Assembly (NCBI RefSeq): GCF_030687835.1
Contig: NZ_CP117449.1
Span: 3,658,001 to 3,722,000 of the forward strand
Source of the DNA: Pseudomonas hefeiensis
GTDB lineage: Bacteria > Pseudomonadota > Gammaproteobacteria > Pseudomonadales > Pseudomonadaceae
DNA length: 64,000 bases
Direction: 5' to 3'
Position 1 is the first letter of the stretch. Every line of letters begins with the position of its first letter. The translations under genes and the position numbers were made by a program. The notes under the pieces are model-generated. The model had not been told where the DNA came from, made no database searches, and saw only the letters and a list, made by a program, of their open reading frames with translations. Below, in pieces: positions 1 through 64,000 of the stretch.

Positions 1-113
1 CAGGCTTGCAAACGGCCGCGTTGCAGACACACCCCACTTACAGCCGTTTGAAAAACTCCCTCGTGTCCCCGGTCGCTATTCACGACCGGGCCCTCACCCC
101 AAGGAGCCTTCTC

Positions 114-779
114 ATGCCTGCTTCCACGTTTCGTTTCCAGGGCTGGTCGCTGTTCAGCCTGCTCGCCGCCCTGGTGCTGTTGATGACCGCACTGACCCTG
201 GCGCTCAACCCGGACCTGACCGAGGGTGTGCGCAGCGCCATCCGCGCCACGGCCCGCTCATCCTTCGCCCTGTTTCTGCTGGCCTTCACCGCCTCGGCGT
301 TCGCCGTGCTGGTGCCGTCGCCCCTGAGCCGGGCCCTGGTCCGCGAGCGACGTTTCATCGGCTTGGCCTTCGCGTTTTCCCATCTGGTGCACGCCGTGCT
401 GATCTACAGCTACGGCCAGCTCAACCCCGAGTTCTGGCCGGGTCGCACCACCCTTGGCAATGTCCCCGGCTCCGTCGGCTACGTGTTCATCCTGCTGCTG
501 GCCCTGACCTCCTTCAAAAGCACCACGCGCCTGATTGGCGCCAAAGCCTGGAAATGCCTGCACGTCAGCGGCATGTGGGTGCTGGTGGCGATCTTTGCTT
601 ACTCCAACTTCAAGCGCATCCCCATGAGTGCCTGGTACGTGTTGCCCTTCGGCCTGACCTGCGCCGCCATCGCGATCCGTCTGGTGGGCAAGCTCGCCCA
701 GGCCAACTCGCGCCGAAAGAATTCCTCCCCGTTGGATCGCGCAGCAGCCGCTCCGGTTGCCACTGACAAACCGAACTGA
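114..779 (+). CDS. Ferric-reductase-like transmembrane protein
   Basis: A 221-residue, very hydrophobic protein with about six membrane segments. It resembles the ferric reductase-like/YedZ(MsrQ)-type haem-binding membrane domain: histidines lie in helices around FSHLVHAV and [10 protein letters not shown], as expected for b-type haem ligands. The ATG at 114 is preceded by AAGGAG; the reading frame stays open upstream to position 6, but that part has no ribosome binding site. It is followed after 17 bp by a DoxX gene on the same strand, so the two are probably co-transcribed, and together they face the metallophore-RiPP genes across a REP hairpin. Inference: it moves electrons across the inner membrane, perhaps to a periplasmic metal or haem partner. 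The family assignment is by pattern only. Confidence 0.7.
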
Positions 780-796
780 GCCCCGGGAGATCGATC

Positions 797-1294
797 ATGT
801 CTGCAGATGTTTTGAAAGGCCTGCGCATAACGCTCGAACAGGCCGGGACATGGCTCGGGCCATTGGGCCTGCGCCTGTTCCTGGCCTGGGAGTTTTTTGA
901 ATCCGGGCGGGAGAAATGGCAGGGCGAAAACTGGTTTGCCCAAATCCAGGCGGCATTCCCCTTCCCCTTCAACCACCTGCCGGCCAGTTGGAACTGGGAA
1001 TTGTCGATGTGGGCCGAACTGCTCTGCGCCATCGCCCTGCTGATGGGCCTGGGCACCCGCCTTTCGGCGCTGGTGTTGATGGTGGTCACAGTCGTCGCCA
1101 CCGCTGCCGTGCACTGGCCGGCGGATTGGTCAACCTTGAGTGAACTGGCCCAGGGGTATGCCATCACCAATAAAGGCCACGGCAACTTCAAACTGCCGTT
1201 GATCTATCTGGTGGCGTTGTTGCCGTTGGTGTTGCAGGGGGCCGGGAAGTTGAGTGTGGATGCTGTGCTGAAGATCGGCCTGCACCGCCAATAG
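797..1294 (+). CDS. DoxX family membrane protein (HvfX-like)
   Basis: A 165-residue inner-membrane protein with four predicted helices and the DoxX hallmarks: an early [12 protein letters not shown] helix and a middle helix [22 protein letters not shown] lies just before the ATG. DoxX proteins are regular companions of MNIO/DUF692 RiPP maturation genes (HvfX in Haemophilus, and a DoxX member in bufferin loci). Here it is not in the same operon but converges on hvfC, and it shares a transcription unit with the ferric-reductase-like gene upstream. Inference: it serves the adjacent metallophore system, either in export or in redox support. The DoxX call is firm; the link to the RiPP rests on neighbourhood. 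Confidence 0.8.
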
Positions 1295-1313
1295 TGCAAT
1301 TGGCGCATAACCT

Positions 1314-1402
1314 TGTGGGAGCGGGCTTGATCGCGAAGGCGGTGTGTCAGTCGACTTAGTTTTGACTGACACACCGCCTTCGCGAGCAAGCCCGCTCCCA
1401 CA
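1314..1402. repeat. REP/BIME inverted pair between convergent genes
   Basis: Two inverted Pseudomonas REP arms beginning TGTGGGAGCGGGCTTG and ending CAAGCCCGCTCCCACA enclose an almost perfectly paired centre (GGCGGTGTGTCAGTC and its complement). It sits between the DoxX gene (+) and hvfC (-) and can act as a shared terminator or mRNA stabiliser. Confidence 0.9.
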
Positions 1403-1427
1403 GGTGTTGGCATTTCAAGTGGGCGGA

Positions 1428-2177
1428 TTACGGCTGCACCCCGACAACCCCTTCCCTGTGCATCTGGCGCAACAACATCACCGCGCTGTCCATGAATTCG
1501 CTTGAATCCACCCCCGCCTCCCGTGCCAGCGCCAACAACTGATCGCGCCCAGCCAACCCGGGAAACTGCCCGATACGCTGCAACAGCCGCCAGGCCAACG
1601 GACTGAGCTCAGAAAAGCGCACCGCAAACCCAGGCGTTCGCCGCACCAGCAGCAGCGTCGGTTGCGGCGGTGGCGTCGATGGCTGGTAGCCGGGCGCCAG
1701 GCGATGGACCGGCCAGAGGTACGCCAGCGGCCAGGCCAAAGGTGAAACACGCAAAGACCGATCGAGCAATGCTGCCTCGTCACTGGCCGGCAGCGACTCG
1801 ACTTGCGCTTGCAGCAGCGCCATTTCGACCCACTCGTAGTGAGCCAGCTCGGCCATGAACGCCGGTTCGTCAGGCGACTGCCGGGCCGCGAGATAGCCCA
1901 CGAACTCCCCGGCAATGTCTGCGAAGCGCGGTGCGAGGCAACGATGCTCACGCAGGAAACGGCGTACGCAGACCCGCCAAGCCTCCGGCCCCAGCACGCT
2001 CACCAACACCGGAAAAGTGCCGCTGAGCAACCCACGCATGTTCTCGAAAATCAGGTCGCGATATACCTGCGCCCGGGCCACGTCCATGCCGGGCGGAATC
2101 GGGCAGTGATCAGGGTCACGCAGGTAGCGGGTCAACGCCTGTTGCTGTTGCTGCAGCGTCTGCATGATTTCAGCCAT
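1428..2177 (-). CDS. hvfC: HvfC/BufC-type RiPP maturation partner (DUF2063)
   Basis: A 249-residue protein with the N-terminal DUF2063 pattern: a glutamine-rich helix, then [20 protein letters not shown] and [20 protein letters not shown]. These proteins pair with the multinuclear iron oxidase (MNIO, DUF692) and help recruit the precursor peptide. The ATG at 2177 overlaps the stop of the DUF692 gene by 8 bp, which indicates translational coupling; the frame is open further upstream, but only inside hvfB. The C-terminal half ends with a winged-helix-like stretch ([15 protein letters not shown]), typical for the family. It is the last gene of the operon and is followed by the REP pair. Confidence 0.85.
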
Positions 2178-3057
2178 GGGGCACCGCCTGCCCTGGGTCG
2201 GCCTGATGTTGCAATTGGCGCAGGGTCTGCAGTTCGGCGGCCAGCACGGCGTAGGGCGGGAAATTGAAGTCCCGTTCGAGCAAGGTCGGCTGGATACCGA
2301 AACGTGCGTAGGCCTGGGCCAGCAACACCCAGACCACCGGTTTGACTGGCGCACCATGGCTGTCGATTTTCAAGGTATCGGACTCGTCGTAATGCCCGGC
2401 CACGTGCATGCCCACCACCCGCCCAGGCTCAAGGCCGGCCAGGAATGCCTGGGGGTCGAAGCCGTGATTGACCGAGTTGACGTAGACGTTGTTGACGTCC
2501 AGCAGCAGGTCGCAATCGGCTTCGTGCAAGACCGCGCGGGTGAATTCCAGCTCCGTCATGTCTTGTTGCGGTGCGGCGTAATAGGAAACGTTCTCCACGG
2601 CCAGGCGCCGCCCCAGAACGTCCTGGGCCTGCCGGATCCGTGCCGCCACGTGATGCACCGCTTCCTCGGTAAAGGGCAACGGCAGCAAGTCATACAAGTG
2701 CCCTTCATCGCCGCAGTAGCTCAGGTGCTCGCTGTACATCGGTACGTTGAAGCGTTCCAGGAAATCGCGCACCTGCGTCAGAAACGCCAGGTCCAGTGGC
2801 GCCGGCCCGCCCAGAGACAACGACAGGCCATGGCACGACAACGGATAGCGTTCGGCCAGCCAATGCAAAGCGGCGCCGTGAGCGCCGCCAATGCCGATCC
2901 AGTTTTCCGGGGCCACTTCAAGAAAGTCGAAATCCCCGGCGGGCGCCTCGCGCAGGTCATCGAGCAAGGCGCGGCGCAGGCCCAGGCCTACCGAGGGTTT
3001 GGAAATTGAGGGTGTGGACAGTATGGCGCGGCCTTTCAGGCCTGAATGTTGAGGCAT
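2170..3057 (-). CDS. hvfB: MNIO-family RiPP maturase (DUF692, HvfB/BufB)
   Basis: A 295-residue TIM-barrel protein of the DUF692 multinuclear non-haem iron oxidase family. Family signatures appear in order: [15 protein letters not shown] beta strand (here [13 protein letters not shown]), [56 protein letters not shown] and DSHGAPV; their His, Glu, Asp and Asn side chains are the usual iron ligands. Known members convert cysteines of EGKCG-type precursors to copper-binding oxazolone/thioamide or thiooxazole groups. The ATG at 3057 has AAGGAG eight bases upstream. It lies 168 bp downstream of the precursor gene, with a hairpin in between, and overlaps hvfC. The family is certain; the exact modification made here is inferred. 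Confidence 0.92.
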
Positions 3058-3129
3058 GGCACATCTCCTTGGGGTAAGAGATGGGAAGCCTTGAAGGACG
3101 ATTGCCAATCAGTCTGTAAGAACCAAACC

Positions 3130-3160
3130 CTGTGGCCAGGGAGCGGCTCCCTCGCCACAG
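3130..3160. repeat. Intercistronic hairpin between precursor and maturase
   Basis: CTGTGGCCAGGGAG pairs with CTCCCTCGCCACAG around a CGG loop, with one offset. It lies between the precursor stop (3226) and the hvfB start (3057). There is no T-run, so it is more likely an RNA-stability or attenuation element than a full terminator. Confidence 0.65.
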
Positions 3161-3225
3161 TTGTTCGCGCAACAGGGCATCGCTGTGACTGGCGCCCGCC
3201 CCATCAGGCTTCCCACCGGTGAAAG

Positions 3226-3612
3226 TCAGGACTCGATAGCCGCCCCACACTTGCCCTCGCCGCATTTGCCTTCGGCGCCCTTGGCCTGGCCTGCCAGGTA
3301 TTTCTCGGCTTCAGGCAACGAGATGCCGCCGTCATGGTTGGCGTCGATCTTGTCGTACTCAGCCGCGCGCTCTGGCGCCGCCGCGATGAACTCGTCGCGC
3401 GAAACCTTGCCGTCGTGGTTGGTATCGGTCTTGGCAAATTTATCTTCGCCGCACTTGCCCTCAGCGGGTTTCTTCACCGTATCGGCCGCCGCCAGGGTGT
3501 AGCCCTGGGCCAGGTCGTTCATGGTCAATGCCGAGGCTGCGGTGGAAAGGCCAAGGCCGCCAACCAGGGCCAAACCGAGTGCAAGAGAGGAATTGCTGGA
3601 GAAGTTGAGCAT
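3226..3612 (-). CDS. EF-hand metallophore RiPP precursor (bufferin/HvfA-like)
   Basis: A 128-residue secreted protein. A Sec signal peptide (MLNFSSNSSLALGLALVGGL, cut near STAASA) is followed by a short linker, a first EGKCG motif, two canonical EF-hand loops (DTNHDGKVSRDE and DANHDGGISLPE) and a C-terminal tail EGKCGEGKCGAAIES. Repeated EGKCG motifs are the cysteine targets of DUF692 maturases in bufferins/HvfA, and the maturase pair lies directly downstream. The ATG at 3612 has GAGGAA at the right distance; the open frame upstream of it is non-coding. Inference: an exported metal-buffering peptide whose EF-hand core may bind Ca2+ or simply scaffold the modified ends. The EF-hand insertion is unusual compared with the DUF2282-type precursors I know. 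Confidence 0.85.
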   Translation of the reverse strand: MLNFSSNSSLALGLALVGGLGLSTAASALTMNDLAQGYTLAAADTVKKPAEGKCGEDKFAKTDTNHDGKVSRDEFIAAAPERAAEYDKIDANHDGGISLPEAEKYLAGQAKGAEGKCGEGKCGAAIES

Positions 3613-3694
3613 GGGGGTGTTCCTCGAAAGATCAAATATGCCAATCACCAGCACCGGGGATCGGTGCGGCTGGCTGGCGTAGTTAACCGTCGAT

Positions 3695-3773
3695 GTGTAT
3701 CCGGGCTGTGTCGCCAGCCGAGGTGAAGACAAGCAGGTGTATCCAGGCCGCTCTGATACACACTGGGATACAC
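3695..3773. promoter_or_regulatory. Repeated GTGTATCC octamers in divergent promoter
   Basis: The octamer GTGTATCC occurs at 3695-3702 and 3737-3744 in direct orientation, 42 bp apart, and in inverted orientation at 3766-3773, with a one-mismatch inverted copy (TGATACAC) at 3754-3761. The 277-bp region separates the EF-hand precursor (-) from the ThDP enzyme (+). The repeats look like operator half-sites, but the regulator is unknown. Confidence 0.5.
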
Positions 3774-3889
3774 GCCCACGTCGGGCCCGCCCGCGAAAAA
3801 ATCTAAACCTTGAACGGCCTGCGTCGGTCCAGTCCTGTATGACCGTCAACGCTGCAGACCTGCTGCGGCCGATTAAGCGAGGGACAGAC

Positions 3890-5689
3890 ATGACCATGAC
3901 CGTGGGTGACTTTCTGGTTGAACGCCTTTACCAATGGGGGGTTCGTCGCATTTATGGCTATCCGGGCGATGGCATTAACGGCGTTTTTGGTGCATTGAAC
4001 CGCGCCAATGGAAAAATCCGCTTCATCCAGGCGCGTCATGAGGAGATGGCGGCTTTCATGGCCTGCGCGCATGCCAAATTCACTGGCGAGCTAGGGGTGT
4101 GTATTGCCACCTCGGGGCCGGGCGCGTCTCACCTCATAACAGGCCTCTACGACGCCCGAATGGACCACATGCCCGTCCTTGCCATCAGCGGCCAGCAGGC
4201 CCGCGCCGCACTGGGCGGGCACTACCAACAGGAACTGGACCTGGTCAGCCTGTTCAAGGACGTCGCCGGGGCCTTCGTCCAGCAAGCCAGCGCACCGTCC
4301 CAAGTGCGCCATCTGATCGACCGCGCCGTGCGCACGGCGGTCGGCGAGCGTCGGGTCACGGCGCTGATTCTGCCCAATGACCTGCAGGACATGGAGTACA
4401 CAGCACCACCCCACAAGCACGGTACGGTCCATTCCGGCGTCGGCTACCGCAAACCCAAGGTCGTGCCCTATGAAGAGGATTTGCGCAAAGCTGCCGACGT
4501 CCTCAATGCGGGCAAGAAAGTCGCGATCCTGGTCGGCGCCGGCGCGCTGCAAGCCACCGATGAGGTGATTGCCATCGCCGAGAAACTGGGCGCCGGCGTG
4601 GCCAAGGCCCTGCTGGGCAAGGCTGCCGTGCCGGACGACCTGCCTTGGGTCACCGGCGCCATCGGCCTGCTGGGCACCGAGCCCAGCGACAAGCTGATGG
4701 CCGGCTGCGATACATTGCTAATGATCGGCTCCGGCTTCCCCTATGCCGAATTCCTGCCGCCCGAAGGCCAGGTCCGTGGGGTGCAGATTGACATTCAGCC
4801 GGACATGCTCAGCCTGCGTTACCCCATGGAGGTCAATCTGCAAGGTGACAGCACCGACACCCTGCAGGCCCTGCTGCCGCTGATCGAAGAAAAAACCGAT
4901 CGCGCCTGGCGCAAGAAAATCGAGCATTGGCGAGCGGACTGGGACAAAACCCTGGAAAACCGCGCCCTCGTGTCGGCCAAGCCCATCAACCCACAGCGGG
5001 TCACGTTCGAGCTGTCCCCCCGCTTGCCGGATCGCGCCATCATCACCTGCGATTCCGGGTCTTGCGCCAACTGGTTCGCCCGGGATATCAGGATTCGCCG
5101 CGGCATGATGTGTTCGTTGTCCGGTGGACTGGCATCCATGGGTGCCGCCGTGCCCTATGCCATCGCCGCGAAATTCTGCCACCCTGATCGACCGGTGGTC
5201 GCTCTGGTGGGAGATGGCGCGATGCAGATGAACAACATGGCCGAACTGATCACCGTCGCCAAATACTGGCGTACCTGGGCCAATGGCACCTGGATCTGCG
5301 CGGTATTCAACAACCAGGACCTGAACCAGGTGACTTGGGAACAGCGCGTGATGGAGGGCGATCCTAAATTCGAGGCATCCCAGAACATCCCTGACGTGCC
5401 CTACCACCAGTTCGCTGAATCCATTGGCCTGAAGGGCATCCTGGTGGAGCATGAAGACAATGTGGCTGCCGCCTGGGAGCAAGCGCTAGCTGCGGACCGT
5501 CCGGTGCTGATTGAGTTTCGGACCGATCCCGACGTGCCACCGTTGCCGCCACACATCAAGCTGGAACAGGCGAAGAAATTTGCCTCGACTTTGCTGCAAG
5601 GCGATCCGAACCAGCGCGGCATCGTTGTGCAGACCGCCAAACAGGTACTCAGCAACCTGCTGCCGGGTCATCGCCAAGACAAGGAGTGA
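3890..5689 (+). CDS. ThDP-dependent enzyme, pyruvate oxidase/acetolactate synthase-like
   Basis: A 599-residue protein of the POX/AHAS superfamily. The N-terminal PYR domain carries the catalytic glutamate in RHEEMAAFMA (about residue 51), a central FAD/nucleotide-type domain follows, and the C-terminal PP domain has the ThDP/Mg site, GDG at 441-443 and NNQDLNQVTWEQ about 30 residues later. It is closest in appearance to the YdaP-type 'thiamine pyrophosphate-requiring protein' (pyruvate oxidase-like) rather than to IlvB. The ATG at 3890 follows GCGAGGGA; the longer open frame starting at 3695 runs through the repeat-bearing promoter and is rejected. It stands alone and is divergent from the metallophore operon. 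Substrate not established. Confidence 0.82.
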   Translation: MTMTVGDFLVERLYQWGVRRIYGYPGDGINGVFGALNRANGKIRFIQARHEEMAAFMACAHAKFTGELGVCIATSGPGASHLITGLYDARMDHMPVLAISGQQARAALGGHYQQELDLVSLFKDVAGAFVQQASAPSQVRHLIDRAVRTAVGERRVTALILPNDLQDMEYTAPPHKHGTVHSGVGYRKPKVVPYEEDLRKAADVLNAGKKVAILVGAGALQATDEVIAIAEKLGAGVAKALLGKAAVPDDLPWVTGAIGLLGTEPSDKLMAGCDTLLMIGSGFPYAEFLPPEGQVRGVQIDIQPDMLSLRYPMEVNLQGDSTDTLQALLPLIEEKTDRAWRKKIEHWRADWDKTLENRALVSAKPINPQRVTFELSPRLPDRAIITCDSGSCANWFARDIRIRRGMMCSLSGGLASMGAAVPYAIAAKFCHPDRPVVALVGDGAMQMNNMAELITVAKYWRTWANGTWICAVFNNQDLNQVTWEQRVMEGDPKFEASQNIPDVPYHQFAESIGLKGILVEHEDNVAAAWEQALAADRPVLIEFRTDPDVPPLPPHIKLEQAKKFASTLLQGDPNQRGIVVQTAKQVLSNLLPGHRQDKE

Positions 5690-5800
5690 GGCGCCACCCT
5701 GAAACGGTCGTTTTGCCTGAAGGCCAATAGCCAGGCGCCTCTGCGCCGTGTCAGCTGTCGGATCGGTTAAGTTAATTGAGCCGACCGCCGATACAGAGAC

Positions 5801-8410
5801 GTGCGGGATATTTCGCGTTTAGCTGATGGCTTGTTTATGACTGAAGATGCTGGCAACGACTCCACCGTTTCGCCCCCAGGCCTGCCCAGCCAGAGCTTCA
5901 CCCGTCGCACCTTCCCGACCATCATGCTTCTGCTGTTTGTCATGTCAGCACTGGCGATCGCACTGTTGCTCAACATTACCGGGGCCCAGGATGAGCGCGC
6001 CCGTGAACAAAGCCAGTTTTTCGCCCAGCGCGCCATCGACGGTATTCGCGCCGGCATCGGACGGGACTTGAGTGACTATTCCAAGTGGAGCGACGCCTAC
6101 CGGCATCTGCACGTCGAAATGGATAAAGACTGGGCCTATGACCAGGAGAACGTCGGCAGCAGCGTTTTCGGGCTCTACGGCTACCAGGCGGTGTTTGTCA
6201 TTTCCCCGACAGGCAAAACCGTCTATTCGGTCATCAATGGCGATATGAGTGAGGTCGACGCCGGCACATGGCTGGCCGGTGACCTGCAAGCGCTGGCGAA
6301 GAAAGCCAGCGCCCCGCAGAACCGCGATGAAGTCATCGTCGAGCTGCTGCATCACGACGGCGCGCCCGCGTTCGTCGCCGCCTCGGCCCTCACCGTCGGC
6401 ACCGACGACAGCGTGCCCGAAATCCCGGGCCCACCCAGTTTGCTGCTGTTCGTGAAAGTCCTTGATGCCGCCTCTTTACAAAACCTGGCGCGGGACTTTG
6501 CCCTGCCGGGTGCCCACATCACCGATGCGCCGGAGCAGATCGGCACAGCCCGGATATCCCTTGACGGCCAGACCGAGGAGGCTTTGGCGTGGCGCCCGGA
6601 GACCCCTGGCAACGATCTGCGCAAGGCACTGCTGCCCTTGCTGGTCCTGGCGCTGCTGGTCCTGGCCATCCTGGCGCTGGCCGTGCTGCGCCATGCCCTG
6701 GTCATGCTTCGCGCCCAGGAGCGTCAATACGCCAGCCTGTTGGCCCACCGCAAGGCACTGGAACGTAGCGAAGAACGTTTCCGGGACATTGCCGAAGTGT
6801 CCTCCGACTGGTTATGGGAAGTGGATTCGACCGGGACGCTGACCTACCTGTCGGAACGTTTTGAACAAGTGACCGGCTTCAACCCCACCCAATGGCTGGG
6901 CAAGCCCCTGCACAGGCTGCTCCATCCCCACGGCGGCTCGATTTCGATTGCCCAATGGCTGCTCGGCGGAGCCAACAGCGACTCGGCGGCCCCGTTGTTA
7001 TGCGAGTACACCGCGCGCAATCAACGCATCCGCACTTGCAAGCTTTCGGTGCGGGCCATTGAAGCCGGTGCCCAGGGTTTTCGGGGCACCGCCACCGACA
7101 TCACCGAGGAGCTACGGGCGCTGGCCCAGATCAAGCACCTTTCCCTGCACGACCCGCTGACCGGGCTGGCCAATCGAAACCGCCTGTTTGATTGCCTCAG
7201 CGAACATCTGGACCCGGCCGATGGCGCACCGCTGGCGGTGCTGAACCTGGACATGGACCGGTTCAAGCCGGTCAACGACTCCCTGGGGCATGCCGTGGGC
7301 GACAAGGTGCTGCGGGAAGTGGCCCATATCCTTCAGCAAAACGTGCGCAGTTCCGACCTGGTGGCCCGTCTGGGCGGTGATGAGTTTGTCATCGTCATGC
7401 CCGATCCCGGCAGTGCCCAGGACCTGGAGCAACTCTGTGAACGCCTGATCGATTGCATGCAACGCCCCATGCACCTGGACGGCAATACCTTGTACCTGGG
7501 CGTGAGCATCGGTGTGGCCTGGTCGCAACCCGGTGACGAACGCGCCACTGAACTGTTGCGCCACGCGGACATCGCTTTGTATGCGGCCAAGGCGGCGGGT
7601 CGCAACACCTGGCGGGTCTATGAGGAGGCCATGGGCAACATGGCCCGCGACCGTCGGCGCTATGAGCAGCAACTGCGCGACGCCATGCAACACGAGCAAC
7701 TGGAGCTGCGTTACTTGCCTCGCTTCGATGTGTGCGCCGAACAACTGCACGGCTTCGAGGCCCAGACTTTCTGGCATCATCCCGAGAAAGGTGAACTGGG
7801 CGGAGCGGACTTCATTCCGATCGCCGAAACGTCTGGCCAGCTGGAAGAACTGGGAACCTGGATGTTGATCAACGTCTGTGAAGAAGCCGTGACCTGGCCC
7901 ACCGCTGTCAACGTTTCCATCGCGGTTTCGCCCAAGTGGTTCAGCAGCAGCTTCTTACTCAAACAGGTGCGAACGTCCCTTGAGACAAGCGGCCTGGCCC
8001 CCCACCGCCTGACCCTGGAAGTGGCTGAAGGGGTTCTGCTGAGCGACCATAAAACGGTCGCCAGTACCCTTCATGCGCTCAAGGACCTTGGCGTGCGCAT
8101 CAACATCGACAAGTTCGGCACCAGCATCGCCTCCCTTCGCGAGGTATTGAACCAGCCGTTCGATGGCATTCGCTTCGATCGCAACATCCTGGCTCAACTG
8201 GGCCTTGAGCATGATCAGGAAGGCGTCCTGGCGATGATCCGACTCAGCCGCAGCGTGGGGCTGATGGTCACCGCCGAAGGCATCGAGAACGCCCGGCAAT
8301 TCAGCCAGTTGCGCAGCGTGGCCTGCGACCACGTTCAAGGCCCCTACTTTGGCTCGGCCCTGGCCCGCTCGGAAATGGCCTCGTTCTTTACCACCCCCAG
8401 ATGGCTCTAA
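5801..8410 (+). CDS. Membrane CHASE4-like/PAS/GGDEF/degenerate-EAL protein
   Basis: An 869-residue c-di-GMP protein. One helix lies at about 38-60, a periplasmic CHASE4-like sensor follows to about 270, and a second helix lies at about 275-302. A PAS domain spans about 322-440, followed by GGDEF (RLGGDEF near 523-529, with an RSSD inhibitory site five residues before) and EAL. The GGDEF half looks active. The EAL half reads GFEAQ instead of EAL/EVL, IDKFGT instead of the DDFGT pair of metal-binding aspartates, and LEVAEGV instead of LEITES, so phosphodiesterase activity is doubtful. The start is uncertain: GTG at 5801 or ATG at 5837, neither with a good ribosome binding site. It is probably monocistronic. 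Confidence 0.88.
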   Translation: MRDISRLADGLFMTEDAGNDSTVSPPGLPSQSFTRRTFPTIMLLLFVMSALAIALLLNITGAQDERAREQSQFFAQRAIDGIRAGIGRDLSDYSKWSDAYRHLHVEMDKDWAYDQENVGSSVFGLYGYQAVFVISPTGKTVYSVINGDMSEVDAGTWLAGDLQALAKKASAPQNRDEVIVELLHHDGAPAFVAASALTVGTDDSVPEIPGPPSLLLFVKVLDAASLQNLARDFALPGAHITDAPEQIGTARISLDGQTEEALAWRPETPGNDLRKALLPLLVLALLVLAILALAVLRHALVMLRAQERQYASLLAHRKALERSEERFRDIAEVSSDWLWEVDSTGTLTYLSERFEQVTGFNPTQWLGKPLHRLLHPHGGSISIAQWLLGGANSDSAAPLLCEYTARNQRIRTCKLSVRAIEAGAQGFRGTATDITEELRALAQIKHLSLHDPLTGLANRNRLFDCLSEHLDPADGAPLAVLNLDMDRFKPVNDSLGHAVGDKVLREVAHILQQNVRSSDLVARLGGDEFVIVMPDPGSAQDLEQLCERLIDCMQRPMHLDGNTLYLGVSIGVAWSQPGDERATELLRHADIALYAAKAAGRNTWRVYEEAMGNMARDRRRYEQQLRDAMQHEQLELRYLPRFDVCAEQLHGFEAQTFWHHPEKGELGGADFIPIAETSGQLEELGTWMLINVCEEAVTWPTAVNVSIAVSPKWFSSSFLLKQVRTSLETSGLAPHRLTLEVAEGVLLSDHKTVASTLHALKDLGVRINIDKFGTSIASLREVLNQPFDGIRFDRNILAQLGLEHDQEGVLAMIRLSRSVGLMVTAEGIENARQFSQLRSVACDHVQGPYFGSALARSEMASFFTTPRWL

Positions 8411-8439
8411 AAAACTCGCCAGCGCAAGTCGTGCACGCG

Positions 8440-9789
8440 TTAGAACAGGCTTTGCACCTGCTCCAGGACCGCGCGGTTCATCTGGCCGGTGTGGGTGTGC
8501 AGGCTCACATAGCTTTGCAGCATGTCGAGCTTGGTGTTGAGCAAATCTCGACGAGCCTGGAATAACCGTTGTTGCGCATCAAGGATGTCCACCGTGGAGC
8601 GCACACCGCCCTGAAAGCCTTTTTCCGTCGATGCCAGCGCCCGCCGGTTGGACTCCACCGCCCGTTGCATCGCCTTGCTTTTGGCGAACCCGGCTACCAC
8701 GCCCAGATAATCGGTTTCGATGGCCTCGGCCAACTGCTGGCGCTGCACGTCATAGTCCGACTGCGCACCGGCCAGTTGCGCCTGGGCCTTGGCCACCGAC
8801 GCTCGCACCGCCCCGCCGCGATACAACGGAATATCCAGCTGCAGCCCCACGTAATAGGTGTCCTGGCGCGGGTCGAGTTCCTGGTACTGGCGGGTTTCCC
8901 GGCGGGTCAACTGAGTGGTCAATGCCAAGGTCGGATAATGCCCGGCACGCTGGCTGTCGGCTTGGGCCTCAGCCACTTTCACCGCCGCCAGCCGCGCCGC
9001 CAGTTCGGGGCTGGCCTCACGGGCAATCGCCGTCCAGTACGGCAGGTCCTGCTCCGGCGGGATCGGGCTACCGGCGGCAAGCTCCTCGCGCATCGGCAAA
9101 ATGTCATCAATGGGCACACTGGCACGACCGGACAACGCCCGCAGTGCCGCCACGCGGCCGGCCTGGGCTTCGGCCTCCTGGGCCTCGACCAGATCAAGCC
9201 GCGCCTGGGCTTCATCGATGTCGGTGATCGCGCCCTGGCCACCCTCGAAGAGTTTTTTGCTCTGGATGACCAACCCGTGGATGGCGGCTTTTTGCTGGGC
9301 GATCAACTTGATCTCGTTTTCCGCCCGGGCGACGTCGAAGTAGCCCTTGGCAACCCGGTCGAACAGGGTCTGGCCGGCGACGTCGAAGAGCTGAATGCCC
9401 AGTTGCCCTCGCGCCTTGCCTTCCTGATACGCCGCCCAGCGTGCCTTGTCGTAGAGCGCTTGCTGCGCCGCCAGGGTGACGTTGTTGGCCTGGTAATCGT
9501 TGCTGTTGACGTAGCCGCTGTCGTCACCGCCATCGGTCCGTCCGCCGCGGCCATAACGCGAAGTCAGCGACACTTGCGGATAGAGGCCGCCACGGCCAAT
9601 CGCCTCTTCCTGTCGAGAAGCGTCATAGGCATGGGTGGCCGATTGCAAGGTAGGGTCGTTGAGGCGAGAGGCATCGTACGCCGCGGTCAGGCTCAGGCCG
9701 CCGTCGGCAGCCCAGGTGAAGTTGATCATCGCCCAACTGGAACACAGGCTCAGCAGCACGCGAGCGCTGTAACGGCATCGGTCGGTCAT
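8440..9789 (-). CDS. TolC-family outer-membrane channel of type I secretion
   Basis: A 449-residue TolC/OEP protein: signal peptide (residues about 1-28), then two repeats of the long alpha-helical coiled-coil/beta-strand unit, with the family patterns YRGGAVRASVAKAQAQL and RSTVDILDAQQRLFQARRD. The ATG at 9789 has AGAGGA six bases upstream; an in-frame ATG at 9795 would overlap that site with no spacing. It starts 2 bp after the HlyD stop, so it is the last gene of the ABC-HlyD-TolC operon. It forms the outer-membrane duct for the exported protein. Confidence 0.9.
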   Translation of the reverse strand: MTDRCRYSARVLLSLCSSWAMINFTWAADGGLSLTAAYDASRLNDPTLQSATHAYDASRQEEAIGRGGLYPQVSLTSRYGRGGRTDGGDDSGYVNSNDYQANNVTLAAQQALYDKARWAAYQEGKARGQLGIQLFDVAGQTLFDRVAKGYFDVARAENEIKLIAQQKAAIHGLVIQSKKLFEGGQGAITDIDEAQARLDLVEAQEAEAQAGRVAALRALSGRASVPIDDILPMREELAAGSPIPPEQDLPYWTAIAREASPELAARLAAVKVAEAQADSQRAGHYPTLALTTQLTRRETRQYQELDPRQDTYYVGLQLDIPLYRGGAVRASVAKAQAQLAGAQSDYDVQRQQLAEAIETDYLGVVAGFAKSKAMQRAVESNRRALASTEKGFQGGVRSTVDILDAQQRLFQARRDLLNTKLDMLQSYVSLHTHTGQMNRAVLEQVQSLF

Positions 9790-9791
9790 GC

Positions 9792-11162
9792 TCATTCCTC
9801 TTTGAAGGCTGCCAACAAGCGTTCGCGCAAAGGTTTCATCAGGTAATTCATAAAGGTGCGCTCACCTGTTACCACCGTCACATCGGCCAGCATGCCCGGG
9901 CGCACCCACAACCCGGCGGCCTGCAACGAGGCGACCGTGTCGGCGGGAATTTCGACCTTGGCGGAGAAGTACGGCAAGTGCGTCTGCTCATCGATCAACT
10001 GGTCGGCCGAGACCGTACTTACGGTGCCGGTTGCCGTCGGCGTATCCACCCGTTGCAGCGCGGTGAAATGCACATGCACCGGCAACCCCGGACGCAACTT
10101 GTTGGCCATCAACGGCTCGAAACGCGCGGTAATCGCCATTGGCGCATCCAGCGGTACCACCTGCATCAGGGTTTGTCCGGCCTGGGCAACGCCGCCGACG
10201 GTATGCAGGCTCACGTCCATGACCTGCCCGGCCACTGGCGCACGGATAGCGCCGTTGTCGACTTCAAACTGCAAGGCACGCATCTGATCGGCATAACCGG
10301 CGGCCTCGGCGGAGACCTCGCTGAGCTGGGTTTCAGCATCACGACGAAACTCCTGTTGCACCTGCAACGCCTTGAGCCTGCTCTCGTTGATGGCCTGGCG
10401 GGTCCGGCCGACATCACCCACGCCGGAGGCAATCTGGCCTGCCAGTTGCGCGGCGTTGCGCTCGGCCTCGAAGAGTTTGTTGCGCGGAACATACCCCTCA
10501 CGGGCCAGTTCGCGCAGACCTTCGAGCTCTTGCTGCTGAAAGCGCATTTGTGCGTCGTAGTTACGCTTGACGCCTTCATAGCCCTGCAATTGCTGCTGCA
10601 ACGCCGCGACCTCGTGTTCGATGATCTGCAAGCGGCTGCCCAGTTCGGCACGGCGGGTCAGAAACAACTGGTTTTGCAAGGCCATGGCGGCCTTGACCCG
10701 CGGTTCGTCGGCGCGCTCCAGCAGTTCAACCGGCCACTGGATCTCGGCACTGCCCAGACGCTCGGCAATCAACCGCGCCTCGATGCTGCGATCGTTGAGC
10801 AACTTGCCCAGGGTCACGTCCAGTTGCGACTGCGCCTGCACGGTATTGAGCTGCACCAGCAACTGCCCCTGGCTGACACGATCGCCGTCGCTGACCAGCA
10901 GCTTGTCGACGACCCCGCCGACCAACGACTGCACCGCCTTGCGCTCGCCCGCCACCACCACGGTGCCACTGCCCAGGACACCCTGGTCGAGGGGCGCCAG
11001 GAAGGCCCAGAGCAAAAAACCGCCCAGCGTCAGGACCAGGAAGCCCACCCCATAACGCGCCGCACCGCTGGCGTCGGTACTGGCGCAGGGTAAGGTATTG
11101 GCGTTGAGCACGCTCACTTGCTGCTCGCTGTGCGCCGATGAAGCCGGGGTCAGATCACGCAT
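9792..11162 (-). CDS. HlyD-family type I secretion periplasmic adaptor
   Basis: A 456-residue membrane fusion protein: a short cytoplasmic N-terminus, one helix (GVGFLVLTLGGFLLWAFLAP, about 37-56), lipoyl-like halves (QSLVGGVVDKLLVSDGDRVS and GAIRAPVAGQVMDVSLHTV) and a long central coiled coil, ending in the beta-barrel signature LRPGLPVHVHFTALQ. It is of PrtE/AprE type. Its start overlaps the ABC gene stop by 8 bp. It links the inner-membrane ABC protein to the TolC channel. Confidence 0.92.
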   Translation of the reverse strand: MRDLTPASSAHSEQQVSVLNANTLPCASTDASGAARYGVGFLVLTLGGFLLWAFLAPLDQGVLGSGTVVVAGERKAVQSLVGGVVDKLLVSDGDRVSQGQLLVQLNTVQAQSQLDVTLGKLLNDRSIEARLIAERLGSAEIQWPVELLERADEPRVKAAMALQNQLFLTRRAELGSRLQIIEHEVAALQQQLQGYEGVKRNYDAQMRFQQQELEGLRELAREGYVPRNKLFEAERNAAQLAGQIASGVGDVGRTRQAINESRLKALQVQQEFRRDAETQLSEVSAEAAGYADQMRALQFEVDNGAIRAPVAGQVMDVSLHTVGGVAQAGQTLMQVVPLDAPMAITARFEPLMANKLRPGLPVHVHFTALQRVDTPTATGTVSTVSADQLIDEQTHLPYFSAKVEIPADTVASLQAAGLWVRPGMLADVTVVTGERTFMNYLMKPLRERLLAAFKEE

Positions 11163-12880
11163 CTTCGCCAGCCTCCCTCACCGCAGCGGGCCTGGGCCCC
11201 GGCATCAATGCCTTGAGCACCCGGTCCCGTGGGCCGAAGGCTTGTTGAGTGCCGTCCTTGAGTACCAGGATGTGATCGACCACGGCCAGCACATTGGGTC
11301 GATGGGTGATCAGCACCACCGTACTGCCGGCGGCCTTGAGCGCATTGATCGCGTGTACCAGCGCCAGTTCACCCGCTTCGTCGAGGTTGGAATTGGGCTC
11401 GTCGAGCACGATCAGCGACGGCCGCCCATACAATGCGCGGGCCAAGCCCAGGCGCTGTTTCTGCCCGCCAGACAAACCGAGCCCGCCGGGCCCCAGTGGC
11501 GTGTCATAACCTTTGGGAAATCTGAGGATCATCTCGTGAATGCCAGCGTGACGAGCGGCGGCAATGATTTTGTCGGCATCCTGCTCGCCGCCGAAGCGGG
11601 CGATGTTATCGGCAACGCTGCCATCGAACAGCTCGATGTCCTGCGGCAAGTAACCCAGGTACGGACCCAGGGCATCATGGGACCACTGGCTGATCTCGGC
11701 GTCATCCAGACGCACCGAACCGCCCATGGCCGGCCATACCCCGACCAGCGCCCTGGCCAGCGTCGACTTGCCACTGGCGCTGGGGCCAACTACGGCAAGT
11801 ACTTCGCCCTTGGCCAGGCTGAAATTGATCCCGCGCACAATCGGTTGCGAGGCCCCGGGCGGGCCAACATACAGTTGCTCCAGGCGCACCGCGCCGGTGG
11901 GCGGCGGCAAGGGGCATGCGCAGGCGCTCGCGGGGGTGCTGGGTAAGGAGCTGGCTCAAACGCTGGTAGCTCTGGCGCCCGGCGTTGAACTGTTTCCAGG
12001 AGCCGATGGCAATTTCCACCGGTGCCAGGGCACGTCCCAGCAGCAGCGACATGGCGATCATCATGCCCGCCGACATCTGCCCTTCGAGCACCAGCAACGC
12101 CCCCAGGCCCAGGGCCAAGGACTGGCCCGATATGCGCACGAAACGAGTCGCGGAGGTGATACGCGCACCGCGGTCGCTGGCATGGGCCTGGGCGGCAATG
12201 ATGCGTTGTTGCAGCAAGCTCCAGCGCTGGCGCAACGGCCCGAGCATGCCCAGCGCCTGAATGACCTCGGCATTGTGGAGCGTGCTGTTGACATAGACAG
12301 ACGACTGCACGCCCAGGCGATTGGCTTCACCCAGCCGGGCGCGAGTCGCCAACTCCCCCCACAATGCCAGACCGATCAGCACCAGGGCGAGCACCAGGGT
12401 CAGTACCCCGAACCAGGGGTGAAAGATGAACGCCACCAACAGGAAGATCGGCAACCACGGCGCATCGAGCAACGCGATCAGGCCCTGGCCGGTGATCAAC
12501 TGGCGCAACGTCGCCAAATCAGTCAGAACCTGCGCCGGGTTGGCGTTGTGCTCGCGCAGGCTGCGGGCGAAGGCGGCGTCGAAAATTCGCTCGCCGAGGG
12601 CGTCGTCCAGCCCCGCACTCATACGAATCATCACCTCGCCGCGCACCCACTCGATCAGGGCACTGAACAGAAACAGGGCCAGGGCGATCAAGGTCAGCAT
12701 GAACAGGGTGGTTTCGTTGCGACTGGTGAGGACCCGATCGTACACCTGCATCATGTACAGCGATGGCACCAGCACCAACAGGTTGATCACGCCACTGAAC
12801 AGCGCCAGCGACCAGAACACCCGGCGATAACTTAATAAGGCAGCATCAATGTCATGACGCGGATCGAGTAGAAAGCGCAT
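11155..12880 (-). pseudogene. Type I secretion ABC transporter (PrtD/AprD-like), frameshifted
   Basis: The gene is split over two frames. Codons 1 to about 323 from ATG 12880 encode the six-helix exporter domain (RVFWSLALFSGVINLLVLVP, LIEWVRGEVMIRMSAGLDD). The ATPase domain continues in the +1 frame from 11910 to 11155, with Walker A GPSASGKST, signature LSGGQKQRLGLARAL and Walker B LIVLDEPNSNLD. The break is at a C4 run on the coding strand (11911-11914): reading CCC and skipping one C restores the expected RMPLPPPTG junction and gives about 574 residues, the usual PrtD length. There is no N-terminal C39 domain. It may be a true null allele, a sequencing error, or +1 frameshifting on CCC-C; a TTG at 11910 could also start a separate ATPase. 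First gene of the operon. Confidence 0.85.
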
Positions 12881-13135
12881 AGAGAATCAACCCGCAAAGG
12901 AATAGTCGGTCCCGGCGCAATCCATCGCGAGTTATTTGCCCGAAGGCGTCAAAAAAAAGAGCGTCATGTCGCTGACGTGCAGCTATCTGGGTCGATCCTC
13001 GCCGCTACAGACGCCAAGTACTGACAACGTAACCACGGGTTAGTGCCAGCATGGGGCCGGTGTTTTCACCTCAATATGGGCAGGATGGGGCGTTCAAGAC
13101 AGACGGTGTGCGATCTTGAGCCGCCCCCTCAGTGG

Positions 13136-14062
13136 CTAGTCGTAAAACGGCTCAACCAAAGTCCGACTGCCAAGAAAGAAGCTGTCCGCCACCAAGCGCA
13201 ACGGCTGCAGATCCAGGTCGCTGGTTTGGTCAGCAATCAGTTGTTGGAAATGCCGATACACCGCCGCGTATTCACCCTCTTGGGAAACGGTCTGGCGAAC
13301 GCCGTCGATACTCAGCAGTGCCCCACCGTTGTCCAGGCGCAAGGTGCCTTCGGTGCAGCGAATCTCGATGCTCCAGAGTTCGTCATGACCGTGGTCGAAA
13401 TCGAACTCCGCACGGACATCGAGGTGCTGTGCATCGGACATCTTGAGGCTGGCGGCGATTGGCGATTGGCAGTTACTCGGCACGCGCAGTTCTGCGCACT
13501 CAACGAACAGCGGCAGCGCCAGCAGATGGGTCACGATTGAAAACGCATTGATGCCGGGATCGAATACACCCAGCCCCCCAGGTTGCCAGATCCAGGTTTG
13601 GCCCGGGTGCCACTTGCGCACGTCTTCCTTCCAGTCGATCTTGACGCTTTGCAGGGTCCGGCTGGCCAGCCAGTCACGGGCGGCGTCGATGCCCGGTGCG
13701 TAGCGTGAATGCCAGGCGAACAGACCGCTGACACCCTGCTCGCCTACCTGATCCACCAACGCCATTGCTTCACCCAGCGTGGCGCATGGCGGCTTTTCTA
13801 CCAGAACGTGTTTGCCTGCGGCCAACGCTTGTTGCACCAATGCGAATCGACCTTGCGGCGGTGTGCAAAACGCAATCGCATCGACCTGCGGGCCGTTTTC
13901 AAGCAGCTCGCCCAAAGATCGGAAATTCTCCACCCCGGCGCAGGGCTGCCCTTGGGTAGCGACAGACACCAGCTGGAACGCAGGGTTGGCGAGGATAGCG
14001 GGAACGTGTTGATCCTGGGCAATCTTGCCGTAGCCCACCAGACCGAGACAAATCGGTTGCAT
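13136..14062 (-). CDS. gal: D-galactose 1-dehydrogenase (Gfo/Idh/MocA family)
   Basis: A 308-residue NAD(P)-dependent sugar dehydrogenase: a Rossmann start LGLVGYGKIAQDQHVPAI, the family motif VLVEKPP with catalytic lysine at about residue 90, and a conserved substrate segment WKEDVRKWHPGQTWIWQPG. As I remember it, the P. fluorescens D-galactose 1-dehydrogenase is very similar over its whole length (also acts on L-arabinose), giving the aldonolactone. The ATG at 14062 has AGGAG upstream; the open frame continues 28 codons further without a ribosome site. It lies 118 bp downstream of a DeoR regulator on the same strand, which probably controls it. Confidence 0.85.
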   Translation of the reverse strand: MQPICLGLVGYGKIAQDQHVPAILANPAFQLVSVATQGQPCAGVENFRSLGELLENGPQVDAIAFCTPPQGRFALVQQALAAGKHVLVEKPPCATLGEAMALVDQVGEQGVSGLFAWHSRYAPGIDAARDWLASRTLQSVKIDWKEDVRKWHPGQTWIWQPGGLGVFDPGINAFSIVTHLLALPLFVECAELRVPSNCQSPIAASLKMSDAQHLDVRAEFDFDHGHDELWSIEIRCTEGTLRLDNGGALLSIDGVRQTVSQEGEYAAVYRHFQQLIADQTSDLDLQPLRLVADSFFLGSRTLVEPFYD

Positions 14063-14180
14063 CGATGACTCCTGATTATTTTTGTACTTTTGATGGGCCA
14101 GCAAACTAGCGGTAAATCGCGTGGCGGACAATGGCTCGCCGCACATGCGCTTGATTGTTGTGGGCGCTACAGCAAACGCT

Positions 14181-14975
14181 TCACGCCTGCCGCGGTTCGC
14201 AAGGCGCGCTCATGACGTTGGCAATCCTGCCCAAGAACGGCTCCAGGCGTTCGCCCGGCGCGTCGTGCTCCACCACCAGGGCGGCGACTTCTTCACACGA
14301 CGCCACCTGATAGTGGGCAATGCTGGAGAGTTTTTCATTGGTCACGGCCACCACCACCTGACCGCTCGCCGCGACGACCGCGCGCTTGAACTCAGCGTCA
14401 TCCAGGCCGAACGCTGTGATGCCATTGTCCGGGTCGATGGCGCAAGCGCCGAGAAAACACAGGTCAACATTGAACTGCCGCAGTTGCTGCACAGCCGCCA
14501 GCCCGATCACCCCGCCCGACGCCGTGTTCACGCGCCCGCCCAACAGGATCACCTCAGCGCAGGGCAGCTTCATCAATTGCACGGCAATCAACGGCGAATT
14601 GGTGCTCAGCGTCAACTTAAGGCGTGGATCGATGGCGCCGGCAATCGCCAGGTTGGTCGAGCCGGCATCGATGAACACGTGCTGGCCCGCCCTCAGCAAC
14701 GAGGCCGCCGCCAGACCGAGACTGTCCTTACGCTCGACGTTTTGCCGTACTCGAACGGCCATAGGCCCTTCAACGGCGGGCAACAGGATGGCGCCGCCAT
14801 AGACGCGCTTGCATAACCCCGCCGCGGCCAATACGCCGAGATCGCGCCGTATCGAGTGCTCGGAGACATTAAATTCGTTGGCCAGATCGGCGGCAATCAC
14901 CCGGCCATACAGGGCCAGACGCTCGCTGATCCGTTGCTGGCGTTCGCCAGGAAACACTTCGTGAGTTGAAGTCAT
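14181..14975 (-). CDS. DeoR/GlpR-family transcriptional regulator
   Basis: A 264-residue DeoR-family repressor: N-terminal winged HTH (QQRISERLALYGRVIAADLA, then VSEHSIRRDLGVL and RVYGGAIL) and a C-terminal sugar-phosphate sensor domain with DAGSTN, STNSPLIAVQL and LLGGRVN. Two ATGs are possible (14993 and 14975); the second is preferred because GAAGG lies upstream of it. Its position just ahead of the galactose dehydrogenase suggests local control of an aldose pathway. Confidence 0.88.
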   Translation of the reverse strand: MTSTHEVFPGERQQRISERLALYGRVIAADLANEFNVSEHSIRRDLGVLAAAGLCKRVYGGAILLPAVEGPMAVRVRQNVERKDSLGLAAASLLRAGQHVFIDAGSTNLAIAGAIDPRLKLTLSTNSPLIAVQLMKLPCAEVILLGGRVNTASGGVIGLAAVQQLRQFNVDLCFLGACAIDPDNGITAFGLDDAEFKRAVVAASGQVVVAVTNEKLSSIAHYQVASCEEVAALVVEHDAPGERLEPFLGRIANVMSAPCEPRQA

Positions 14976-15123
14976 TGCGCTTACAACCTTCATAAACGAG
15001 CATTAATTATCATCAACGAGCAAATATGCCGATTACAGGGCCTCTCGTCAAACCTCAACGCCGGGGCCAGCCACCGCCCTTTGGTAGCGGACTCAAATGA
15101 ATCTGCCCCCTCTTTTTTCAACG

Positions 15124-15157
15124 CAAAAAAAACCCCGCCACCGAATTCGGTGCGGGG
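15124..15157 (-). terminator. Intrinsic terminator downstream of lipoprotein gene
   Basis: On the minus strand the stem CCCCGCACCGAA / TTCGGTGGCGGGG (one bulge) is followed by eight T residues (the A-run at 15124-15132 on the plus strand). It lies about 65 bp past the lipoprotein stop. Confidence 0.75.
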
Positions 15158-15219
15158 CAAAAAATTGGTTGGTTGCGGCCAACCAAAGGAGCACTGTGAA
15201 AAACGTGTAAGGGCCGGGC

Positions 15220-15561
15220 TCAAATGCAGTCCTGCGCGGCCCGTTCAAAACTCGAAGGCAGGAAGCTGGAGGCCAGCAGATGCCGTTCGTAGATGAATAC
15301 CTTGCCGCCGGTCCCGGCCTTGTAGGCTTCCAGTACGTTGTCCGCCGAGACTTTGCTCGGCACCACGATCCGGTAGCTGCGCTGGCTCTGGGAGACTGTC
15401 GGGCTCATCGCGTTGTCCTGCAATTTCGGCACAACACAGTCGGCGTATTGGGCCGGCGTCTTGCTGGTCTGCAAGGTCAGGGTCGGGTCGTTTGGCGCGG
15501 AGGCACAACCGGCGAGCAACAAGGAGGCAAACGCCATGGAAGGCGCAAATAAAAGGCGCAT
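15220..15561 (-). CDS. Small hypothetical lipoprotein
   Basis: A 113-residue protein with a lipoprotein signal peptide: a hydrophobic run ending in the lipobox LLAGC with the cysteine at residue 19, followed by ASAPNDPTLTL. The mature part has two further cysteines (YADCVVPKL and the C-terminal AAQDCI) that could form a disulphide. AGGA precedes the ATG. No function recognised; it is followed by an intrinsic terminator and appears monocistronic. Confidence 0.8.
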   Translation of the reverse strand: MRLLFAPSMAFASLLLAGCASAPNDPTLTLQTSKTPAQYADCVVPKLQDNAMSPTVSQSQRSYRIVVPSKVSADNVLEAYKAGTGGKVFIYERHLLASSFLPSSFERAAQDCI

Positions 15562-15800
15562 CGGTCTGGTCCTGAAAACAAAAGGTTCGGTTCATCAGGC
15601 AACGGAGCTGCGTTACGGGTTGCCGCCACTGCCAGGTGCATCTGGTGTGTGGTCAGCGGATGAGTAAACCTCATCGTCCCTGCTGCTTGAGCCGCCTGTT
15701 CGATGGGAGGGATTTTCCAGGCATTGCCGACAAAACAGAACTTGTGTTTCGTAATGATCACTATTGCTGCCAGCAATAGTTGCGAGCGATGACGGCCGGT

Positions 15801-16985
15801 TCAGTGACCGGTGCCGCCCCCCTGCTGATATTCGCGTGGCGTACAGCCAAACTCTCGACGAAACACCGTGTGCAGGTACTGCGCCGATTTGAAGCCGCAG
15901 TTCTGGGCGATGTCGGCAATCGCCGAGTCCGTATTTTCCAAGCCCTGGGCGGCGGCGGCCAGTTTGAAGCGCAGGATCTCATCGTGCACGCTGCAGCCCC
16001 GCGCCTTGCGAAAGTGCGCCTCCAGGGATGAACGCGACACGCCCACATACGCCGCCACCTGCGCGGTCTTGATGCCCTGGCAGGCGTATTGGCGGATGAA
16101 CAGCAGCGCCTGCATGACGTAAGGGTTGCCCAACGGTTGATGCAGACTCGAGGCCTGTACGTTGATCGCATCCGGGGGTATCAGCACCTGCGTGCCCGTG
16201 GACGGCATGCCGTGCAGCATCTGATGGAGCAGGCGCGCGGCGGTCCGGCCCATGGTTTCGGTGCCCTGGATCACCGAACTCAGCGGCACCCGCGTCAGGG
16301 TGCGGGTCAGGGGGTCGTTGTCGATGCCGATCAATGCCACCTGCTCCGGCACGGCGATTCCAGCGGTCAGGCAGGCCTGCAGCAGTTGCCGGGCGCGGGC
16401 GTCACTGACGGCGATGATACCGATGGGTTTGGGCAGGCTTTGCAACCAGGCGATCTGCTGTTCCACGGCGCTGTCCCAGAGCGGCGCGCTGGTGCCCATC
16501 CCGCGATAGACCTCGGCGTGCAAACCATCGCGCTGCAGCAGCCGGCGAAAGGCGTTTTCCCGCTCCTGCGCCCAGCGATTGGCCTGCGCTTGCGGCAGGC
16601 TGAAGCAGGCAAAGCGCGTCAACCCGGCTTCGATCAAGTGCTCGTACGCCAGCTTCATCAACGCATCATTGTCGGTGGCGACATAGGGAATGCCCTTCGG
16701 ATAGGCACGCTCATCCTGGTAAGAGCCGCCCACCGCCACCACTGGCAAGCCGATCCCGGTCAGCGCCTCGCCGATCAGCGGGTCGTCGAAGTCGGCAATG
16801 ATCCCGTCGCCCTGCCAGCGCTCGATGCCTTTCAACCGACAAAGAAAATCTTCCTCAAGGAACAGGTCCCAGGAGGCGCGGGTGCTGCTCAGGTAGTTGC
16901 CGATGCCGCTGATGATGCCGCGGTCGTAGATTTTGCTGCCGTTGAACAACAACGCGATGCGGTGAACGGGCGGGACGGTTTTCAT
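15801..16985 (-). CDS. xylR: XylR, AraC-type activator of xylose genes
   Basis: A 394-residue regulator with an N-terminal LacI/periplasmic-binding-like sensor (RIALLFNGSKIYDRGIISGI ... LIGIDNDPLTRTL) and a C-terminal AraC HTH pair (KTAQVAAYVGVSRSSLEAHF; IADIAQNCGFKSAQYLHTVF). This architecture and length are those of XylR (E. coli about 392). It is divergent from xylA across 154 bp, the usual arrangement. It is expected to bind D-xylose and activate xylA and xylFGH. Confidence 0.93.
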   Translation of the reverse strand: MKTVPPVHRIALLFNGSKIYDRGIISGIGNYLSSTRASWDLFLEEDFLCRLKGIERWQGDGIIADFDDPLIGEALTGIGLPVVAVGGSYQDERAYPKGIPYVATDNDALMKLAYEHLIEAGLTRFACFSLPQAQANRWAQERENAFRRLLQRDGLHAEVYRGMGTSAPLWDSAVEQQIAWLQSLPKPIGIIAVSDARARQLLQACLTAGIAVPEQVALIGIDNDPLTRTLTRVPLSSVIQGTETMGRTAARLLHQMLHGMPSTGTQVLIPPDAINVQASSLHQPLGNPYVMQALLFIRQYACQGIKTAQVAAYVGVSRSSLEAHFRKARGCSVHDEILRFKLAAAAQGLENTDSAIADIAQNCGFKSAQYLHTVFRREFGCTPREYQQGGGTGH

Positions 16986-17044
16986 GGTTTTTACCCTGGG
17001 CCGATGACCACAGACTAGGCGCGTGACCGTCGGATCTCAATACT

Positions 17045-17074
17045 CAAAATCGCACTGCGCCTTGGTGATTTTCA
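17045..17074. promoter_or_regulatory. Candidate XylR operator in xylR-xylA gap
   Basis: CAAAATCGCAC at 17045-17055 and TGATTTTCA around 17066-17074 form an imperfect inverted repeat in the divergent promoter. It is assigned by position only; no footprint consensus was applied. Confidence 0.3.
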
Positions 17075-17139
17075 TAATCAGCGGCCACCAGGCCGGCGTT
17101 AGTATCGATACACCGCCAAGAACAATAAGGAAATCGCCA

Positions 17140-18456
17140 ATGTCGTACTTCCCCGCCATCGACAAGGTTCGCTACGAAGGCCCCGCCAGCGACTCGCCTC
17201 TTGCTTTCCGCCACTACGACGCCGACAGGCTCGTGCTCGGCAAGCCCATGCGCGAGCACCTGCGCATGGCTGTGTGCTACTGGCATACCTTTGTCTGGCC
17301 GGGATCCGATGTGTTCGGCGCCGGCACCTTCCAGCGCCCGTGGCAGCATGCCGGGGACCCGATGGAACTGGCCATCGGCAAGGCCGAAGCGGCCTTCGAG
17401 TTCTTCTCCAAACTGGGCATCGACTACTACTGCTTTCACGACACCGATGTCGCCCCGGAAGGTCACTCGCTGAAGGAATACCGTAACCAGTTCGCGCAGA
17501 TGATCGACCACCTGGAGCGTCATCAGGAACAAACCGGGATCAAGCTGCTGTGGGGCACCGCCAACTGCTTCAGCAACCCGCGCTTTGCCGCAGGCGCCGC
17601 CAGCAACCCGGACCCGCAAGTGTTCGCCTGCGCCGCCGCTCAAGTGTTCAGTGCGATGAACGCCACCCAACGTCTCAAGGGCGACAACTACGTGTTGTGG
17701 GGCGGTCGCGAAGGTTACGAAACCCTGCTCAATACCGATCTGAAACGCGAGCGCGAACAACTGGGCCGCTTCATGGGCATGGTGGTCGAGCACAAGCACA
17801 AGATCGGTTTCAAGGGCGATCTGCTGATCGAACCCAAGCCGCAGGAACCGACCAAGCACCAATACGATTACGACAGCGCCACGGTGTTCGGCTTCCTGCA
17901 ACAGTTCGGCCTGGAGAAGGAGATCAAGGTCAACATCGAGGCCAACCACGCCACCCTGGCCGGGCACAGTTTCCATCATGAGATCGCCACCGCCGTCTCC
18001 CTGGGAATCTTCGGCAGCATCGACGCCAACCGTGGCGATCCGCAGAACGGCTGGGACACCGACCAGTTCCCCAACAGCGTCGAAGAGATGACTCTGGCCA
18101 CCTATGAAATCCTCAAGGCCGGCGGGTTCGGCAATGGCGGCTTCAACTTCGATTCCAAGGTCCGTCGTCAGAGCCTGGACGAGATTGACCTGTTCCACGG
18201 CCACGTTGCGGCCATGGACGTACTGGCTTTGGCCCTGGAACGCGCGGCAGCCATGGTGCAGAACGATCAGTTACAACAGTTCAAGGACCAGCGCTACGCA
18301 GGCTGGCAACAACCGTTTGGCAAAGCGGTACTGGCCGGTGATTTCAGTCTTGAATCACTGGCCGAACATGCCTTTACCACCGAGCTGAATCCCCAGGCTG
18401 TCAGCGGTCGGCAAGAGATGCTCGAGAACGTGGTCAACCGGTTCATCTACCCCTGA
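17140..18456 (+). CDS. xylA: Xylose isomerase
   Basis: A 438-residue class II xylose isomerase (E. coli XylA 440): [20 protein letters not shown], the catalytic histidine in [13 protein letters not shown], the metal-binding [17 protein letters not shown], and [17 protein letters not shown]. It converts D-xylose to D-xylulose in the cytoplasm. The ATG at 17140 follows TAAGGA; the longer open frame from 17023 lies in the xylR-xylA promoter. It is the first gene of xylAFGH. Confidence 0.98.
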
Positions 18457-18601
18457 TACCCGGCCCGTTCGCTGCGCAGAGGTTGTTACATTCTCGCGAC
18501 AAATCTCTGCCCGCGGCACCCCGGGAGTCTCTACAGTTCTACCCGCACCACGTTCATCGTCAGGCAGTGTCTTTCAAACAACAATAAAAGGACGCACCAC
18601 C

Positions 18602-19603
18602 ATGAAAAAACTAAAACTCACGCTGCTCGCCGGCGCCCTGGCCCTGCTCTCGCTTCCGGTCATGGCCGACGCTACTAACCCCAAGATCGGTTTCTCCATC
18701 GATGATCTGCGCCTGGAGCGCTGGTCCAGGGACCGTGACTATTTCGTCGCGGCGGCGGAAAAAATGGACGCCAAAGTCTTCGTCCAGTCGGCCGATGCCA
18801 ACGAGCAGAAGCAGATTTCCCAGATCGAAAACCTCATCTCCCGTGGCGTCGATGTGATCGTCATCGTGCCGTTCAATGCCACCGTGCTGACCAATGCCGT
18901 AGCCGAAGCCAAGAAGGCCGGGATCAAGGTGGTGTCCTATGACCGACTGATCCTCAATGCCGACATCGACGCCTACATTTCCTTCGATAACGAAAAAGTC
19001 GGCGAGATGCAGGCCAGCGGCGTGTTGAAAGCCGCGCCCAAGGGCAACTACTTCTTGCTCGGCGGCGCGCCCACGGACAACAACGCCAAGGTCCTGCGCG
19101 AAGGCCAGATGAAAGTGCTGCAACCGGCCATCGACCGGGGTGATATCAAGATTGTCGGGCAACAGTGGGTCAAGGAATGGAACCCCACCGAAGCCTTGAG
19201 CATCGTTGAAAACGCCCTGACCCGTAACGACAACAAGATCGACGGCATCGTCGCCTCCAACGACGCCACCGCCGGCGGTGCCATCCAGGCACTGGCCTCG
19301 CAAAAAATGGCCGGCAAGGTGCCGATCTCAGGCCAGGACGCCGACCTGGCGGCGGTCAAGCGGGTGATCGATGGCACCCAGACCATGACCGTCTACAAGC
19401 CGCTGAAACTGATCGCCACCGAAGCGGCCAAGCTCTCGGTGCAGCTGGCGCGTAACGAGAAACCCACCTACACCTCGCAATACGACAATGGCAGCAAGAA
19501 AGTCGACACCATCCTGCTCACCCCGACCCCGTTGACCAAGGACAACATCGACCTGCTGGAAAAAGATGGGTTCTACACCAAGGCGCAGATAGCCGGGCAG
19601 TGA
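18602..19603 (+). CDS. xylF: D-xylose ABC transporter substrate-binding protein
   Basis: A 333-residue periplasmic sugar-binding protein with a 23-residue signal peptide (MKKLKLTLLAGALALLSLPV, cut after ADA). XylF signatures: KIGFSIDDLRLERWSRDRDYF, VIVIVPFNATVL and ISGQDADLAAVKR. RBS AAAGGA lies before the ATG. It lies 145 bp after xylA and is separated from xylG by a REP pair, which often leaves the binding-protein mRNA in excess. Confidence 0.97.
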   Translation: MKKLKLTLLAGALALLSLPVMADATNPKIGFSIDDLRLERWSRDRDYFVAAAEKMDAKVFVQSADANEQKQISQIENLISRGVDVIVIVPFNATVLTNAVAEAKKAGIKVVSYDRLILNADIDAYISFDNEKVGEMQASGVLKAAPKGNYFLLGGAPTDNNAKVLREGQMKVLQPAIDRGDIKIVGQQWVKEWNPTEALSIVENALTRNDNKIDGIVASNDATAGGAIQALASQKMAGKVPISGQDADLAAVKRVIDGTQTMTVYKPLKLIATEAAKLSVQLARNEKPTYTSQYDNGSKKVDTILLTPTPLTKDNIDLLEKDGFYTKAQIAGQ

Positions 19604-19608
19604 TTTCT

Positions 19609-19697
19609 GTGGGAGCGGGCTTGCTCGCGAATGCGGTGGGTCAGTCACCATCAATGCAGACTGATGCACCGCTTTCGCGAGCAAGCCCGCTCCCACA
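19609..19697. repeat. REP/BIME inverted pair between xylF and xylG
   Basis: Arms TGTGGGAGCGGGCTTGCTCG and its complement, starting 5 bp after the xylF stop. Probably stabilises the xylF transcript relative to xylGH. Confidence 0.9.
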
Positions 19698-19786
19698 GGA
19701 ACTTTGCCTGACTCTGGCATTAGCGTGAGGCTGGCCCCCCATCCCCACCTGCTGATGTGTGAGCCCTTTTCATATGAGCCCTCGCC

Positions 19787-21343
19787 ATGTCCGACTACCT
19801 GCTGCAAATGAACGGCATCGTCAAAACCTTCGGCGGCGTCAAAGCCCTCAATGGCATCGACATCAAGGTCAGGCCGGGTGAATGCGTCGGCCTGTGCGGT
19901 GAGAACGGTGCCGGTAAATCCACGCTGATGAAAGTCCTGTCGGCGGTCTACCCCTACGGCACCTGGGACGGTGAAATTGTCTGGGACGGCCAGCCGCTCA
20001 AGGCGCATTCGATCAGCGAAACCGAAGCCGCCGGGATCGTCATCATCCATCAGGAACTGACCCTGGTCCCCGACCTGTCGGTGGCCGAAAACATCTTCAT
20101 GGGCCACGAGCTGACGCTGCCCGGCGGACGCATGAACTACCCGGCAATGATCCACCGTGCCGAAGCCCTGATGCGTGAACTCAAGGTACCGGACATGAAC
20201 GTCTCGCTGCCGGTGTCACAATACGGCGGGGGGTACCAGCAACTGGTGGAAATCGCCAAGGCACTGAACAAACAGGCGCGCCTGCTGATCCTCGATGAGC
20301 CCTCCTCGGCCCTGACCCGTTCGGAAATCGAGGTGCTGCTGGACATCATCCGCGACCTCAAGGCCAAGGGCGTTGCCTGCGTGTATATCTCCCACAAGCT
20401 CGATGAAGTGGCCGCCGTGTGCGACACCATTGCGGTGATCCGCGACGGCAAACACATCGCCACCACCGCCATGACCGACATGGACATTGCCAAGATCATC
20501 ACCCAGATGGTCGGCCGGGAAATGAGCAACCTCTACCCCACCGAACCCCATGACATCGGCGAGGTGATTTTCGAGGCGCGCCATATCACCTGCTACGACA
20601 TCGACAACCCGAGGCGCAAACGGGTCGATGACATTTCGTTCGTCCTCAAGCGCGGGGAAATCCTCGGCATCGCCGGGCTGGTCGGCGCCGGCCGCACGGA
20701 ACTGGTGTCGGCGCTGTTCGGCGCCTACCCCGGCCACCATGAAGGTGAAGTCTGGCTCAACGGCCAACGGATCGACACGCGCACGCCCCTCAAGTCAATC
20801 CGCGCCGGTCTGTGCATGGTTCCTGAAGACCGCAAGCGCCAAGGCATCGTTCCCGACCTGGGAGTCGGTCAGAACATCACCCTGGCGGTGCTGGGCAACT
20901 ACTCGAAAATGACCCGCATCGACGCCGAAGCGGAGTTAGGCAGCATCGACCGGGAAATCTCGCGCATGCACCTCAAGACCGCGAGCCCGTTCCTGCCGAT
21001 CACCAGCCTCTCCGGCGGTAACCAGCAAAAAGCCGTGCTGGCCAAAATGCTGCTGACCCGACCCCGCGTGCTGATTCTCGATGAGCCGACCCGTGGCGTG
21101 GACGTCGGCGCCAAGTATGAGATCTACAAGCTGATGGGCGCGCTGGCCGCCGAAGGCGTGTCGATCATCATGGTGTCCTCGGAGCTGGCCGAAGTGCTGG
21201 GGGTGTCCGACCGCGTACTGGTGATCGGCGAAGGCCAGTTGCGCGGCGATTTCATCAACCACGAACTCACTCAGGAACAGGTGCTCGCCGCCGCCCTCAG
21301 CCACCCCGAAGACCATAACAATAATGATCGGAAGTCCGCGTAG
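19787..21343 (+). CDS. xylG: D-xylose ABC transporter ATP-binding protein
   Basis: A 518-residue duplicated ATPase of the CUT2 sugar family. The first half has Walker [11 protein letters not shown] and Walker [13 protein letters not shown]. The second half has the typical degenerate site [13 protein letters not shown] and the signature [14 protein letters not shown], with [14 protein letters not shown]. The first-half signature is weak ([16 protein letters not shown]), as is usual for XylG. The next gene, xylH, starts at the base after the stop. Confidence 0.96.
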
Positions 21344-22480
21344 ATGAATCAGGTCAAGCAACTCTTCAGCCGCTACAAAATGCTCGCGCTGGTGATCGCC
21401 GTGGCGGTGATCTGGCTGTTTTTCAGCTGGCAGACCGAGGGCGGGTTCCTGACCCCGCGCAACCTCTCCAACCTGCTGCGGCAGATGTCCATCACCGGGA
21501 TTCTGGCCTGCGGCATGGTGCTGGTGATCATCAGCGGCGAGATCGATCTGTCGGTGGGCTCACTGCTTGGATTGCTCGGTGGCCTGGCGGCGATTCTCGA
21601 CGTGATCTATCACATACCGTTGTTGGCGAACCTGAGCCTGGTTGCCCTGTGTGGCCTGGTGATTGGCCTGGGTAACGGCTACATGACCGCCTATCTGCGC
21701 ATCCCGTCGTTCATTGTCGGCCTGGGCGGCATGCTGGCCTTTCGCGGCGTTCTGCTGGGCATTACCGACGGCACCACCATCGCTCCGGTGTCACCAGAGC
21801 TGGTCTACATCGGCCAGGGCTATTTACCGCACTCCGTCGGCACGGGCCTGGGCGTGCTGCTGTTCGCCTTGACCCTGTTCCTGACCTGGAAACAGCGCCG
21901 CAATCGTGCCCTGCATGGCCTGGCGGCCCACTCACTGATGCGTGACGTATTACGCGTGGTGCTGATCGGCGCGGTACTGGCCGGCTTCGTCTATACCCTC
22001 AACAGCTACGACGGTATTCCGGTTCCCGTGCTGCTTCTGCTGATTCTGCTCGGCGTGTTCAGCTACGTCACCAGCCAGACCGTGTTCGGACGACGGGTTT
22101 ACTCGGTGGGTAGCAACATGGAAGCCACGCGCCTGTCCGGCATCAACGTACAGGCGGTGAAGCTATGGATCTTCGGCATCATGGGCGTGATGTGCGCCCT
22201 CGCCGGCGTGGTCAACACCGCGCGCCTGGCCGCGGGCTCACCCTCGGCCGGCAGCATGGGCGAACTCGACGCCATCGCCGCCTGCTTCATCGGCGGCACC
22301 TCCATGCGCGGCGGCTCCGGCACCGTCTACGGCGCCCTCCTCGGCGCGCTGGTGATCACCAGCCTGGACAACGGCATGTCCATGCTCGACGTCGACAGTT
22401 ATTGGCAGATGATCGTCAAGGGCAGCATTCTGGTGCTGGCGGTGTGGGTGGATGTGAGTACGCGCACTGGGCGGCGTTGA
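21344..22480 (+). CDS. xylH: D-xylose ABC transporter permease
   Basis: A 378-residue CUT2 permease with about ten membrane segments and the family motifs GEIDLSVGSLLGL, IPSFIVGLGGMLAFRG and SVGSNMEATRLSGINV (cytoplasmic loop contacting XylG). It starts immediately after the xylG stop (TAG-ATG). It is the last recognisable gene of the xylose unit; no xylB follows. Confidence 0.96.
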   Translation: MNQVKQLFSRYKMLALVIAVAVIWLFFSWQTEGGFLTPRNLSNLLRQMSITGILACGMVLVIISGEIDLSVGSLLGLLGGLAAILDVIYHIPLLANLSLVALCGLVIGLGNGYMTAYLRIPSFIVGLGGMLAFRGVLLGITDGTTIAPVSPELVYIGQGYLPHSVGTGLGVLLFALTLFLTWKQRRNRALHGLAAHSLMRDVLRVVLIGAVLAGFVYTLNSYDGIPVPVLLLLILLGVFSYVTSQTVFGRRVYSVGSNMEATRLSGINVQAVKLWIFGIMGVMCALAGVVNTARLAAGSPSAGSMGELDAIAACFIGGTSMRGGSGTVYGALLGALVITSLDNGMSMLDVDSYWQMIVKGSILVLAVWVDVSTRTGRR

Positions 22481-22490
22481 TCTGTATGCG

Positions 22491-23099
22491 TCACTTGCTG
22501 GCAGAAGCCATCAGCACGCCAAAACCCAGGAAAGTGACGCCCGACAACTTGCCGACAAGCCTGGCGCCCTTGTTTGTGGAGAGCCAGCCTCTTGCGGCCT
22601 GGGCCATCAGGGCATACCCGGAATGCACCACTACAACGAGCAAACTGTAAGACGACACCAGCAAGAAGAACTGGCTGTAGTAGTCACCCGCCGGCTTGAT
22701 GAATTGGGGAAATACAGCCAGGAAAAAGAAACCCGCCTTGGGGTTGAGCAACTGGATTGACAACGCTTCGGTAAAGCGCCGCCAAGGACGTGGCGAAGTG
22801 GCGTTGAGTTCGGGAATAAAACGCTGGGTACGCCACATCTTGATGCCCAGGTACAACAAGTACAGCGCGCCGATGTATTTGAGCACCGTGAAGGCTGTCG
22901 CCGAGGCAGCCAGGATCAGCCCCAGGCTACTGGCGCAAATGCCCGCCACGATAAAAGCGCCTGAGGCGATCCCGACGATACCCGGCAGCGAACCGCTCCA
23001 GCCATGGCGCAAGGCATTGGAAATCGTCAATACCACGCCGGGGCCCGGGCTGAGCACTGTCAGGGTTGCCAGAATCAGAAAAAGTCCGTAACTGGCCAT
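22491..23099 (-). CDS. LysE family amino-acid/metabolite exporter
   Basis: A 202-residue LysE/RhtB-type exporter with six helices and the N-terminal signature LTVLSPGPGVVLTISNALRHG. YLGIKMWR follows in helix 3. It converges on xylH and diverges from a LysR regulator (107 bp gap), a common regulator-exporter pairing. Substrate unknown. Confidence 0.92.
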   Translation of the reverse strand: MASYGLFLILATLTVLSPGPGVVLTISNALRHGWSGSLPGIVGIASGAFIVAGICASSLGLILAASATAFTVLKYIGALYLLYLGIKMWRTQRFIPELNATSPRPWRRFTEALSIQLLNPKAGFFFLAVFPQFIKPAGDYYSQFFLLVSSYSLLVVVVHSGYALMAQAARGWLSTNKGARLVGKLSGVTFLGFGVLMASASK

Positions 23100-23206
23100 T
23101 AATCACTCCACGTTGAAAGGCGCGTTGAACCGGCCTGCAGATTGGCGTGGCAATGCGACGCTGACAAACGCTTTAATTGCACCTCATATGTGACTAAATT
23201 AGACAC

Positions 23207-24160
23207 ATGATTGCCGACCTCCCCCCGTTGAACGCCGTCCGCGCCTTCGCCGCTGCCGCTCGCCACCAGAGTTTCAGTCGCGCAGCCGAAGAACTGCACG
23301 TCAGTCACAGTGCCGTCAGCCGGCACATCAAGCTGCTTGAAGAACGCCTGGGCGTGCTGCTGTTCGAGCGTCGAACCCGGCAGTCTGTGCTCACGCCGGC
23401 GGGCCAGAGCTTTTACGAACAGGTCAACGTGGCACTGACGCAGATTGCCAACGCCGCCACAACCCTGACCCGCAATGCTGCCCTGCGCAAGGTCACCATT
23501 AACGTGCGTCCATCCTTTGCGGTGCGCTGGCTGATTCCGCGGTTGCCTGAGTTCATGGCGCTCCATCCGGACATCAAGCCCGACGTCGTCACCAGCACCC
23601 GGCCTCCCGATCCATCACGGGAAACATTCGACGTAGTCATCCGTCGCGGGCACGCCGGCTGGTCGGCCAATCTGCAGCCCACGGTATTGCTGGAAGATGA
23701 CTTGCTGCTGGTCGCCGCACCGTCATTGTTGCAAAGCGTGCCATTGGAAAACGTCCACGACCTGGCCCGGCACACCTTGTTGTCGGGCAGGACGCGCAGC
23801 AGCGATTGGCAAGATTGGTCGGAGCACGCGAAGATCAATCCATTGAACAACCTGCCAACCCTGCAATTCGATCACATGCACCTCGTGCTGCAGGCCGCCG
23901 TCGATGGGCTGGGCGTGGCGTTGTGTCCGGCTTCGCTGCTGGGCAGGGATTTGTCCAACGGGCGCCTGACCTGTCCACTGCCGTCGTTGCGCCTGCCGTT
24001 AGCCCGCTATTACTACGGGGTGTCCGGGGATGCGGTGGCTGAGACGCAGGTTTTTGTTGATTGGTTGTTGACCCATATTCATCAGGGTTGGGATGGGCGG
24101 GGTTTCAGTCATTCAGATCCAGTTAGCAACGCTGCAAATAACCAGCCGCATCCAGGGTGA
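23207..24160 (+). CDS. LysR-family regulator (GcvA-like)
   Basis: A 317-residue LysR regulator: N-terminal HTH (LNAVRAFAAAARHQSFSRAA EELHVSHSAVSRHIKLLEER) and a GcvA/AmpR-type effector domain (VRPSFAVRWLIPRLPEF; DVVIRRG). No ribosome binding site is evident just before the ATG at 23207. It is divergent from the LysE exporter and probably regulates it. Its 3' end overlaps the convergent Nudix gene by 38 bp. Confidence 0.92.
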   Translation: MIADLPPLNAVRAFAAAARHQSFSRAAEELHVSHSAVSRHIKLLEERLGVLLFERRTRQSVLTPAGQSFYEQVNVALTQIANAATTLTRNAALRKVTINVRPSFAVRWLIPRLPEFMALHPDIKPDVVTSTRPPDPSRETFDVVIRRGHAGWSANLQPTVLLEDDLLLVAAPSLLQSVPLENVHDLARHTLLSGRTRSSDWQDWSEHAKINPLNNLPTLQFDHMHLVLQAAVDGLGVALCPASLLGRDLSNGRLTCPLPSLRLPLARYYYGVSGDAVAETQVFVDWLLTHIHQGWDGRGFSHSDPVSNAANNQPHPG

Positions 24161-24557
24161 CGGTCAAAAAACGTAGCGCTCGGCAAAAGACGGGATGACA
24201 TTGGTCATAAGGTAAATCGTCAAAAGGTGCCCAGAAGAACTCAAAAGCAAGACCGCCGCCGTCACACGTGTTGTATGTCCATTGCTCGGGGAGTGCGATC
24301 CTTGGGTCACATAGATGAAACGACCATACTTGGGCAAGATGATCAGCGTCCCAACATCCGAGATCGGCCGACACTGTCGCGCAGTCGATGCCAGCCTCCT
24401 CATTCAGCTCTCGCAGGGCGGCCTGCCAGGCAGACTCACCGGTCTCAATCGTGCCCTTCACAATTTGCACACCTGCCAACGGATGACGGAACAACAAGAT
24501 TCGCGGCAGGTGAGAATGGGAAAGAATGATAGGACAAGCTTTGTTTGGAAGCATCAT
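24123..24557 (-). CDS. Nudix hydrolase
   Basis: A 144-residue protein with a clear Nudix box, GTIETGESAWQAALRELNEE followed by AGI, matching the pattern G-x5-E-x7-R-E-x2-E-E-x-G. The substrate (nucleoside diphosphate derivative) is not predictable. It is convergent with the LysR gene, overlapping it at the 3' end. Codon choice looks less G+C-biased than its neighbours. Confidence 0.85.
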   Translation of the reverse strand: MMLPNKACPIILSHSHLPRILLFRHPLAGVQIVKGTIETGESAWQAALRELNEEAGIDCATVSADLGCWDADHLAQVWSFHLCDPRIALPEQWTYNTCDGGGLAFEFFWAPFDDLPYDQCHPVFCRALRFLTVTLDAAGYLQRC

Positions 24558-24583
24558 GTTTTCCAGAGAGAGGGCCGGATTGC

Positions 24584-24997
24584 TTAAGGTTTCTCAAGCA
24601 ATGTCGACTCAACGCAATCCGACAAGACTAGCCATTCAAAGCTGGTTTCGCGATAGCTGTGCTGTTGTTTGTGAGGTGTGAAATCAGTATCAAGAGTGGC
24701 TACGGCAACCGATATCCAGTCTGGAAACGCACCGTGAGGGTCAGACCAGAACAAGCTTGAACCGCAGGCCCCGCAGAACTGCCGTTTGACGCCAGTTTCG
24801 GATTCATACAACCTGAGCACGTTTCCATTTGCTGAGATTCGCAGTGAAACAGCCGGAACGCTGGCATAGGTTGCGAACGCAGCACCATGAGCTTTCTGGC
24901 AGCGCCTGCAATGGCAATGAGTCAACGCCTTGAGCTTTGCCGAAATTTCGTAACGGATCTCGCCGCATAGGCAACTTCCGTGGTGATTTTCATTCAT
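24584..24997 (-). CDS. GFA/CENP-V family zinc protein
   Basis: A 137-residue GFA-domain protein with the zinc-binding cysteines in order: GSCLCGEIRYE, HCHCRRCQKAHG and FCGACGSSLFW. The family includes S-(hydroxymethyl)glutathione synthase, but most members are uncharacterised. It is on the same strand as the Nudix gene, 26 bp upstream of it, so they may be co-transcribed. Confidence 0.88.
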   Translation of the reverse strand: MNENHHGSCLCGEIRYEISAKLKALTHCHCRRCQKAHGAAFATYASVPAVSLRISANGNVLRLYESETGVKRQFCGACGSSLFWSDPHGAFPDWISVAVATLDTDFTPHKQQHSYRETSFEWLVLSDCVESTLLEKP

Positions 24998-25104
24998 CCT
25001 TGGCGCTCTGTTTAAACTTGGGCTGGGACTCTAGCGCAATGATCGCTGAGGGCCAACACATTGGGCTAAAAGCCCGAGAGCCTAGGTCGAGCCCCTGCCA
25101 TCCA

Positions 25105-25275
25105 TCACGGTCCAGCCACAAGACCGATAGCCACGATGCCAGGCCAGATCAGCAAGTGTCGCCAGAGCTCTGCGAAAAACAGATAGATCACGCCCAAAAA
25201 CAGAATCGCCAACACTTGGAACGCATCCACTTCATCCACTTGATCACTGTCCGGATTCTTGAAATAGCGTGCCAT
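25105..25275 (-). CDS. Small (56-residue) predicted membrane protein
   Basis: A short open frame with a strong ribosome site (GAAGGAG seven bases before the ATG at 25275). The product starts MARYFKNPDSDQVDEVDAFQ and is then almost wholly hydrophobic (VLAILFLGVIYLFFAELW, RHLLIWPGIVAIGLVAGP), giving two membrane helices after an acidic head. It ends in TGA at 25105. It lies alone in the 400-bp space between the GFA and GNAT genes. I do not recognise the family; the case rests on the ribosome site and the amphipathic-to-hydrophobic layout. Confidence 0.65.
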   Translation of the reverse strand: MARYFKNPDSDQVDEVDAFQVLAILFLGVIYLFFAELWRHLLIWPGIVAIGLVAGP

Positions 25276-25403
25276 GTACCACTCCTTCGTTAGGCATTTC
25301 CATCTTTAATCTGCGGTACTCGTCCAGCATCAAGCACGGCCATCGTGGCTACACTAGCTGCGCCCAGGTCATGCCGGCATCTTAAGCAACACAGGAATGT
25401 CCA

Positions 25404-25865
25404 GTGATTGAATCAGCACGAGAACTGACGGTACGGCAACTGCTAGAACTTCCTTCGGCGATTCTGCAACTAGAGGCAGAATCTGTCACAGAGGGTTTCA
25501 GGTTTCTTACTCGCTTGATCACCGATTGGAGAAACGGGTCCAATCGATTCGATCAACCTGGGGAGTGCTTTCTAGGAGTCTTCTGCAACGGGCAACTGAT
25601 TGCCGTTGGCGGACTTTCATATGATCCCCATGCCGCCCCGAGTGTCGGTAGGTTACGAAGGGTATATGTCACGCGAACCTCAAGGGGCCTGAAGGCGGGC
25701 AGTTTTTTGGTGGAGCATCTCTTGGAGCATGCAGCATCACGGTTCCAAGCGGTGCGCCTGTCTACAGACACACCGGAGGGCGCAGCCTTTTACCTTCACT
25801 GCGGATTTCGGCCGGTAGAAGATGATTTTGCGACCCATGTCATGTCATTTTCAGATGCTACGTAA
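25404..25865 (+). CDS. GNAT-family N-acetyltransferase
   Basis: A 153-residue GNAT protein: beta4 segment GECFLGVFCNGQLIAVGGLS, the acetyl-CoA motif region LRRVYVTRTSRGLKAGSFLV (a degenerate R/Q-x-x-G-x-G/A) and the C-terminal ATDTPEGAAFYLHCGFRPV-like stretch. GTG or ATG choice: the frame begins GTGATTGAATCA, with AGGAATG upstream. It ends 17 bp before the epoxide hydrolase and may be co-transcribed with it. Confidence 0.85.
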   Translation: MIESARELTVRQLLELPSAILQLEAESVTEGFRFLTRLITDWRNGSNRFDQPGECFLGVFCNGQLIAVGGLSYDPHAAPSVGRLRRVYVTRTSRGLKAGSFLVEHLLEHAASRFQAVRLSTDTPEGAAFYLHCGFRPVEDDFATHVMSFSDAT

Positions 25866-25882
25866 TCAGGACGAAAACACGC

Positions 25883-27022
25883 ATGCTCATCGAACCTTTC
25901 TCCATCGACATCCCCGAAAGCGCCCTTGAAGACCTTCGGCACCGCCTGTTGAACGCAAGGTTGCCAGAGCCCCTGGCCGGCCAAGGCTGGAGCGAAGGCA
26001 TGGACATGGATGTGCTACGAGAGCTTCTCGCCTATTGGTCGAGCCCATTCGATTGGCGCGCTCAGGAGGCAGCACTTAATCGTCTGCCGCAATTTGTCGC
26101 CGACATCGGCGAACAAAGGGTTCATTTCATTCATCAGCGGGGCGTCGGGCCGAATCCGATGCCGCTGATTCTCACCCATGGCTGGCCGGGTTCATTCATC
26201 GAGATGCAACGAATAATCCCGTTACTGACCGACCCCGCCAGCCATGGCGGCGATCCGACAGATGCCTTTGATGTGGTGGTGCCGTCGCTACCCGGCTACA
26301 CCTTTTCCGCGCCGTTCAAGCAATCCGACATGGGGCCTTATGAAGTAGCCGGTTTGTGGAGTGAGTTGATGACGGGGCTGGGCTATGACCGGTTTGGCGC
26401 CCAGGGCGGGGACATTGGCGCGGGCGTGTCGAGCTGGCTCGGCGTACGGTTTCCCGAGCGGGTGCCAGGCATACACCTCAATTACATCCCGGGGTCCTAT
26501 CGCCCTCCCCTTGGCGAAACCGAACCACCGCTAACGGAGGCCGAAACGGTCTTCTTGCAACGCGCCGCGGCATTTGCCGATGCCGAGGGTGCCTATGGGC
26601 ACATTCAGCGAACCAAACCGCAAAGCCTGGCCGTGGGCCTGAATGACTCACCGGCGGGACTGCTGGCATGGATGGGGGAAAAGATCCTGTCCTGGTGCGA
26701 TACCCGCCCCGCCATTGATCATGACTGGCTGCTGAGCAATGTCACCCTGTACTGGCTGACGAATTGCATCGGCTCGTCGTTTCGCCAGTATGTGGCAGGT
26801 AGCAAGCGGCCGTTGCTATTCAACCACGGAGAACGGGTGAAACCACCGGTTGGGGTTGCGCTGTTTCCCAAGGAACTGCCCATGCCGCCGAGGAGCTGGG
26901 TGGAGCGCTGCTATAACGTGGAGCGATGGACCCTCATGCCTCGCGGTGGTCACTTTGCCGCGCTGGAGCAGCCGGAGTTGTTGGCGGAGGATATCAGGGC
27001 GTTTTTTCGCAGCTGTCGCTAG
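25883..27022 (+). CDS. Epoxide hydrolase (EHN-type alpha/beta hydrolase)
   Basis: A 379-residue epoxide hydrolase of the EPHX1/EHN family. The N-terminal EHN domain (about 1-110: FSIDIPESALEDLRHRLLNA) is followed by an alpha/beta hydrolase core with the oxyanion motif HGWPGSF and the nucleophile region GAQGGDIGAGVSSWLG (aspartate nucleophile). A C-terminal MPRGGHFAALEQP supplies the catalytic histidine. The last codons and stop (CGCAGCTGTCGCTAG) are repeated 930 bp downstream inside a duplicated segment. Substrate unknown. Confidence 0.92.
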   Translation: MLIEPFSIDIPESALEDLRHRLLNARLPEPLAGQGWSEGMDMDVLRELLAYWSSPFDWRAQEAALNRLPQFVADIGEQRVHFIHQRGVGPNPMPLILTHGWPGSFIEMQRIIPLLTDPASHGGDPTDAFDVVVPSLPGYTFSAPFKQSDMGPYEVAGLWSELMTGLGYDRFGAQGGDIGAGVSSWLGVRFPERVPGIHLNYIPGSYRPPLGETEPPLTEAETVFLQRAAAFADAEGAYGHIQRTKPQSLAVGLNDSPAGLLAWMGEKILSWCDTRPAIDHDWLLSNVTLYWLTNCIGSSFRQYVAGSKRPLLFNHGERVKPPVGVALFPKELPMPPRSWVERCYNVERWTLMPRGGHFAALEQPELLAEDIRAFFRSCR

Positions 27023-27216
27023 AAAAACTCCGAAAAAGCTCAGCGCAAGCCTTCTGTGGGAGCAAGGCTTGCCCGCGATGAAGATGACGCGGTCTTCCGG
27101 GGGACCGAGGTGCCTGCATCGCGAGCAAGCTTTGCTCCCACTGGAACCTGCGCACTCCAAGCAGTGACGGCCAGAGCCGGTCTGAAAACCTCGTAGGAAT
27201 TTACCTCTGTGGCGAG
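27004..27216. repeat. Direct repeat, copy 1 (930-bp spacing)
   Basis: Positions 27004-27141 match 27934-28071 with three mismatches and no gap; after a diverged middle, CTCGTAGGAATTTACCTCTG matches again. The repeat begins inside the last codons of the epoxide hydrolase and contains a diverged REP pair (GTGGGAGCAAGGCTTGCCCG / GCGAGCAAGCTTTGCTCCCA). Confidence 0.9.
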
Positions 27217-27339
27217 GGGATTTATCCCCGCTGGGCTGCGAAGCAGCCCCAAACTGGGCACCTCGTTTCGCCAGGTACACCGCAGACACCGGGTTTGCGA
27301 CTGCTGCGCAGCCCAGCGGGGATAAATCCCCTCGCCACA
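27208..27339. repeat. Second REP class, inverted pair
   Basis: TGTGGCGAGGGGATTTATCC and its complement GGATAAATCCCCTCGCCACA bound a 132-bp element with inner arms GCTGGGCTGCG / CGCAGCCCAGC. The same class recurs at 56771-56875. It lies in the 616-bp non-coding stretch 27023-27638, in which I see no further gene. Confidence 0.85.
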
Positions 27340-27638
27340 GGGGACGGGGGGCGTCCTACAGGTAGGTTGTGGGTGCCGGGATCGACTTCTATAGTTGGGT
27401 TCGTCGCTGGCTTTGGCCGGTGATGGGGTTTCGCAGCCCGAGTGAACAAATCTAGATACCGTCAAATTGAATTCAGGCAAACTTGCCCGCTTTCATTTTA
27501 TGGCGGTTGCGCGCGGGAGACTTTCGGGTCTGCCGAGTTTTGGATTGGTTCCTCGGTCTGCGAACCCTCGCGCAACTGCCACCCATTTGATTCGCAGCAA
27601 AAAGGTGGCGATTCTTTCTATCAAATGAGTGCAACCTT

Positions 27639-27920
27639 ATGACAACGAATCAACCATCCAGCCGCTTCACCCCACTCACCCAAACCGCCACCACCCACCC
27701 CGTCCTGCTGATCGACACCCACGCTCCACTGCCCGAACTCCATGCCTGCGCCAGCGAACGCCTGCACGCCACGCTCGATTACCTGACACTGGTGGCCTGC
27801 TCCAGCCTGCGCGATTCAGCGACGAGCGACATCAACACCCTCACCAACGTCGCCCGGATTCTGGTACAGGACGTGGCGGATGTGTTTGGCGTGATCGAAC
27901 AGCGCGGGCTCGAAAGCTAA
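27639..27920 (+). CDS. Small hypothetical protein (DUF6124/DUF3077-like)
   Basis: A 93-residue soluble protein with a proline/threonine-rich N-terminus (MTTNQPSSRFTPLTQTATTH), then LHACASERLHATLDYLTLVA and a C-terminal helix NVARILVQDVADVFGVIEQR. The layout resembles the small Pseudomonas DUF6124/DUF3077 proteins, which are often multicopy and of unknown function; the match is weak. It has no strong Shine-Dalgarno site and is framed by the two copies of the direct repeat. Confidence 0.6.
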   Translation: MTTNQPSSRFTPLTQTATTHPVLLIDTHAPLPELHACASERLHATLDYLTLVACSSLRDSATSDINTLTNVARILVQDVADVFGVIEQRGLES

Positions 27921-27933
27921 ACAAACAGTTGTG

Positions 27934-28145
27934 TTTTCGCAGCTGTCGCTAGAAAAACTCCGAAAAATCTCAGCGCAAGCCTTCTGTGGGAGCAAGGCTT
28001 GCCCGCGATGAAGATGACGCGGTCTTCCGGGGGGCCGAAGTGCCTGCATCGCGAGCAAGCTTTGCTCCCACAGAAAACCGTGCACTCACAGCGGTGCGGC
28101 AAGAGGTGATCCGAAAATCTCGTAGGAATTTACCTCTGTGGCGAC
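27934..28145. repeat. Direct repeat, copy 2
   Basis: Second copy of the 27004-27216 segment. It carries a fossil of the epoxide hydrolase 3' end (CGCAGCTGTCGCTAG at about 27938-27952) followed by the same REP pair. Confidence 0.9.
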
Positions 28146-28230
28146 GGGAGCTTGCTTGCACAGGGAGTTTCCTGTCCTATCGAAGATCGGCTCGGATTGG
28201 GCCGTTCCTACTTCAACAAGGAGTGACTGC

Positions 28231-28551
28231 ATGGAAGTGCACAATCAGCTACAACCCTGCGATTGCGCGAATATGGAAGACATCCGGCGCGAGATCGATG
28301 CCCTTGACCAAGCCGTTATCAAACTGCTGGGCAAGCGCTTTCAGTACGTACTGGCAGCGTCGAAGTTCAAGACCTCAGCCACGGCGGTGCGTGCTCCGGA
28401 ACGCTTCCAGGCCATGCTGGCGACCCGGCGCCAGTGGGCCGAGGCGGAGGGCCTTAGCCCGGATGCGATCGAGAAAATGTACAGCGACCTGGTGAACCAC
28501 TTCATCGCCCAAGAGATGGAACACTGGACGGCTCTTCAATCCGCGACCTGA
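28231..28551 (+). CDS. PchB-like isochorismate pyruvate lyase / chorismate mutase
   Basis: A 106-residue AroQ-class protein. EDIRREIDALDQAVIKLLGK carries the first conserved arginine; FQYVLAASKFKTS holds the loop lysine equivalent to PchB Lys42, followed by the PchB-like APERFQAMLATRRQWAEAEG. This pattern matches PchB (isochorismate to salicylate plus pyruvate) better than classic chorismate mutases. The ATG at 28231 follows AAGGAG. No isochorismate synthase (pchA) or siderophore gene is adjacent, so its pathway is open. Confidence 0.85.
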   Translation: MEVHNQLQPCDCANMEDIRREIDALDQAVIKLLGKRFQYVLAASKFKTSATAVRAPERFQAMLATRRQWAEAEGLSPDAIEKMYSDLVNHFIAQEMEHWTALQSAT

Positions 28552-28574
28552 TCGACACCACAAGCGCCCTGCGT

Positions 28575-29012
28575 TCAGGCCCAGGCAACCGTCAGCAGGC
28601 CGGCGCCAAGCACGACACATAACGGTGAATAGACCCAGGTGTCGAGCTTGGCGAACGTCGAGCCCTTGACCTCCTTGAAGAAACCCACCAGGTTCGATTC
28701 GCCAATGGCACGGGCGAACATCAGCAAGGCGATCGCGCTGATCAGCCATTGCAAGGCCCGATGGGTGACGGGCGGTGCCAGCAAGCCGACTCGCAGGCAC
28801 ACCAGAACTGCGATCAGCAGCAGCGCAAGCGCCACCAGCAGTGTCAACCAGCCCGATGGGTTGAATGCCGGGCGAAGCGTCTGTCCTTGTGTCACCGGAA
28901 CCTGAGGCACGACCGCCAGGGCCGCCCATCGGCCGCCCAGGGCCCAATACAAATGAATCAAGCTGATGGTCGCAAATATTGCGACCAGCGACCGAGCCAC
29001 TAAAAGCGTCAT
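28575..29012 (-). CDS. DUF3995 membrane protein
   Basis: A 145-residue inner-membrane protein with four helices and the DUF3995 features: a first helix ending in HLYWALGGRWA, then a VPQVPV segment, and FARAIGESNLVGFFK before the third loop. Function unknown. It is convergent with the PchB-like gene. Confidence 0.82.
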   Translation of the reverse strand: MTLLVARSLVAIFATISLIHLYWALGGRWAALAVVPQVPVTQGQTLRPAFNPSGWLTLLVALALLLIAVLVCLRVGLLAPPVTHRALQWLISAIALLMFARAIGESNLVGFFKEVKGSTFAKLDTWVYSPLCVVLGAGLLTVAWA

Positions 29013-29138
29013 TCGCCAGCCTCCTTGAAAGGTTGAACAATCATCCTAGCTCGAATTCGGCATTTCGCCGCACGGGCGCAGATTGCCGGTTTGCGGCGAA
29101 TGACGCATTGCTCAAGATCAAGAGTTCAACCTGACGCG

Positions 29139-30149
29139 CTACAGACCGGCGGCGACTTTGTCGGCAACCTCCTTGGGCAACCAGGCCTGCCAGACCTGTG
29201 GATGGGCCTTGAGGAACGCTACCGCGGCTTCACGCGGCGGTGTGTGCTTTTCGCTCATGTCGGCCAGGGCCTTGTTCAACGGCTCGATCGGCAGGTCAAC
29301 CTTACTGAAAAACTCGGCAATGTCCGGGTGCTGCTTCTGGAACGGCGCGGATACGCCAATCGACAGCTTCGAGGCCAGGGAGCGGGTTGGCTTGGGGTTG
29401 GGGTTGTCGGCATCGGTCAGGGTTTTCCAGGCCTCGGCATCGAACGCAGGCTCTTGCAACTGCACCAACTTGAAACGTCCCAGCAGCGGCGTAGGCGACC
29501 AGTAATAAAACAGAATCGGCTTGCCTCGGCGGATCGACGAGCTGATTTCCGCATCCAGCGCCGCCCCCGAACCACTGCGGAAATTCACATAGCTGTCGGA
29601 CAGCCCATAAGCCTTGAGCTTCTGCTTGTTGACGACTTCGGAGGTCCAGCCGATGGGACTGTTGAGGAAGCGGCCCTTGCTGGGGCTTTCCGGGTCTTTG
29701 AAGACATGCTTGTAGCGCGCCAGGTCTTCGACGCTGCGCAGATCCGGCGCCATGGGTTTGATGCCCCTGGCCGGATCGCCCTTGATCACATACTCCGGGA
29801 CCCACCAGCCTTCGGTCGCGCCCTTGACCGTATCGCCCAAGGCGATCACCTTGCCTTCAGCCTCGGCCTTGACCCACACCGGGCTGCGCCCCGCCCACTC
29901 TTCCCCGATCACCTGGATGTCGTTATTGGCCAGCGCCGTTTCCAGGGTAATGGTAGTGCCCGGCAATGTGTCGGTCGGCAGCCCATAGCCCTTTTCGACG
30001 ATGACCCGCAGGATATCGGTGATCAGGCTGCCGCTTTCCCAATTCAGGTCGGCAAAATGGATCGGCGCCTGCGCGGCCGATACCGGGAGTGGCGAAACCA
30101 TCACCGCACAGGTGGCCCAGGCAGCCAACCACTGTCGAACTCGTTTCAT
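29139..30149 (-). CDS. Glycine betaine/choline-type ABC substrate-binding protein (orphan)
   Basis: A 336-residue periplasmic protein of the OpuAC/ProX family: signal peptide to about residue 26 (VMVSPLPVSAA), then IHFADLNWESGSLITDILRV and the aromatic ligand-box tryptophans (EEWAGRSPVW, EGWWVPEYV). The ATG at 30149 has GAGGT at good spacing; a GTG at 30158 overlaps that site. No ABC ATPase or permease lies next to it, so it probably feeds a transporter encoded elsewhere. Confidence 0.9.
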   Translation of the reverse strand: MKRVRQWLAAWATCAVMVSPLPVSAAQAPIHFADLNWESGSLITDILRVIVEKGYGLPTDTLPGTTITLETALANNDIQVIGEEWAGRSPVWVKAEAEGKVIALGDTVKGATEGWWVPEYVIKGDPARGIKPMAPDLRSVEDLARYKHVFKDPESPSKGRFLNSPIGWTSEVVNKQKLKAYGLSDSYVNFRSGSGAALDAEISSSIRRGKPILFYYWSPTPLLGRFKLVQLQEPAFDAEAWKTLTDADNPNPKPTRSLASKLSIGVSAPFQKQHPDIAEFFSKVDLPIEPLNKALADMSEKHTPPREAAVAFLKAHPQVWQAWLPKEVADKVAAGL

Positions 30150-30340
30150 GCGTTGCACCTCGTAACAGACACAGCGATAGCTGAAAGGTCCTGCGTAACC
30201 AGACGCAAGCCTCTGAACAGTTCAGTCAACTGACTGTAGCCGAGGTTCCAACCCGATCCTGTGAAAACTGTTACCGAAATGCGGATCCCAGGCATTGTGC
30301 CAACCCGGCTCTCACCGTCCCTGCACCGTCACTGCAGGCA

Positions 30341-30790
30341 TTACTCGCTGGCTTTGAAGGTGACCAGTTCGCCCTTGCGCCACTTGGCGGCTTTGGCGGT
30401 CACCGCCTTCAACGTCTTGGTCAGGCCCTCATGTAACTGCTCATTGGCAGCGAATACGGTCACCACGCTGTGCCCTTCCTTGAACAGGATCGCGTGGCCA
30501 CCGGGGGTGGTTACGAACGCGTAATCCCCGAGGCCATAGACCGTCAGTTTGATTTCGCGAAACCTGATTTCAAACTTGCCACCTTCACGGCTCGGCAATA
30601 CCGCTGCACGAAAATGATCACCGACTTTGAGTTCAAGCCTGGGCTTGTCATCGACCACCAGGGCCGACTCAGTGTCGATTTCGGCAACATAGATACCTTC
30701 GGCGGTTTGCTCGGTGATGTAGACGAAGCGCGACTGGAATTGCTTGACCAGTTTTGCCCGCAGGTCACCAAGTACGAATAACGCATGCAT
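30341..30790 (-). CDS. Conserved hypothetical protein
   Basis: A protein of about 149 residues starting at ATG 30790 (MHALFVLGDLRAKLVKQFQS). It looks soluble, beta-rich in the middle (FVYITEQTAEGIYVAEID, FEIRFREIKLTVYGLGDYAF) and lysine-rich at the end. No domain recognised. The start is uncertain: the frame is open to 31063, but the upstream part is rich in arginine, has no ribosome site and looks non-coding. The 428 bp from 30791 to 31218 show no other gene or clear terminator. Confidence 0.65.
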   Translation of the reverse strand: MHALFVLGDLRAKLVKQFQSRFVYITEQTAEGIYVAEIDTESALVVDDKPRLELKVGDHFRAAVLPSREGGKFEIRFREIKLTVYGLGDYAFVTTPGGHAILFKEGHSVVTVFAANEQLHEGLTKTLKAVTAKAAKWRKGELVTFKASE

Positions 30791-31218
30791 GTCGAGATTA
30801 CTTACTGCCAAGGAAACATCCCCATCTTTGTAAACGGCCCGCCCTCTGAAAAGGACGGACCACGAGAACCCGTGCCGACTGTGTGTCGCAGTGGACCTGA
30901 AACTGAAAATTCGAAGTGAACGGCGTGCCCTGCCCCGGGGCGAGAGAAGACTAAAGGATTGCCACTCTCGCCGTCTTTCCCGCGGGGTCGTCAGAGGCTG
31001 AAGGAAAACGCCACTCTGAGCATCGGAAAAGGTGGGACTACTAACTTTAGGGAAATTTCTCACTTAGAAAAGCATTTTTCTGACATCGAGGCCAAAAAAA
31101 ATTGCTTTAGATAGGCACAGCCATCCACACAGTGCTGCCGATTCTAGAGCAGCCGCAGGCGTGGAGACTACTCAAAACACTCGGCAATTCGTCGGTAAAC
31201 CATAGAAAAGGAATTCAC

Positions 31219-31455
31219 ATGGGCACTTTCACCACACTGACCCAACCCCTCACCCCTTGCATCGCTAACAAGCCTGACGCGTTTGCCGAGGTCCATTACC
31301 TGCCTGTTTCTTTGTTTCAACCGCGTTATCGGGTGGTTCTGGCCGGCAAGTGCTTTTTCCATATTGAAGAAACATCGACTGGCCGTGTACGAGGTTTCCG
31401 CACCGATCATAACGAGGCTTGCTACCTGGCCAGGCGTCTGGAACGAAGCGCTTGA
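31219..31455 (+). CDS. Small hypothetical protein
   Basis: A 78-residue protein starting MGTFTTLTQPLTPCIANKPD, with the ATG at 31219 preceded by AAAAGGAAT. The middle (YRVVLAGKCFFHIEETSTGR) reads as a beta hairpin and the end (ACYLARRLERSA) as a helix. No family recognised. The open frame extends upstream to 31132 without a ribosome site. Confidence 0.65.
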   Translation: MGTFTTLTQPLTPCIANKPDAFAEVHYLPVSLFQPRYRVVLAGKCFFHIEETSTGRVRGFRTDHNEACYLARRLERSA

Positions 31456-31588
31456 CCTGATATACGCCACGCCCATCACTTAACTCAGCCGCGACGGGCA
31501 ACTGCTGCCATACTGCCCGCCCCGCGAAGCCCGTCCCCCATTGACGGATCGCGCACCCATACTATGACTTGTGAAGGAAAGGCGCGAC

Positions 31589-31819
31589 GTGACGGAATTT
31601 GATATTGGCGAATTTTTCATCCGGGGCGAGGCCAGAGAGGTCGAAGGCGAATTCCAGGCCGTCATCGTGATGCGCGCCAAGCCCCCCTTGACCACCACCA
31701 GTTATCATCAGGTGGAAAAGGATCGCTGGTTCAAAACCCCCGAGATCGCCGCCGAAGCCGCGCGGGCAGCGGCAATAGCCCTGAAACTCGCCGTGGATGA
31801 AGGCGCGTTGAAAGCCTGA
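31589..31819 (+). CDS. Small conserved hypothetical protein
   Basis: A 76-residue protein, GTG start at 31589 with AAGGAAAGG just upstream (the in-frame GTG at 31571 overlaps that site). It has an acidic first half (EFDIGEFFIRGEAREVEGEF) and an alanine-rich C-terminal helix (EIAAEAARAAAIALKLAVDE). Function unknown. It is followed 87 bp later by a DUF2789 gene on the same strand. Confidence 0.65.
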   Translation: MTEFDIGEFFIRGEAREVEGEFQAVIVMRAKPPLTTTSYHQVEKDRWFKTPEIAAEAARAAAIALKLAVDEGALKA

Positions 31820-31906
31820 ACCCGATCGAACTCCTGACGGGCGTTTGCCTCAGATAAAGGGAAGCAACCGAGGCGCCATGACGGCGCCCGCCCAAAGGAG
31901 AACCCC

Positions 31907-32143
31907 ATGGAACAGCCTTCGCACGAACTCAGAACCCTGTTCGATCAACTAGGCCTGCCTTCGGATGGCGAAGCCATCGATGACTTCATCATGGCACATC
32001 CGCTGGACCCGGAGATCAAACTGGTGGAGGCCGACTTCTGGTCGGAGCAACAGAAAGATCTACTTCGCGAATGGCTGCTCGCCGACGGCGAAGAGGCGGT
32101 GCTGGTAGATCAGTTGAATGTCCGTTTGCACGACGGTAAATAA
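31907..32143 (+). CDS. DUF2789 domain protein
   Basis: A 78-residue acidic protein that fits DUF2789 from end to end: HELRTLFDQLGLPSDGEAID, then FIMAHPLDPEIKLVEADFW and a C-terminal DQLNVRLHDGK. RBS AAAGGAG lies before the ATG. The family is widespread in gamma-proteobacteria and of unknown function. Confidence 0.85.
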   Translation: MEQPSHELRTLFDQLGLPSDGEAIDDFIMAHPLDPEIKLVEADFWSEQQKDLLREWLLADGEEAVLVDQLNVRLHDGK

Positions 32144-32198
32144 CCGATCAAACCTCGCCACCATTTGTTCAAGTGCGGGCCAGAGAACTGCATGAGGC

Positions 32199-33806
32199 CT
32201 AGCGCGGCTTCTCTGGCTTATAACCCAGCCGCAAGCCACCCCAATGACGCCCCTTGAGCATGATCGGCACTGAAAGGTCATGCATCAGCTCACCCGTATC
32301 TCGAGTGTAGGTCTGCAACAGCACGGGCTGCTGGTGGCTGCCGCAACGGATCCCGGTGCGGTCGGAGAATTTGCGTTTAGTGCGATTGTTCACCGTGTCC
32401 ACTTGCGGATCGCCGGTCAAGGGTTGGCTGAAGACGTTGTTGTGGGTCGGTACATAACCTTCCTGGGTACAGGCAATCGCGAAAACCAGGCCCTCGTGCC
32501 GGGCGAGCAACGGTTCCTGGAGGGCCGGCAGGACCTGATCGGTATAGCGGTCGAAACGGGTCTGGAACTTGGCGGGCTGGGTATTGGGAATCGGCTGGTA
32601 GCTGCGGTCGAACAGATCCTCCAGGCTGACACGGCCCTGGTCAATGTCCGCCTCGAATCGTGCGGCGATCTGACTCGCCCCTTCGCGCGCCAGGTCGTAG
32701 ACCCGTTGGTGATAGTCGTCCAGGCCAACCTCGGCCAGGCGCTCGCTGATGGTTTCGGCCTGGCCTTCCATTTGCACCGCCGCCTGGGCCAGGCGCTGGG
32801 TCTGCTGATCGCTGATGGACAGGTCGCTGCGCATCTGTTCGATGGCATGAAACAGGCTGTCGAGTTGTTCGCGGTTGGTGTCGGTGCCTTGGGCGATGGC
32901 GCTGACCTGGGTTTCGACGCCGGCCGCCAGCCGGGCAATGTTTTCCAGGTGCTGACCGGTGTGTTCGACCTGCTGCACGCCACTGTCCAGGTCACTGGCC
33001 AGTTGCCGGATCTGCTCCACCACCTGGGCGGTGCGCTGCTGGATGTCCGCAACCATTACGCCAACCTCGCCGGTTGCCGCGGCCGTACGCCCGGCCAGCC
33101 CACGGACCTCATCAGCCACCACCGCGAAACCACGACCATGTTCACCGGCCCGCGCAGCTTCGATGGCCGCGTTCAGCGCCAATAAGTTGGTCTGGCTGGC
33201 GATCGACTGAATCACCAGGCTTACCCGCTGGATCTCATCGCTGCGTACGCTCAGCGCCTCGATCAACTCGCGACTGTCGTTTGCACGCTGGCTGAGCTGG
33301 TGCATCCGGCTGATGGACTCCACCAGTTCGCTGCGCCCGGCAACGCTGCTGCGATGGGCCTCACTGGCGGCACTCAGGGCCTGCTGGCTGAGTTGCGAGG
33401 TGGCCTGTTCGGTGGCAATCATCGATTCGGCATTGCCGACGATTTGCGCCGCCGCGTCGAGCTGCGACTGGACCTTGCCAGCCAGTTGCTTGACCGAATA
33501 GGCGACGCCGGCCGCTGACAACGCGTTATGGCTGGTGGTGTAAGACAGGTCGCGGGTCAGCTCGGCCAAAGTGTCCGCGGCTACCGGCTCAGGCGCGGCA
33601 GCCAGGCGCGAGCGTAGGCGCGGCAGCCAGACGATGAGCATCGCCAGGGGCAGGCCCAGATACAACGACCAGCCGCCCAGCGTCATGCCGCACAGCAGCA
33701 ATGTCAGCGCCAGGCTCTGCAAAGTCGGCGTCAACCAGCGCGCCATGCTGTTGGCCACAGGCACCTGTGCCTGTACCGCATTCGCCACGGAACCGTCTGT
33801 CGCCAT
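32199..33806 (-). CDS. Methyl-accepting chemotaxis protein with C-terminal extension
   Basis: A 535-residue chemoreceptor. Two closely spaced helices near the N-terminus ([20 protein letters not shown] and [13 protein letters not shown]) leave almost no periplasmic loop. Then come coiled coil and the signalling tip ([20 protein letters not shown] ... [19 protein letters not shown]). About 150 residues follow the coiled coil (from [20 protein letters not shown] to the end) and look like a globular cytoplasmic sensor. The ATG at 33806 has GGTGA seven bases upstream; a nearer in-frame ATG at 33821 has no spacing to a ribosome site. Signal unknown. Confidence 0.9.
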
Positions 33807-33935
33807 GTTGATCACCCACATTTCTCGTTGTTATACCTGCATTAAACGCCACTACGGAGCCATTATCCATGGTCCATTAGTCGTGTTCTTGCGGGGGGTC
33901 AACGGAAGTAGACGAACAGGCGCAGACGAAAGCAA

Positions 33936-33972
33936 AAAATCGCAGCTTCCGGATGAAAGCTGCGATCTTTTC
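33936..33972. terminator. Bidirectional intrinsic terminator
   Basis: ATCGCAGCTT and AAGCTGCGAT form a 10-bp stem around a short loop, with six A on the left and CTTTTCT on the right. It terminates the dksA2-like gene (-) and could work for the opposite strand. Confidence 0.8.
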
Positions 33973-33983
33973 TGAAACGCGAA

Positions 33984-34388
33984 TCAGGCCTGACGCTGAT
34001 GCTTGTCGATCTGCTCGTGACGTTCCTGAGCTTCGATGCAGTACTTGGTGGTCGGGCTGATCAGCAAGCGCTTGAGGCCGATTGGCTCGCCGCTGTCATC
34101 ACACCAGCCGAAGCTGTCGTCGTTGATACGGTCCAGGGCCTGCTCCAGCTGAGGCAGCATGCGCTGGTCGCGATCGATGGCGTTGACCAGCCAGGTCCGC
34201 TCTTCTTCTACGGAAGCAGCGTCCGCCGGGTCAGCCGGGGTATCCAGGCTCTCAATGGCGATTCGGTTCTGTTCGATGCGCTCGTGGGTTTCCACTTTCA
34301 TGTTCTGCAACAGCTTGGTGAAGAAAGCCAGCTGCTCGGCATTCATGTAGTCATCCGCCGGCATGGCCAGCAACTTTTCCTTTGTCAT
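33984..34388 (-). CDS. dksA2: DksA2-type transcription factor lacking the zinc finger
   Basis: A 134-residue DksA/TraR protein: coiled-coil arm (QLAFFTKLLQNMKVETHERI, with the acidic tip DTPADPADAASVEEER) and a C-terminal domain FGWCDDSGEPIGLKRLLISP TTKYCIEAQER. Canonical DksA has two CxxC pairs; here each pair keeps one cysteine (CDDS and CIEA), as in P. aeruginosa DksA2, which is also about this length and works without zinc. It binds RNA polymerase's secondary channel with ppGpp. I found no clear Zur box upstream. A terminator follows directly. Confidence 0.88.
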   Translation of the reverse strand: MTKEKLLAMPADDYMNAEQLAFFTKLLQNMKVETHERIEQNRIAIESLDTPADPADAASVEEERTWLVNAIDRDQRMLPQLEQALDRINDDSFGWCDDSGEPIGLKRLLISPTTKYCIEAQERHEQIDKHQRQA

Positions 34389-34670
34389 TGATTTCTCTAT
34401 AAAAAAACGTGCATTAAGACGAATTATGAAGCGTCCCGCAGCGCGCTGCCACGCTCATCGGGAAGGCGCCGTCTATTCCAAGCGCCACCCGGCACTCAAT
34501 TTACGAGGGGCGGCAGTCTAAGGCCGAGTCGAAGCGTCAGCAACTGAAAACATAGGGAAAATGTCCGACAACCCTTCTAAATGTTCTCTGACAAGCTTTC
34601 GGCAGTCATCGGAGTGCGTTTATAACAAGAAATTCGATTCAATAGCTGTATCAAGAAGACAAATGGCAAC

Positions 34671-34691
34671 GCCACGCGGGTCAGGCGTGGC
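34671..34691 (-). terminator. Weak terminator-like hairpin after the ABC permease
   Basis: GCCACGC and GCGTGGC form a GC-rich stem about 25 bp past the permease stop, without a good T-run. The rest of 34389-34714 shows no gene. Confidence 0.4.
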
Positions 34692-34714
34692 GCTTTGTCG
34701 CAGCGTAAGACCGT

Positions 34715-35737
34715 TCAGCGTTTGAGTTTACGCTTGTTGCGGTACTGGTCGATGACCACCGCCACCACAATGATCAGCCCCTTGATGATGTCCTGGATAT
34801 AGGCATCGACCCCGACGAAGGTGAACCCACTGGCCATGACCCCGAGGATCAGCGCGCCGATCACCGTCCCGGTGATGCGCCCCACCCCTCCGGCCAGACT
34901 GGTGCCGCCGATCACCGCTGCGGCAATCGCGTCCAGCTCATAGGACATGCCCATGCCGGCCTGCCCGGTGGCGGCCCGTGCCGAAGCCACCACCCCGGCC
35001 AGCCCCGCCAGCAAGCCGGCGATGCTGTAGACGATCACCAAGTGGCGCTTGACGTTGATGCCCGAGGTGCGCGCCGCCTGCATGTTGCCGCCGATGGCGT
35101 AGGTGTATTTGCCGTACTTGGTGTAGCGCAGGGCGATATGGAAAATCACCGCCACCACCAGGAAGATGATCACCGGCATGGCACCATGACCGATGGCCGT
35201 ATAGGAATCGGACAACATGCTCACCGGCTGGCCTTCGGTGTAGTAACGCGCCAGACCGCGGGCCGAGACCATCATGCCGAGGGTGGCAATAAAGGGTGGG
35301 ATGCCCGTGATGGCGATGATGCTGCCATTGATCGCTCCGGCCAACAGCCCAACACCCAGCCCCGCCACCACCGGTATCCACACCGGCAAGTCCGTCAGGG
35401 AGGGGAACACCGCCCGGGTGAAGTCCGACGTCTGGGCCAGGCTGGCGGCGATCATGGCTGACAACGCCAGCACCGAACCGGACGACAGGTCGATACCGGT
35501 GGTGATGATCACCTGGGTCACCCCGATGGCCAGCAGACCGATGATCGACACTTGCAGGATCATCAGCACCAGGCGCTGGGAGTTCATCAGGAAACTCTGG
35601 TCGCGCACGATCCAGCCGAACACTTCGAACACCAGGCCGATGCCAATCAGCACCAGGAAGATACTCAGTTCCGTCGGTAGCCGCCGACGTGTCCGGGCCG
35701 GTGCGGCCGCGGGTTTGTTTTCCAGTATCGCGTTCAT
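34715..35737 (-). CDS. iatP: Inositol ABC transporter permease (CUT2)
   Basis: A 340-residue permease with eight to ten helices and the RbsC-type motifs GIDLSSGSVLALSAM, GIPPFIATLGMMVSARGLAR and IGGNMQAARTSGINVKRH. The ATG at 35737 has AAGGTGA six bases upstream (a GTG at 35743 overlaps it). It is last in the binding protein-ATPase-permease operon at the left end of the inositol genes, hence the inositol assignment (by context; ribose-type permeases look alike). Confidence 0.85.
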   Translation of the reverse strand: MNAILENKPAAAPARTRRRLPTELSIFLVLIGIGLVFEVFGWIVRDQSFLMNSQRLVLMILQVSIIGLLAIGVTQVIITTGIDLSSGSVLALSAMIAASLAQTSDFTRAVFPSLTDLPVWIPVVAGLGVGLLAGAINGSIIAITGIPPFIATLGMMVSARGLARYYTEGQPVSMLSDSYTAIGHGAMPVIIFLVVAVIFHIALRYTKYGKYTYAIGGNMQAARTSGINVKRHLVIVYSIAGLLAGLAGVVASARAATGQAGMGMSYELDAIAAAVIGGTSLAGGVGRITGTVIGALILGVMASGFTFVGVDAYIQDIIKGLIIVVAVVIDQYRNKRKLKR

Positions 35738-35806
35738 AACCACTCACCTTTTTTTATTGCTTACCGGCGGCGCAGGGATCGCTGCCGGCGTCGATTCGTT
35801 TAACCG

Positions 35807-37360
35807 CTAGAGCAACCCCGAAGCCAGTTGCATGACCCGTTCCTGGGTCGCCTCGCTACGGTCCAGCGTGCCCGTCAGGTCACCTTCATGCATCACCATC
35901 ACGCGGTCGCTCATGCCCAGTACTTCCGGCAGTTCCGAAGAAATCATGATCACCGCCATGCCTTCACTGGCGAGGTAGGAAATGAGCCGGTAGATCTCGG
36001 CCTTGGCGCCAACGTCGATGCCGCGAGTCGGCTCGTCGAGGATCAGGATGCGCGGGTTGGTCATCAGCCAGCGGGCCAGCAGGGCTTTCTGTTGGTTGCC
36101 GCCGGACAAGGTGTCGATGCACTGTTCCAGAGACGGGGTCTTGACCCTCAGTTTCTTGCACATGTCTTCGCACAATGCGCGCAGGGCTTTCTGCTGGATG
36201 AAGCCGTTGCCGACGTAATGAGGCAATACGGCCATTTCCATGTTTTCCAGCACCGACAGACACGGGAACAGGCCGCTGAGCTTGCGATCTTCGGTCAACA
36301 GCGCAAAGCCCTTTTCGATAGCCATGTGCGGGTCGCTGATGCGCACCGGTTGGCCGTCCAGGAAGATTTCGCCGCTGGTGCTCGGGGTGACCCCGAAAAT
36401 CGCCTCGGCGACGTTGGTCCGACCCGAGCCCATGAGTCCGGCGATGCCAAGGATTTCACCAGCATGCAGGTCGAAGGACACACCCTTGAACACGCCATCC
36501 AGGCTCAGGTCACGCACCGACAGCAACAAATCGCCGATGGGCTGTTCCCGCACCGGGAACAACTGGCTCAATTCACGCCCGACCATCATCGAGATCAGGC
36601 TGTCGCCGTCCATACTGTCGGCCCGTTGCAGGCCGATGTAGGCGCCGTCGCGAAACACCGCCACTTCATCGGCGATGGCGAACACCTCGTTCATTTTGTG
36701 GGTGATGTAGATGATGCCCTTACCCTGAGACTTGAGGTCGGCGATGATCGAGAACAGATGGGCGACCTCCGTCTCGGTGATGGCTGAGGTCGGCTCGTCC
36801 ATGATCAGAATGTCAGAGTCGTAGGACACCGCCTTGGCGATCTCGACCATCTGCCGTTCGGCAATGCTCAGATTGCCCACCTGCTCCTCGGGATCAAGGT
36901 TGATGCGCAGGCGCTCCAGCAACTTGGCGGTGCAACGGTGCATTTCCCCGTGATCAACCATATGCAGGCCGTTGAGCTGCTCGCGGCCGATCCAGATATT
37001 TTCGGCGATGCTCATATGGGGCATCAGGTTCAGTTCCTGGTGGATCATCGCGATGCCAGCCTGCAAGGCTGCCAAAGGTGTGTCGAACTTCACCGGCTTG
37101 CCCCGCAGGCGCAATTCACCGGCGTCCGGTTGGTAGATACCGGCCACAATTTTCATCAGGGTGGATTTGCCCGCACCGTTCTCGCCCATCAAGGCCAGCA
37201 CCGAGCCGGGGCGCACCCGCAATTGCACATCCGACAGGGCCACCACGCCGGGAAACCCCTTGCTGACATTGGCGACTTCCAGCAGGTACGGTTCTTCAGG
37301 TGTTACGTCCGGTCGGACAGTAGCCGCCGGGGCGCTCGAAGCAGTCGCTGAAGCGAACAT
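35807..37360 (-). CDS. iatA: Inositol ABC transporter ATP-binding protein (CUT2)
   Basis: A 517-residue duplicated ABC ATPase: first half with Walker [27 protein letters not shown] and Walker [13 protein letters not shown]; second half [31 protein letters not shown] and [14 protein letters not shown]. The ATG at 37360 follows AAGGGAG. Middle gene of the importer operon; substrate assigned from the cluster. Confidence 0.87.
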
Positions 37361-37438
37361 GGTCAGGTACTCCCTTGGCAAGGTCGACGGTGCGACCTTG
37401 CCTGCTTATTGTGGTGGTGGGCGGCGATGGGTTGAACG

Positions 37439-38365
37439 TCACTTGAACTGGTCGACGTTCTCCGGGGTGATCAGGCGATACGGCACCCACACGGCCTGCT
37501 CGACGGGCTGCTTCTTGACCATTTTCACCGCCGTATCGATGGAGCCGTCGGCCTGGCCCTTGGCGTCCTGGAACACCGAGACCGCCATCTCGCCTTTCTT
37601 CACGGCGTTCAGGCCGTCCGGCGTGCCATCGACCCCGGCGATCAGTACGCTGCCTTTCTCCTTGCCGGCACCCTTGAGTGCCATGGCCGCGCCGATGGCC
37701 ATTTCGTCGTTGTTGGAGACCACGGCATTGAACTCACGACCCTGAGTCAGCCAGTCGTTCACCAGTGTCATGCCTTTATCCCGCGACCAGATACCGGTCT
37801 GCTCTTGCTCGATCTTGATGCCCGGGTACTTGGCCAGCACTTCCTTGACGCCCTTGGTGCGGTTGGTGGTGGAGTTGTTCGCCAGGTCACCCAGCAGAAT
37901 CACGATGTTGCCCTTGCCACCCATCTTGTCGGCCAGGTATTGCATCTGCATCCGGCCGGCTTCCAGATCGTCGGACGCCACGGTCACCACGCCAGCGGGC
38001 AGCTTCAGGTCGTCGGGACGACGATTGACGTACACCAACGGGATACCGGCGGCGACGGCGGCCTGGGTTATGCGCTGGGTGGCGGCAGTGTCCACCGGGT
38101 TGACGATGATTGCGTCGACCTTCTGGCTGATAAAGTTTTCCACCTGACTCAGTTGCTTGACCACATCACTGCGTGCGTCTTCGAACTGCAAGGTGACGTC
38201 GTCCGGCAGGGACTTGGCTTTGCTGTCCATCGACTCACGCAGGTACGTCAGCCAGGTGTCATCGAACTGGGACATGCTGACGCCGATCTTCAGGTCCGCC
38301 AGGGCGGCGCCGCTGGTGAGCATCAACGACAGGGCCAGCGAGGCGATACGGGTCTTGGTCTTCAT
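37439..38365 (-). CDS. ibpA: Inositol ABC transporter substrate-binding protein
   Basis: A 308-residue periplasmic sugar-binding protein: signal peptide of 23 residues (LALSLMLTSGAALA), then DLKIGVSMSQFDDTWLTYLR, DAIIVNPVDTAATQRITQAA, NRRPDDLKLPAG and AVVSNNDEMAIGAAMAL. It is a pentose/inositol-type binding protein. First gene of the importer operon; a 16-bp TGGAAAAT palindrome lies about 313 bp upstream of its start. Confidence 0.88.
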   Translation of the reverse strand: MKTKTRIASLALSLMLTSGAALADLKIGVSMSQFDDTWLTYLRESMDSKAKSLPDDVTLQFEDARSDVVKQLSQVENFISQKVDAIIVNPVDTAATQRITQAAVAAGIPLVYVNRRPDDLKLPAGVVTVASDDLEAGRMQMQYLADKMGGKGNIVILLGDLANNSTTNRTKGVKEVLAKYPGIKIEQEQTGIWSRDKGMTLVNDWLTQGREFNAVVSNNDEMAIGAAMALKGAGKEKGSVLIAGVDGTPDGLNAVKKGEMAVSVFQDAKGQADGSIDTAVKMVKKQPVEQAVWVPYRLITPENVDQFK

Positions 38366-38677
38366 GAACGGTCTTTCTCCACTTTTTTGTTGGTTTTATG
38401 GATAAGGCGTGATGGATCTCAGGAACGGGGCAAACGCACGATGGGCGCACCGGGCATGCAACACACCACGGCGCCGTTGCGCTGAATGCACAGGGATTCG
38501 AACAGGGGAAGGATTGCGCACAAGCGCAGCAGGCGTGGCAGGTGAAACGCAGAGCGGCTGAAGGTTTTCATCGACGGTACCTAGCTGTGTTTCTTGTTTT
38601 TGTTTTGTCCGTGATTGGCTCAAGGCGGGCTTGGCAAAAGACGAACAGGGTTGTCGGTAACCTGGAATCGACTTTAT

Positions 38678-38693
38678 TGGAAAATATTTTCCA
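38678..38693. promoter_or_regulatory. Perfect 16-bp palindrome, probable IolR (RpiR) operator
   Basis: TGGAAAATATTTTCCA, a perfect palindrome, lies in the 348-bp space between ibpA and the upstream oxidoreductase. A closely related site occurs before iolC at 49358-49373. RpiR-family repressors bind such AT-rich palindromes. Nothing else is seen in 38366-38713. Confidence 0.6.
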
Positions 38694-38713
38694 TATCAAC
38701 TCATTTTAGAATT

Positions 38714-39766
38714 TTATTCGTTTTTTATTCCATGGCCGACAGGCGTGGATAACATCACCACTTCACCCTGTTCGGCGCTCTGCCTTGCCGCGTCCAGAAT
38801 GCGCGTGGTCGCCAGTGCATCACGAGCTTGCACTGGCAGCGGGCCGGCGTTCTGCAAGGCGGTTTGCAGGCTCTGGTAGAACGCCATCCAGCAGCCGCGC
38901 TCCGACGCCACACGCTCGCGCTCGCTACCTTGCTCGAACCAGCCCCAGCGCCGATGCTCTTCGCTCCCCCAGCGCTCACCCTCGGTCGCCGGGCTCAACC
39001 CAGCCAGCGCCTGGGCCTCCTGCCCGTCCAGGCCCTCGACGGTGTAACAGCCCTCGGTGCCGCTGACCCGAAAGCGCGGGCGCGGTGCGTTTTGCAGGCA
39101 ACTGCCGCTCAGGTGGGAAAGCACGCCGCTGGCATGGGTCAGGCACATAAAAAAGCCGTTGTCGAACGTCTGGTCGGGTTGTCGGTAATCCAGCTCGGCG
39201 TACACCCTGGTCACCGGCCCGAACAATTGCAGCGCCTGGTCCACCAGATGGCTACCCAGGTCCCGCAGAAACCCGCCGCCGCTGCCTTTGCCGACTGAGG
39301 CAGGCGAATAGCGCTCGACGCTGGACTCAAAACGAATGACTTGCCCCAGCGCAGCGGACTCCAGCAGTTTGCGCAAGGTCAGGTAGTCCGAATCCCAGCG
39401 GCGATTCTGATACACGGTCAGCGGCACGTTGCGCTGCTCGGCGGCCAGCACCATCGCCTCGGCCTGTGCGGCATCAAGGGCGAAAGGTTTGTCGCTGACC
39501 ACCGCCACACCCAGTTCAATGGCCTGCATGACCACGGCCGGACGACCGTCCAGCGGCGTGGACACCACCACCGCATCGACGCCTGCGGCCACCAACTGTT
39601 CGAGGGTGTCGAAGGCTTGGGCGTGCGGGTGCTCATTCGCCAGTTGCTGGCGCCGCTCAGCGGACCGCGTCACCACGCCGACAAACGTAGCCCCGGGCAG
39701 ACTGCTGATCAGCGGCGCATGGAAAAACCGCCCGCCCTTGCCGTAGCCTACTAGTCCGATGCGCAT
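38714..39766 (-). CDS. Gfo/Idh/MocA-family oxidoreductase in inositol cluster
   Basis: A 350-residue NAD(P)-dependent dehydrogenase: RIGLVGYGKGGRFFHAPLIS (Rossmann), VVSDKPFALDAAQAEAMV (catalytic Lys of the EKP-like motif), and LRDLGSHLVDQALQLFG (metal-free active-site histidine). The ATG at 39766 follows AAGGAG. It lies between iolG and the importer operon. It could oxidise scyllo-inositol or another isomer as IolW/IolX do, but this is inferred from position. Confidence 0.85.
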   Translation of the reverse strand: MRIGLVGYGKGGRFFHAPLISSLPGATFVGVVTRSAERRQQLANEHPHAQAFDTLEQLVAAGVDAVVVSTPLDGRPAVVMQAIELGVAVVSDKPFALDAAQAEAMVLAAEQRNVPLTVYQNRRWDSDYLTLRKLLESAALGQVIRFESSVERYSPASVGKGSGGGFLRDLGSHLVDQALQLFGPVTRVYAELDYRQPDQTFDNGFFMCLTHASGVLSHLSGSCLQNAPRPRFRVSGTEGCYTVEGLDGQEAQALAGLSPATEGERWGSEEHRRWGWFEQGSERERVASERGCWMAFYQSLQTALQNAGPLPVQARDALATTRILDAARQSAEQGEVVMLSTPVGHGIKNE

Positions 39767-39896
39767 GAAAGCTCCTTGTTGATCACTGAATGAATGCAAG
39801 CCCAGCTCCCACAGTTTGTTCTCGGGTAACTGCGGGAACTCTGCTCACCACAGATCCCATGTGGGAGCGAGTATCTTCAGGGTAAACGCGGTCGAC

Positions 39897-39986
39897 TGTG
39901 GGAGCGGGCTGGCTCGCGAAGGCGGCGGTACATTCAGCATTGATGGCGACTGACACTACGCCTTCGCGAGCAAGCCCGCTCCCATA
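39897..39986. repeat. REP/BIME inverted pair
   Basis: TGTGGGAGCGGGCTGGCTCG pairs with CGAGCAAGCCCGCTCCCATA, in the gap between iolG and the oxidoreductase; an isolated half-arm lies at about 39860. Confidence 0.85.
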
Positions 39987-39996
39987 GGGAATGCAT

Positions 39997-42968
<2,972 letters not shown>

Positions 42969-43000
42969 GCTTGCACCTTTTCAAACGCAACTCGGTCGAG

Positions 43001-43090
43001 TGTGGGAGCGGGCTTGCTCGCGAAAGCGGTGTGTCAGGCGACATCAATGTTGGCTGTACTGCCGCCTTCGCGAGCAAGCCCGCTCCCACA
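43001..43090. repeat. REP/BIME inverted pair between iolD and iolI-like gene
   Basis: TGTGGGAGCGGGCTTGCTCG and complement, with inner GCGAAAGCGGTGTGTCAG not fully mirrored. It splits the inositol transcript upstream of iolD. Confidence 0.9.
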
Positions 43091-43117
43091 GGGGTTCTTC
43101 ATCATTTGAGGACTGTG

Positions 43118-43939
43118 TCAGGCCTGGGGGTTTTGCAAGTGGTTCATACTCGCCCCCAATGCCTGGCGAATGTCAGCCAGTTCATGAATGCTCTGGGCAA
43201 ATGGTTCGAAGGACAGGTAGCCCTCGTAACCACCGGCCCGCAACGCCTCGATCTGCGCGGCATTGCCCAGGATGTCGGCCTCGCCCACCAGCACGCGGTG
43301 GCCGTCGCGGATGGTCGTCAAGGGTGCCTGGGCATCCTCGACACCGGAGATGTGTACCAGCCCGGTCAGCTCGGGAAAAAATTCCTGCTCACCGGCCAGG
43401 TGATGATGAAAGGTGTCATGCACCAGCCGGAACACATCCAGCCCGCCAGTCGCCTTGATCGCTTCCACTGCCGTGCGCTTGCGCCGCAGCGAACATTCCT
43501 CGAAACCCAACGGTTCGATGAAACCGTAGATGCCGAACGCCCGCAGGATCGGCGCCAGCTCACTGAGGGCCGTGCGCAATCCCGCGGCGCGTTCTGCCTC
43601 GCTGCGCGGGTCGGCGCGATCGTTGAGCGGGCACATCACCAGTCCCTCGGCGCCGCATTCGCGAGCATAGTCCGCCAGCCGCACGGCCTGGGCACGGCGC
43701 TCCTCGTTCCACACGTCGAAGGGATACAGCGCGTTGATCGACAACACCGTGATACCCCGTTCCTCGCACAACTCACGCACCTGTGCGGGCGGCATGCCGT
43801 TTTCGATCTCGACTCCTTGCAGGTCGTTGCGAATCTCGATGGCATCGGTTTTCAAGGCCAGCGCCAGGTCAATGAAATCAGGCAGTGACAGGCGCGGGGC
43901 AACCATTCGGTTCAGGGCAAAACGCAGGGGTTTGTTCAT
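43118..43939 (-). CDS. iolI: TIM-barrel isomerase/epimerase (IolI-like)
   Basis: A 273-residue xylose-isomerase-like TIM barrel of AP_endonuc_2 type. Metal ligands: the Glu in GIYGFIEPLGFEE, the His in LVHDTFHHHLAG and GLVHISGVED, and the Glu in GYLSFEPFAQ. IolI converts 2-keto-myo-inositol to 1-keto-D-chiro-inositol. The ATG at 43939 follows GGAGGG; the frame starts at 43963 without a site. Assignment by cluster and length (B. subtilis IolI 278). Confidence 0.78.
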   Translation of the reverse strand: MNKPLRFALNRMVAPRLSLPDFIDLALALKTDAIEIRNDLQGVEIENGMPPAQVRELCEERGITVLSINALYPFDVWNEERRAQAVRLADYARECGAEGLVMCPLNDRADPRSEAERAAGLRTALSELAPILRAFGIYGFIEPLGFEECSLRRKRTAVEAIKATGGLDVFRLVHDTFHHHLAGEQEFFPELTGLVHISGVEDAQAPLTTIRDGHRVLVGEADILGNAAQIEALRAGGYEGYLSFEPFAQSIHELADIRQALGASMNHLQNPQA

Positions 43940-43969
43940 TGTTGTTATCCCTCCGGCATTCATAAAAAA

Positions 43970-45472
43970 TTATTGGGCGGTCGGCATGCTGAACTCGGGA
44001 CCCTTGGCAATGCTGTCGGGCCAGCGCTGCATCACGCTTTTGTAGCGGCTGTAAAAGCGCAAACCTTCTTCACCGTAGGCATGGTGATCGCCAAACAGCG
44101 AGCGCTTCCAGCCGCCAAAGGAATGCCAGGCCATGGGCACCGGAATCGGCACGTTGATACCGACCATGCCGACCTTGATGCTGCGGGCAAACGCCCGGGC
44201 AATGCCGCCGTCACGGGTGAAGCAGGACACGCCGTTGCCGAACTCGTGAGCATTGATCAAGGCCACTGCGCTGGCGAAATCCGCCACGCGGACGATGCCC
44301 AGCACCGGACCGAAGATCTCTTGCTGGTAGATGCTCATCTGGGCGGTGACCTGGTCGAACAATGTCGCCCCGACAAAGAAACCGTCCTCGGCCCCCGGCA
44401 CTTTGAAACCACGGCCATCGACAATCAGCCGAGCGCCTTCGGCCACGCCCGCGTCGATAAAACCTTCGACCTTGGCCTTGTGCTCAGCGGTGACCAGCGG
44501 CCCCATGTCGGTACCAGGTTGCTGGCCATTGCCGATCTTCAACTGGTCAATGCGAGGCAACAGTTTGGCGATCAGTTCATCGCCCACATCACCCACCGCC
44601 ACGGCAATGGAAATCGCCATGCAACGTTCGCCGGCCGAGCCGTAGGCCGCGCCGATCAGCGCATCCGCCGCCTGGTCGAGGTCGGCATCGGGCATGACGA
44701 TCATGTGATTTTTCGCTCCGCCAAGCGCCTGTACACGCTTGCCGTTCGCCGTGCCCTGCTGGTGGATGTACTCGGCAATCGGCGTGGAGCCGACAAAGGA
44801 AATCGCTTCGATGTGCGGGTGCTGCAACAGCGCATCTACCGCCACTTTGTCGCCCTGGACCACATTGAAAACGCCGTCGGGCAAGCCGGCTTCCGTCAGC
44901 AGCCGGGCCATCAGCAAACTGGCGGACGGATCGCGCTCCGAAGGCTTGAGGATGAAGCAGTTGCCGGTGACCAGTGCCAGGGGAATCATCCACAACGGCA
45001 CCATCACCGGGAAATTGAACGGCGTGATGCCGGCACACACCCCCAGGGGCTGGCGCAGGTTCCAGTTGTCGATGCCGCCGCCGATGTTGTCGCTGAAATC
45101 GGTCTTGAGCAGGTTCGGCGCACCGCAGGCGTACTCGACGATCTCGATGCCACGGGTGACTTCGCCATGGGCATCGGACAGCACCTTGCCGTGCTCGCGA
45201 CTGATGATCTGCGCCAGTTCGTCATGATGGCGGTCGAGCAATTCCTTGAACTTGAACATCACCCGCGAACGGCGCAAGGACGATTGCTCGGACCAGCCCG
45301 GGAATGCCGCCAGCGCCGAAGCCACCGCGGCCTCGACGGTGCCCGGTTCGGCCAGCGCCACCCGGGCCTGGACCGCGCCGGTAGCCGGGTTGAAGACGTT
45401 GCTGAACCGCACCGTGTCGCTGTCCTGCACTCGACCGCTGATGTAATGGCCTACAACCGGGACATCGCTCAT
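43970..45472 (-). CDS. mmsA: CoA-acylating methylmalonate-semialdehyde dehydrogenase
   Basis: A 500-residue aldehyde dehydrogenase of MmsA/IolA type: [23 protein letters not shown]-binding [34 protein letters not shown] and the catalytic cysteine in [14 protein letters not shown]. It converts malonic semialdehyde to acetyl-CoA and CO2, the last step of inositol breakdown (also used in valine degradation). It lies 30 bp downstream of iolB. Confidence 0.95.
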
Positions 45473-45502
45473 TGTTCTTGTTCTCCGTGCAAAGGGTGGA
45501 AG

Positions 45503-46312
45503 TCAGAGATCGAGCAGCCAACTGTGCTGCGGATCGTTATGGAACTGCCAGACCCGTTTCGGGCCGGCCATGACGTTCAGGTAATACGACTCGTACCCGT
45601 AGGGCACGCTGACCGGGTGGTAACCCTTGGGCACCACCACCAGGTCGCTGTTTTCCACGGCCATGGCCTGGTCGATGCTGCGGTCATCGGTGTAGACCCG
45701 CTGGAACACGAACCCTTGGGACGGGTTGACCTGGTGGTAATAGGTTTCTTCCAGGAAGCTCTGGTGCGGCAGGTCATCAGTGTCGTGTTTGTGGGGCGGG
45801 TAGCTCGATGAATGCCCCGACGGCGTGCGCACCTCCACCACCAGCAGCGAGTGGGCCGGCTCACTGTCGGGCAGGATGTCGCAGACATAGCGAGTGTTGG
45901 CGCCCTTGCCGCGCACGCTGCGCTTCATGCTGTCGGGACGGATCAACCGCGGGCCATAGTTGTTCTGGTCGCCGCCCGGCGCGGCACACACGGCCAGTTG
46001 CACGTCGCTCAGGGCGGCCACCTGGGCCTGGCTGCCGGGCGGCAGGTACACGGCGTAGGGCGATTTGTCCTCGAACACCGATTGACGATCACCCAGGTTG
46101 TCCCAGTCGAAGCTGCCCTGCCCCGGCGCTTCACCCTTGAGGCTGATTCGCCCGCAGAGCAAGACCAGGCACAGTTCCTTGTCGGCGGCAGCCACCGGCA
46201 GCTTTTCACCCAGACTCAAGCGGTAGGCGGCAAACCCGACATACTCCAGTTCGCCGGCGGGTAGCTGGACCATGGTCTGGCCGCTTGGCTGGCTTTTGAT
46301 CAACAGGCTCAT
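45503..46312 (-). CDS. iolB: 5-deoxy-glucuronate isomerase
   Basis: A 269-residue bicupin (B. subtilis IolB 271): the C-terminal cupin has SGHSSSYPPHKHDTDDLPHQ and LEETYYHQVNPSQGFVFQRV (metal-binding His and Glu), then GYHPVSVPYGYESYYLNVM. It isomerises 5-deoxy-glucuronate to 2-deoxy-5-keto-gluconate. Its start overlaps the iolE stop by 4 bp (ATGA). Confidence 0.95.
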   Translation of the reverse strand: MSLLIKSQPSGQTMVQLPAGELEYVGFAAYRLSLGEKLPVAAADKELCLVLLCGRISLKGEAPGQGSFDWDNLGDRQSVFEDKSPYAVYLPPGSQAQVAALSDVQLAVCAAPGGDQNNYGPRLIRPDSMKRSVRGKGANTRYVCDILPDSEPAHSLLVVEVRTPSGHSSSYPPHKHDTDDLPHQSFLEETYYHQVNPSQGFVFQRVYTDDRSIDQAMAVENSDLVVVPKGYHPVSVPYGYESYYLNVMAGPKRVWQFHNDPQHSWLLDL

Positions 46313-47202
46313 GACAAAGTCCTCTCTTGCAGCAAGGCGCGCAGGGTGTCGTAGCCTTTCTTGGCGTAGGCATAACTCGGTGCCACGGCCGGATCCTGTT
46401 CGGCTTCTACGACCAGCCAGCCGTGATAGTCGGCGGCCAGCAGGACGTCCAGCAACGCGGCAAAGTCGATGTCACCGTCACCCGGTACGGTGAAGGTGCC
46501 GTTGATGATGCAGTCGGGGAAACTCCAGAGGTTGTTGCGCGCCAGTTGCACCACAGGCTTGCGCACGTCCTTGAAATGCACATGGCAAATGCGCTCGATG
46601 TGCTTGCGCAACACCTGCAAGGGTTCGCCTCCGCCCATGTAGCAGTGGCCCGAGTCGAACAGCAGGCCGACTTCGTTGCCGGTCAGGGCCATCAGTTTGT
46701 CGATGTCCGAAGGCGACTCGACATAGGCGCCCATATGATGGTGATACGCCAGGCGCACACCCCGGGACAGGGTGAAGCGCGCCAGTTCGGTGAGTTTTTC
46801 GGCGTAGTCTTGCCAGGCTTCGTCCGTGTGAAAACGCGGCCGCTCGATCAGTGGGATGCGCTGGCCCTGAATGGAATCGGCCACCTCACCGTACACCAGC
46901 ACCGTCGCACCGTTTTGCGCCAGCAACTCGACATGGCTGGCGATGGCGTCGATTTCTTCGGCCGCCGAGCGCCGGGCCAGACGACTGGAATACCAGCCGG
47001 AGACCAGCGCCAGGTCATAGGGCCGCAGCACATCGCCAACGCCCTTGGCATCCTTGGGAAACTTGCCGTTGAGTTCGAAACCTTCATAACCGATTTCCTT
47101 GCCTTCGCTCAGCGCCGTACTCAACGGCGTCTCGCCACCCAACGATGGCAGGTCGTCGTTGCTCCAGGAAATCGGGTTGATGCCAATTCGAATAGCGGGC
47201 AT
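46309..47202 (-). CDS. iolE: Myo-inosose-2 dehydratase
   Basis: A 297-residue TIM-barrel lyase: RIGINPISWSNDDLPSLGGE (diagnostic IolE start), YHHHMGAYVESPSDIDKLM, LLFDSGHCYMGGG and ICHVHFKDVRKPVV (metal ligands). It dehydrates scyllo-inosose to the trihydroxycyclohexanedione. The ATG at 47202 follows AAAAGGTG; the open frame reaches 47244 without a site. Confidence 0.95.
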   Translation of the reverse strand: MPAIRIGINPISWSNDDLPSLGGETPLSTALSEGKEIGYEGFELNGKFPKDAKGVGDVLRPYDLALVSGWYSSRLARRSAAEEIDAIASHVELLAQNGATVLVYGEVADSIQGQRIPLIERPRFHTDEAWQDYAEKLTELARFTLSRGVRLAYHHHMGAYVESPSDIDKLMALTGNEVGLLFDSGHCYMGGGEPLQVLRKHIERICHVHFKDVRKPVVQLARNNLWSFPDCIINGTFTVPGDGDIDFAALLDVLLAADYHGWLVVEAEQDPAVAPSYAYAKKGYDTLRALLQERTLS

Positions 47203-47250
47203 GGCTGCACCTTTTATTGTTTTTTCACAAATCCGTAAGAACAACGCTGC

Positions 47251-47280
47251 CCCTGTGGGAGCAGGCTCGCTCCCACAGGG
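47251..47280. repeat. Short REP hairpin between iolC and iolE
   Basis: CCCTGTGGGAGC and GCTCCCACAGGG pair around AGGCTC, in the 94-bp gap. A compact REP-derived hairpin. Confidence 0.8.
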
Positions 47281-47296
47281 TCAGTGTTCACAGCTT

Positions 47297-49234
47297 TTAA
47301 CTTCGCGCAGCACGCCACGCCTCGATCAACTCCACAAACCTGCCCTGCACCTGTCGGATCAACGTTTCATCGTCGATTTCCCCGGCCAGCCAGGCTCGGC
47401 TCGGTTCCTGGAAAATCGTCCGCCCGACAGCAAACCCACGGCAGGTTGTGCTCTGACTGGCCTGGCGAAAGCCTTCGGCCAGTGCGGCGGCCGGGGCGTT
47501 GAGGCCCAGCAGGACCACGCCGCGGCAATACGGGTCGCGCTGTTGAATCAGTTCGTCGAGCTGTTTCCACTGCTCCGCTGTCTGGGCCTGGATCTTCCAC
47601 CATGCCGGGAAGATGCCCAGGTTGTAGAGGCGTTTGAGGGCGCGATACAGCACGTCCGGGTGCGGCGACGGGTGATCGTTGGGGGGAATGACCTCCAGCA
47701 GCAGTTCGTGACCGCTGACCTGGGACGCCTGATACAACCCCATTAGCTGCGCCTCCTGCTCCAGGCGCAGCAGCGGTTCGTCGTCGGGGTGAAATTGCAC
47801 CAGGCACTTGATGATCTGTTCCTGTGGCCAGGCGATCAGGTTGCTGCCAATGGAGCGCCCGTGTTCGAACGCCAGTGGTCGCGAACCCTGGACTTCCACC
47901 GGCCGCGCCACCCACCAGTCACGTCCGGTGGCGGCGTTCAGCGAATCCTGGCCGAAACGTTGATCGGCCAGCAAACCAACATCAGCCTCGATGCCTTGAC
48001 GCTTCAAGTCGGTTTCGACCCGCTCCACGGCCTGGATGAACAGTTGTTTGAGTTCGCTGATGGCGCTCAGCTCGCGACCGCCTTTGTGGGCCAGCTCCAC
48101 CAGTTGCCAGCGATGATCGAAGGCAAAAATGAACAGTTGTTTCCACTGTTTGCGCGGCACGCTGACCTGATGCAGACGTTGCAATACCACGTCCTGATCC
48201 GGCCGGGTAATGGGTACCGGGCTATTGAACAGATAGTCGAGTTCAGCCCGGGTCGGCATCGCAGGAGCACAGGCGTGGCGCGACACCACCAGGCCACCGC
48301 AGGCGTTGGCCAACTGGCAGCAGCGCTCATCGCTGGCGTCCTCCAGCCAACCGGTGAGAAAGCCCGACATGAAGGCATCACCTGCGCCCAATACGTTCAG
48401 TACCTCAACCCGAACCCCGGGATAGAGGGCGCCGTCTTCAAGGCGGCTCGGGATGGCACCGTGGATCACCGTGCAGCCCTGTGGGCCAAGCTTGACCACC
48501 AGGGTCGCCGCCGTCAGCGCGCGCACGCTGCGCAATGCGCTCAACAGGTCTTCGCGGCCACCGGCGATCAGGAATTCTTCCTCGGTGCCGACGATCAGGT
48601 CAAACCGCGGCAGGATGCTCTGCACGTGCTGGCTGACCTTCTGGTCGGCGACGAACCGGGTCTCGCCATCGGCCTTGCCTGCCAGGCCCCAGAGTACCGG
48701 GCGATAGTCGATGTCCAACACGCGTTTGACGTTGTGCTTCTCGGCGTAATCCAGTGCCTGAGTGCTGGCCTTGTAGACGCCTTCGGTAGAGAAATGAGTG
48801 CCGGTAATCAGCAGGGACTTGCTGGAAGCGATGAAGGCCTCGTCAATGTCTTCGGCGCGCAGCGCCATGTCGGCGCAGTTTTCCCGGTAGAACACCAAGG
48901 GAAAGGTTTCCCGGTCCTTGATACCCAGCAGGACCATGGCCGTCAGACGTTCAGGGTCGACCTTGATGCCACTGACATCGCAGCCCTCGCGAACCAGGGA
49001 CTCCACCAGGAAGCGACCCATATGGTCGTCCCCTACCCGGCTCAGCATCGCCGACTTGAGCCCCAACCGCGCGGTGCCAAAGGCGATGTTGGCCGACGAG
49101 CCACCCAGGTATTTGGCGAAGCTTGCGACATCTTCCAGACGCGCGCCGACTTGCTGCGCGTAGAGGTCGACGCCCAGGCGTCCCAGGCAGATCACATCCA
49201 ATTGACGCCCACTGGCAAAACGAGTCTGGCCCAT
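47297..49234 (-). CDS. iolC: Bifunctional 5-dehydro-2-deoxygluconokinase / DUF2090 (aldolase-type)
   Basis: A 645-residue fusion. Residues 1 to about 325 are a PfkB kinase (LDVICLGRLGVDLYAQQVGA, AKYLGGSSANIAFGTARLGL, and the ATP/catalytic motif VLNVLGAGDAFMSGFLTGW). From about 335 to the end is DUF2090 (KQLFIFAFDHRWQLVELAHK, LVQFHPDDEPLLRLEQE, EVIPPNDH), an aldolase-like barrel. DUF2090 is usually taken to supply the 2-deoxy-5-keto-6-phosphogluconate aldolase step (IolJ); no other iolJ is in the window. It heads the leftward iol operon; a probable IolR operator lies 124 bp upstream. Confidence 0.93.
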   Translation of the reverse strand: MGQTRFASGRQLDVICLGRLGVDLYAQQVGARLEDVASFAKYLGGSSANIAFGTARLGLKSAMLSRVGDDHMGRFLVESLVREGCDVSGIKVDPERLTAMVLLGIKDRETFPLVFYRENCADMALRAEDIDEAFIASSKSLLITGTHFSTEGVYKASTQALDYAEKHNVKRVLDIDYRPVLWGLAGKADGETRFVADQKVSQHVQSILPRFDLIVGTEEEFLIAGGREDLLSALRSVRALTAATLVVKLGPQGCTVIHGAIPSRLEDGALYPGVRVEVLNVLGAGDAFMSGFLTGWLEDASDERCCQLANACGGLVVSRHACAPAMPTRAELDYLFNSPVPITRPDQDVVLQRLHQVSVPRKQWKQLFIFAFDHRWQLVELAHKGGRELSAISELKQLFIQAVERVETDLKRQGIEADVGLLADQRFGQDSLNAATGRDWWVARPVEVQGSRPLAFEHGRSIGSNLIAWPQEQIIKCLVQFHPDDEPLLRLEQEAQLMGLYQASQVSGHELLLEVIPPNDHPSPHPDVLYRALKRLYNLGIFPAWWKIQAQTAEQWKQLDELIQQRDPYCRGVVLLGLNAPAAALAEGFRQASQSTTCRGFAVGRTIFQEPSRAWLAGEIDDETLIRQVQGRFVELIEAWRAARS

Positions 49235-49357
49235 GCTGGCTCCTGTTATTTTTATCAGCCCGCGCTTGCCACCGAAACCGGCGTCAACGCTGTTGGTGGA
49301 TGCAGACTAAAACGAGCAGCAGCCAATAATCAATAATTATTCTATAAATTTTTTACG

Positions 49358-49373
49358 TGGAATATTTTTTCCA
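49358..49373. promoter_or_regulatory. Imperfect palindrome before iolC, probable IolR operator
   Basis: TGGAATATTTTTTCCA, six of eight positions mirrored, in the 313-bp divergent space between iolC (-) and the RpiR gene (+). It shares the TGGAA-TTCCA frame of the site at 38678-38693. Very AT-rich DNA (49320-49350) sits beside it on the iolC side. Confidence 0.55.
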
Positions 49374-49547
49374 ATACGCTATCACTGGAGCGCGCCAGAC
49401 GCAGTGCATCGTTTCAGCAGCGACTGCAACGTTGTCTGCTCATGATTTTCCCCGCGCCTACGCTGTAGACTGCGATCAGCCAACCTATTGTCGAGGGCCG
49501 GGCCTTTTTCCGGGCGGCCCTATAAGAACAAGCCAGAAGGATTTTCT

Positions 49548-50468
49548 ATGACCCGCCCCGATCTGCCGGCGCCGTCCGAGAGTGCGTCCGAACCCGCCCT
49601 TTCAAGCCCACCGATCAATGCCGAGCGTCTGCTGCAACTGATTACCGACGAGTATGAAAGCCTGCCGCGACAGCTCAAACGCATCGCCAGCTACATGAGC
49701 CAGCAAAGCGACCGGATCATGGTCGATCGCATCAGCGACATTGCGCGCGAATGCGAAGTGCATCCGTCGGCCATCGTGCGGTTTTCCCAGCGTTTCGGCT
49801 TCAGCGGGTTCAGCGAAATGCAGGCCTTGTTTCGCGAGGCCTATACCCACAAGACCACGCCGGTGCAGAACTACCAGCAGCGCATCCGCAGCATGATCGC
49901 CAACAAGTCGCAGAAAGCCAGCGGCGGCGACCTGGCGCGCGAATGCGTCAACGCCACCCTCTCGGGCATCGAGCGCCTGGGCCTGGAGCTGGACGATCAA
50001 GCCTTCGACAAAGCCGTAGACCTGGTGGTCAACGCCGACAACATCTATGTGGTCGGCGTGCGACGCTCGTTCGCGGTGGCCGATTACCTGGTTTATAACC
50101 TGCAACACACCAACAAGCGTATCCATCTGGTGTCCGGCCTGGGGGGCAGTTACCGCGAGCAGATGCGCAGCGTGCGGGCCAACGACCTGGTGATCGCCAT
50201 CAGCTTTACGCCCTACGGCAAGGAAACCCAGCACTGCCTGCGCATTGCCCAGCATCATCAGGCCAAGACGCTGATCATCACCGACAGCAACCTGTCGCCT
50301 CTGGCCAAACGGGCCAATGCGGTGCTGCTGGTGAACGAAGGCAGCTCTTTCGCCTTCCGCTCGTTGAGTGCCACGCTGTGCCTGTGCCAGGCGTTGTTCA
50401 TCGCCGTGGCTTACCGGCTGGAACTCAAGGTCGATGAGATCCATGAACAGGTCGGGTTCGAGGATTAA
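49548..50468 (+). CDS. iolR: MurR/RpiR-family regulator of inositol genes
   Basis: A 306-residue RpiR-type regulator: N-terminal HTH_6 (YESLPRQLKRIASYMSQQSD, SAIVRFSQRFGFSGFSEMQA) and a C-terminal SIS sugar-isomerase-like sensor (VVGVRRSFAVADYLVYNLQH, ISFTPYGKETQHCLRIAQH, SLSATLCLCQALFIAVAYR). The ATG at 49548 follows AGAAGGA. It is divergent from iolC; in Pseudomonas the iol regulator is of this family, so it is presumed to repress iol and importer genes until an inositol metabolite is present. Confidence 0.88.
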   Translation: MTRPDLPAPSESASEPALSSPPINAERLLQLITDEYESLPRQLKRIASYMSQQSDRIMVDRISDIARECEVHPSAIVRFSQRFGFSGFSEMQALFREAYTHKTTPVQNYQQRIRSMIANKSQKASGGDLARECVNATLSGIERLGLELDDQAFDKAVDLVVNADNIYVVGVRRSFAVADYLVYNLQHTNKRIHLVSGLGGSYREQMRSVRANDLVIAISFTPYGKETQHCLRIAQHHQAKTLIITDSNLSPLAKRANAVLLVNEGSSFAFRSLSATLCLCQALFIAVAYRLELKVDEIHEQVGFED

Positions 50469-50498
50469 CACCCGCAAAGGATTACTCAAGGAGACGTC

Positions 50499-51110
50499 AT
50501 GAAACTGATCGGCATGCTGGACTCGCCCTACGTGCGACGCGTCGCCATTTCCGCCAAGTGCCTGGGGGTTGCCCTGGAGCACGAGTCCGTTTCGGTGTTC
50601 AGGCACTTCGAACAGTTCCAGCGCATCAACCCGGTGGTCAAGGCCCCCACCCTGGTGCTCGACGATGGCGGCGTGCTGATGGACTCCACGTTGATCATCG
50701 ACTACCTGGAAGCCCTGGCCGAGCCGGGTAAAAGCCTGATGCCGAGCGATATCGGAGAACGGCTCAGGTCATTGCAGTTGATCGGCCTGGCATTGGCGGC
50801 GTGCGAGAAGTCGGTGCAGATCTACTACGAACGCAACCTGCGGCCGACAGAAATTCAGCACGCGCCCTGGGTCGAACGCGTGGAAGGCCAACTGGCGGCG
50901 GCCTATGACATGCTCGAACAGGAACTGGTGAAACAGCCCCTGGCCACCGATGGCACCCTCGATCAGGCGGGCATCACCGTGGCAGTGGCCTGGAGCTTCA
51001 CCAATCTGGTGGTGCCGGATCAGGTGCAGGGCAAGTCATTTCCGTCGATCAGCGCGTTTACCGCTTATGCCGAAGGGTTGGAGGCGTTTATCAGCACGCC
51101 GATGGTATAG
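50499..51110 (+). CDS. Glutathione S-transferase family protein
   Basis: A 203-residue GST: thioredoxin-like N-terminus (MKLIGMLDSPYVRRVAISAK, catalytic Ser in DSPYVRR; INPVVKAPTLVLDDGGVLMD with cis-proline, then DSTLIIDYL for the glutathione gamma-Glu) and an all-helical C-terminal domain. AAGGAG before the ATG, 30 bp after iolR, so probably co-transcribed with it. Substrate unknown; no clear link to inositol. Confidence 0.88.
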   Translation: MKLIGMLDSPYVRRVAISAKCLGVALEHESVSVFRHFEQFQRINPVVKAPTLVLDDGGVLMDSTLIIDYLEALAEPGKSLMPSDIGERLRSLQLIGLALAACEKSVQIYYERNLRPTEIQHAPWVERVEGQLAAAYDMLEQELVKQPLATDGTLDQAGITVAVAWSFTNLVVPDQVQGKSFPSISAFTAYAEGLEAFISTPMV

Positions 51111-51127
51111 CGGACGAGCGCGGCTTG

Positions 51128-51216
51128 TGTGGGAGCGGGCTTGCTCGCGAAGACGGCGGCAGACTCAACATCATCGTCTCGGATATACCGCTTTCGCGAG
51201 CAAGCCCGCTCCCACA
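51128..51216. repeat. REP/BIME inverted pair
   Basis: TGTGGGAGCGGGCTTGCTCG and its complement, 18 bp after the GST stop; first of two neighbouring elements in the 289-bp convergent space before hcnC. Confidence 0.9.
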
Positions 51217-51261
51217 GTTGGTTCCTGAGTGACCATCGGATGAGGGTCACCCCAAGATCTA

Positions 51262-51350
51262 TGTGGGAGCGAGCCTGCTCGCGATAGCGGTGGGTCAATC
51301 AACATCAATGGCACTGATCCGACGCCATCGCGAGCAGGCTCGCTCCCACA
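51262..51350. repeat. REP variant, inverted pair
   Basis: TGTGGGAGCGAGCCTGCTCG and CGAGCAGGCTCGCTCCCACA; a sister type with GAGCC in place of GGGCT. Probably ends the hcnC transcript. Confidence 0.88.
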
Positions 51351-51399
51351 GTTTGGGGCCGGGGGACTGCAAAATTTGTGTTCGGCACAAAGAGTTGCT

Positions 51400-52674
51400 T
51401 CAAGTCAGTTCCATTTCCTTGGGTTTTGCCATGGGTGTCACCTCAAACCGGTCCGCCAGAAACGGCGTGATGTCCACCGGCAACGGCTCGTTGTTCACCA
51501 GTTTGTCCAGCAATACTCCGGTAATGGCCGAGGTCAGGATGCCAGTGCGGAAGTGCCCGCAGGCGTTGAGGTACCCTTCCACGCCGCGCATCGGCCCCAG
51601 GATGGGCAGTTCATCAGGTGAGCCGGGGCGCAAACCGGCCCAGGTGCGTTTCAGGTTGATGTCGGCCAACTGCGGTATGCACCGCACCGCGCCCTGCACC
51701 AGCCCCTCGATTTCCGGGTAGGTGGTGGTCACGTCGAACCCCTTGTCCTCGGTGGTACTGCCGATGAGGATTTCGCCATTGTCCTTTTGCGCTACATAGC
51801 AGTCGCTGGTAGTCAGACACCCGTTGAGGATCTTCGGCATGCGCTCGGTCAGCAGGATTTGCCCCTTGACCGGCTTGACCGGGATTCGCACGCCCGTGGC
51901 CTGTTCGCTCAGGTCCGCTGCCCAGGCACCGGCGGCATTGATCAGCGTCCGGCAGTTGAACGTCCCGGCTTCGGCGGTTCTCACCCCCGTCACCCGCGCC
52001 CCGTCACGCAGCACTTCAGTCACGTTGGTGTTGAAGAACATATCGACGCCGTTCTGTCGGGCACCCTCAGTGTAGGCATCGGCCAGGCGGAACGGGCTCA
52101 CCTGATGGTCGCACAGGAACTCCAGCGCGCCCCGCGCCTCATGGCTGACATTCGGCTCGGCCTCGCGCAAGGCGGCCTGATCGAGCCAGCGCACCTGATC
52201 GGCCAGATGGGGAATGCAGGCGACGATGTGCTCGGCGTACAAACGGTCTTCATCGTCGTAGATCACGAACTTGAGCCCGGTCTCCTCGAACTTGAAGTCC
52301 ATGCCGTGGTTGTCCATCAGCTCGCGGTGCAGTTGGGGATACATCGCGTTGGACTGCAGGGCGAAATCGAAGAACGACTGGGGCAGGATGTGCGGGGTGC
52401 TGGCGTCCACCGCCACGGCGGCGCCCTGGGCCTGGCGCTTGCGGTTGGCCGACATCATCCGAAAGAAGATCACCCCGCAGCCCAGGCCCACGGATTCACC
52501 GATAGCCCACAGGCCGCCGGCCGAAGCGCGGGTGGCGTTGCCGGGGCGCTTGGCGTCGATCAAGGCGACTTTCAGATGTTTGCGTTTGGACAGTTGATAG
52601 GCACAGGACGCACCGATCACGCCCCCGCCGGCGATGACGACGTCATAGTGCTTGAGGTCTGGATGCTCAGTCAT
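51400..52674 (-). CDS. hcnC: Hydrogen cyanide synthase subunit HcnC
   Basis: A 424-residue FAD-dependent amine oxidase-like subunit: YDVVIAGGGVIGASCAYQLS (FAD), NATRASAGGLWAIGESVGLG, and C-terminal WAGLRPGSPDELPILGP. These blocks match HcnC of P. fluorescens/P. protegens as I remember it. With HcnA and HcnB it oxidises glycine to HCN and CO2 at the membrane. The ATG at 52674 overlaps the hcnB stop by 8 bp; the longer open frame to 52791 lies within hcnB. Confidence 0.93.
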   Translation of the reverse strand: MTEHPDLKHYDVVIAGGGVIGASCAYQLSKRKHLKVALIDAKRPGNATRASAGGLWAIGESVGLGCGVIFFRMMSANRKRQAQGAAVAVDASTPHILPQSFFDFALQSNAMYPQLHRELMDNHGMDFKFEETGLKFVIYDDEDRLYAEHIVACIPHLADQVRWLDQAALREAEPNVSHEARGALEFLCDHQVSPFRLADAYTEGARQNGVDMFFNTNVTEVLRDGARVTGVRTAEAGTFNCRTLINAAGAWAADLSEQATGVRIPVKPVKGQILLTERMPKILNGCLTTSDCYVAQKDNGEILIGSTTEDKGFDVTTTYPEIEGLVQGAVRCIPQLADINLKRTWAGLRPGSPDELPILGPMRGVEGYLNACGHFRTGILTSAITGVLLDKLVNNEPLPVDITPFLADRFEVTPMAKPKEMELT

Positions 52675-54076
52675 GCGGGACGGCCTCCGTGCCGAGGTTC
52701 TGAAAAGCTGAAAAGGGAATCGGGTCGATGGGGAAACGCGGCCGCAGCCAGCCAACGTCGGCGCGCCCGGTGGCCTGGCGCAGGCGATCACTGCAATAGC
52801 CGACGCACATCCGCCCCTGGCAATCGCCCATGCTCACGCGGGTGCGCATTTTCAGGCTGGCCATGTCTTGCACGCCCTGCTCCAAGGCGCAGTCGATGTC
52901 GGCGCGGGTCGCGTGTTCGCAGCGACAAATGACCGTATCGGCGGTCGGCAAAGCGGTTTGCCCGGCGCCGCGCTGGGTGTAGCGGTCCACCGCGGCGCGA
53001 AAGCGCACGATCCGGTCAAGCTGCGCCTGATATCGCTCTCTGCGCGCAAGGGCCGTGGATGAGTCCAGCACACCGCATCGCATCAGGATCGACAGCGCGG
53101 CCATGCGCCCGCTTAGCACGGCAGCCTCACCGCCGCGAATCCCGCCCACGTCGCCGGCCAGGTGAATGTGCGCCTCGCTGCTTTGTTGCCAGGCATCGGA
53201 CACCGCCCGCAAATAACCGTCATCGCTAAAGCCATGTTCCAGGCCCATCTGCTGGCTCAACTGAGTGCGCGGGATGAAACCGTAGCCGACCGCCAGCGTC
53301 TGGGCCGGGACGTGCTCGACTCGTTTGAGGTCGGGCTCCCAGGTACTGGAATACGGCGCGACGCTGACCATGTTCAACTCACCTTCGCCGTGGGCTTGCA
53401 CCACCCCCCAACCATACCGCATGGGGATGCGATGCAGTTTGAGATAAGCCAGCATGCTCAGGCCGTCGAGCAACAGTTGCGGCTTGTTCAACAACGCCAG
53501 GCTTTCTTTGGCGATCCTGCCGAATGCACAGGCCTCGTAGACACCCGCCACGGCCACGCCCGAAGCGTGCAGTTGACAGGCCACCAGCGGCAACAACGGA
53601 CCGGTGCCGGTGATCACCACCGGGCTCGGCGGCTTGACCACCCCGCTCTTGATCTGCAACTGCAGCCCCCCGAGCATCATCACACCCGGCAGCGTCCAGC
53701 CAGGAAACGGCACGCTGCGCTCATGACAACCGGCCGCCAGCACCAGGTGCGAATAGGTGACCTCGCACAGCTGTTCATCGGCGTTCAGCAGCATCAGCGC
53801 CTTGAACCCTTCGGCGCCGATGACGCGGTGGTTGAGTCGCACATCGATCAGCTCGGCGTAGCGCTGGAACTCACCGTGGAGTTTCTCCAGGGCTTCGCTG
53901 TAGCGCGGCCCCAGGTAATCCAGGCTCACCCCGTCGCGCAGCGGCCCGCGGTAAACCACGCCCCCCAGGCGCGGCGCTTCTTCGAGCAGGGTGCAGCGCA
54001 CCCCGTGGGAGGCCAGTTCGATGGCCGCTGCCATACCCGCCGGCCCGCCGCCGACAATCACCGGATCAAGGTTCAT
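52667..54076 (-). CDS. hcnB: Hydrogen cyanide synthase subunit HcnB
   Basis: A 469-residue FAD/NAD(P)-binding protein (known HcnB also about 469): LDPVIVGGGPAGMAAAIELA, VVITGTGPLLPLVACQLHAS, HIHLAGDVGGIRGGEAAVL and a C-terminal BFD-like iron-sulphur domain (VICRCEHATRADIDCALEQG, DCQGRMCVGYC). The ATG at 54076 overlaps the hcnA stop by 4 bp. Electron-carrying subunit between HcnC and HcnA/respiratory chain. Confidence 0.93.
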   Translation of the reverse strand: MNLDPVIVGGGPAGMAAAIELASHGVRCTLLEEAPRLGGVVYRGPLRDGVSLDYLGPRYSEALEKLHGEFQRYAELIDVRLNHRVIGAEGFKALMLLNADEQLCEVTYSHLVLAAGCHERSVPFPGWTLPGVMMLGGLQLQIKSGVVKPPSPVVITGTGPLLPLVACQLHASGVAVAGVYEACAFGRIAKESLALLNKPQLLLDGLSMLAYLKLHRIPMRYGWGVVQAHGEGELNMVSVAPYSSTWEPDLKRVEHVPAQTLAVGYGFIPRTQLSQQMGLEHGFSDDGYLRAVSDAWQQSSEAHIHLAGDVGGIRGGEAAVLSGRMAALSILMRCGVLDSSTALARRERYQAQLDRIVRFRAAVDRYTQRGAGQTALPTADTVICRCEHATRADIDCALEQGVQDMASLKMRTRVSMGDCQGRMCVGYCSDRLRQATGRADVGWLRPRFPIDPIPFSAFQNLGTEAVPHD

Positions 54077-54399
54077 GGCGCCTCCGTTTCGGCGATGCGA
54101 TTGGCCCGGGTTTCGATCTGCATGCCGGGACGCACCTGGGTCTGACAGGCGCGGCGCTTGTGACGGCCGTCGATCTTGACCAGGCAACACTGACACACGC
54201 CCATGCCGCAGTAGGCACCGCTGAGCTGGTCGTGATCGTTGCGGGCCACTTGACGCTGACCCAGGGACTGGATGACGCTGAGGACGGTTTCACCTTGCGC
54301 CGCGCTGACGAATTGCCCATCAAGGCGAACCGTCATGTCGGCCTGCTTCAGCGGCTGGATATCAAATTTTCGGCGTAGAAGGTCTTGAGGTTGCATCAT
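54073..54399 (-). CDS. hcnA: Hydrogen cyanide synthase subunit HcnA
   Basis: A 108-residue [2Fe-2S] protein: GAYCGMGVCQCCLVKIDGR and RRACQTQVRPGM supply the cluster cysteines (C-x4-C-x2-C-x20-C pattern, ferredoxin-like 'copper oxidase small subunit' fold). ATG at 54399 (a second ATG follows at 54396). AAGGAAG upstream is both ribosome site and part of an RsmA/E-type element. First gene of hcnABC. Confidence 0.92.
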   Translation of the reverse strand: MMQPQDLLRRKFDIQPLKQADMTVRLDGQFVSAAQGETVLSVIQSLGQRQVARNDHDQLSGAYCGMGVCQCCLVKIDGRHKRRACQTQVRPGMQIETRANRIAETEAP

Positions 54400-54404
54400 G
54401 CTGC

Positions 54405-54414
54405 TCTTCCTTGA
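54405..54414 (-). promoter_or_regulatory. RsmA/RsmE-type GGA site over the hcnA ribosome binding site
   Basis: On the mRNA strand, TCAAGGAAGA fits the published A/U-CA-N-GGA-N-G-U/A consensus exactly and covers the Shine-Dalgarno sequence. A second, weaker GCAAGGAGCC lies about 28 bp upstream. It agrees with the known Gac/Rsm control of hcnA in this group. Confidence 0.65.
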
Positions 54415-54559
54415 AGGTTCAGTGAGGTCTCGGCTCCTTGCGGCACACCATCACCGGTTCGTGTCAGTGCCCGTCAGCGACAGCGCGCCAAAGCAGGGCA
54501 ACGGACGCAGCATGATAGTGCGCACCAAATTTATGTTAGGGATTATTTGTGACCAAGTG

Positions 54560-54573
54560 TTGATCCAGGCCAG
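54560..54573 (-). promoter_or_regulatory. Partial ANR/FNR-like half-site upstream of hcnA
   Basis: CTGGCCTGGATCAA on the minus strand keeps the ATCAA half of TTGAT-N4-ATCAA but only part of the other half. The hcn promoters of Pseudomonas are ANR-controlled, so it is a candidate, about 160 bp from the start codon. Confidence 0.3.
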
Positions 54574-54676
54574 TGAATTCAACTGTCGGCGTCCATGAAC
54601 TTTTTTTCAGAAAGCCGACCGCTAATTTTTGGCAGAATGCAGCGCAATGGCTTCAATTTCTCACCCGGTACCGCCC

Positions 54677-55360
54677 ATGAACCGCATTTTGACCATCGAA
54701 GACGACGCCGTGACCGCCCGTGAAATCGTCGCCGAACTGACCCGCAACGGCCTGGATGTCGACTGGGTCGACAACGGCCGCGAAGGCCTGGAGCGAGCGG
54801 TGAGCGGCGATTACGACCTGATCACCCTGGACCGCATGCTGCCCGAACTCGATGGGCTGGTGATCGTGACGACATTGCGCACCATGGGCGTGGCCACGCC
54901 GATCCTGATGATCAGCGCCCTCTCCGATGTGGACGAGCGGGTCCGTGGCCTGCGGGCCGGCGGCGACGATTATCTGACCAAGCCGTTCGCCACCGACGAA
55001 ATGGCTGCCCGGGTCGAAGTGCTGCTGCGGCGCAACAACGGTGCCCGCGAGCCGGAAACCGCGCTGCGGGTGGCCGACCTGGAACTCAACCTGATCAGCC
55101 GCGAAGCCAGCCGCAACGGGCAACTGCTCAGCCTGCTGCCCACCGAATACAAGCTGCTGGAGTTCCTGATGCGCAACAGCGGCCAGATCCTCTCGCGCAT
55201 GATGATTTTCGAAGAGGTTTGGGGCTATCACTTCGACCCCGGCACCAACCTGATCGACGTCCATATCGGCCGCCTGCGCAAAAAAATCGACCCGCCGGGC
55301 CTGGAACCGCTGATTCGTACGGTACGAGGTTCCGGCTATGTCATTGCTGAACCCCGCTAA
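54677..55360 (+). CDS. OmpR-family response regulator
   Basis: A 227-residue regulator: receiver domain with acidic pocket IEDD, phospho-acceptor aspartate in LITLDRMLP (about residue 51), Thr/Ser and Lys (MISALSD, YLTKPF), then a winged-helix DNA-binding domain (LLPTEYKLLEFLMRNSGQIL; RLRKKIDPPG; TVRGSGYVIAEP). The start at 54677 aligns with other members; in-frame ATGs at 54629 and 54647 precede it. It overlaps the sensor kinase start by 23 bp. Confidence 0.9.
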   Translation: MNRILTIEDDAVTAREIVAELTRNGLDVDWVDNGREGLERAVSGDYDLITLDRMLPELDGLVIVTTLRTMGVATPILMISALSDVDERVRGLRAGGDDYLTKPFATDEMAARVEVLLRRNNGAREPETALRVADLELNLISREASRNGQLLSLLPTEYKLLEFLMRNSGQILSRMMIFEEVWGYHFDPGTNLIDVHIGRLRKKIDPPGLEPLIRTVRGSGYVIAEPR

Positions 55361-56723
55361 GGGCTGGCGCTCCTCCAGCAGCCGCCTGCTGGCGCTGTAC
55401 AGTTCGCTGTTCGTGCTCTGGAGCGCAGTCCTGATGGGGGTGATGTATTACGAAGTGTTCGGCTACCTCGACAGCCTTGCCAAACACTCCCTGATGCAGC
55501 GCCAGCACCTGTTCGCGCGGATTCATGGCGATCAGTTGGAAGATGCTCTCATGGCCAGCCTGACCCTGGATGAACGCGGCGTCGACGCCTACGGCCTGTT
55601 CGATCCGCAACTGCGCCACTTGAGCGGACCGATCCGGCGCGTCCCCGCCGACCTGCCGCTGGACGGCAAGATTCATATGCTCGGTGGCTGCGTCGATTCC
55701 AGAGATCCAGGTACTCCTTCCGACAGTTGCGACGCGGTGGCGACCCGGACCCAGGACGGCCGCTGGCTAATCCTGGCGCGGGACAACGGCTCGCTGTTCG
55801 CCGTGACACGCATCATTCTGCACGCGCTGTTCTGGGGCGTGTCCCTGACCATCCTGCCGGGCATTGCCGGCTGGCATCTGTTGCGCCGGCGACCGTTGCA
55901 ACGCATCCGCAAACTGCAGGCCAGTGCCGAGGCCATCGTGGCCGGCGACCTGACCCATCGTTTGCCGCTATCGAGCCGTCGCGATGAGCTGGACATGCTG
56001 GCGGCGATCGTCAACGCCATGCTCGATCGTATCGAACGTTTGATGAACGAGGTCAAGGGCGTGTGCGACAACATCGCCCACGACCTGCGCACACCACTGA
56101 CTCGCCTGCGCGCCCAGCTTTATCGCATCCAGCAGCAAGCTCCGGACGGCTCGCCCGAGGCGTTGCAGATGGATCAGGTGATTGCCGAGACTGATACCCT
56201 GATGGCCAGGTTTCGGGGGTTGTTGCGGATTTCCGAGCTGGAAGACCAGCAACGACGCTCAGGGTTTGTGCGCCTCGATCCGTTGCAGTTGTTGCAGGAA
56301 CTGCACGATTTTTATCTGCCGCTGGCCGAGGAGCGGGAACTGACCTTCACCCTCGAAGTGCCCGATGCCCTGCCCTTGCTCAACGGCGACCGGGCATTGC
56401 TGTTCGAGGCGGTGTCCAACCTGCTGAGCAACTCGATCAAATTCACCCCGTCGGGTGGTGAGGTGATCCTGCGTGGCGTTGATCAGGGCGACAGCAGCCG
56501 CATCGAAGTGCTCGACTCCGGGCCTGGAATCCCCGAGGCGGAGCGCAAGGCCGTGTTTCGCCGCTTCTACCGCGCCGAGGGCAGCAGCCAGCAAAGCGGC
56601 TTTGGCCTGGGGCTGTCGATCGTCGCGGCGATCGTCAATTTGCACGGGTTCACGCTGGAAGTGGGCAACAGCGAACAAGGCGGCGCTCGGCTGGCGCTCG
56701 ATTGCCGGGCGACGCTGTTGTAG
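55338..56723 (+). CDS. Sensor histidine kinase
   Basis: A 461-residue membrane kinase: helix 1 (LLALYSSLFVLWSAVLMGVM), a periplasmic domain of about 115 residues containing two cysteines, helix 2 (ILHALFWGVSLTILPGIAGW), a HAMP domain and the phospho-His box NIAHDLRTPLTRLRAQLYR. N (LSNSIKFTPSG), G1 (VLDSGPGIP), F (FRRFYRAEG) and G2 (GFGLGLSIV) boxes are all intact. It is translationally coupled to the response regulator. The signal is unknown. Confidence 0.92.
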   Translation: MSLLNPAKGWRSSSSRLLALYSSLFVLWSAVLMGVMYYEVFGYLDSLAKHSLMQRQHLFARIHGDQLEDALMASLTLDERGVDAYGLFDPQLRHLSGPIRRVPADLPLDGKIHMLGGCVDSRDPGTPSDSCDAVATRTQDGRWLILARDNGSLFAVTRIILHALFWGVSLTILPGIAGWHLLRRRPLQRIRKLQASAEAIVAGDLTHRLPLSSRRDELDMLAAIVNAMLDRIERLMNEVKGVCDNIAHDLRTPLTRLRAQLYRIQQQAPDGSPEALQMDQVIAETDTLMARFRGLLRISELEDQQRRSGFVRLDPLQLLQELHDFYLPLAEERELTFTLEVPDALPLLNGDRALLFEAVSNLLSNSIKFTPSGGEVILRGVDQGDSSRIEVLDSGPGIPEAERKAVFRRFYRAEGSSQQSGFGLGLSIVAAIVNLHGFTLEVGNSEQGGARLALDCRATLL

Positions 56724-56770
56724 TCACTGAAGGGAATGAGCTGCAAACACATACCTGTGGCGAGGGGACT

Positions 56771-56875
56771 TGTGGCGAGGGGATTTATCCCCGCTGGACT
56801 GCGAAGCAGGCCCATTCAGTTATGACTACTGGCGTCTGCTTCGCAGCCGAACGGGGATAAATCCCCTCACCACAA
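56771..56875. repeat. Second REP class, inverted pair
   Basis: TGTGGCGAGGGGATTTATCC pairs with GGATAAATCCCCTCACCACA; the first half-arm TGTGGCGAGGGG is also duplicated at 56756-56767. Same class as at 27208. Confidence 0.85.
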
Positions 56876-56897
56876 TGGATTCTGCACACCAGGTCAA

Positions 56898-57143
56898 TCA
56901 GGACTCACGTCGATGCAGCGGGGAGTTTTCAAGCTCATAGCGCAACTCGTCAATCAGCTTTGCCAGGCTTTCTTCCGATCGGACGCTGTCCAGGCTCATG
57001 CCACTAACCACCAGATCCACTTCCCCGCTTTCGCGGTGATAGAGGCGTACGGTAAGGGTTCCGTCGCCGTTGAGGCTGCAGTCGCAAGCCAGCGGCGTAA
57101 AGCTTTCTTCGAGGCGAGCGCGCAGGGGGGCCAGTTGGGTCAT
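56898..57143 (-). CDS. DUF1652 protein
   Basis: An 81-residue protein with the DUF1652 layout: RARLEESFTPLACDCSLNGD GTLTVRLYHRESGEVDLVVS, followed by LIDELRYELE. The family is common and multicopy in Pseudomonas, with unknown function. RBS GTAAGGAATG sits at the start. The 242 bp after it (57144-57385) show no further gene. Confidence 0.8.
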   Translation of the reverse strand: MTQLAPLRARLEESFTPLACDCSLNGDGTLTVRLYHRESGEVDLVVSGMSLDSVRSEESLAKLIDELRYELENSPLHRRES

Positions 57144-57385
57144 TCCTTACACCTCAGCGCTGAGGTCGCAGATGACCGGCGCACTGCTCCCGGCTCATGG
57201 ACTCTGCAAACATCCTGTCGATTGCACGATTGATTCGTTCACTGCGCATTGTGGCCTGTTCCTTGACTGTTTCGTGGGGGACGCGGCGTTATGAAGAACA
57301 TGCCGCACCCTCACAGAGTAAGGAGCCAACGACAGGTGCAAAACCCAAATTTGCACCAGCACGCCCAGTGCATTTGCACTGGCTA

Positions 57386-58870
57386 TCACGGTGCCTTCAT
57401 TCGCCACTCCTTGGCGAACAGGCCGCGCTCGCGAGCCCAGACGATCGCCTCGCTACGGCTGTGAACATCAAGCTTGGAGTACAGCGTCGCCACATGATTG
57501 CGCACGGTATTGGGGGCCAGCTTCAAGCGCGCGGCGATTTCCTTGTCGGCCAGGCCTTGGCAGATCAGCCCCAGCACATCACGCTCCCGGGCTGTGAGTT
57601 CTGTAAATGAAGTGGTGGGCAACTGGGCGTTGATGCTCTTCACATTGGCCAGTTTTTCAATGAGGGTCCGACTGAACCAGGAGGCATCTTTCATCACCTC
57701 CTCGATAGCCGCCACCAGCTCCAGCTCTGAGCGTTTGCGTTCGGTGATGTTCATCAACACCAGCAAATAACACGCTTTGTCCTGGATCACGACAGTATCG
57801 GCCGCCATCTCGCAGTCGATCTGTTCCCCGCCCTTTTTGTGAACCTTGACGTCGACATTGGACACGGTTGCGGTTTTTTCCAGCGTGGCAAACAGCGCGG
57901 CGCGGGCATCCGGGTCGAGAAAGCCGATTTCCTCCACGGTTTTGCCCAGTAGCTCTTCACTGGCGTAACCGCTGGTCTGGAGAAAGGCTTCGTTGATTTC
58001 CAGCAATTGCTGTTCGGCACTGCACACCAGGGTCGGCACGGGCGTGAGGCGGAACGACTTGGCAAAGCGCTCCTCACTCTGGCGCAACGCCGTTTCAGCC
58101 TTGCGGCGCGGCTCCATGTCCATGAAGGAAAACAGCATGCAGTCTTCGTCATGCAGGTCCAACGGCTGGCCGGCGACGATCACTTGTTTGCTACCGCCAC
58201 CGGGCAATTTCAGCTCGGCCTGCATCTGCGGAATGGTCGCACCCTGGCCCAGCCGTTCAACGGCCAAATCACGTTTCTCAGCCGCCTCGAGTACATCCAG
58301 CTCATACACCGAACGCCCGATCACTTGCTCGCGGCTGTAGCCGGTCATTTCCAGAAAGCCTTGGTTGACCTTGATATAACGCAGGTCGCTGAGACGACAG
58401 ATCACCGCCGGCGCCGGGTTGGCCGCGAAGGTTTTCTCGAAACGCTGTTCGGCGCTGGCCCATTCGGTGGCATCGCTGAGAATCAGCACCAGCAATTCCG
58501 CCTCGCCGCTGCGGTCGGTCAGCACCATGCTGCGGATCCGGTGAACCCAGGTGCGGTCGGAATCAGCCTCGGGCGTAACCTCCACCAGAACATCGCTGAA
58601 CTCATCGCCACGGGCGACCCGGGCGATGGGGTAGTTGTCTTCGGTCAGCGGATGGTTGTTGCGATATCGCAAATTGAACCGCTGGGCGTATTGCTCGGCG
58701 TTGGCCCCAAGGTCCTTGAGATCAGCGACCCCGTGCATGGTCAACGCCGCCTCATTGGCCCAGGCGATGGTCTGGTCGACTTCGATCAACATCACCCCAT
58801 CAGACAGCCCGGCGATGATTTGCAGCAATTGACGACGATTGGTATCGGTAGTCGGGACATCCTGGCTCAT
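57386..58870 (-). CDS. PAS-domain LuxR-type transcriptional regulator
   Basis: A 494-residue soluble regulator with three PAS domains (about 12-130, 135-255, 265-385: IIAGLSDGVMLIEVDQTIAW, VNQGFLEMTGYSREQVIGRS, INEAFLQTSGYASEELLGKT) and a C-terminal LuxR HTH (LTARERDVLGLICQGLADKE, IAARLKLAPNTVRNHVATLY). No membrane segment and no receiver domain, so the signal is sensed directly by PAS, possibly via a bound cofactor. It appears monocistronic. Confidence 0.9.
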   Translation of the reverse strand: MSQDVPTTDTNRRQLLQIIAGLSDGVMLIEVDQTIAWANEAALTMHGVADLKDLGANAEQYAQRFNLRYRNNHPLTEDNYPIARVARGDEFSDVLVEVTPEADSDRTWVHRIRSMVLTDRSGEAELLVLILSDATEWASAEQRFEKTFAANPAPAVICRLSDLRYIKVNQGFLEMTGYSREQVIGRSVYELDVLEAAEKRDLAVERLGQGATIPQMQAELKLPGGGSKQVIVAGQPLDLHDEDCMLFSFMDMEPRRKAETALRQSEERFAKSFRLTPVPTLVCSAEQQLLEINEAFLQTSGYASEELLGKTVEEIGFLDPDARAALFATLEKTATVSNVDVKVHKKGGEQIDCEMAADTVVIQDKACYLLVLMNITERKRSELELVAAIEEVMKDASWFSRTLIEKLANVKSINAQLPTTSFTELTARERDVLGLICQGLADKEIAARLKLAPNTVRNHVATLYSKLDVHSRSEAIVWARERGLFAKEWRMKAP

Positions 58871-58982
58871 CAGGTCTCCATGTGGTCAGAGGAGCGTGGA
58901 GATTACGACCATCCGCGGTGATGACACGTTCCCTGGAGCTGCCGAGTGCAACGAGGCTGCGATCTTTTGATCCTCAGCCTTT

Positions 58983-60266
58983 TCAAGCCGCCATGCGCCC
59001 CTCGGCAATCGCCTGTGAGGCGGCGAGCATCGCTCGCAGCAGCACCGCGCAACCGGCGGCGAGGTCATCCGGGGCGGCGTTTTCGATTTCGTTGTGGCTG
59101 ATACCGCCTTCGCACGGTACGAAGATCATCCCGGCCGGCCCCAGTTCGGCGAGGAAGATCGCGTCGTGGCCGGCGCCGCTGACGATGTCCATATGCGACA
59201 GGCCCAGCCCTTGGGCAGCACCGCGTACGGCTTCGACGCAGCCCTTGTCGAAGTACAGCGGCGGGAAGTCGGCCGTAGGGGTCAATTCATACGTCAACCC
59301 GTGTTGCTGGCAGGTGTCATCAATGACTTGCCTGACCTCGGCGATCATCGAATCCAGGCGGGCCGGCTCCAGGTGACGAAAATCCAGGGTCATGCGCACT
59401 TCGCCCGGGATGACATTGCGCGAACCGGGATAGGCTTGCAGGCAGCCAACCGTGCCGCAGGCATGGGGTTGATGACCGAGGGCCGCGCGGTTGAGCGCAC
59501 CGACGATGATCGAAGCACCCACCAAAGCGTCCTTGCGCAAGTGCATCGGAGTCGGGCCGGCGTGGGCTTCGACGCCCCGCAAGGTCAGATCGAACCACTT
59601 CTGCCCCAATGCGCCCATGACCACACCGATGGTCTTGCGTTCGTCCTCCAGGATCGGCCCCTGCTCGATATGCGCCTCGAAATACGCCCCCACCGAATGC
59701 CCGCTGACCGGGCGTGGCCCGGCGTAGCCGATGGCATTGAGCGCCTGGCCGACGCTAATGCCCTCGGCGTCGGTCTTGGCCAGGGTTTCTTCGAGAGTGA
59801 ACTTCTCGGCGAATACGCCAGAACCCATCATGCATGGGGCGAAGCGCGAGCCTTCTTCGTTGGTCCAGACCACCACCTCCAACGGTGCTTCGGTTTCTAT
59901 TTTCAGATCATTGAGGGTGCGCAGCACTTCCAGGCCAGACAGCACTCCGAAGCATCCGTCGAACTTGCCGCCGGTAGGCTGGGTGTCGATGTGGCTGCCG
60001 GTCATCACCGGCGGCAGGTTCGGATTGCGCCCCGGGCGACGGGCAAAAATATTGCCCACCGCGTCAATGCTGACGGTGCAGCCGGCCGCCTCGGTCCATT
60101 GCACAAACAAGTCCCGGGCCTGGCGGTCCAGGTCGGTCAGGGCCAGCCTGCACACCCCGCCCTTGACCGTGGCACCGAGCTGCGCCAGGTCCATGAGCGA
60201 CTGCCACAAGCGGTCGCGGTTGATGTGCTGTTGGGTGGACTGTAGAACGTCGACGGCTGCGTTCAT
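58983..60266 (-). CDS. M20-family Zn-dependent amidohydrolase (N-carbamoyl amino acid / beta-ureidopropionase type)
   Basis: A 427-residue peptidase M20/HyuC-type enzyme: metal-binding GSHIDTQPTGGKFDGCFGVL, EE pair in VVWTNEEGSRFAPCMMGS, HIEQGPILEDE (His), dimerisation segment HAGPTPMHLRKDAL and SGAGHDAIFLAELGPAG (His). It hydrolyses N-carbamoyl-beta-alanine or N-carbamoyl-amino acids; since dihydropyrimidinase is divergent to it, the third step of the pyrimidine pathway is likely. It is downstream of the permease. Confidence 0.88.
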   Translation of the reverse strand: MNAAVDVLQSTQQHINRDRLWQSLMDLAQLGATVKGGVCRLALTDLDRQARDLFVQWTEAAGCTVSIDAVGNIFARRPGRNPNLPPVMTGSHIDTQPTGGKFDGCFGVLSGLEVLRTLNDLKIETEAPLEVVVWTNEEGSRFAPCMMGSGVFAEKFTLEETLAKTDAEGISVGQALNAIGYAGPRPVSGHSVGAYFEAHIEQGPILEDERKTIGVVMGALGQKWFDLTLRGVEAHAGPTPMHLRKDALVGASIIVGALNRAALGHQPHACGTVGCLQAYPGSRNVIPGEVRMTLDFRHLEPARLDSMIAEVRQVIDDTCQQHGLTYELTPTADFPPLYFDKGCVEAVRGAAQGLGLSHMDIVSGAGHDAIFLAELGPAGMIFVPCEGGISHNEIENAAPDDLAAGCAVLLRAMLAASQAIAEGRMAA

Positions 60267-60311
60267 GGGGGATCTCCTTCAACCGATTATTTCAATCTCA
60301 ACGCGGTCCAG

Positions 60312-60401
60312 TGTGGGAGCGGGCTTGCTCGCGAATGCGGTGGGTCAGTCGACATCACTGCTGGCTGAACCACAGCATTCGCGAGCAAGCCCGCTCCCAC
60401 A
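60312..60401. repeat. REP/BIME inverted pair between permease and amidohydrolase
   Basis: TGTGGGAGCGGGCTTGCTCG and complement (GCGAATGCGG inside not mirrored), in the 152-bp gap. Confidence 0.9.
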
Positions 60402-60418
60402 GGAACCACACTCATCTG

Positions 60419-61903
60419 TTATTGCAGCGGTGATTTAACGATGGCGGGGTTTGCTCCTTGCAGACTGCACAACCCGTAATAAATCACCCCGCCCAGTGCC
60501 GAGCCGGTGAACCAGCCGTAGCTGTAGAACCAGCTGAACGCGTCGCTGCCCAGGGACAACAGCGTCAGCACCACTGGCACGCCAAAGGCAATGAAGCCGT
60601 TCCAGTTCCAGGCCGGGTAGACGTCGTCGCGGTACAGCCCGGCCAGGTCCAGTTGCTGTTTCTTGATCAGGAAATAGTCCACCACCATGATCCCGGCAAT
60701 CGGCCCCAGCAGGCTGGAATAACCCAGCAGCCAGTTGGAATAGACCGACTCAAGGCTGACCTCGGAAACGATCAGACCGAGTTTTTTCAGCAGTTCATGG
60801 GCCATCAGCGCCAGCCCCACCAGCCCGGTCAGCATCACCGCCTTGGTACGGCCGATCAGTTTTGGCGCCAGGTTCTGGAAATCGTTGGTGGGCGAAACGA
60901 TGTTGGCGGCGGTGTTGGTCGAGAGCGTGACGATGATGATCAACACCATGGCCAACGCCACCCACAGCGGGCTCTGAATGTGTCCGATCAGGGTCACCGG
61001 GTCGGAGACGGTCACGCCCACCAGTTTTGCCGAGGCCGCCGTCATGACCACGCCGAGGGCGGCGAACAGGAACATGGTCAGCGGCAGGCCGATGATCTGC
61101 CCCACGATCTGGTCTTTCTGGCTCTTGGCATAACGACTGAAATCAGGAATGTTCAGCGACAGCGTGGCCCAGAAACCCACCATCGCCGTGAGTCCCGCCA
61201 GGAAATAACTGGTCACACCGGCACCTTCGGGCCGTTTGGCCGGCTGCGCCATCAGTTCGGTCAGGGAGACGTTGGGCAATGCCCACATCAACAGGCCGAC
61301 CCCCACCAGCACCAACAGCGGCGCGGACAGGGTTTCCAGCCATTTGATCGACTCGGCACCGCGCAGCACCACCCACAAGTTCAAGACCCAGAACACCATG
61401 AAACCGATCACTTCGCCGGTACCGTCCAGGCTCTTCCAGCCTTCGAACACCGAGCCCAGAAACAGATGAATCGCCAAGCCGCCGAACATCGTCTGGATTC
61501 GGAACCAGCCACACGCCACCAGCGCGCGGATCAGGCAGGGAACGTTGGAGCCGATGACGCCGAAGGACGAGCGCAACAGCACCGGGAACGGAATGCCGTA
61601 TTTGGTCCCGGCAAAGGCGTTGAGGGTCAGGGGAATCAACACGATGATGTTGGCGAACAGGATGGCCAGCAGCGCTTCGCCCACGGAAAGCCCGAAATAG
61701 GCCGTGAGCACGCCGCCGAGGGTGTAGGTCGGCACACAGATCGACATGCCGACCCAGAGCGCGGTGATGTGCCATTTATTCCAGGTTCGTTCATGCACCT
61801 GAGTGGGTGCGATGTCATGGTTGTAACGGGGGCTGTCGAGAACGTCGCTACCGGCTTCAAGCTCGAACAACCCGTCGCGCTCGGTCACTGTTGATCTGGT
61901 CAT
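60419..61903 (-). CDS. NCS1-family nucleobase/hydantoin permease
   Basis: A 494-residue transporter with twelve helices and NCS1 signatures: ALWVGMSICVPTYTLGGVLT, GTKYGIPFPVLLRSSFGVIG, NIPDFSRYAKSQKDQIVGQI and ANIVSPTNDFQNLAP. Imports uracil, allantoin, hydantoin or a similar base with a cation. The ATG at 61903 follows TGGAG; a further ATG at 61936 has no ribosome site. It is first of the leftward pair with the amidohydrolase. Confidence 0.92.
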   Translation of the reverse strand: MTRSTVTERDGLFELEAGSDVLDSPRYNHDIAPTQVHERTWNKWHITALWVGMSICVPTYTLGGVLTAYFGLSVGEALLAILFANIIVLIPLTLNAFAGTKYGIPFPVLLRSSFGVIGSNVPCLIRALVACGWFRIQTMFGGLAIHLFLGSVFEGWKSLDGTGEVIGFMVFWVLNLWVVLRGAESIKWLETLSAPLLVLVGVGLLMWALPNVSLTELMAQPAKRPEGAGVTSYFLAGLTAMVGFWATLSLNIPDFSRYAKSQKDQIVGQIIGLPLTMFLFAALGVVMTAASAKLVGVTVSDPVTLIGHIQSPLWVALAMVLIIIVTLSTNTAANIVSPTNDFQNLAPKLIGRTKAVMLTGLVGLALMAHELLKKLGLIVSEVSLESVYSNWLLGYSSLLGPIAGIMVVDYFLIKKQQLDLAGLYRDDVYPAWNWNGFIAFGVPVVLTLLSLGSDAFSWFYSYGWFTGSALGGVIYYGLCSLQGANPAIVKSPLQ

Positions 61904-62286
61904 GTCCGCTCCACTGTTTTCATTATTTTTGCTCATCGACTGGCGATGGCCGGAGTACTTGCATGTAAAGCGCGCGTTCTACCGGCGGCCCTGCCTGGCA
62001 GCGACAGCACTCAATAACCGTGCCGATTGCCTCGCCAGGCTGACCGGTTGAACGATATAACGCTGACAACTTTCTGATATTTAAAGCTTTAATCTGATTT
62101 CATTGTCCTCTTGCACTGCGCGCCAGTGACCTTGAGGCTAGATGACCTATACGTTCTGTCGAGCCCGAGATTCAAAGTGGTGCACTCCACATTATTGCGA
62201 AGCGTCTAAACCGCACTTTAACGCCTTTCAAGCTGCTGATTTACCATGATTAATCTCGCTCAAATAATGATCCTGTCAAGTGCGTC

Positions 62287-62312
62287 AAAATGGTGAGGCC
62301 GCTCACCATTTT
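62287..62312. promoter_or_regulatory. Perfect inverted repeat in permease-hydA divergent region
   Basis: AAAATGGTGAG and CTCACCATTTT, 11 bp each, around GCCG, followed directly by a third half-site TTGGTGA. It has no T-run, so an operator is favoured. The 621-bp space 61904-62524 holds no gene that I can see. Confidence 0.6.
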
Positions 62313-62470
62313 GGTGATTCAAACATTTAATTCATTATTTTCAATGAGTTATACATTCAAACAACCTATTAAAAATAATCTTGCTGATTCGGCAAACTCC
62401 AGCTAGCTTCTAATCCTGACAACTGTGACAGGATTAGAACGCTGCACGAGTCATCACTTCCCCATGATGA

Positions 62471-63964
<1,494 letters not shown>

Positions 63965-63979
63965 AATCCAGGCCTTCGG

Positions 63980-64000
63980 CCTTCGCGAGCAAGCCCGCTC
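63980..64000. repeat. REP half-element at window edge
   Basis: TTCGCGAGCAAGCCCGCTC, right arm of a REP, begins 16 bp after the hydA stop and runs off the window. Confidence 0.75.

Follow-up and report, generated by a model that had tools for sequence, protein, structure and literature searches.

The window analysed here is a 64,000-nucleotide stretch of DNA from Pseudomonas hefeiensis. It contains a gene for a 128-residue protein in which a hydrophobic N-terminus is followed by a LAQGYTLA motif, an EGKCG motif, two canonical 12-residue EF-hand loops, and the sequence EGKCGEGKCG (Table 1). The protein has three cysteines in total, each of which is located inside an EGKCG. The original prediction had placed a secreted product with EGKCG motifs on both sides and two EF-hand loops at these coordinates and had not named the strand; translation shows that it was correct and that the protein is read from the minus strand, the plus-strand translation of positions 3226–3612 being unrelated. 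A Shine-Dalgarno-like GAGGA is positioned ahead of the gene, at 3625–3621. The predicted gene order was borne out as well: hvfB and hvfC are located downstream on the same strand, score over the NCBIfam cut-offs, and overlap by 8 bp.

Table 1. Features of the precursor locus and of the region upstream of it, in window positions.
Feature	Position	Strand	Description and basis
EGKCG/EF-hand precursor gene (HvfA-like, EfhP-like)	3226..3612	-	128 aa; translation, Pfam and NCBIfam matches, pN/pS
Probable signal peptide	3529..3612	-	residues 1–28, ends ...STAASA; judged by eye
LAQGYTLA leader motif	3490..3513	-	residues 34–41; conserved in alignments A1 and A3
N-side EGKCG	3448..3462	-	residues 51–55; genome pattern search, pN/pS
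EF-hand loop 1, DTNHDGKVSRDE	3391..3426	-	residues 63–74; Pfam EF-hand_5, conservation
EF-hand loop 2, DANHDGGISLPE	3310..3345	-	residues 90–101; pattern and conservation in relatives
C-side tandem EGKCG-EGKCG	3244..3273	-	residues 114–123; NCBIfam, genome pattern search, pN/pS
BfmR-motif-like site, CACACTGGGATACA	3759..3772	+	9 of 11 positions
Stretch with four GATACA/TGTATC half-sites (3696, 3738, 3755, 3767)	3696..3772	.	region conserved in 11 loci
hvfB, MNIO (DUF692) maturase	2170..3057	-	295 aa; PF05114; NCBIfam HvfB over cut-off
hvfC, DUF2063 partner	1428..2177	-	249 aa; PF09836, PF22106; NCBIfam HvfC over cut-off
hvfX, DoxX family	797..1294	+	convergent; PF07681; NCBIfam HvfX over cut-off
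Ferric-reductase-like membrane protein gene	114..779	+	convergent; PF01794, 29.9 bits, cut-off 28

The precursor matches Pfam EF-hand_5 with 34.5 bits (cut-off 25.9), and loop 1 is the sole stretch that passes by itself; loop 2 was assigned by its pattern and its conservation in relatives, without a Pfam match of its own. The NCBIfam model KCGExKCG_twice matches with 34.1 bits (cut-off 19.5), and the HvfA equivalog NF050188 with 25 bits, far under its curated cut-off of 95. A Pfam search found no DUF2282 domain in the precursor (P0002). The n-region of the probable signal peptide (MLNFSSNSS, within 3529–3612) is free of lysine and arginine, a feature shared with the relatives L123 and L124, whereas such a residue is present in most of the others.

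The AlphaFold2 model of the precursor, computed from 20 sequences, has a low mean pLDDT of 55.4. The blocks covering residues 61–110 reach pLDDT values of 69–80, and residues 16–54 and 112–128 are below 50. The model supports a description of the precursor as a folded EF-hand pair with flexible arms. Solved structures related to the precursor by sequence were not found at E ≤ 0.001, and a Foldseek search with the model returned EF-hand proteins from E 0.028 and none at E ≤ 0.001. Lanthanide binding was considered because lanmodulin ranked third in the Foldseek list. The EF loops of lanmodulin typically have proline at position 2. This position is threonine or alanine, not proline, in the loops of the precursor, and lanthanide binding was set aside.

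The Pfam match of the ferric-reductase-like protein is the same as that reported for PA4103 of P. aeruginosa (pfam01794; PMC4148453). A thiamine-pyrophosphate-enzyme gene (3890–5689) diverges from the precursor gene, and the intergenic space with BfmR-like boxes is common to both; a gene for a CHASE4-PAS-GGDEF-EAL protein (5801–8410) is located near the locus. A sigma-70 promoter scan of positions 2900–4000 gave no matches. A terminator-like site in the hvfA–hvfB gap (3141–3128, minus strand) was rejected, as it is within shuffle expectation (2 found, mean 1.2). To the left of the window, the stretch L222 contains genes for an OmpR-family regulator (4537–5277) and a kinase (5274–6584), which together span roughly 3.5 to 1.4 kb ahead of the first base of the window. 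The best NCBIfam models of the pair are OmpR and EnvZ, both under cut-off, and a search of the P. hefeiensis genome with the kinase found beside L135, a locus of the EfhP type, gave its best match left of the window, at 3655706–3656569 (72% identity). An IS110-type transposase gene (L222:6705–7643) is positioned between the kinase and ferric-reductase-like genes. A small DUF2790 gene (L222:4044–4310, minus strand) diverges from the regulator gene, and GATACA/TGTATC words and two 9-of-11 matches to the BfmR motif are found in or near the gap between them.

The back-translated EGKCG DNA pattern has three matches in the 6.45-Mb genome, all of which are inside the precursor gene, and the reversed control pattern has none; a second EGKCG precursor was not found by this search. 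The precursor gene has a pN/pS of 0.07–0.11 against each of nine orthologues. In all pairs of the ten close sequences, both EGKCG stretches have a pN of 0.000 at a pS of 0.38 and 0.47. There are zero amino-acid changes in the EGKCG motifs of these ten sequences, and the lone N-side motif is as strictly conserved as the C-side pair. The pooled pN over the same pairs is 0.038 in the EF region, 0.037 in the signal peptide, and 0.137 in the five residues ahead of the tandem (108–112). At the level of sequence comparison, these values confirm that the precursor gene is more than a chance pattern and is under selection. The genome contains two MNIO genes. The second (L001), 36% identical to the window HvfB, is BufB according to an NCBIfam match over cut-off; it is directly preceded by a DUF2282 precursor gene and followed by genes for DUF2063 and DoxX proteins. 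Because the genome contains no other EGKCG pattern and the second MNIO has its own adjacent DUF2282 precursor, an independent precursor of the same maturase is not seen elsewhere in the genome, and it is very likely that the gene encodes the precursor for the adjacent HvfB/HvfC pair, as had been proposed.

The precursor tracks HvfB across the genus. Of 298 Pseudomonas genomes, 112 yielded precursor matches at E ≤ 1e-6 (full-length, residues 1–128, in 8), and 112 contain HvfB at an identity of at least 62%, a limit that was chosen after a score gap (378 to 338 bits) was seen and that leaves 20 HvfB rows at 56–59% identity below it. The two occur together in 110 genomes, the precursor alone in two (G183, G233), HvfB alone in two (G077, G218), and neither in 184; as the genomes are related, the Fisher value of this co-occurrence does not count independent events. 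G183 (L027, L109) and G233 have an EGKCG/EF-hand precursor and only MNIOs more distant than the 62% limit. At least one genome with an HvfB below the limit (G008) has an EGKCG-like precursor of another kind next to this HvfB (L113). In some genomes, for example G005, G129, and G262, the components are scattered: hvfX is accompanied by a short hvfA, and both an EfhP-like gene and hvfBC lie at places of their own. Short EGKCG precursors are also located beside hvfX, with no hvfB within stretches of about 10–11 kb, in L034–L037, L039–L048, L050, and L056; in the checked genomes of these loci, hvfBC is found elsewhere, and one maturase may thus serve several unlinked precursors.

The original prediction proposed a search for EF-hand and EGKCG architectures near DUF692, and 99 of 118 distinct precursor ends collected have an EF pair. 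Its doubt that EF-hands are an established part of such precursors is answered by a publication from 2025, which describes EGKCG/EF-hand fusions associated with MNIO genes, suggests a role for calcium, and gives EfhP as an example (PMC12452194). The 19 ends without an EF pair comprise 17 short EGKCG-only precursors, one that is disrupted (L038), and one of another kind (L113); degenerate EF pairs were not found among the EF-less precursors listed, apart from the disrupted L038. In 80 of the 99 EF precursors, EGKCG-type motifs are present on the N-side only, in two to seven copies, and 19 (from Pseudomonas and Pseudoxanthomonas) have them on both sides, with two or three C-side copies. Each of the 99 thus has at least two motifs on one side, which fits the report that FonBC modifies a two-repeat peptide and that a FonA peptide with one repeat is not modified (PMC13097082). 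Among 80 named loci, the best of 252 found, 16 are two-sided (10 Pseudomonas, 6 Pseudoxanthomonas), 59 are N-side only, and 5 are unscored; the two-sided Pseudomonas loci include P. thivervalensis, P. kilonensis, P. chlororaphis PCL1601, and P. daroniae. Position 1 of EF loop 1 is aspartate in 98 of the 99 precursors, position 5 is aspartate in 98, and position 12 is glutamate in all, and loop 2 has aspartate, aspartate, and glutamate at these positions in all 99, a conservation favoured by the threshold of the EF finder (8 of 12 consensus points). In the genome G046 (L038, L059), the frame of an EfhP-like precursor is disrupted between the EGKCG and EF-hand parts.

The regions upstream of 11 two-sided loci are conserved around GTGTATC/GATACAC words. 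The palindrome GTGTATC-N13-GATACAC gave no useful genome-wide signature (10 places at up to two mismatches, 6 for the control), and therefore the published BfmR motif, TACAA-N3-GATACA (PMC8025907), was used instead. Among the 126 distinct precursors with at least 320 bp upstream and a script-accepted start, 107 have this motif within 320 bp at 9 or more of 11 positions, compared to 9 of 378 dinucleotide shuffles, which do not model the kinship of the upstream sequences. GATACA in either sense, a word first noticed in the same loci as those counted, whereas the counted motif is the published one, is upstream of 118 of the 126 (24 of 378 shuffles). When precursors are classed by a simple pattern, which files L013 as ‘short’ despite its EF-hands, 12 of 19 upstream regions of two-sided precursors have the motif at this threshold and 7 are below it.

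The boxes are shared with unlinked maturase genes. In 22 of 23 unlinked hvfB genes, with L070 and L110 left out as their precursor is on the other side, GATACA is present within 250 bp upstream (shuffles 9 of 115), and the BfmR motif in 13 (6 of 115). Both are absent from the 150 bp upstream of 61 hvfB genes located behind a precursor (motif in shuffles 6 of 305) and from the 250 bp upstream of 85 hvfC genes (8 of 425). The BfmR motif is also found upstream of the regulator gene (15 of 18; shuffles 7 of 90), the ferric-reductase-like gene (13 of 22; 8 of 110), hvfX (8 of 52; 1 of 260), and relatives of the divergent thiamine-pyrophosphate-enzyme gene (5 of 7; 0 of 35). The regulator or kinase, at more than 50% identity, is present in 37 of the 68 listed hvfB loci of at least 8 kb, among which L057 and L105 are the same place; some of the others end too soon, and L033, L063–L065, L068, L069, L110, and L113 (10–12 kb) are without the pair.

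BfmRS belongs to the OmpR/EnvZ family and is reported to be activated by high osmolarity (PMC10924945). In P. aeruginosa, bfmRS corresponds to PA4101-PA4102, and PA4107-PA4106-PA4105 form an operon (PMC4148453). The gene most activated by BfmR there is efhP (11,268-fold; PMC8025907), and BfmR binding and dependence have been reported for PA4107 (PMC4148453, PMC8025907). On the basis of position, boxes, and family, we refer to the regulator pair left of the window as ‘BfmRS-like’. The regulatory evidence favours a switch of the BfmRS kind over a copper sensor. A link of BfmR with DUF692 was not found in the literature searched, outside of which most subscription papers lie, and the genetic switch apparently shared by the precursor and the unlinked maturase looks like a new detail.

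The closest known system is that of EfhP. Its operon consists of efhP, DUF692, and DUF2063 genes, which are PA4107, PA4106, and PA4105 (PMC4053335), and the order of ferric-reductase-like, DUF2063, DUF692, and EF-hand genes together with a two-component pair is the same in PA4101–PA4107 and at the P. hefeiensis locus. EfhP is exported, as the window protein probably is, and combines EGKCG motifs, described as four repeats with a proposed role in iron sensing (PMC11559002), with two EF-hands. However, the EF-hands of EfhP are C-terminal to a short EGKCG domain, and the window protein lacks the C-terminal tail found in proteins of the EfhP type. Because two more EGKCG motifs follow its EF pair, the window protein is a variant of the EfhP type. 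The captophorins HvfA/oxazolin, fontiphorin, and gonophorin (PMC13097082, PMC13419390) share the EGKCG repeats and the HvfB, HvfC, and HvfX genes and have a leader with a signal peptide, which is probable in the window protein, whereas ‘EF-hand’ has no occurrence in the available passages of these two papers. Buf1 bufferins (DUF2282) similarly have MNIO, DUF2063-partner, and DoxX genes near a small exported cysteine-containing protein, but belong to a different precursor family, of which the P. hefeiensis genome has one locus (L001). The general design of an EGKCG and EF-hand fusion is already published; the two-sided layout looks new, although two-sided members may be listed without comment in the supplements of PMC12452194.

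The locus is a real, coherent system and a variant of a published kind. The best explanation of its sequence, selection, gene order, co-occurrence, and shared boxes, and one that we consider likely, is that the gene product is synthesised on ribosomes as the precursor of a modified metallophore, which would belong to the HvfA/Buf_EGKCG class and its EF-hand (EfhP-like) subclass and act as a calcium-stabilised periplasmic thiooxazole metal buffer under BfmRS-type control. As suggested by the boxes and the gene order, a BfmRS-type two-component system would switch on hvfA, and also hvfBC where it is located elsewhere. By comparison with characterised relatives, HvfC would present the precursor and HvfB would oxidise its EGKCG cysteines to 5-thiooxazoles, which have been reported together with copper binding for characterised EGKCG products (PMC13097082); thiooxazoles on EGKCG are also described in PMC12668002, the preprint of that paper, and in PMC13419390. 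The C-side tandem pair would be the site most surely modified. The lone N-side site, though conserved, may stay unmodified, as did the one-repeat FonA peptide (PMC13097082). The product would be exported by Sec, binding of calcium in the periplasm would fold its EF-hand pair, and both flexible flanks would provide soft-metal ligands on a calcium-stabilised carrier, the metal probably being copper by analogy with characterised EGKCG products. A further step is conceivable, but quite improbable: calcium folding of the EF pair could join the N-side and C-side thiooxazoles. Tight binding of copper, or of a different soft metal, would then require calcium, and the protein would work in the periplasm as an AND gate for two metals, controlled by a BfmRS-type system.

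It is possible, if rather doubtful, that the EF-hands serve only as a module for folding, export, or stability in an ordinary EGKCG metal buffer without regulatory calcium, a reading that overlaps with the one preferred here. The confidence of AlphaFold2 in the EF core alone, with disordered flanks, is consistent with it, as are the short EF-less relatives L033 and L057, the HvfB proteins of which are 80–81% identical to the window HvfB. The nearly full conservation of the calcium-ligand positions speaks against it, as calcium binding seems to matter, for a purpose that conservation does not tell. That the protein is in the first place a calcium sensor, in which the EF pair does the work, as has been suggested for EfhP in calcium and iron signalling, and with EGKCG cysteines, modified or not, for iron or redox sensing, is unlikely: the calcium binding, calcium-dependent folding changes, and calcium/iron regulation reported for EfhP (PMC9132961, PMC11559002) and the near-invariant ligands of the 99 precursors agree with it, but the precursor tracks HvfB across the 298 genomes, both EGKCG stretches are unchanged in ten sequences, and short EGKCG precursors without an EF pair occur next to HvfB or HvfX, so that the system can do without the EF pair but not without EGKCG.

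If the metallophore reading is true, BfmRS-type systems would act throughout Pseudomonas as a main switch for a metallophore system. Recombinant EfhP, which was made in E. coli from efhP and binds calcium with a Kd of 13.7 µM (PMC9132961), would then presumably have been studied without its modification. EfhP has been studied as a calcium sensor, and work on MNIOs has named EfhP-type fusions; being compact, the two-sided precursor lends itself to the question of whether calcium and a soft metal are handled jointly by a single molecule. Three additions are firm, all drawn from sequence: the layout with EGKCG on both sides, the conservation of this layout, and the sharing of BfmR-type boxes by unlinked precursors and maturases.

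The origin of the two-sided layout was approached through an HvfB tree of 86 HvfB-type rows that excludes L063 and L095. In 20 rows the maturase gene has a two-sided precursor next to it, in 38 an N-side-only one, and in 3 a short one; 24 rows have no adjacent precursor, and the remaining row is the BufB of the P. hefeiensis genome. There is an even chance that the layout arose in one of two ways: a short precursor gained, by insertion, an EfhP-type EF module that now separates its EGKCG copies, or, in reverse, the module was lost from the precursors that are now short. The resemblance of the two ends of the window protein to the short precursors L033 and L057 argues for insertion, and the spread of two-sided loci over the base of the clade, with the short ones nested, argues for loss. 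Against a choice of either direction, the root and deep forks of the tree are unsettled, the two-sided label needs four changes, and the long branches of L001 and L113 meet. A recent insertion of the EF module, which was the first reading, was not borne out by the tree. In the Pseudoxanthomonas locus L183, two tandem precursors with the motif variants EGMCG and EGRCG are positioned ahead of one hvfB.
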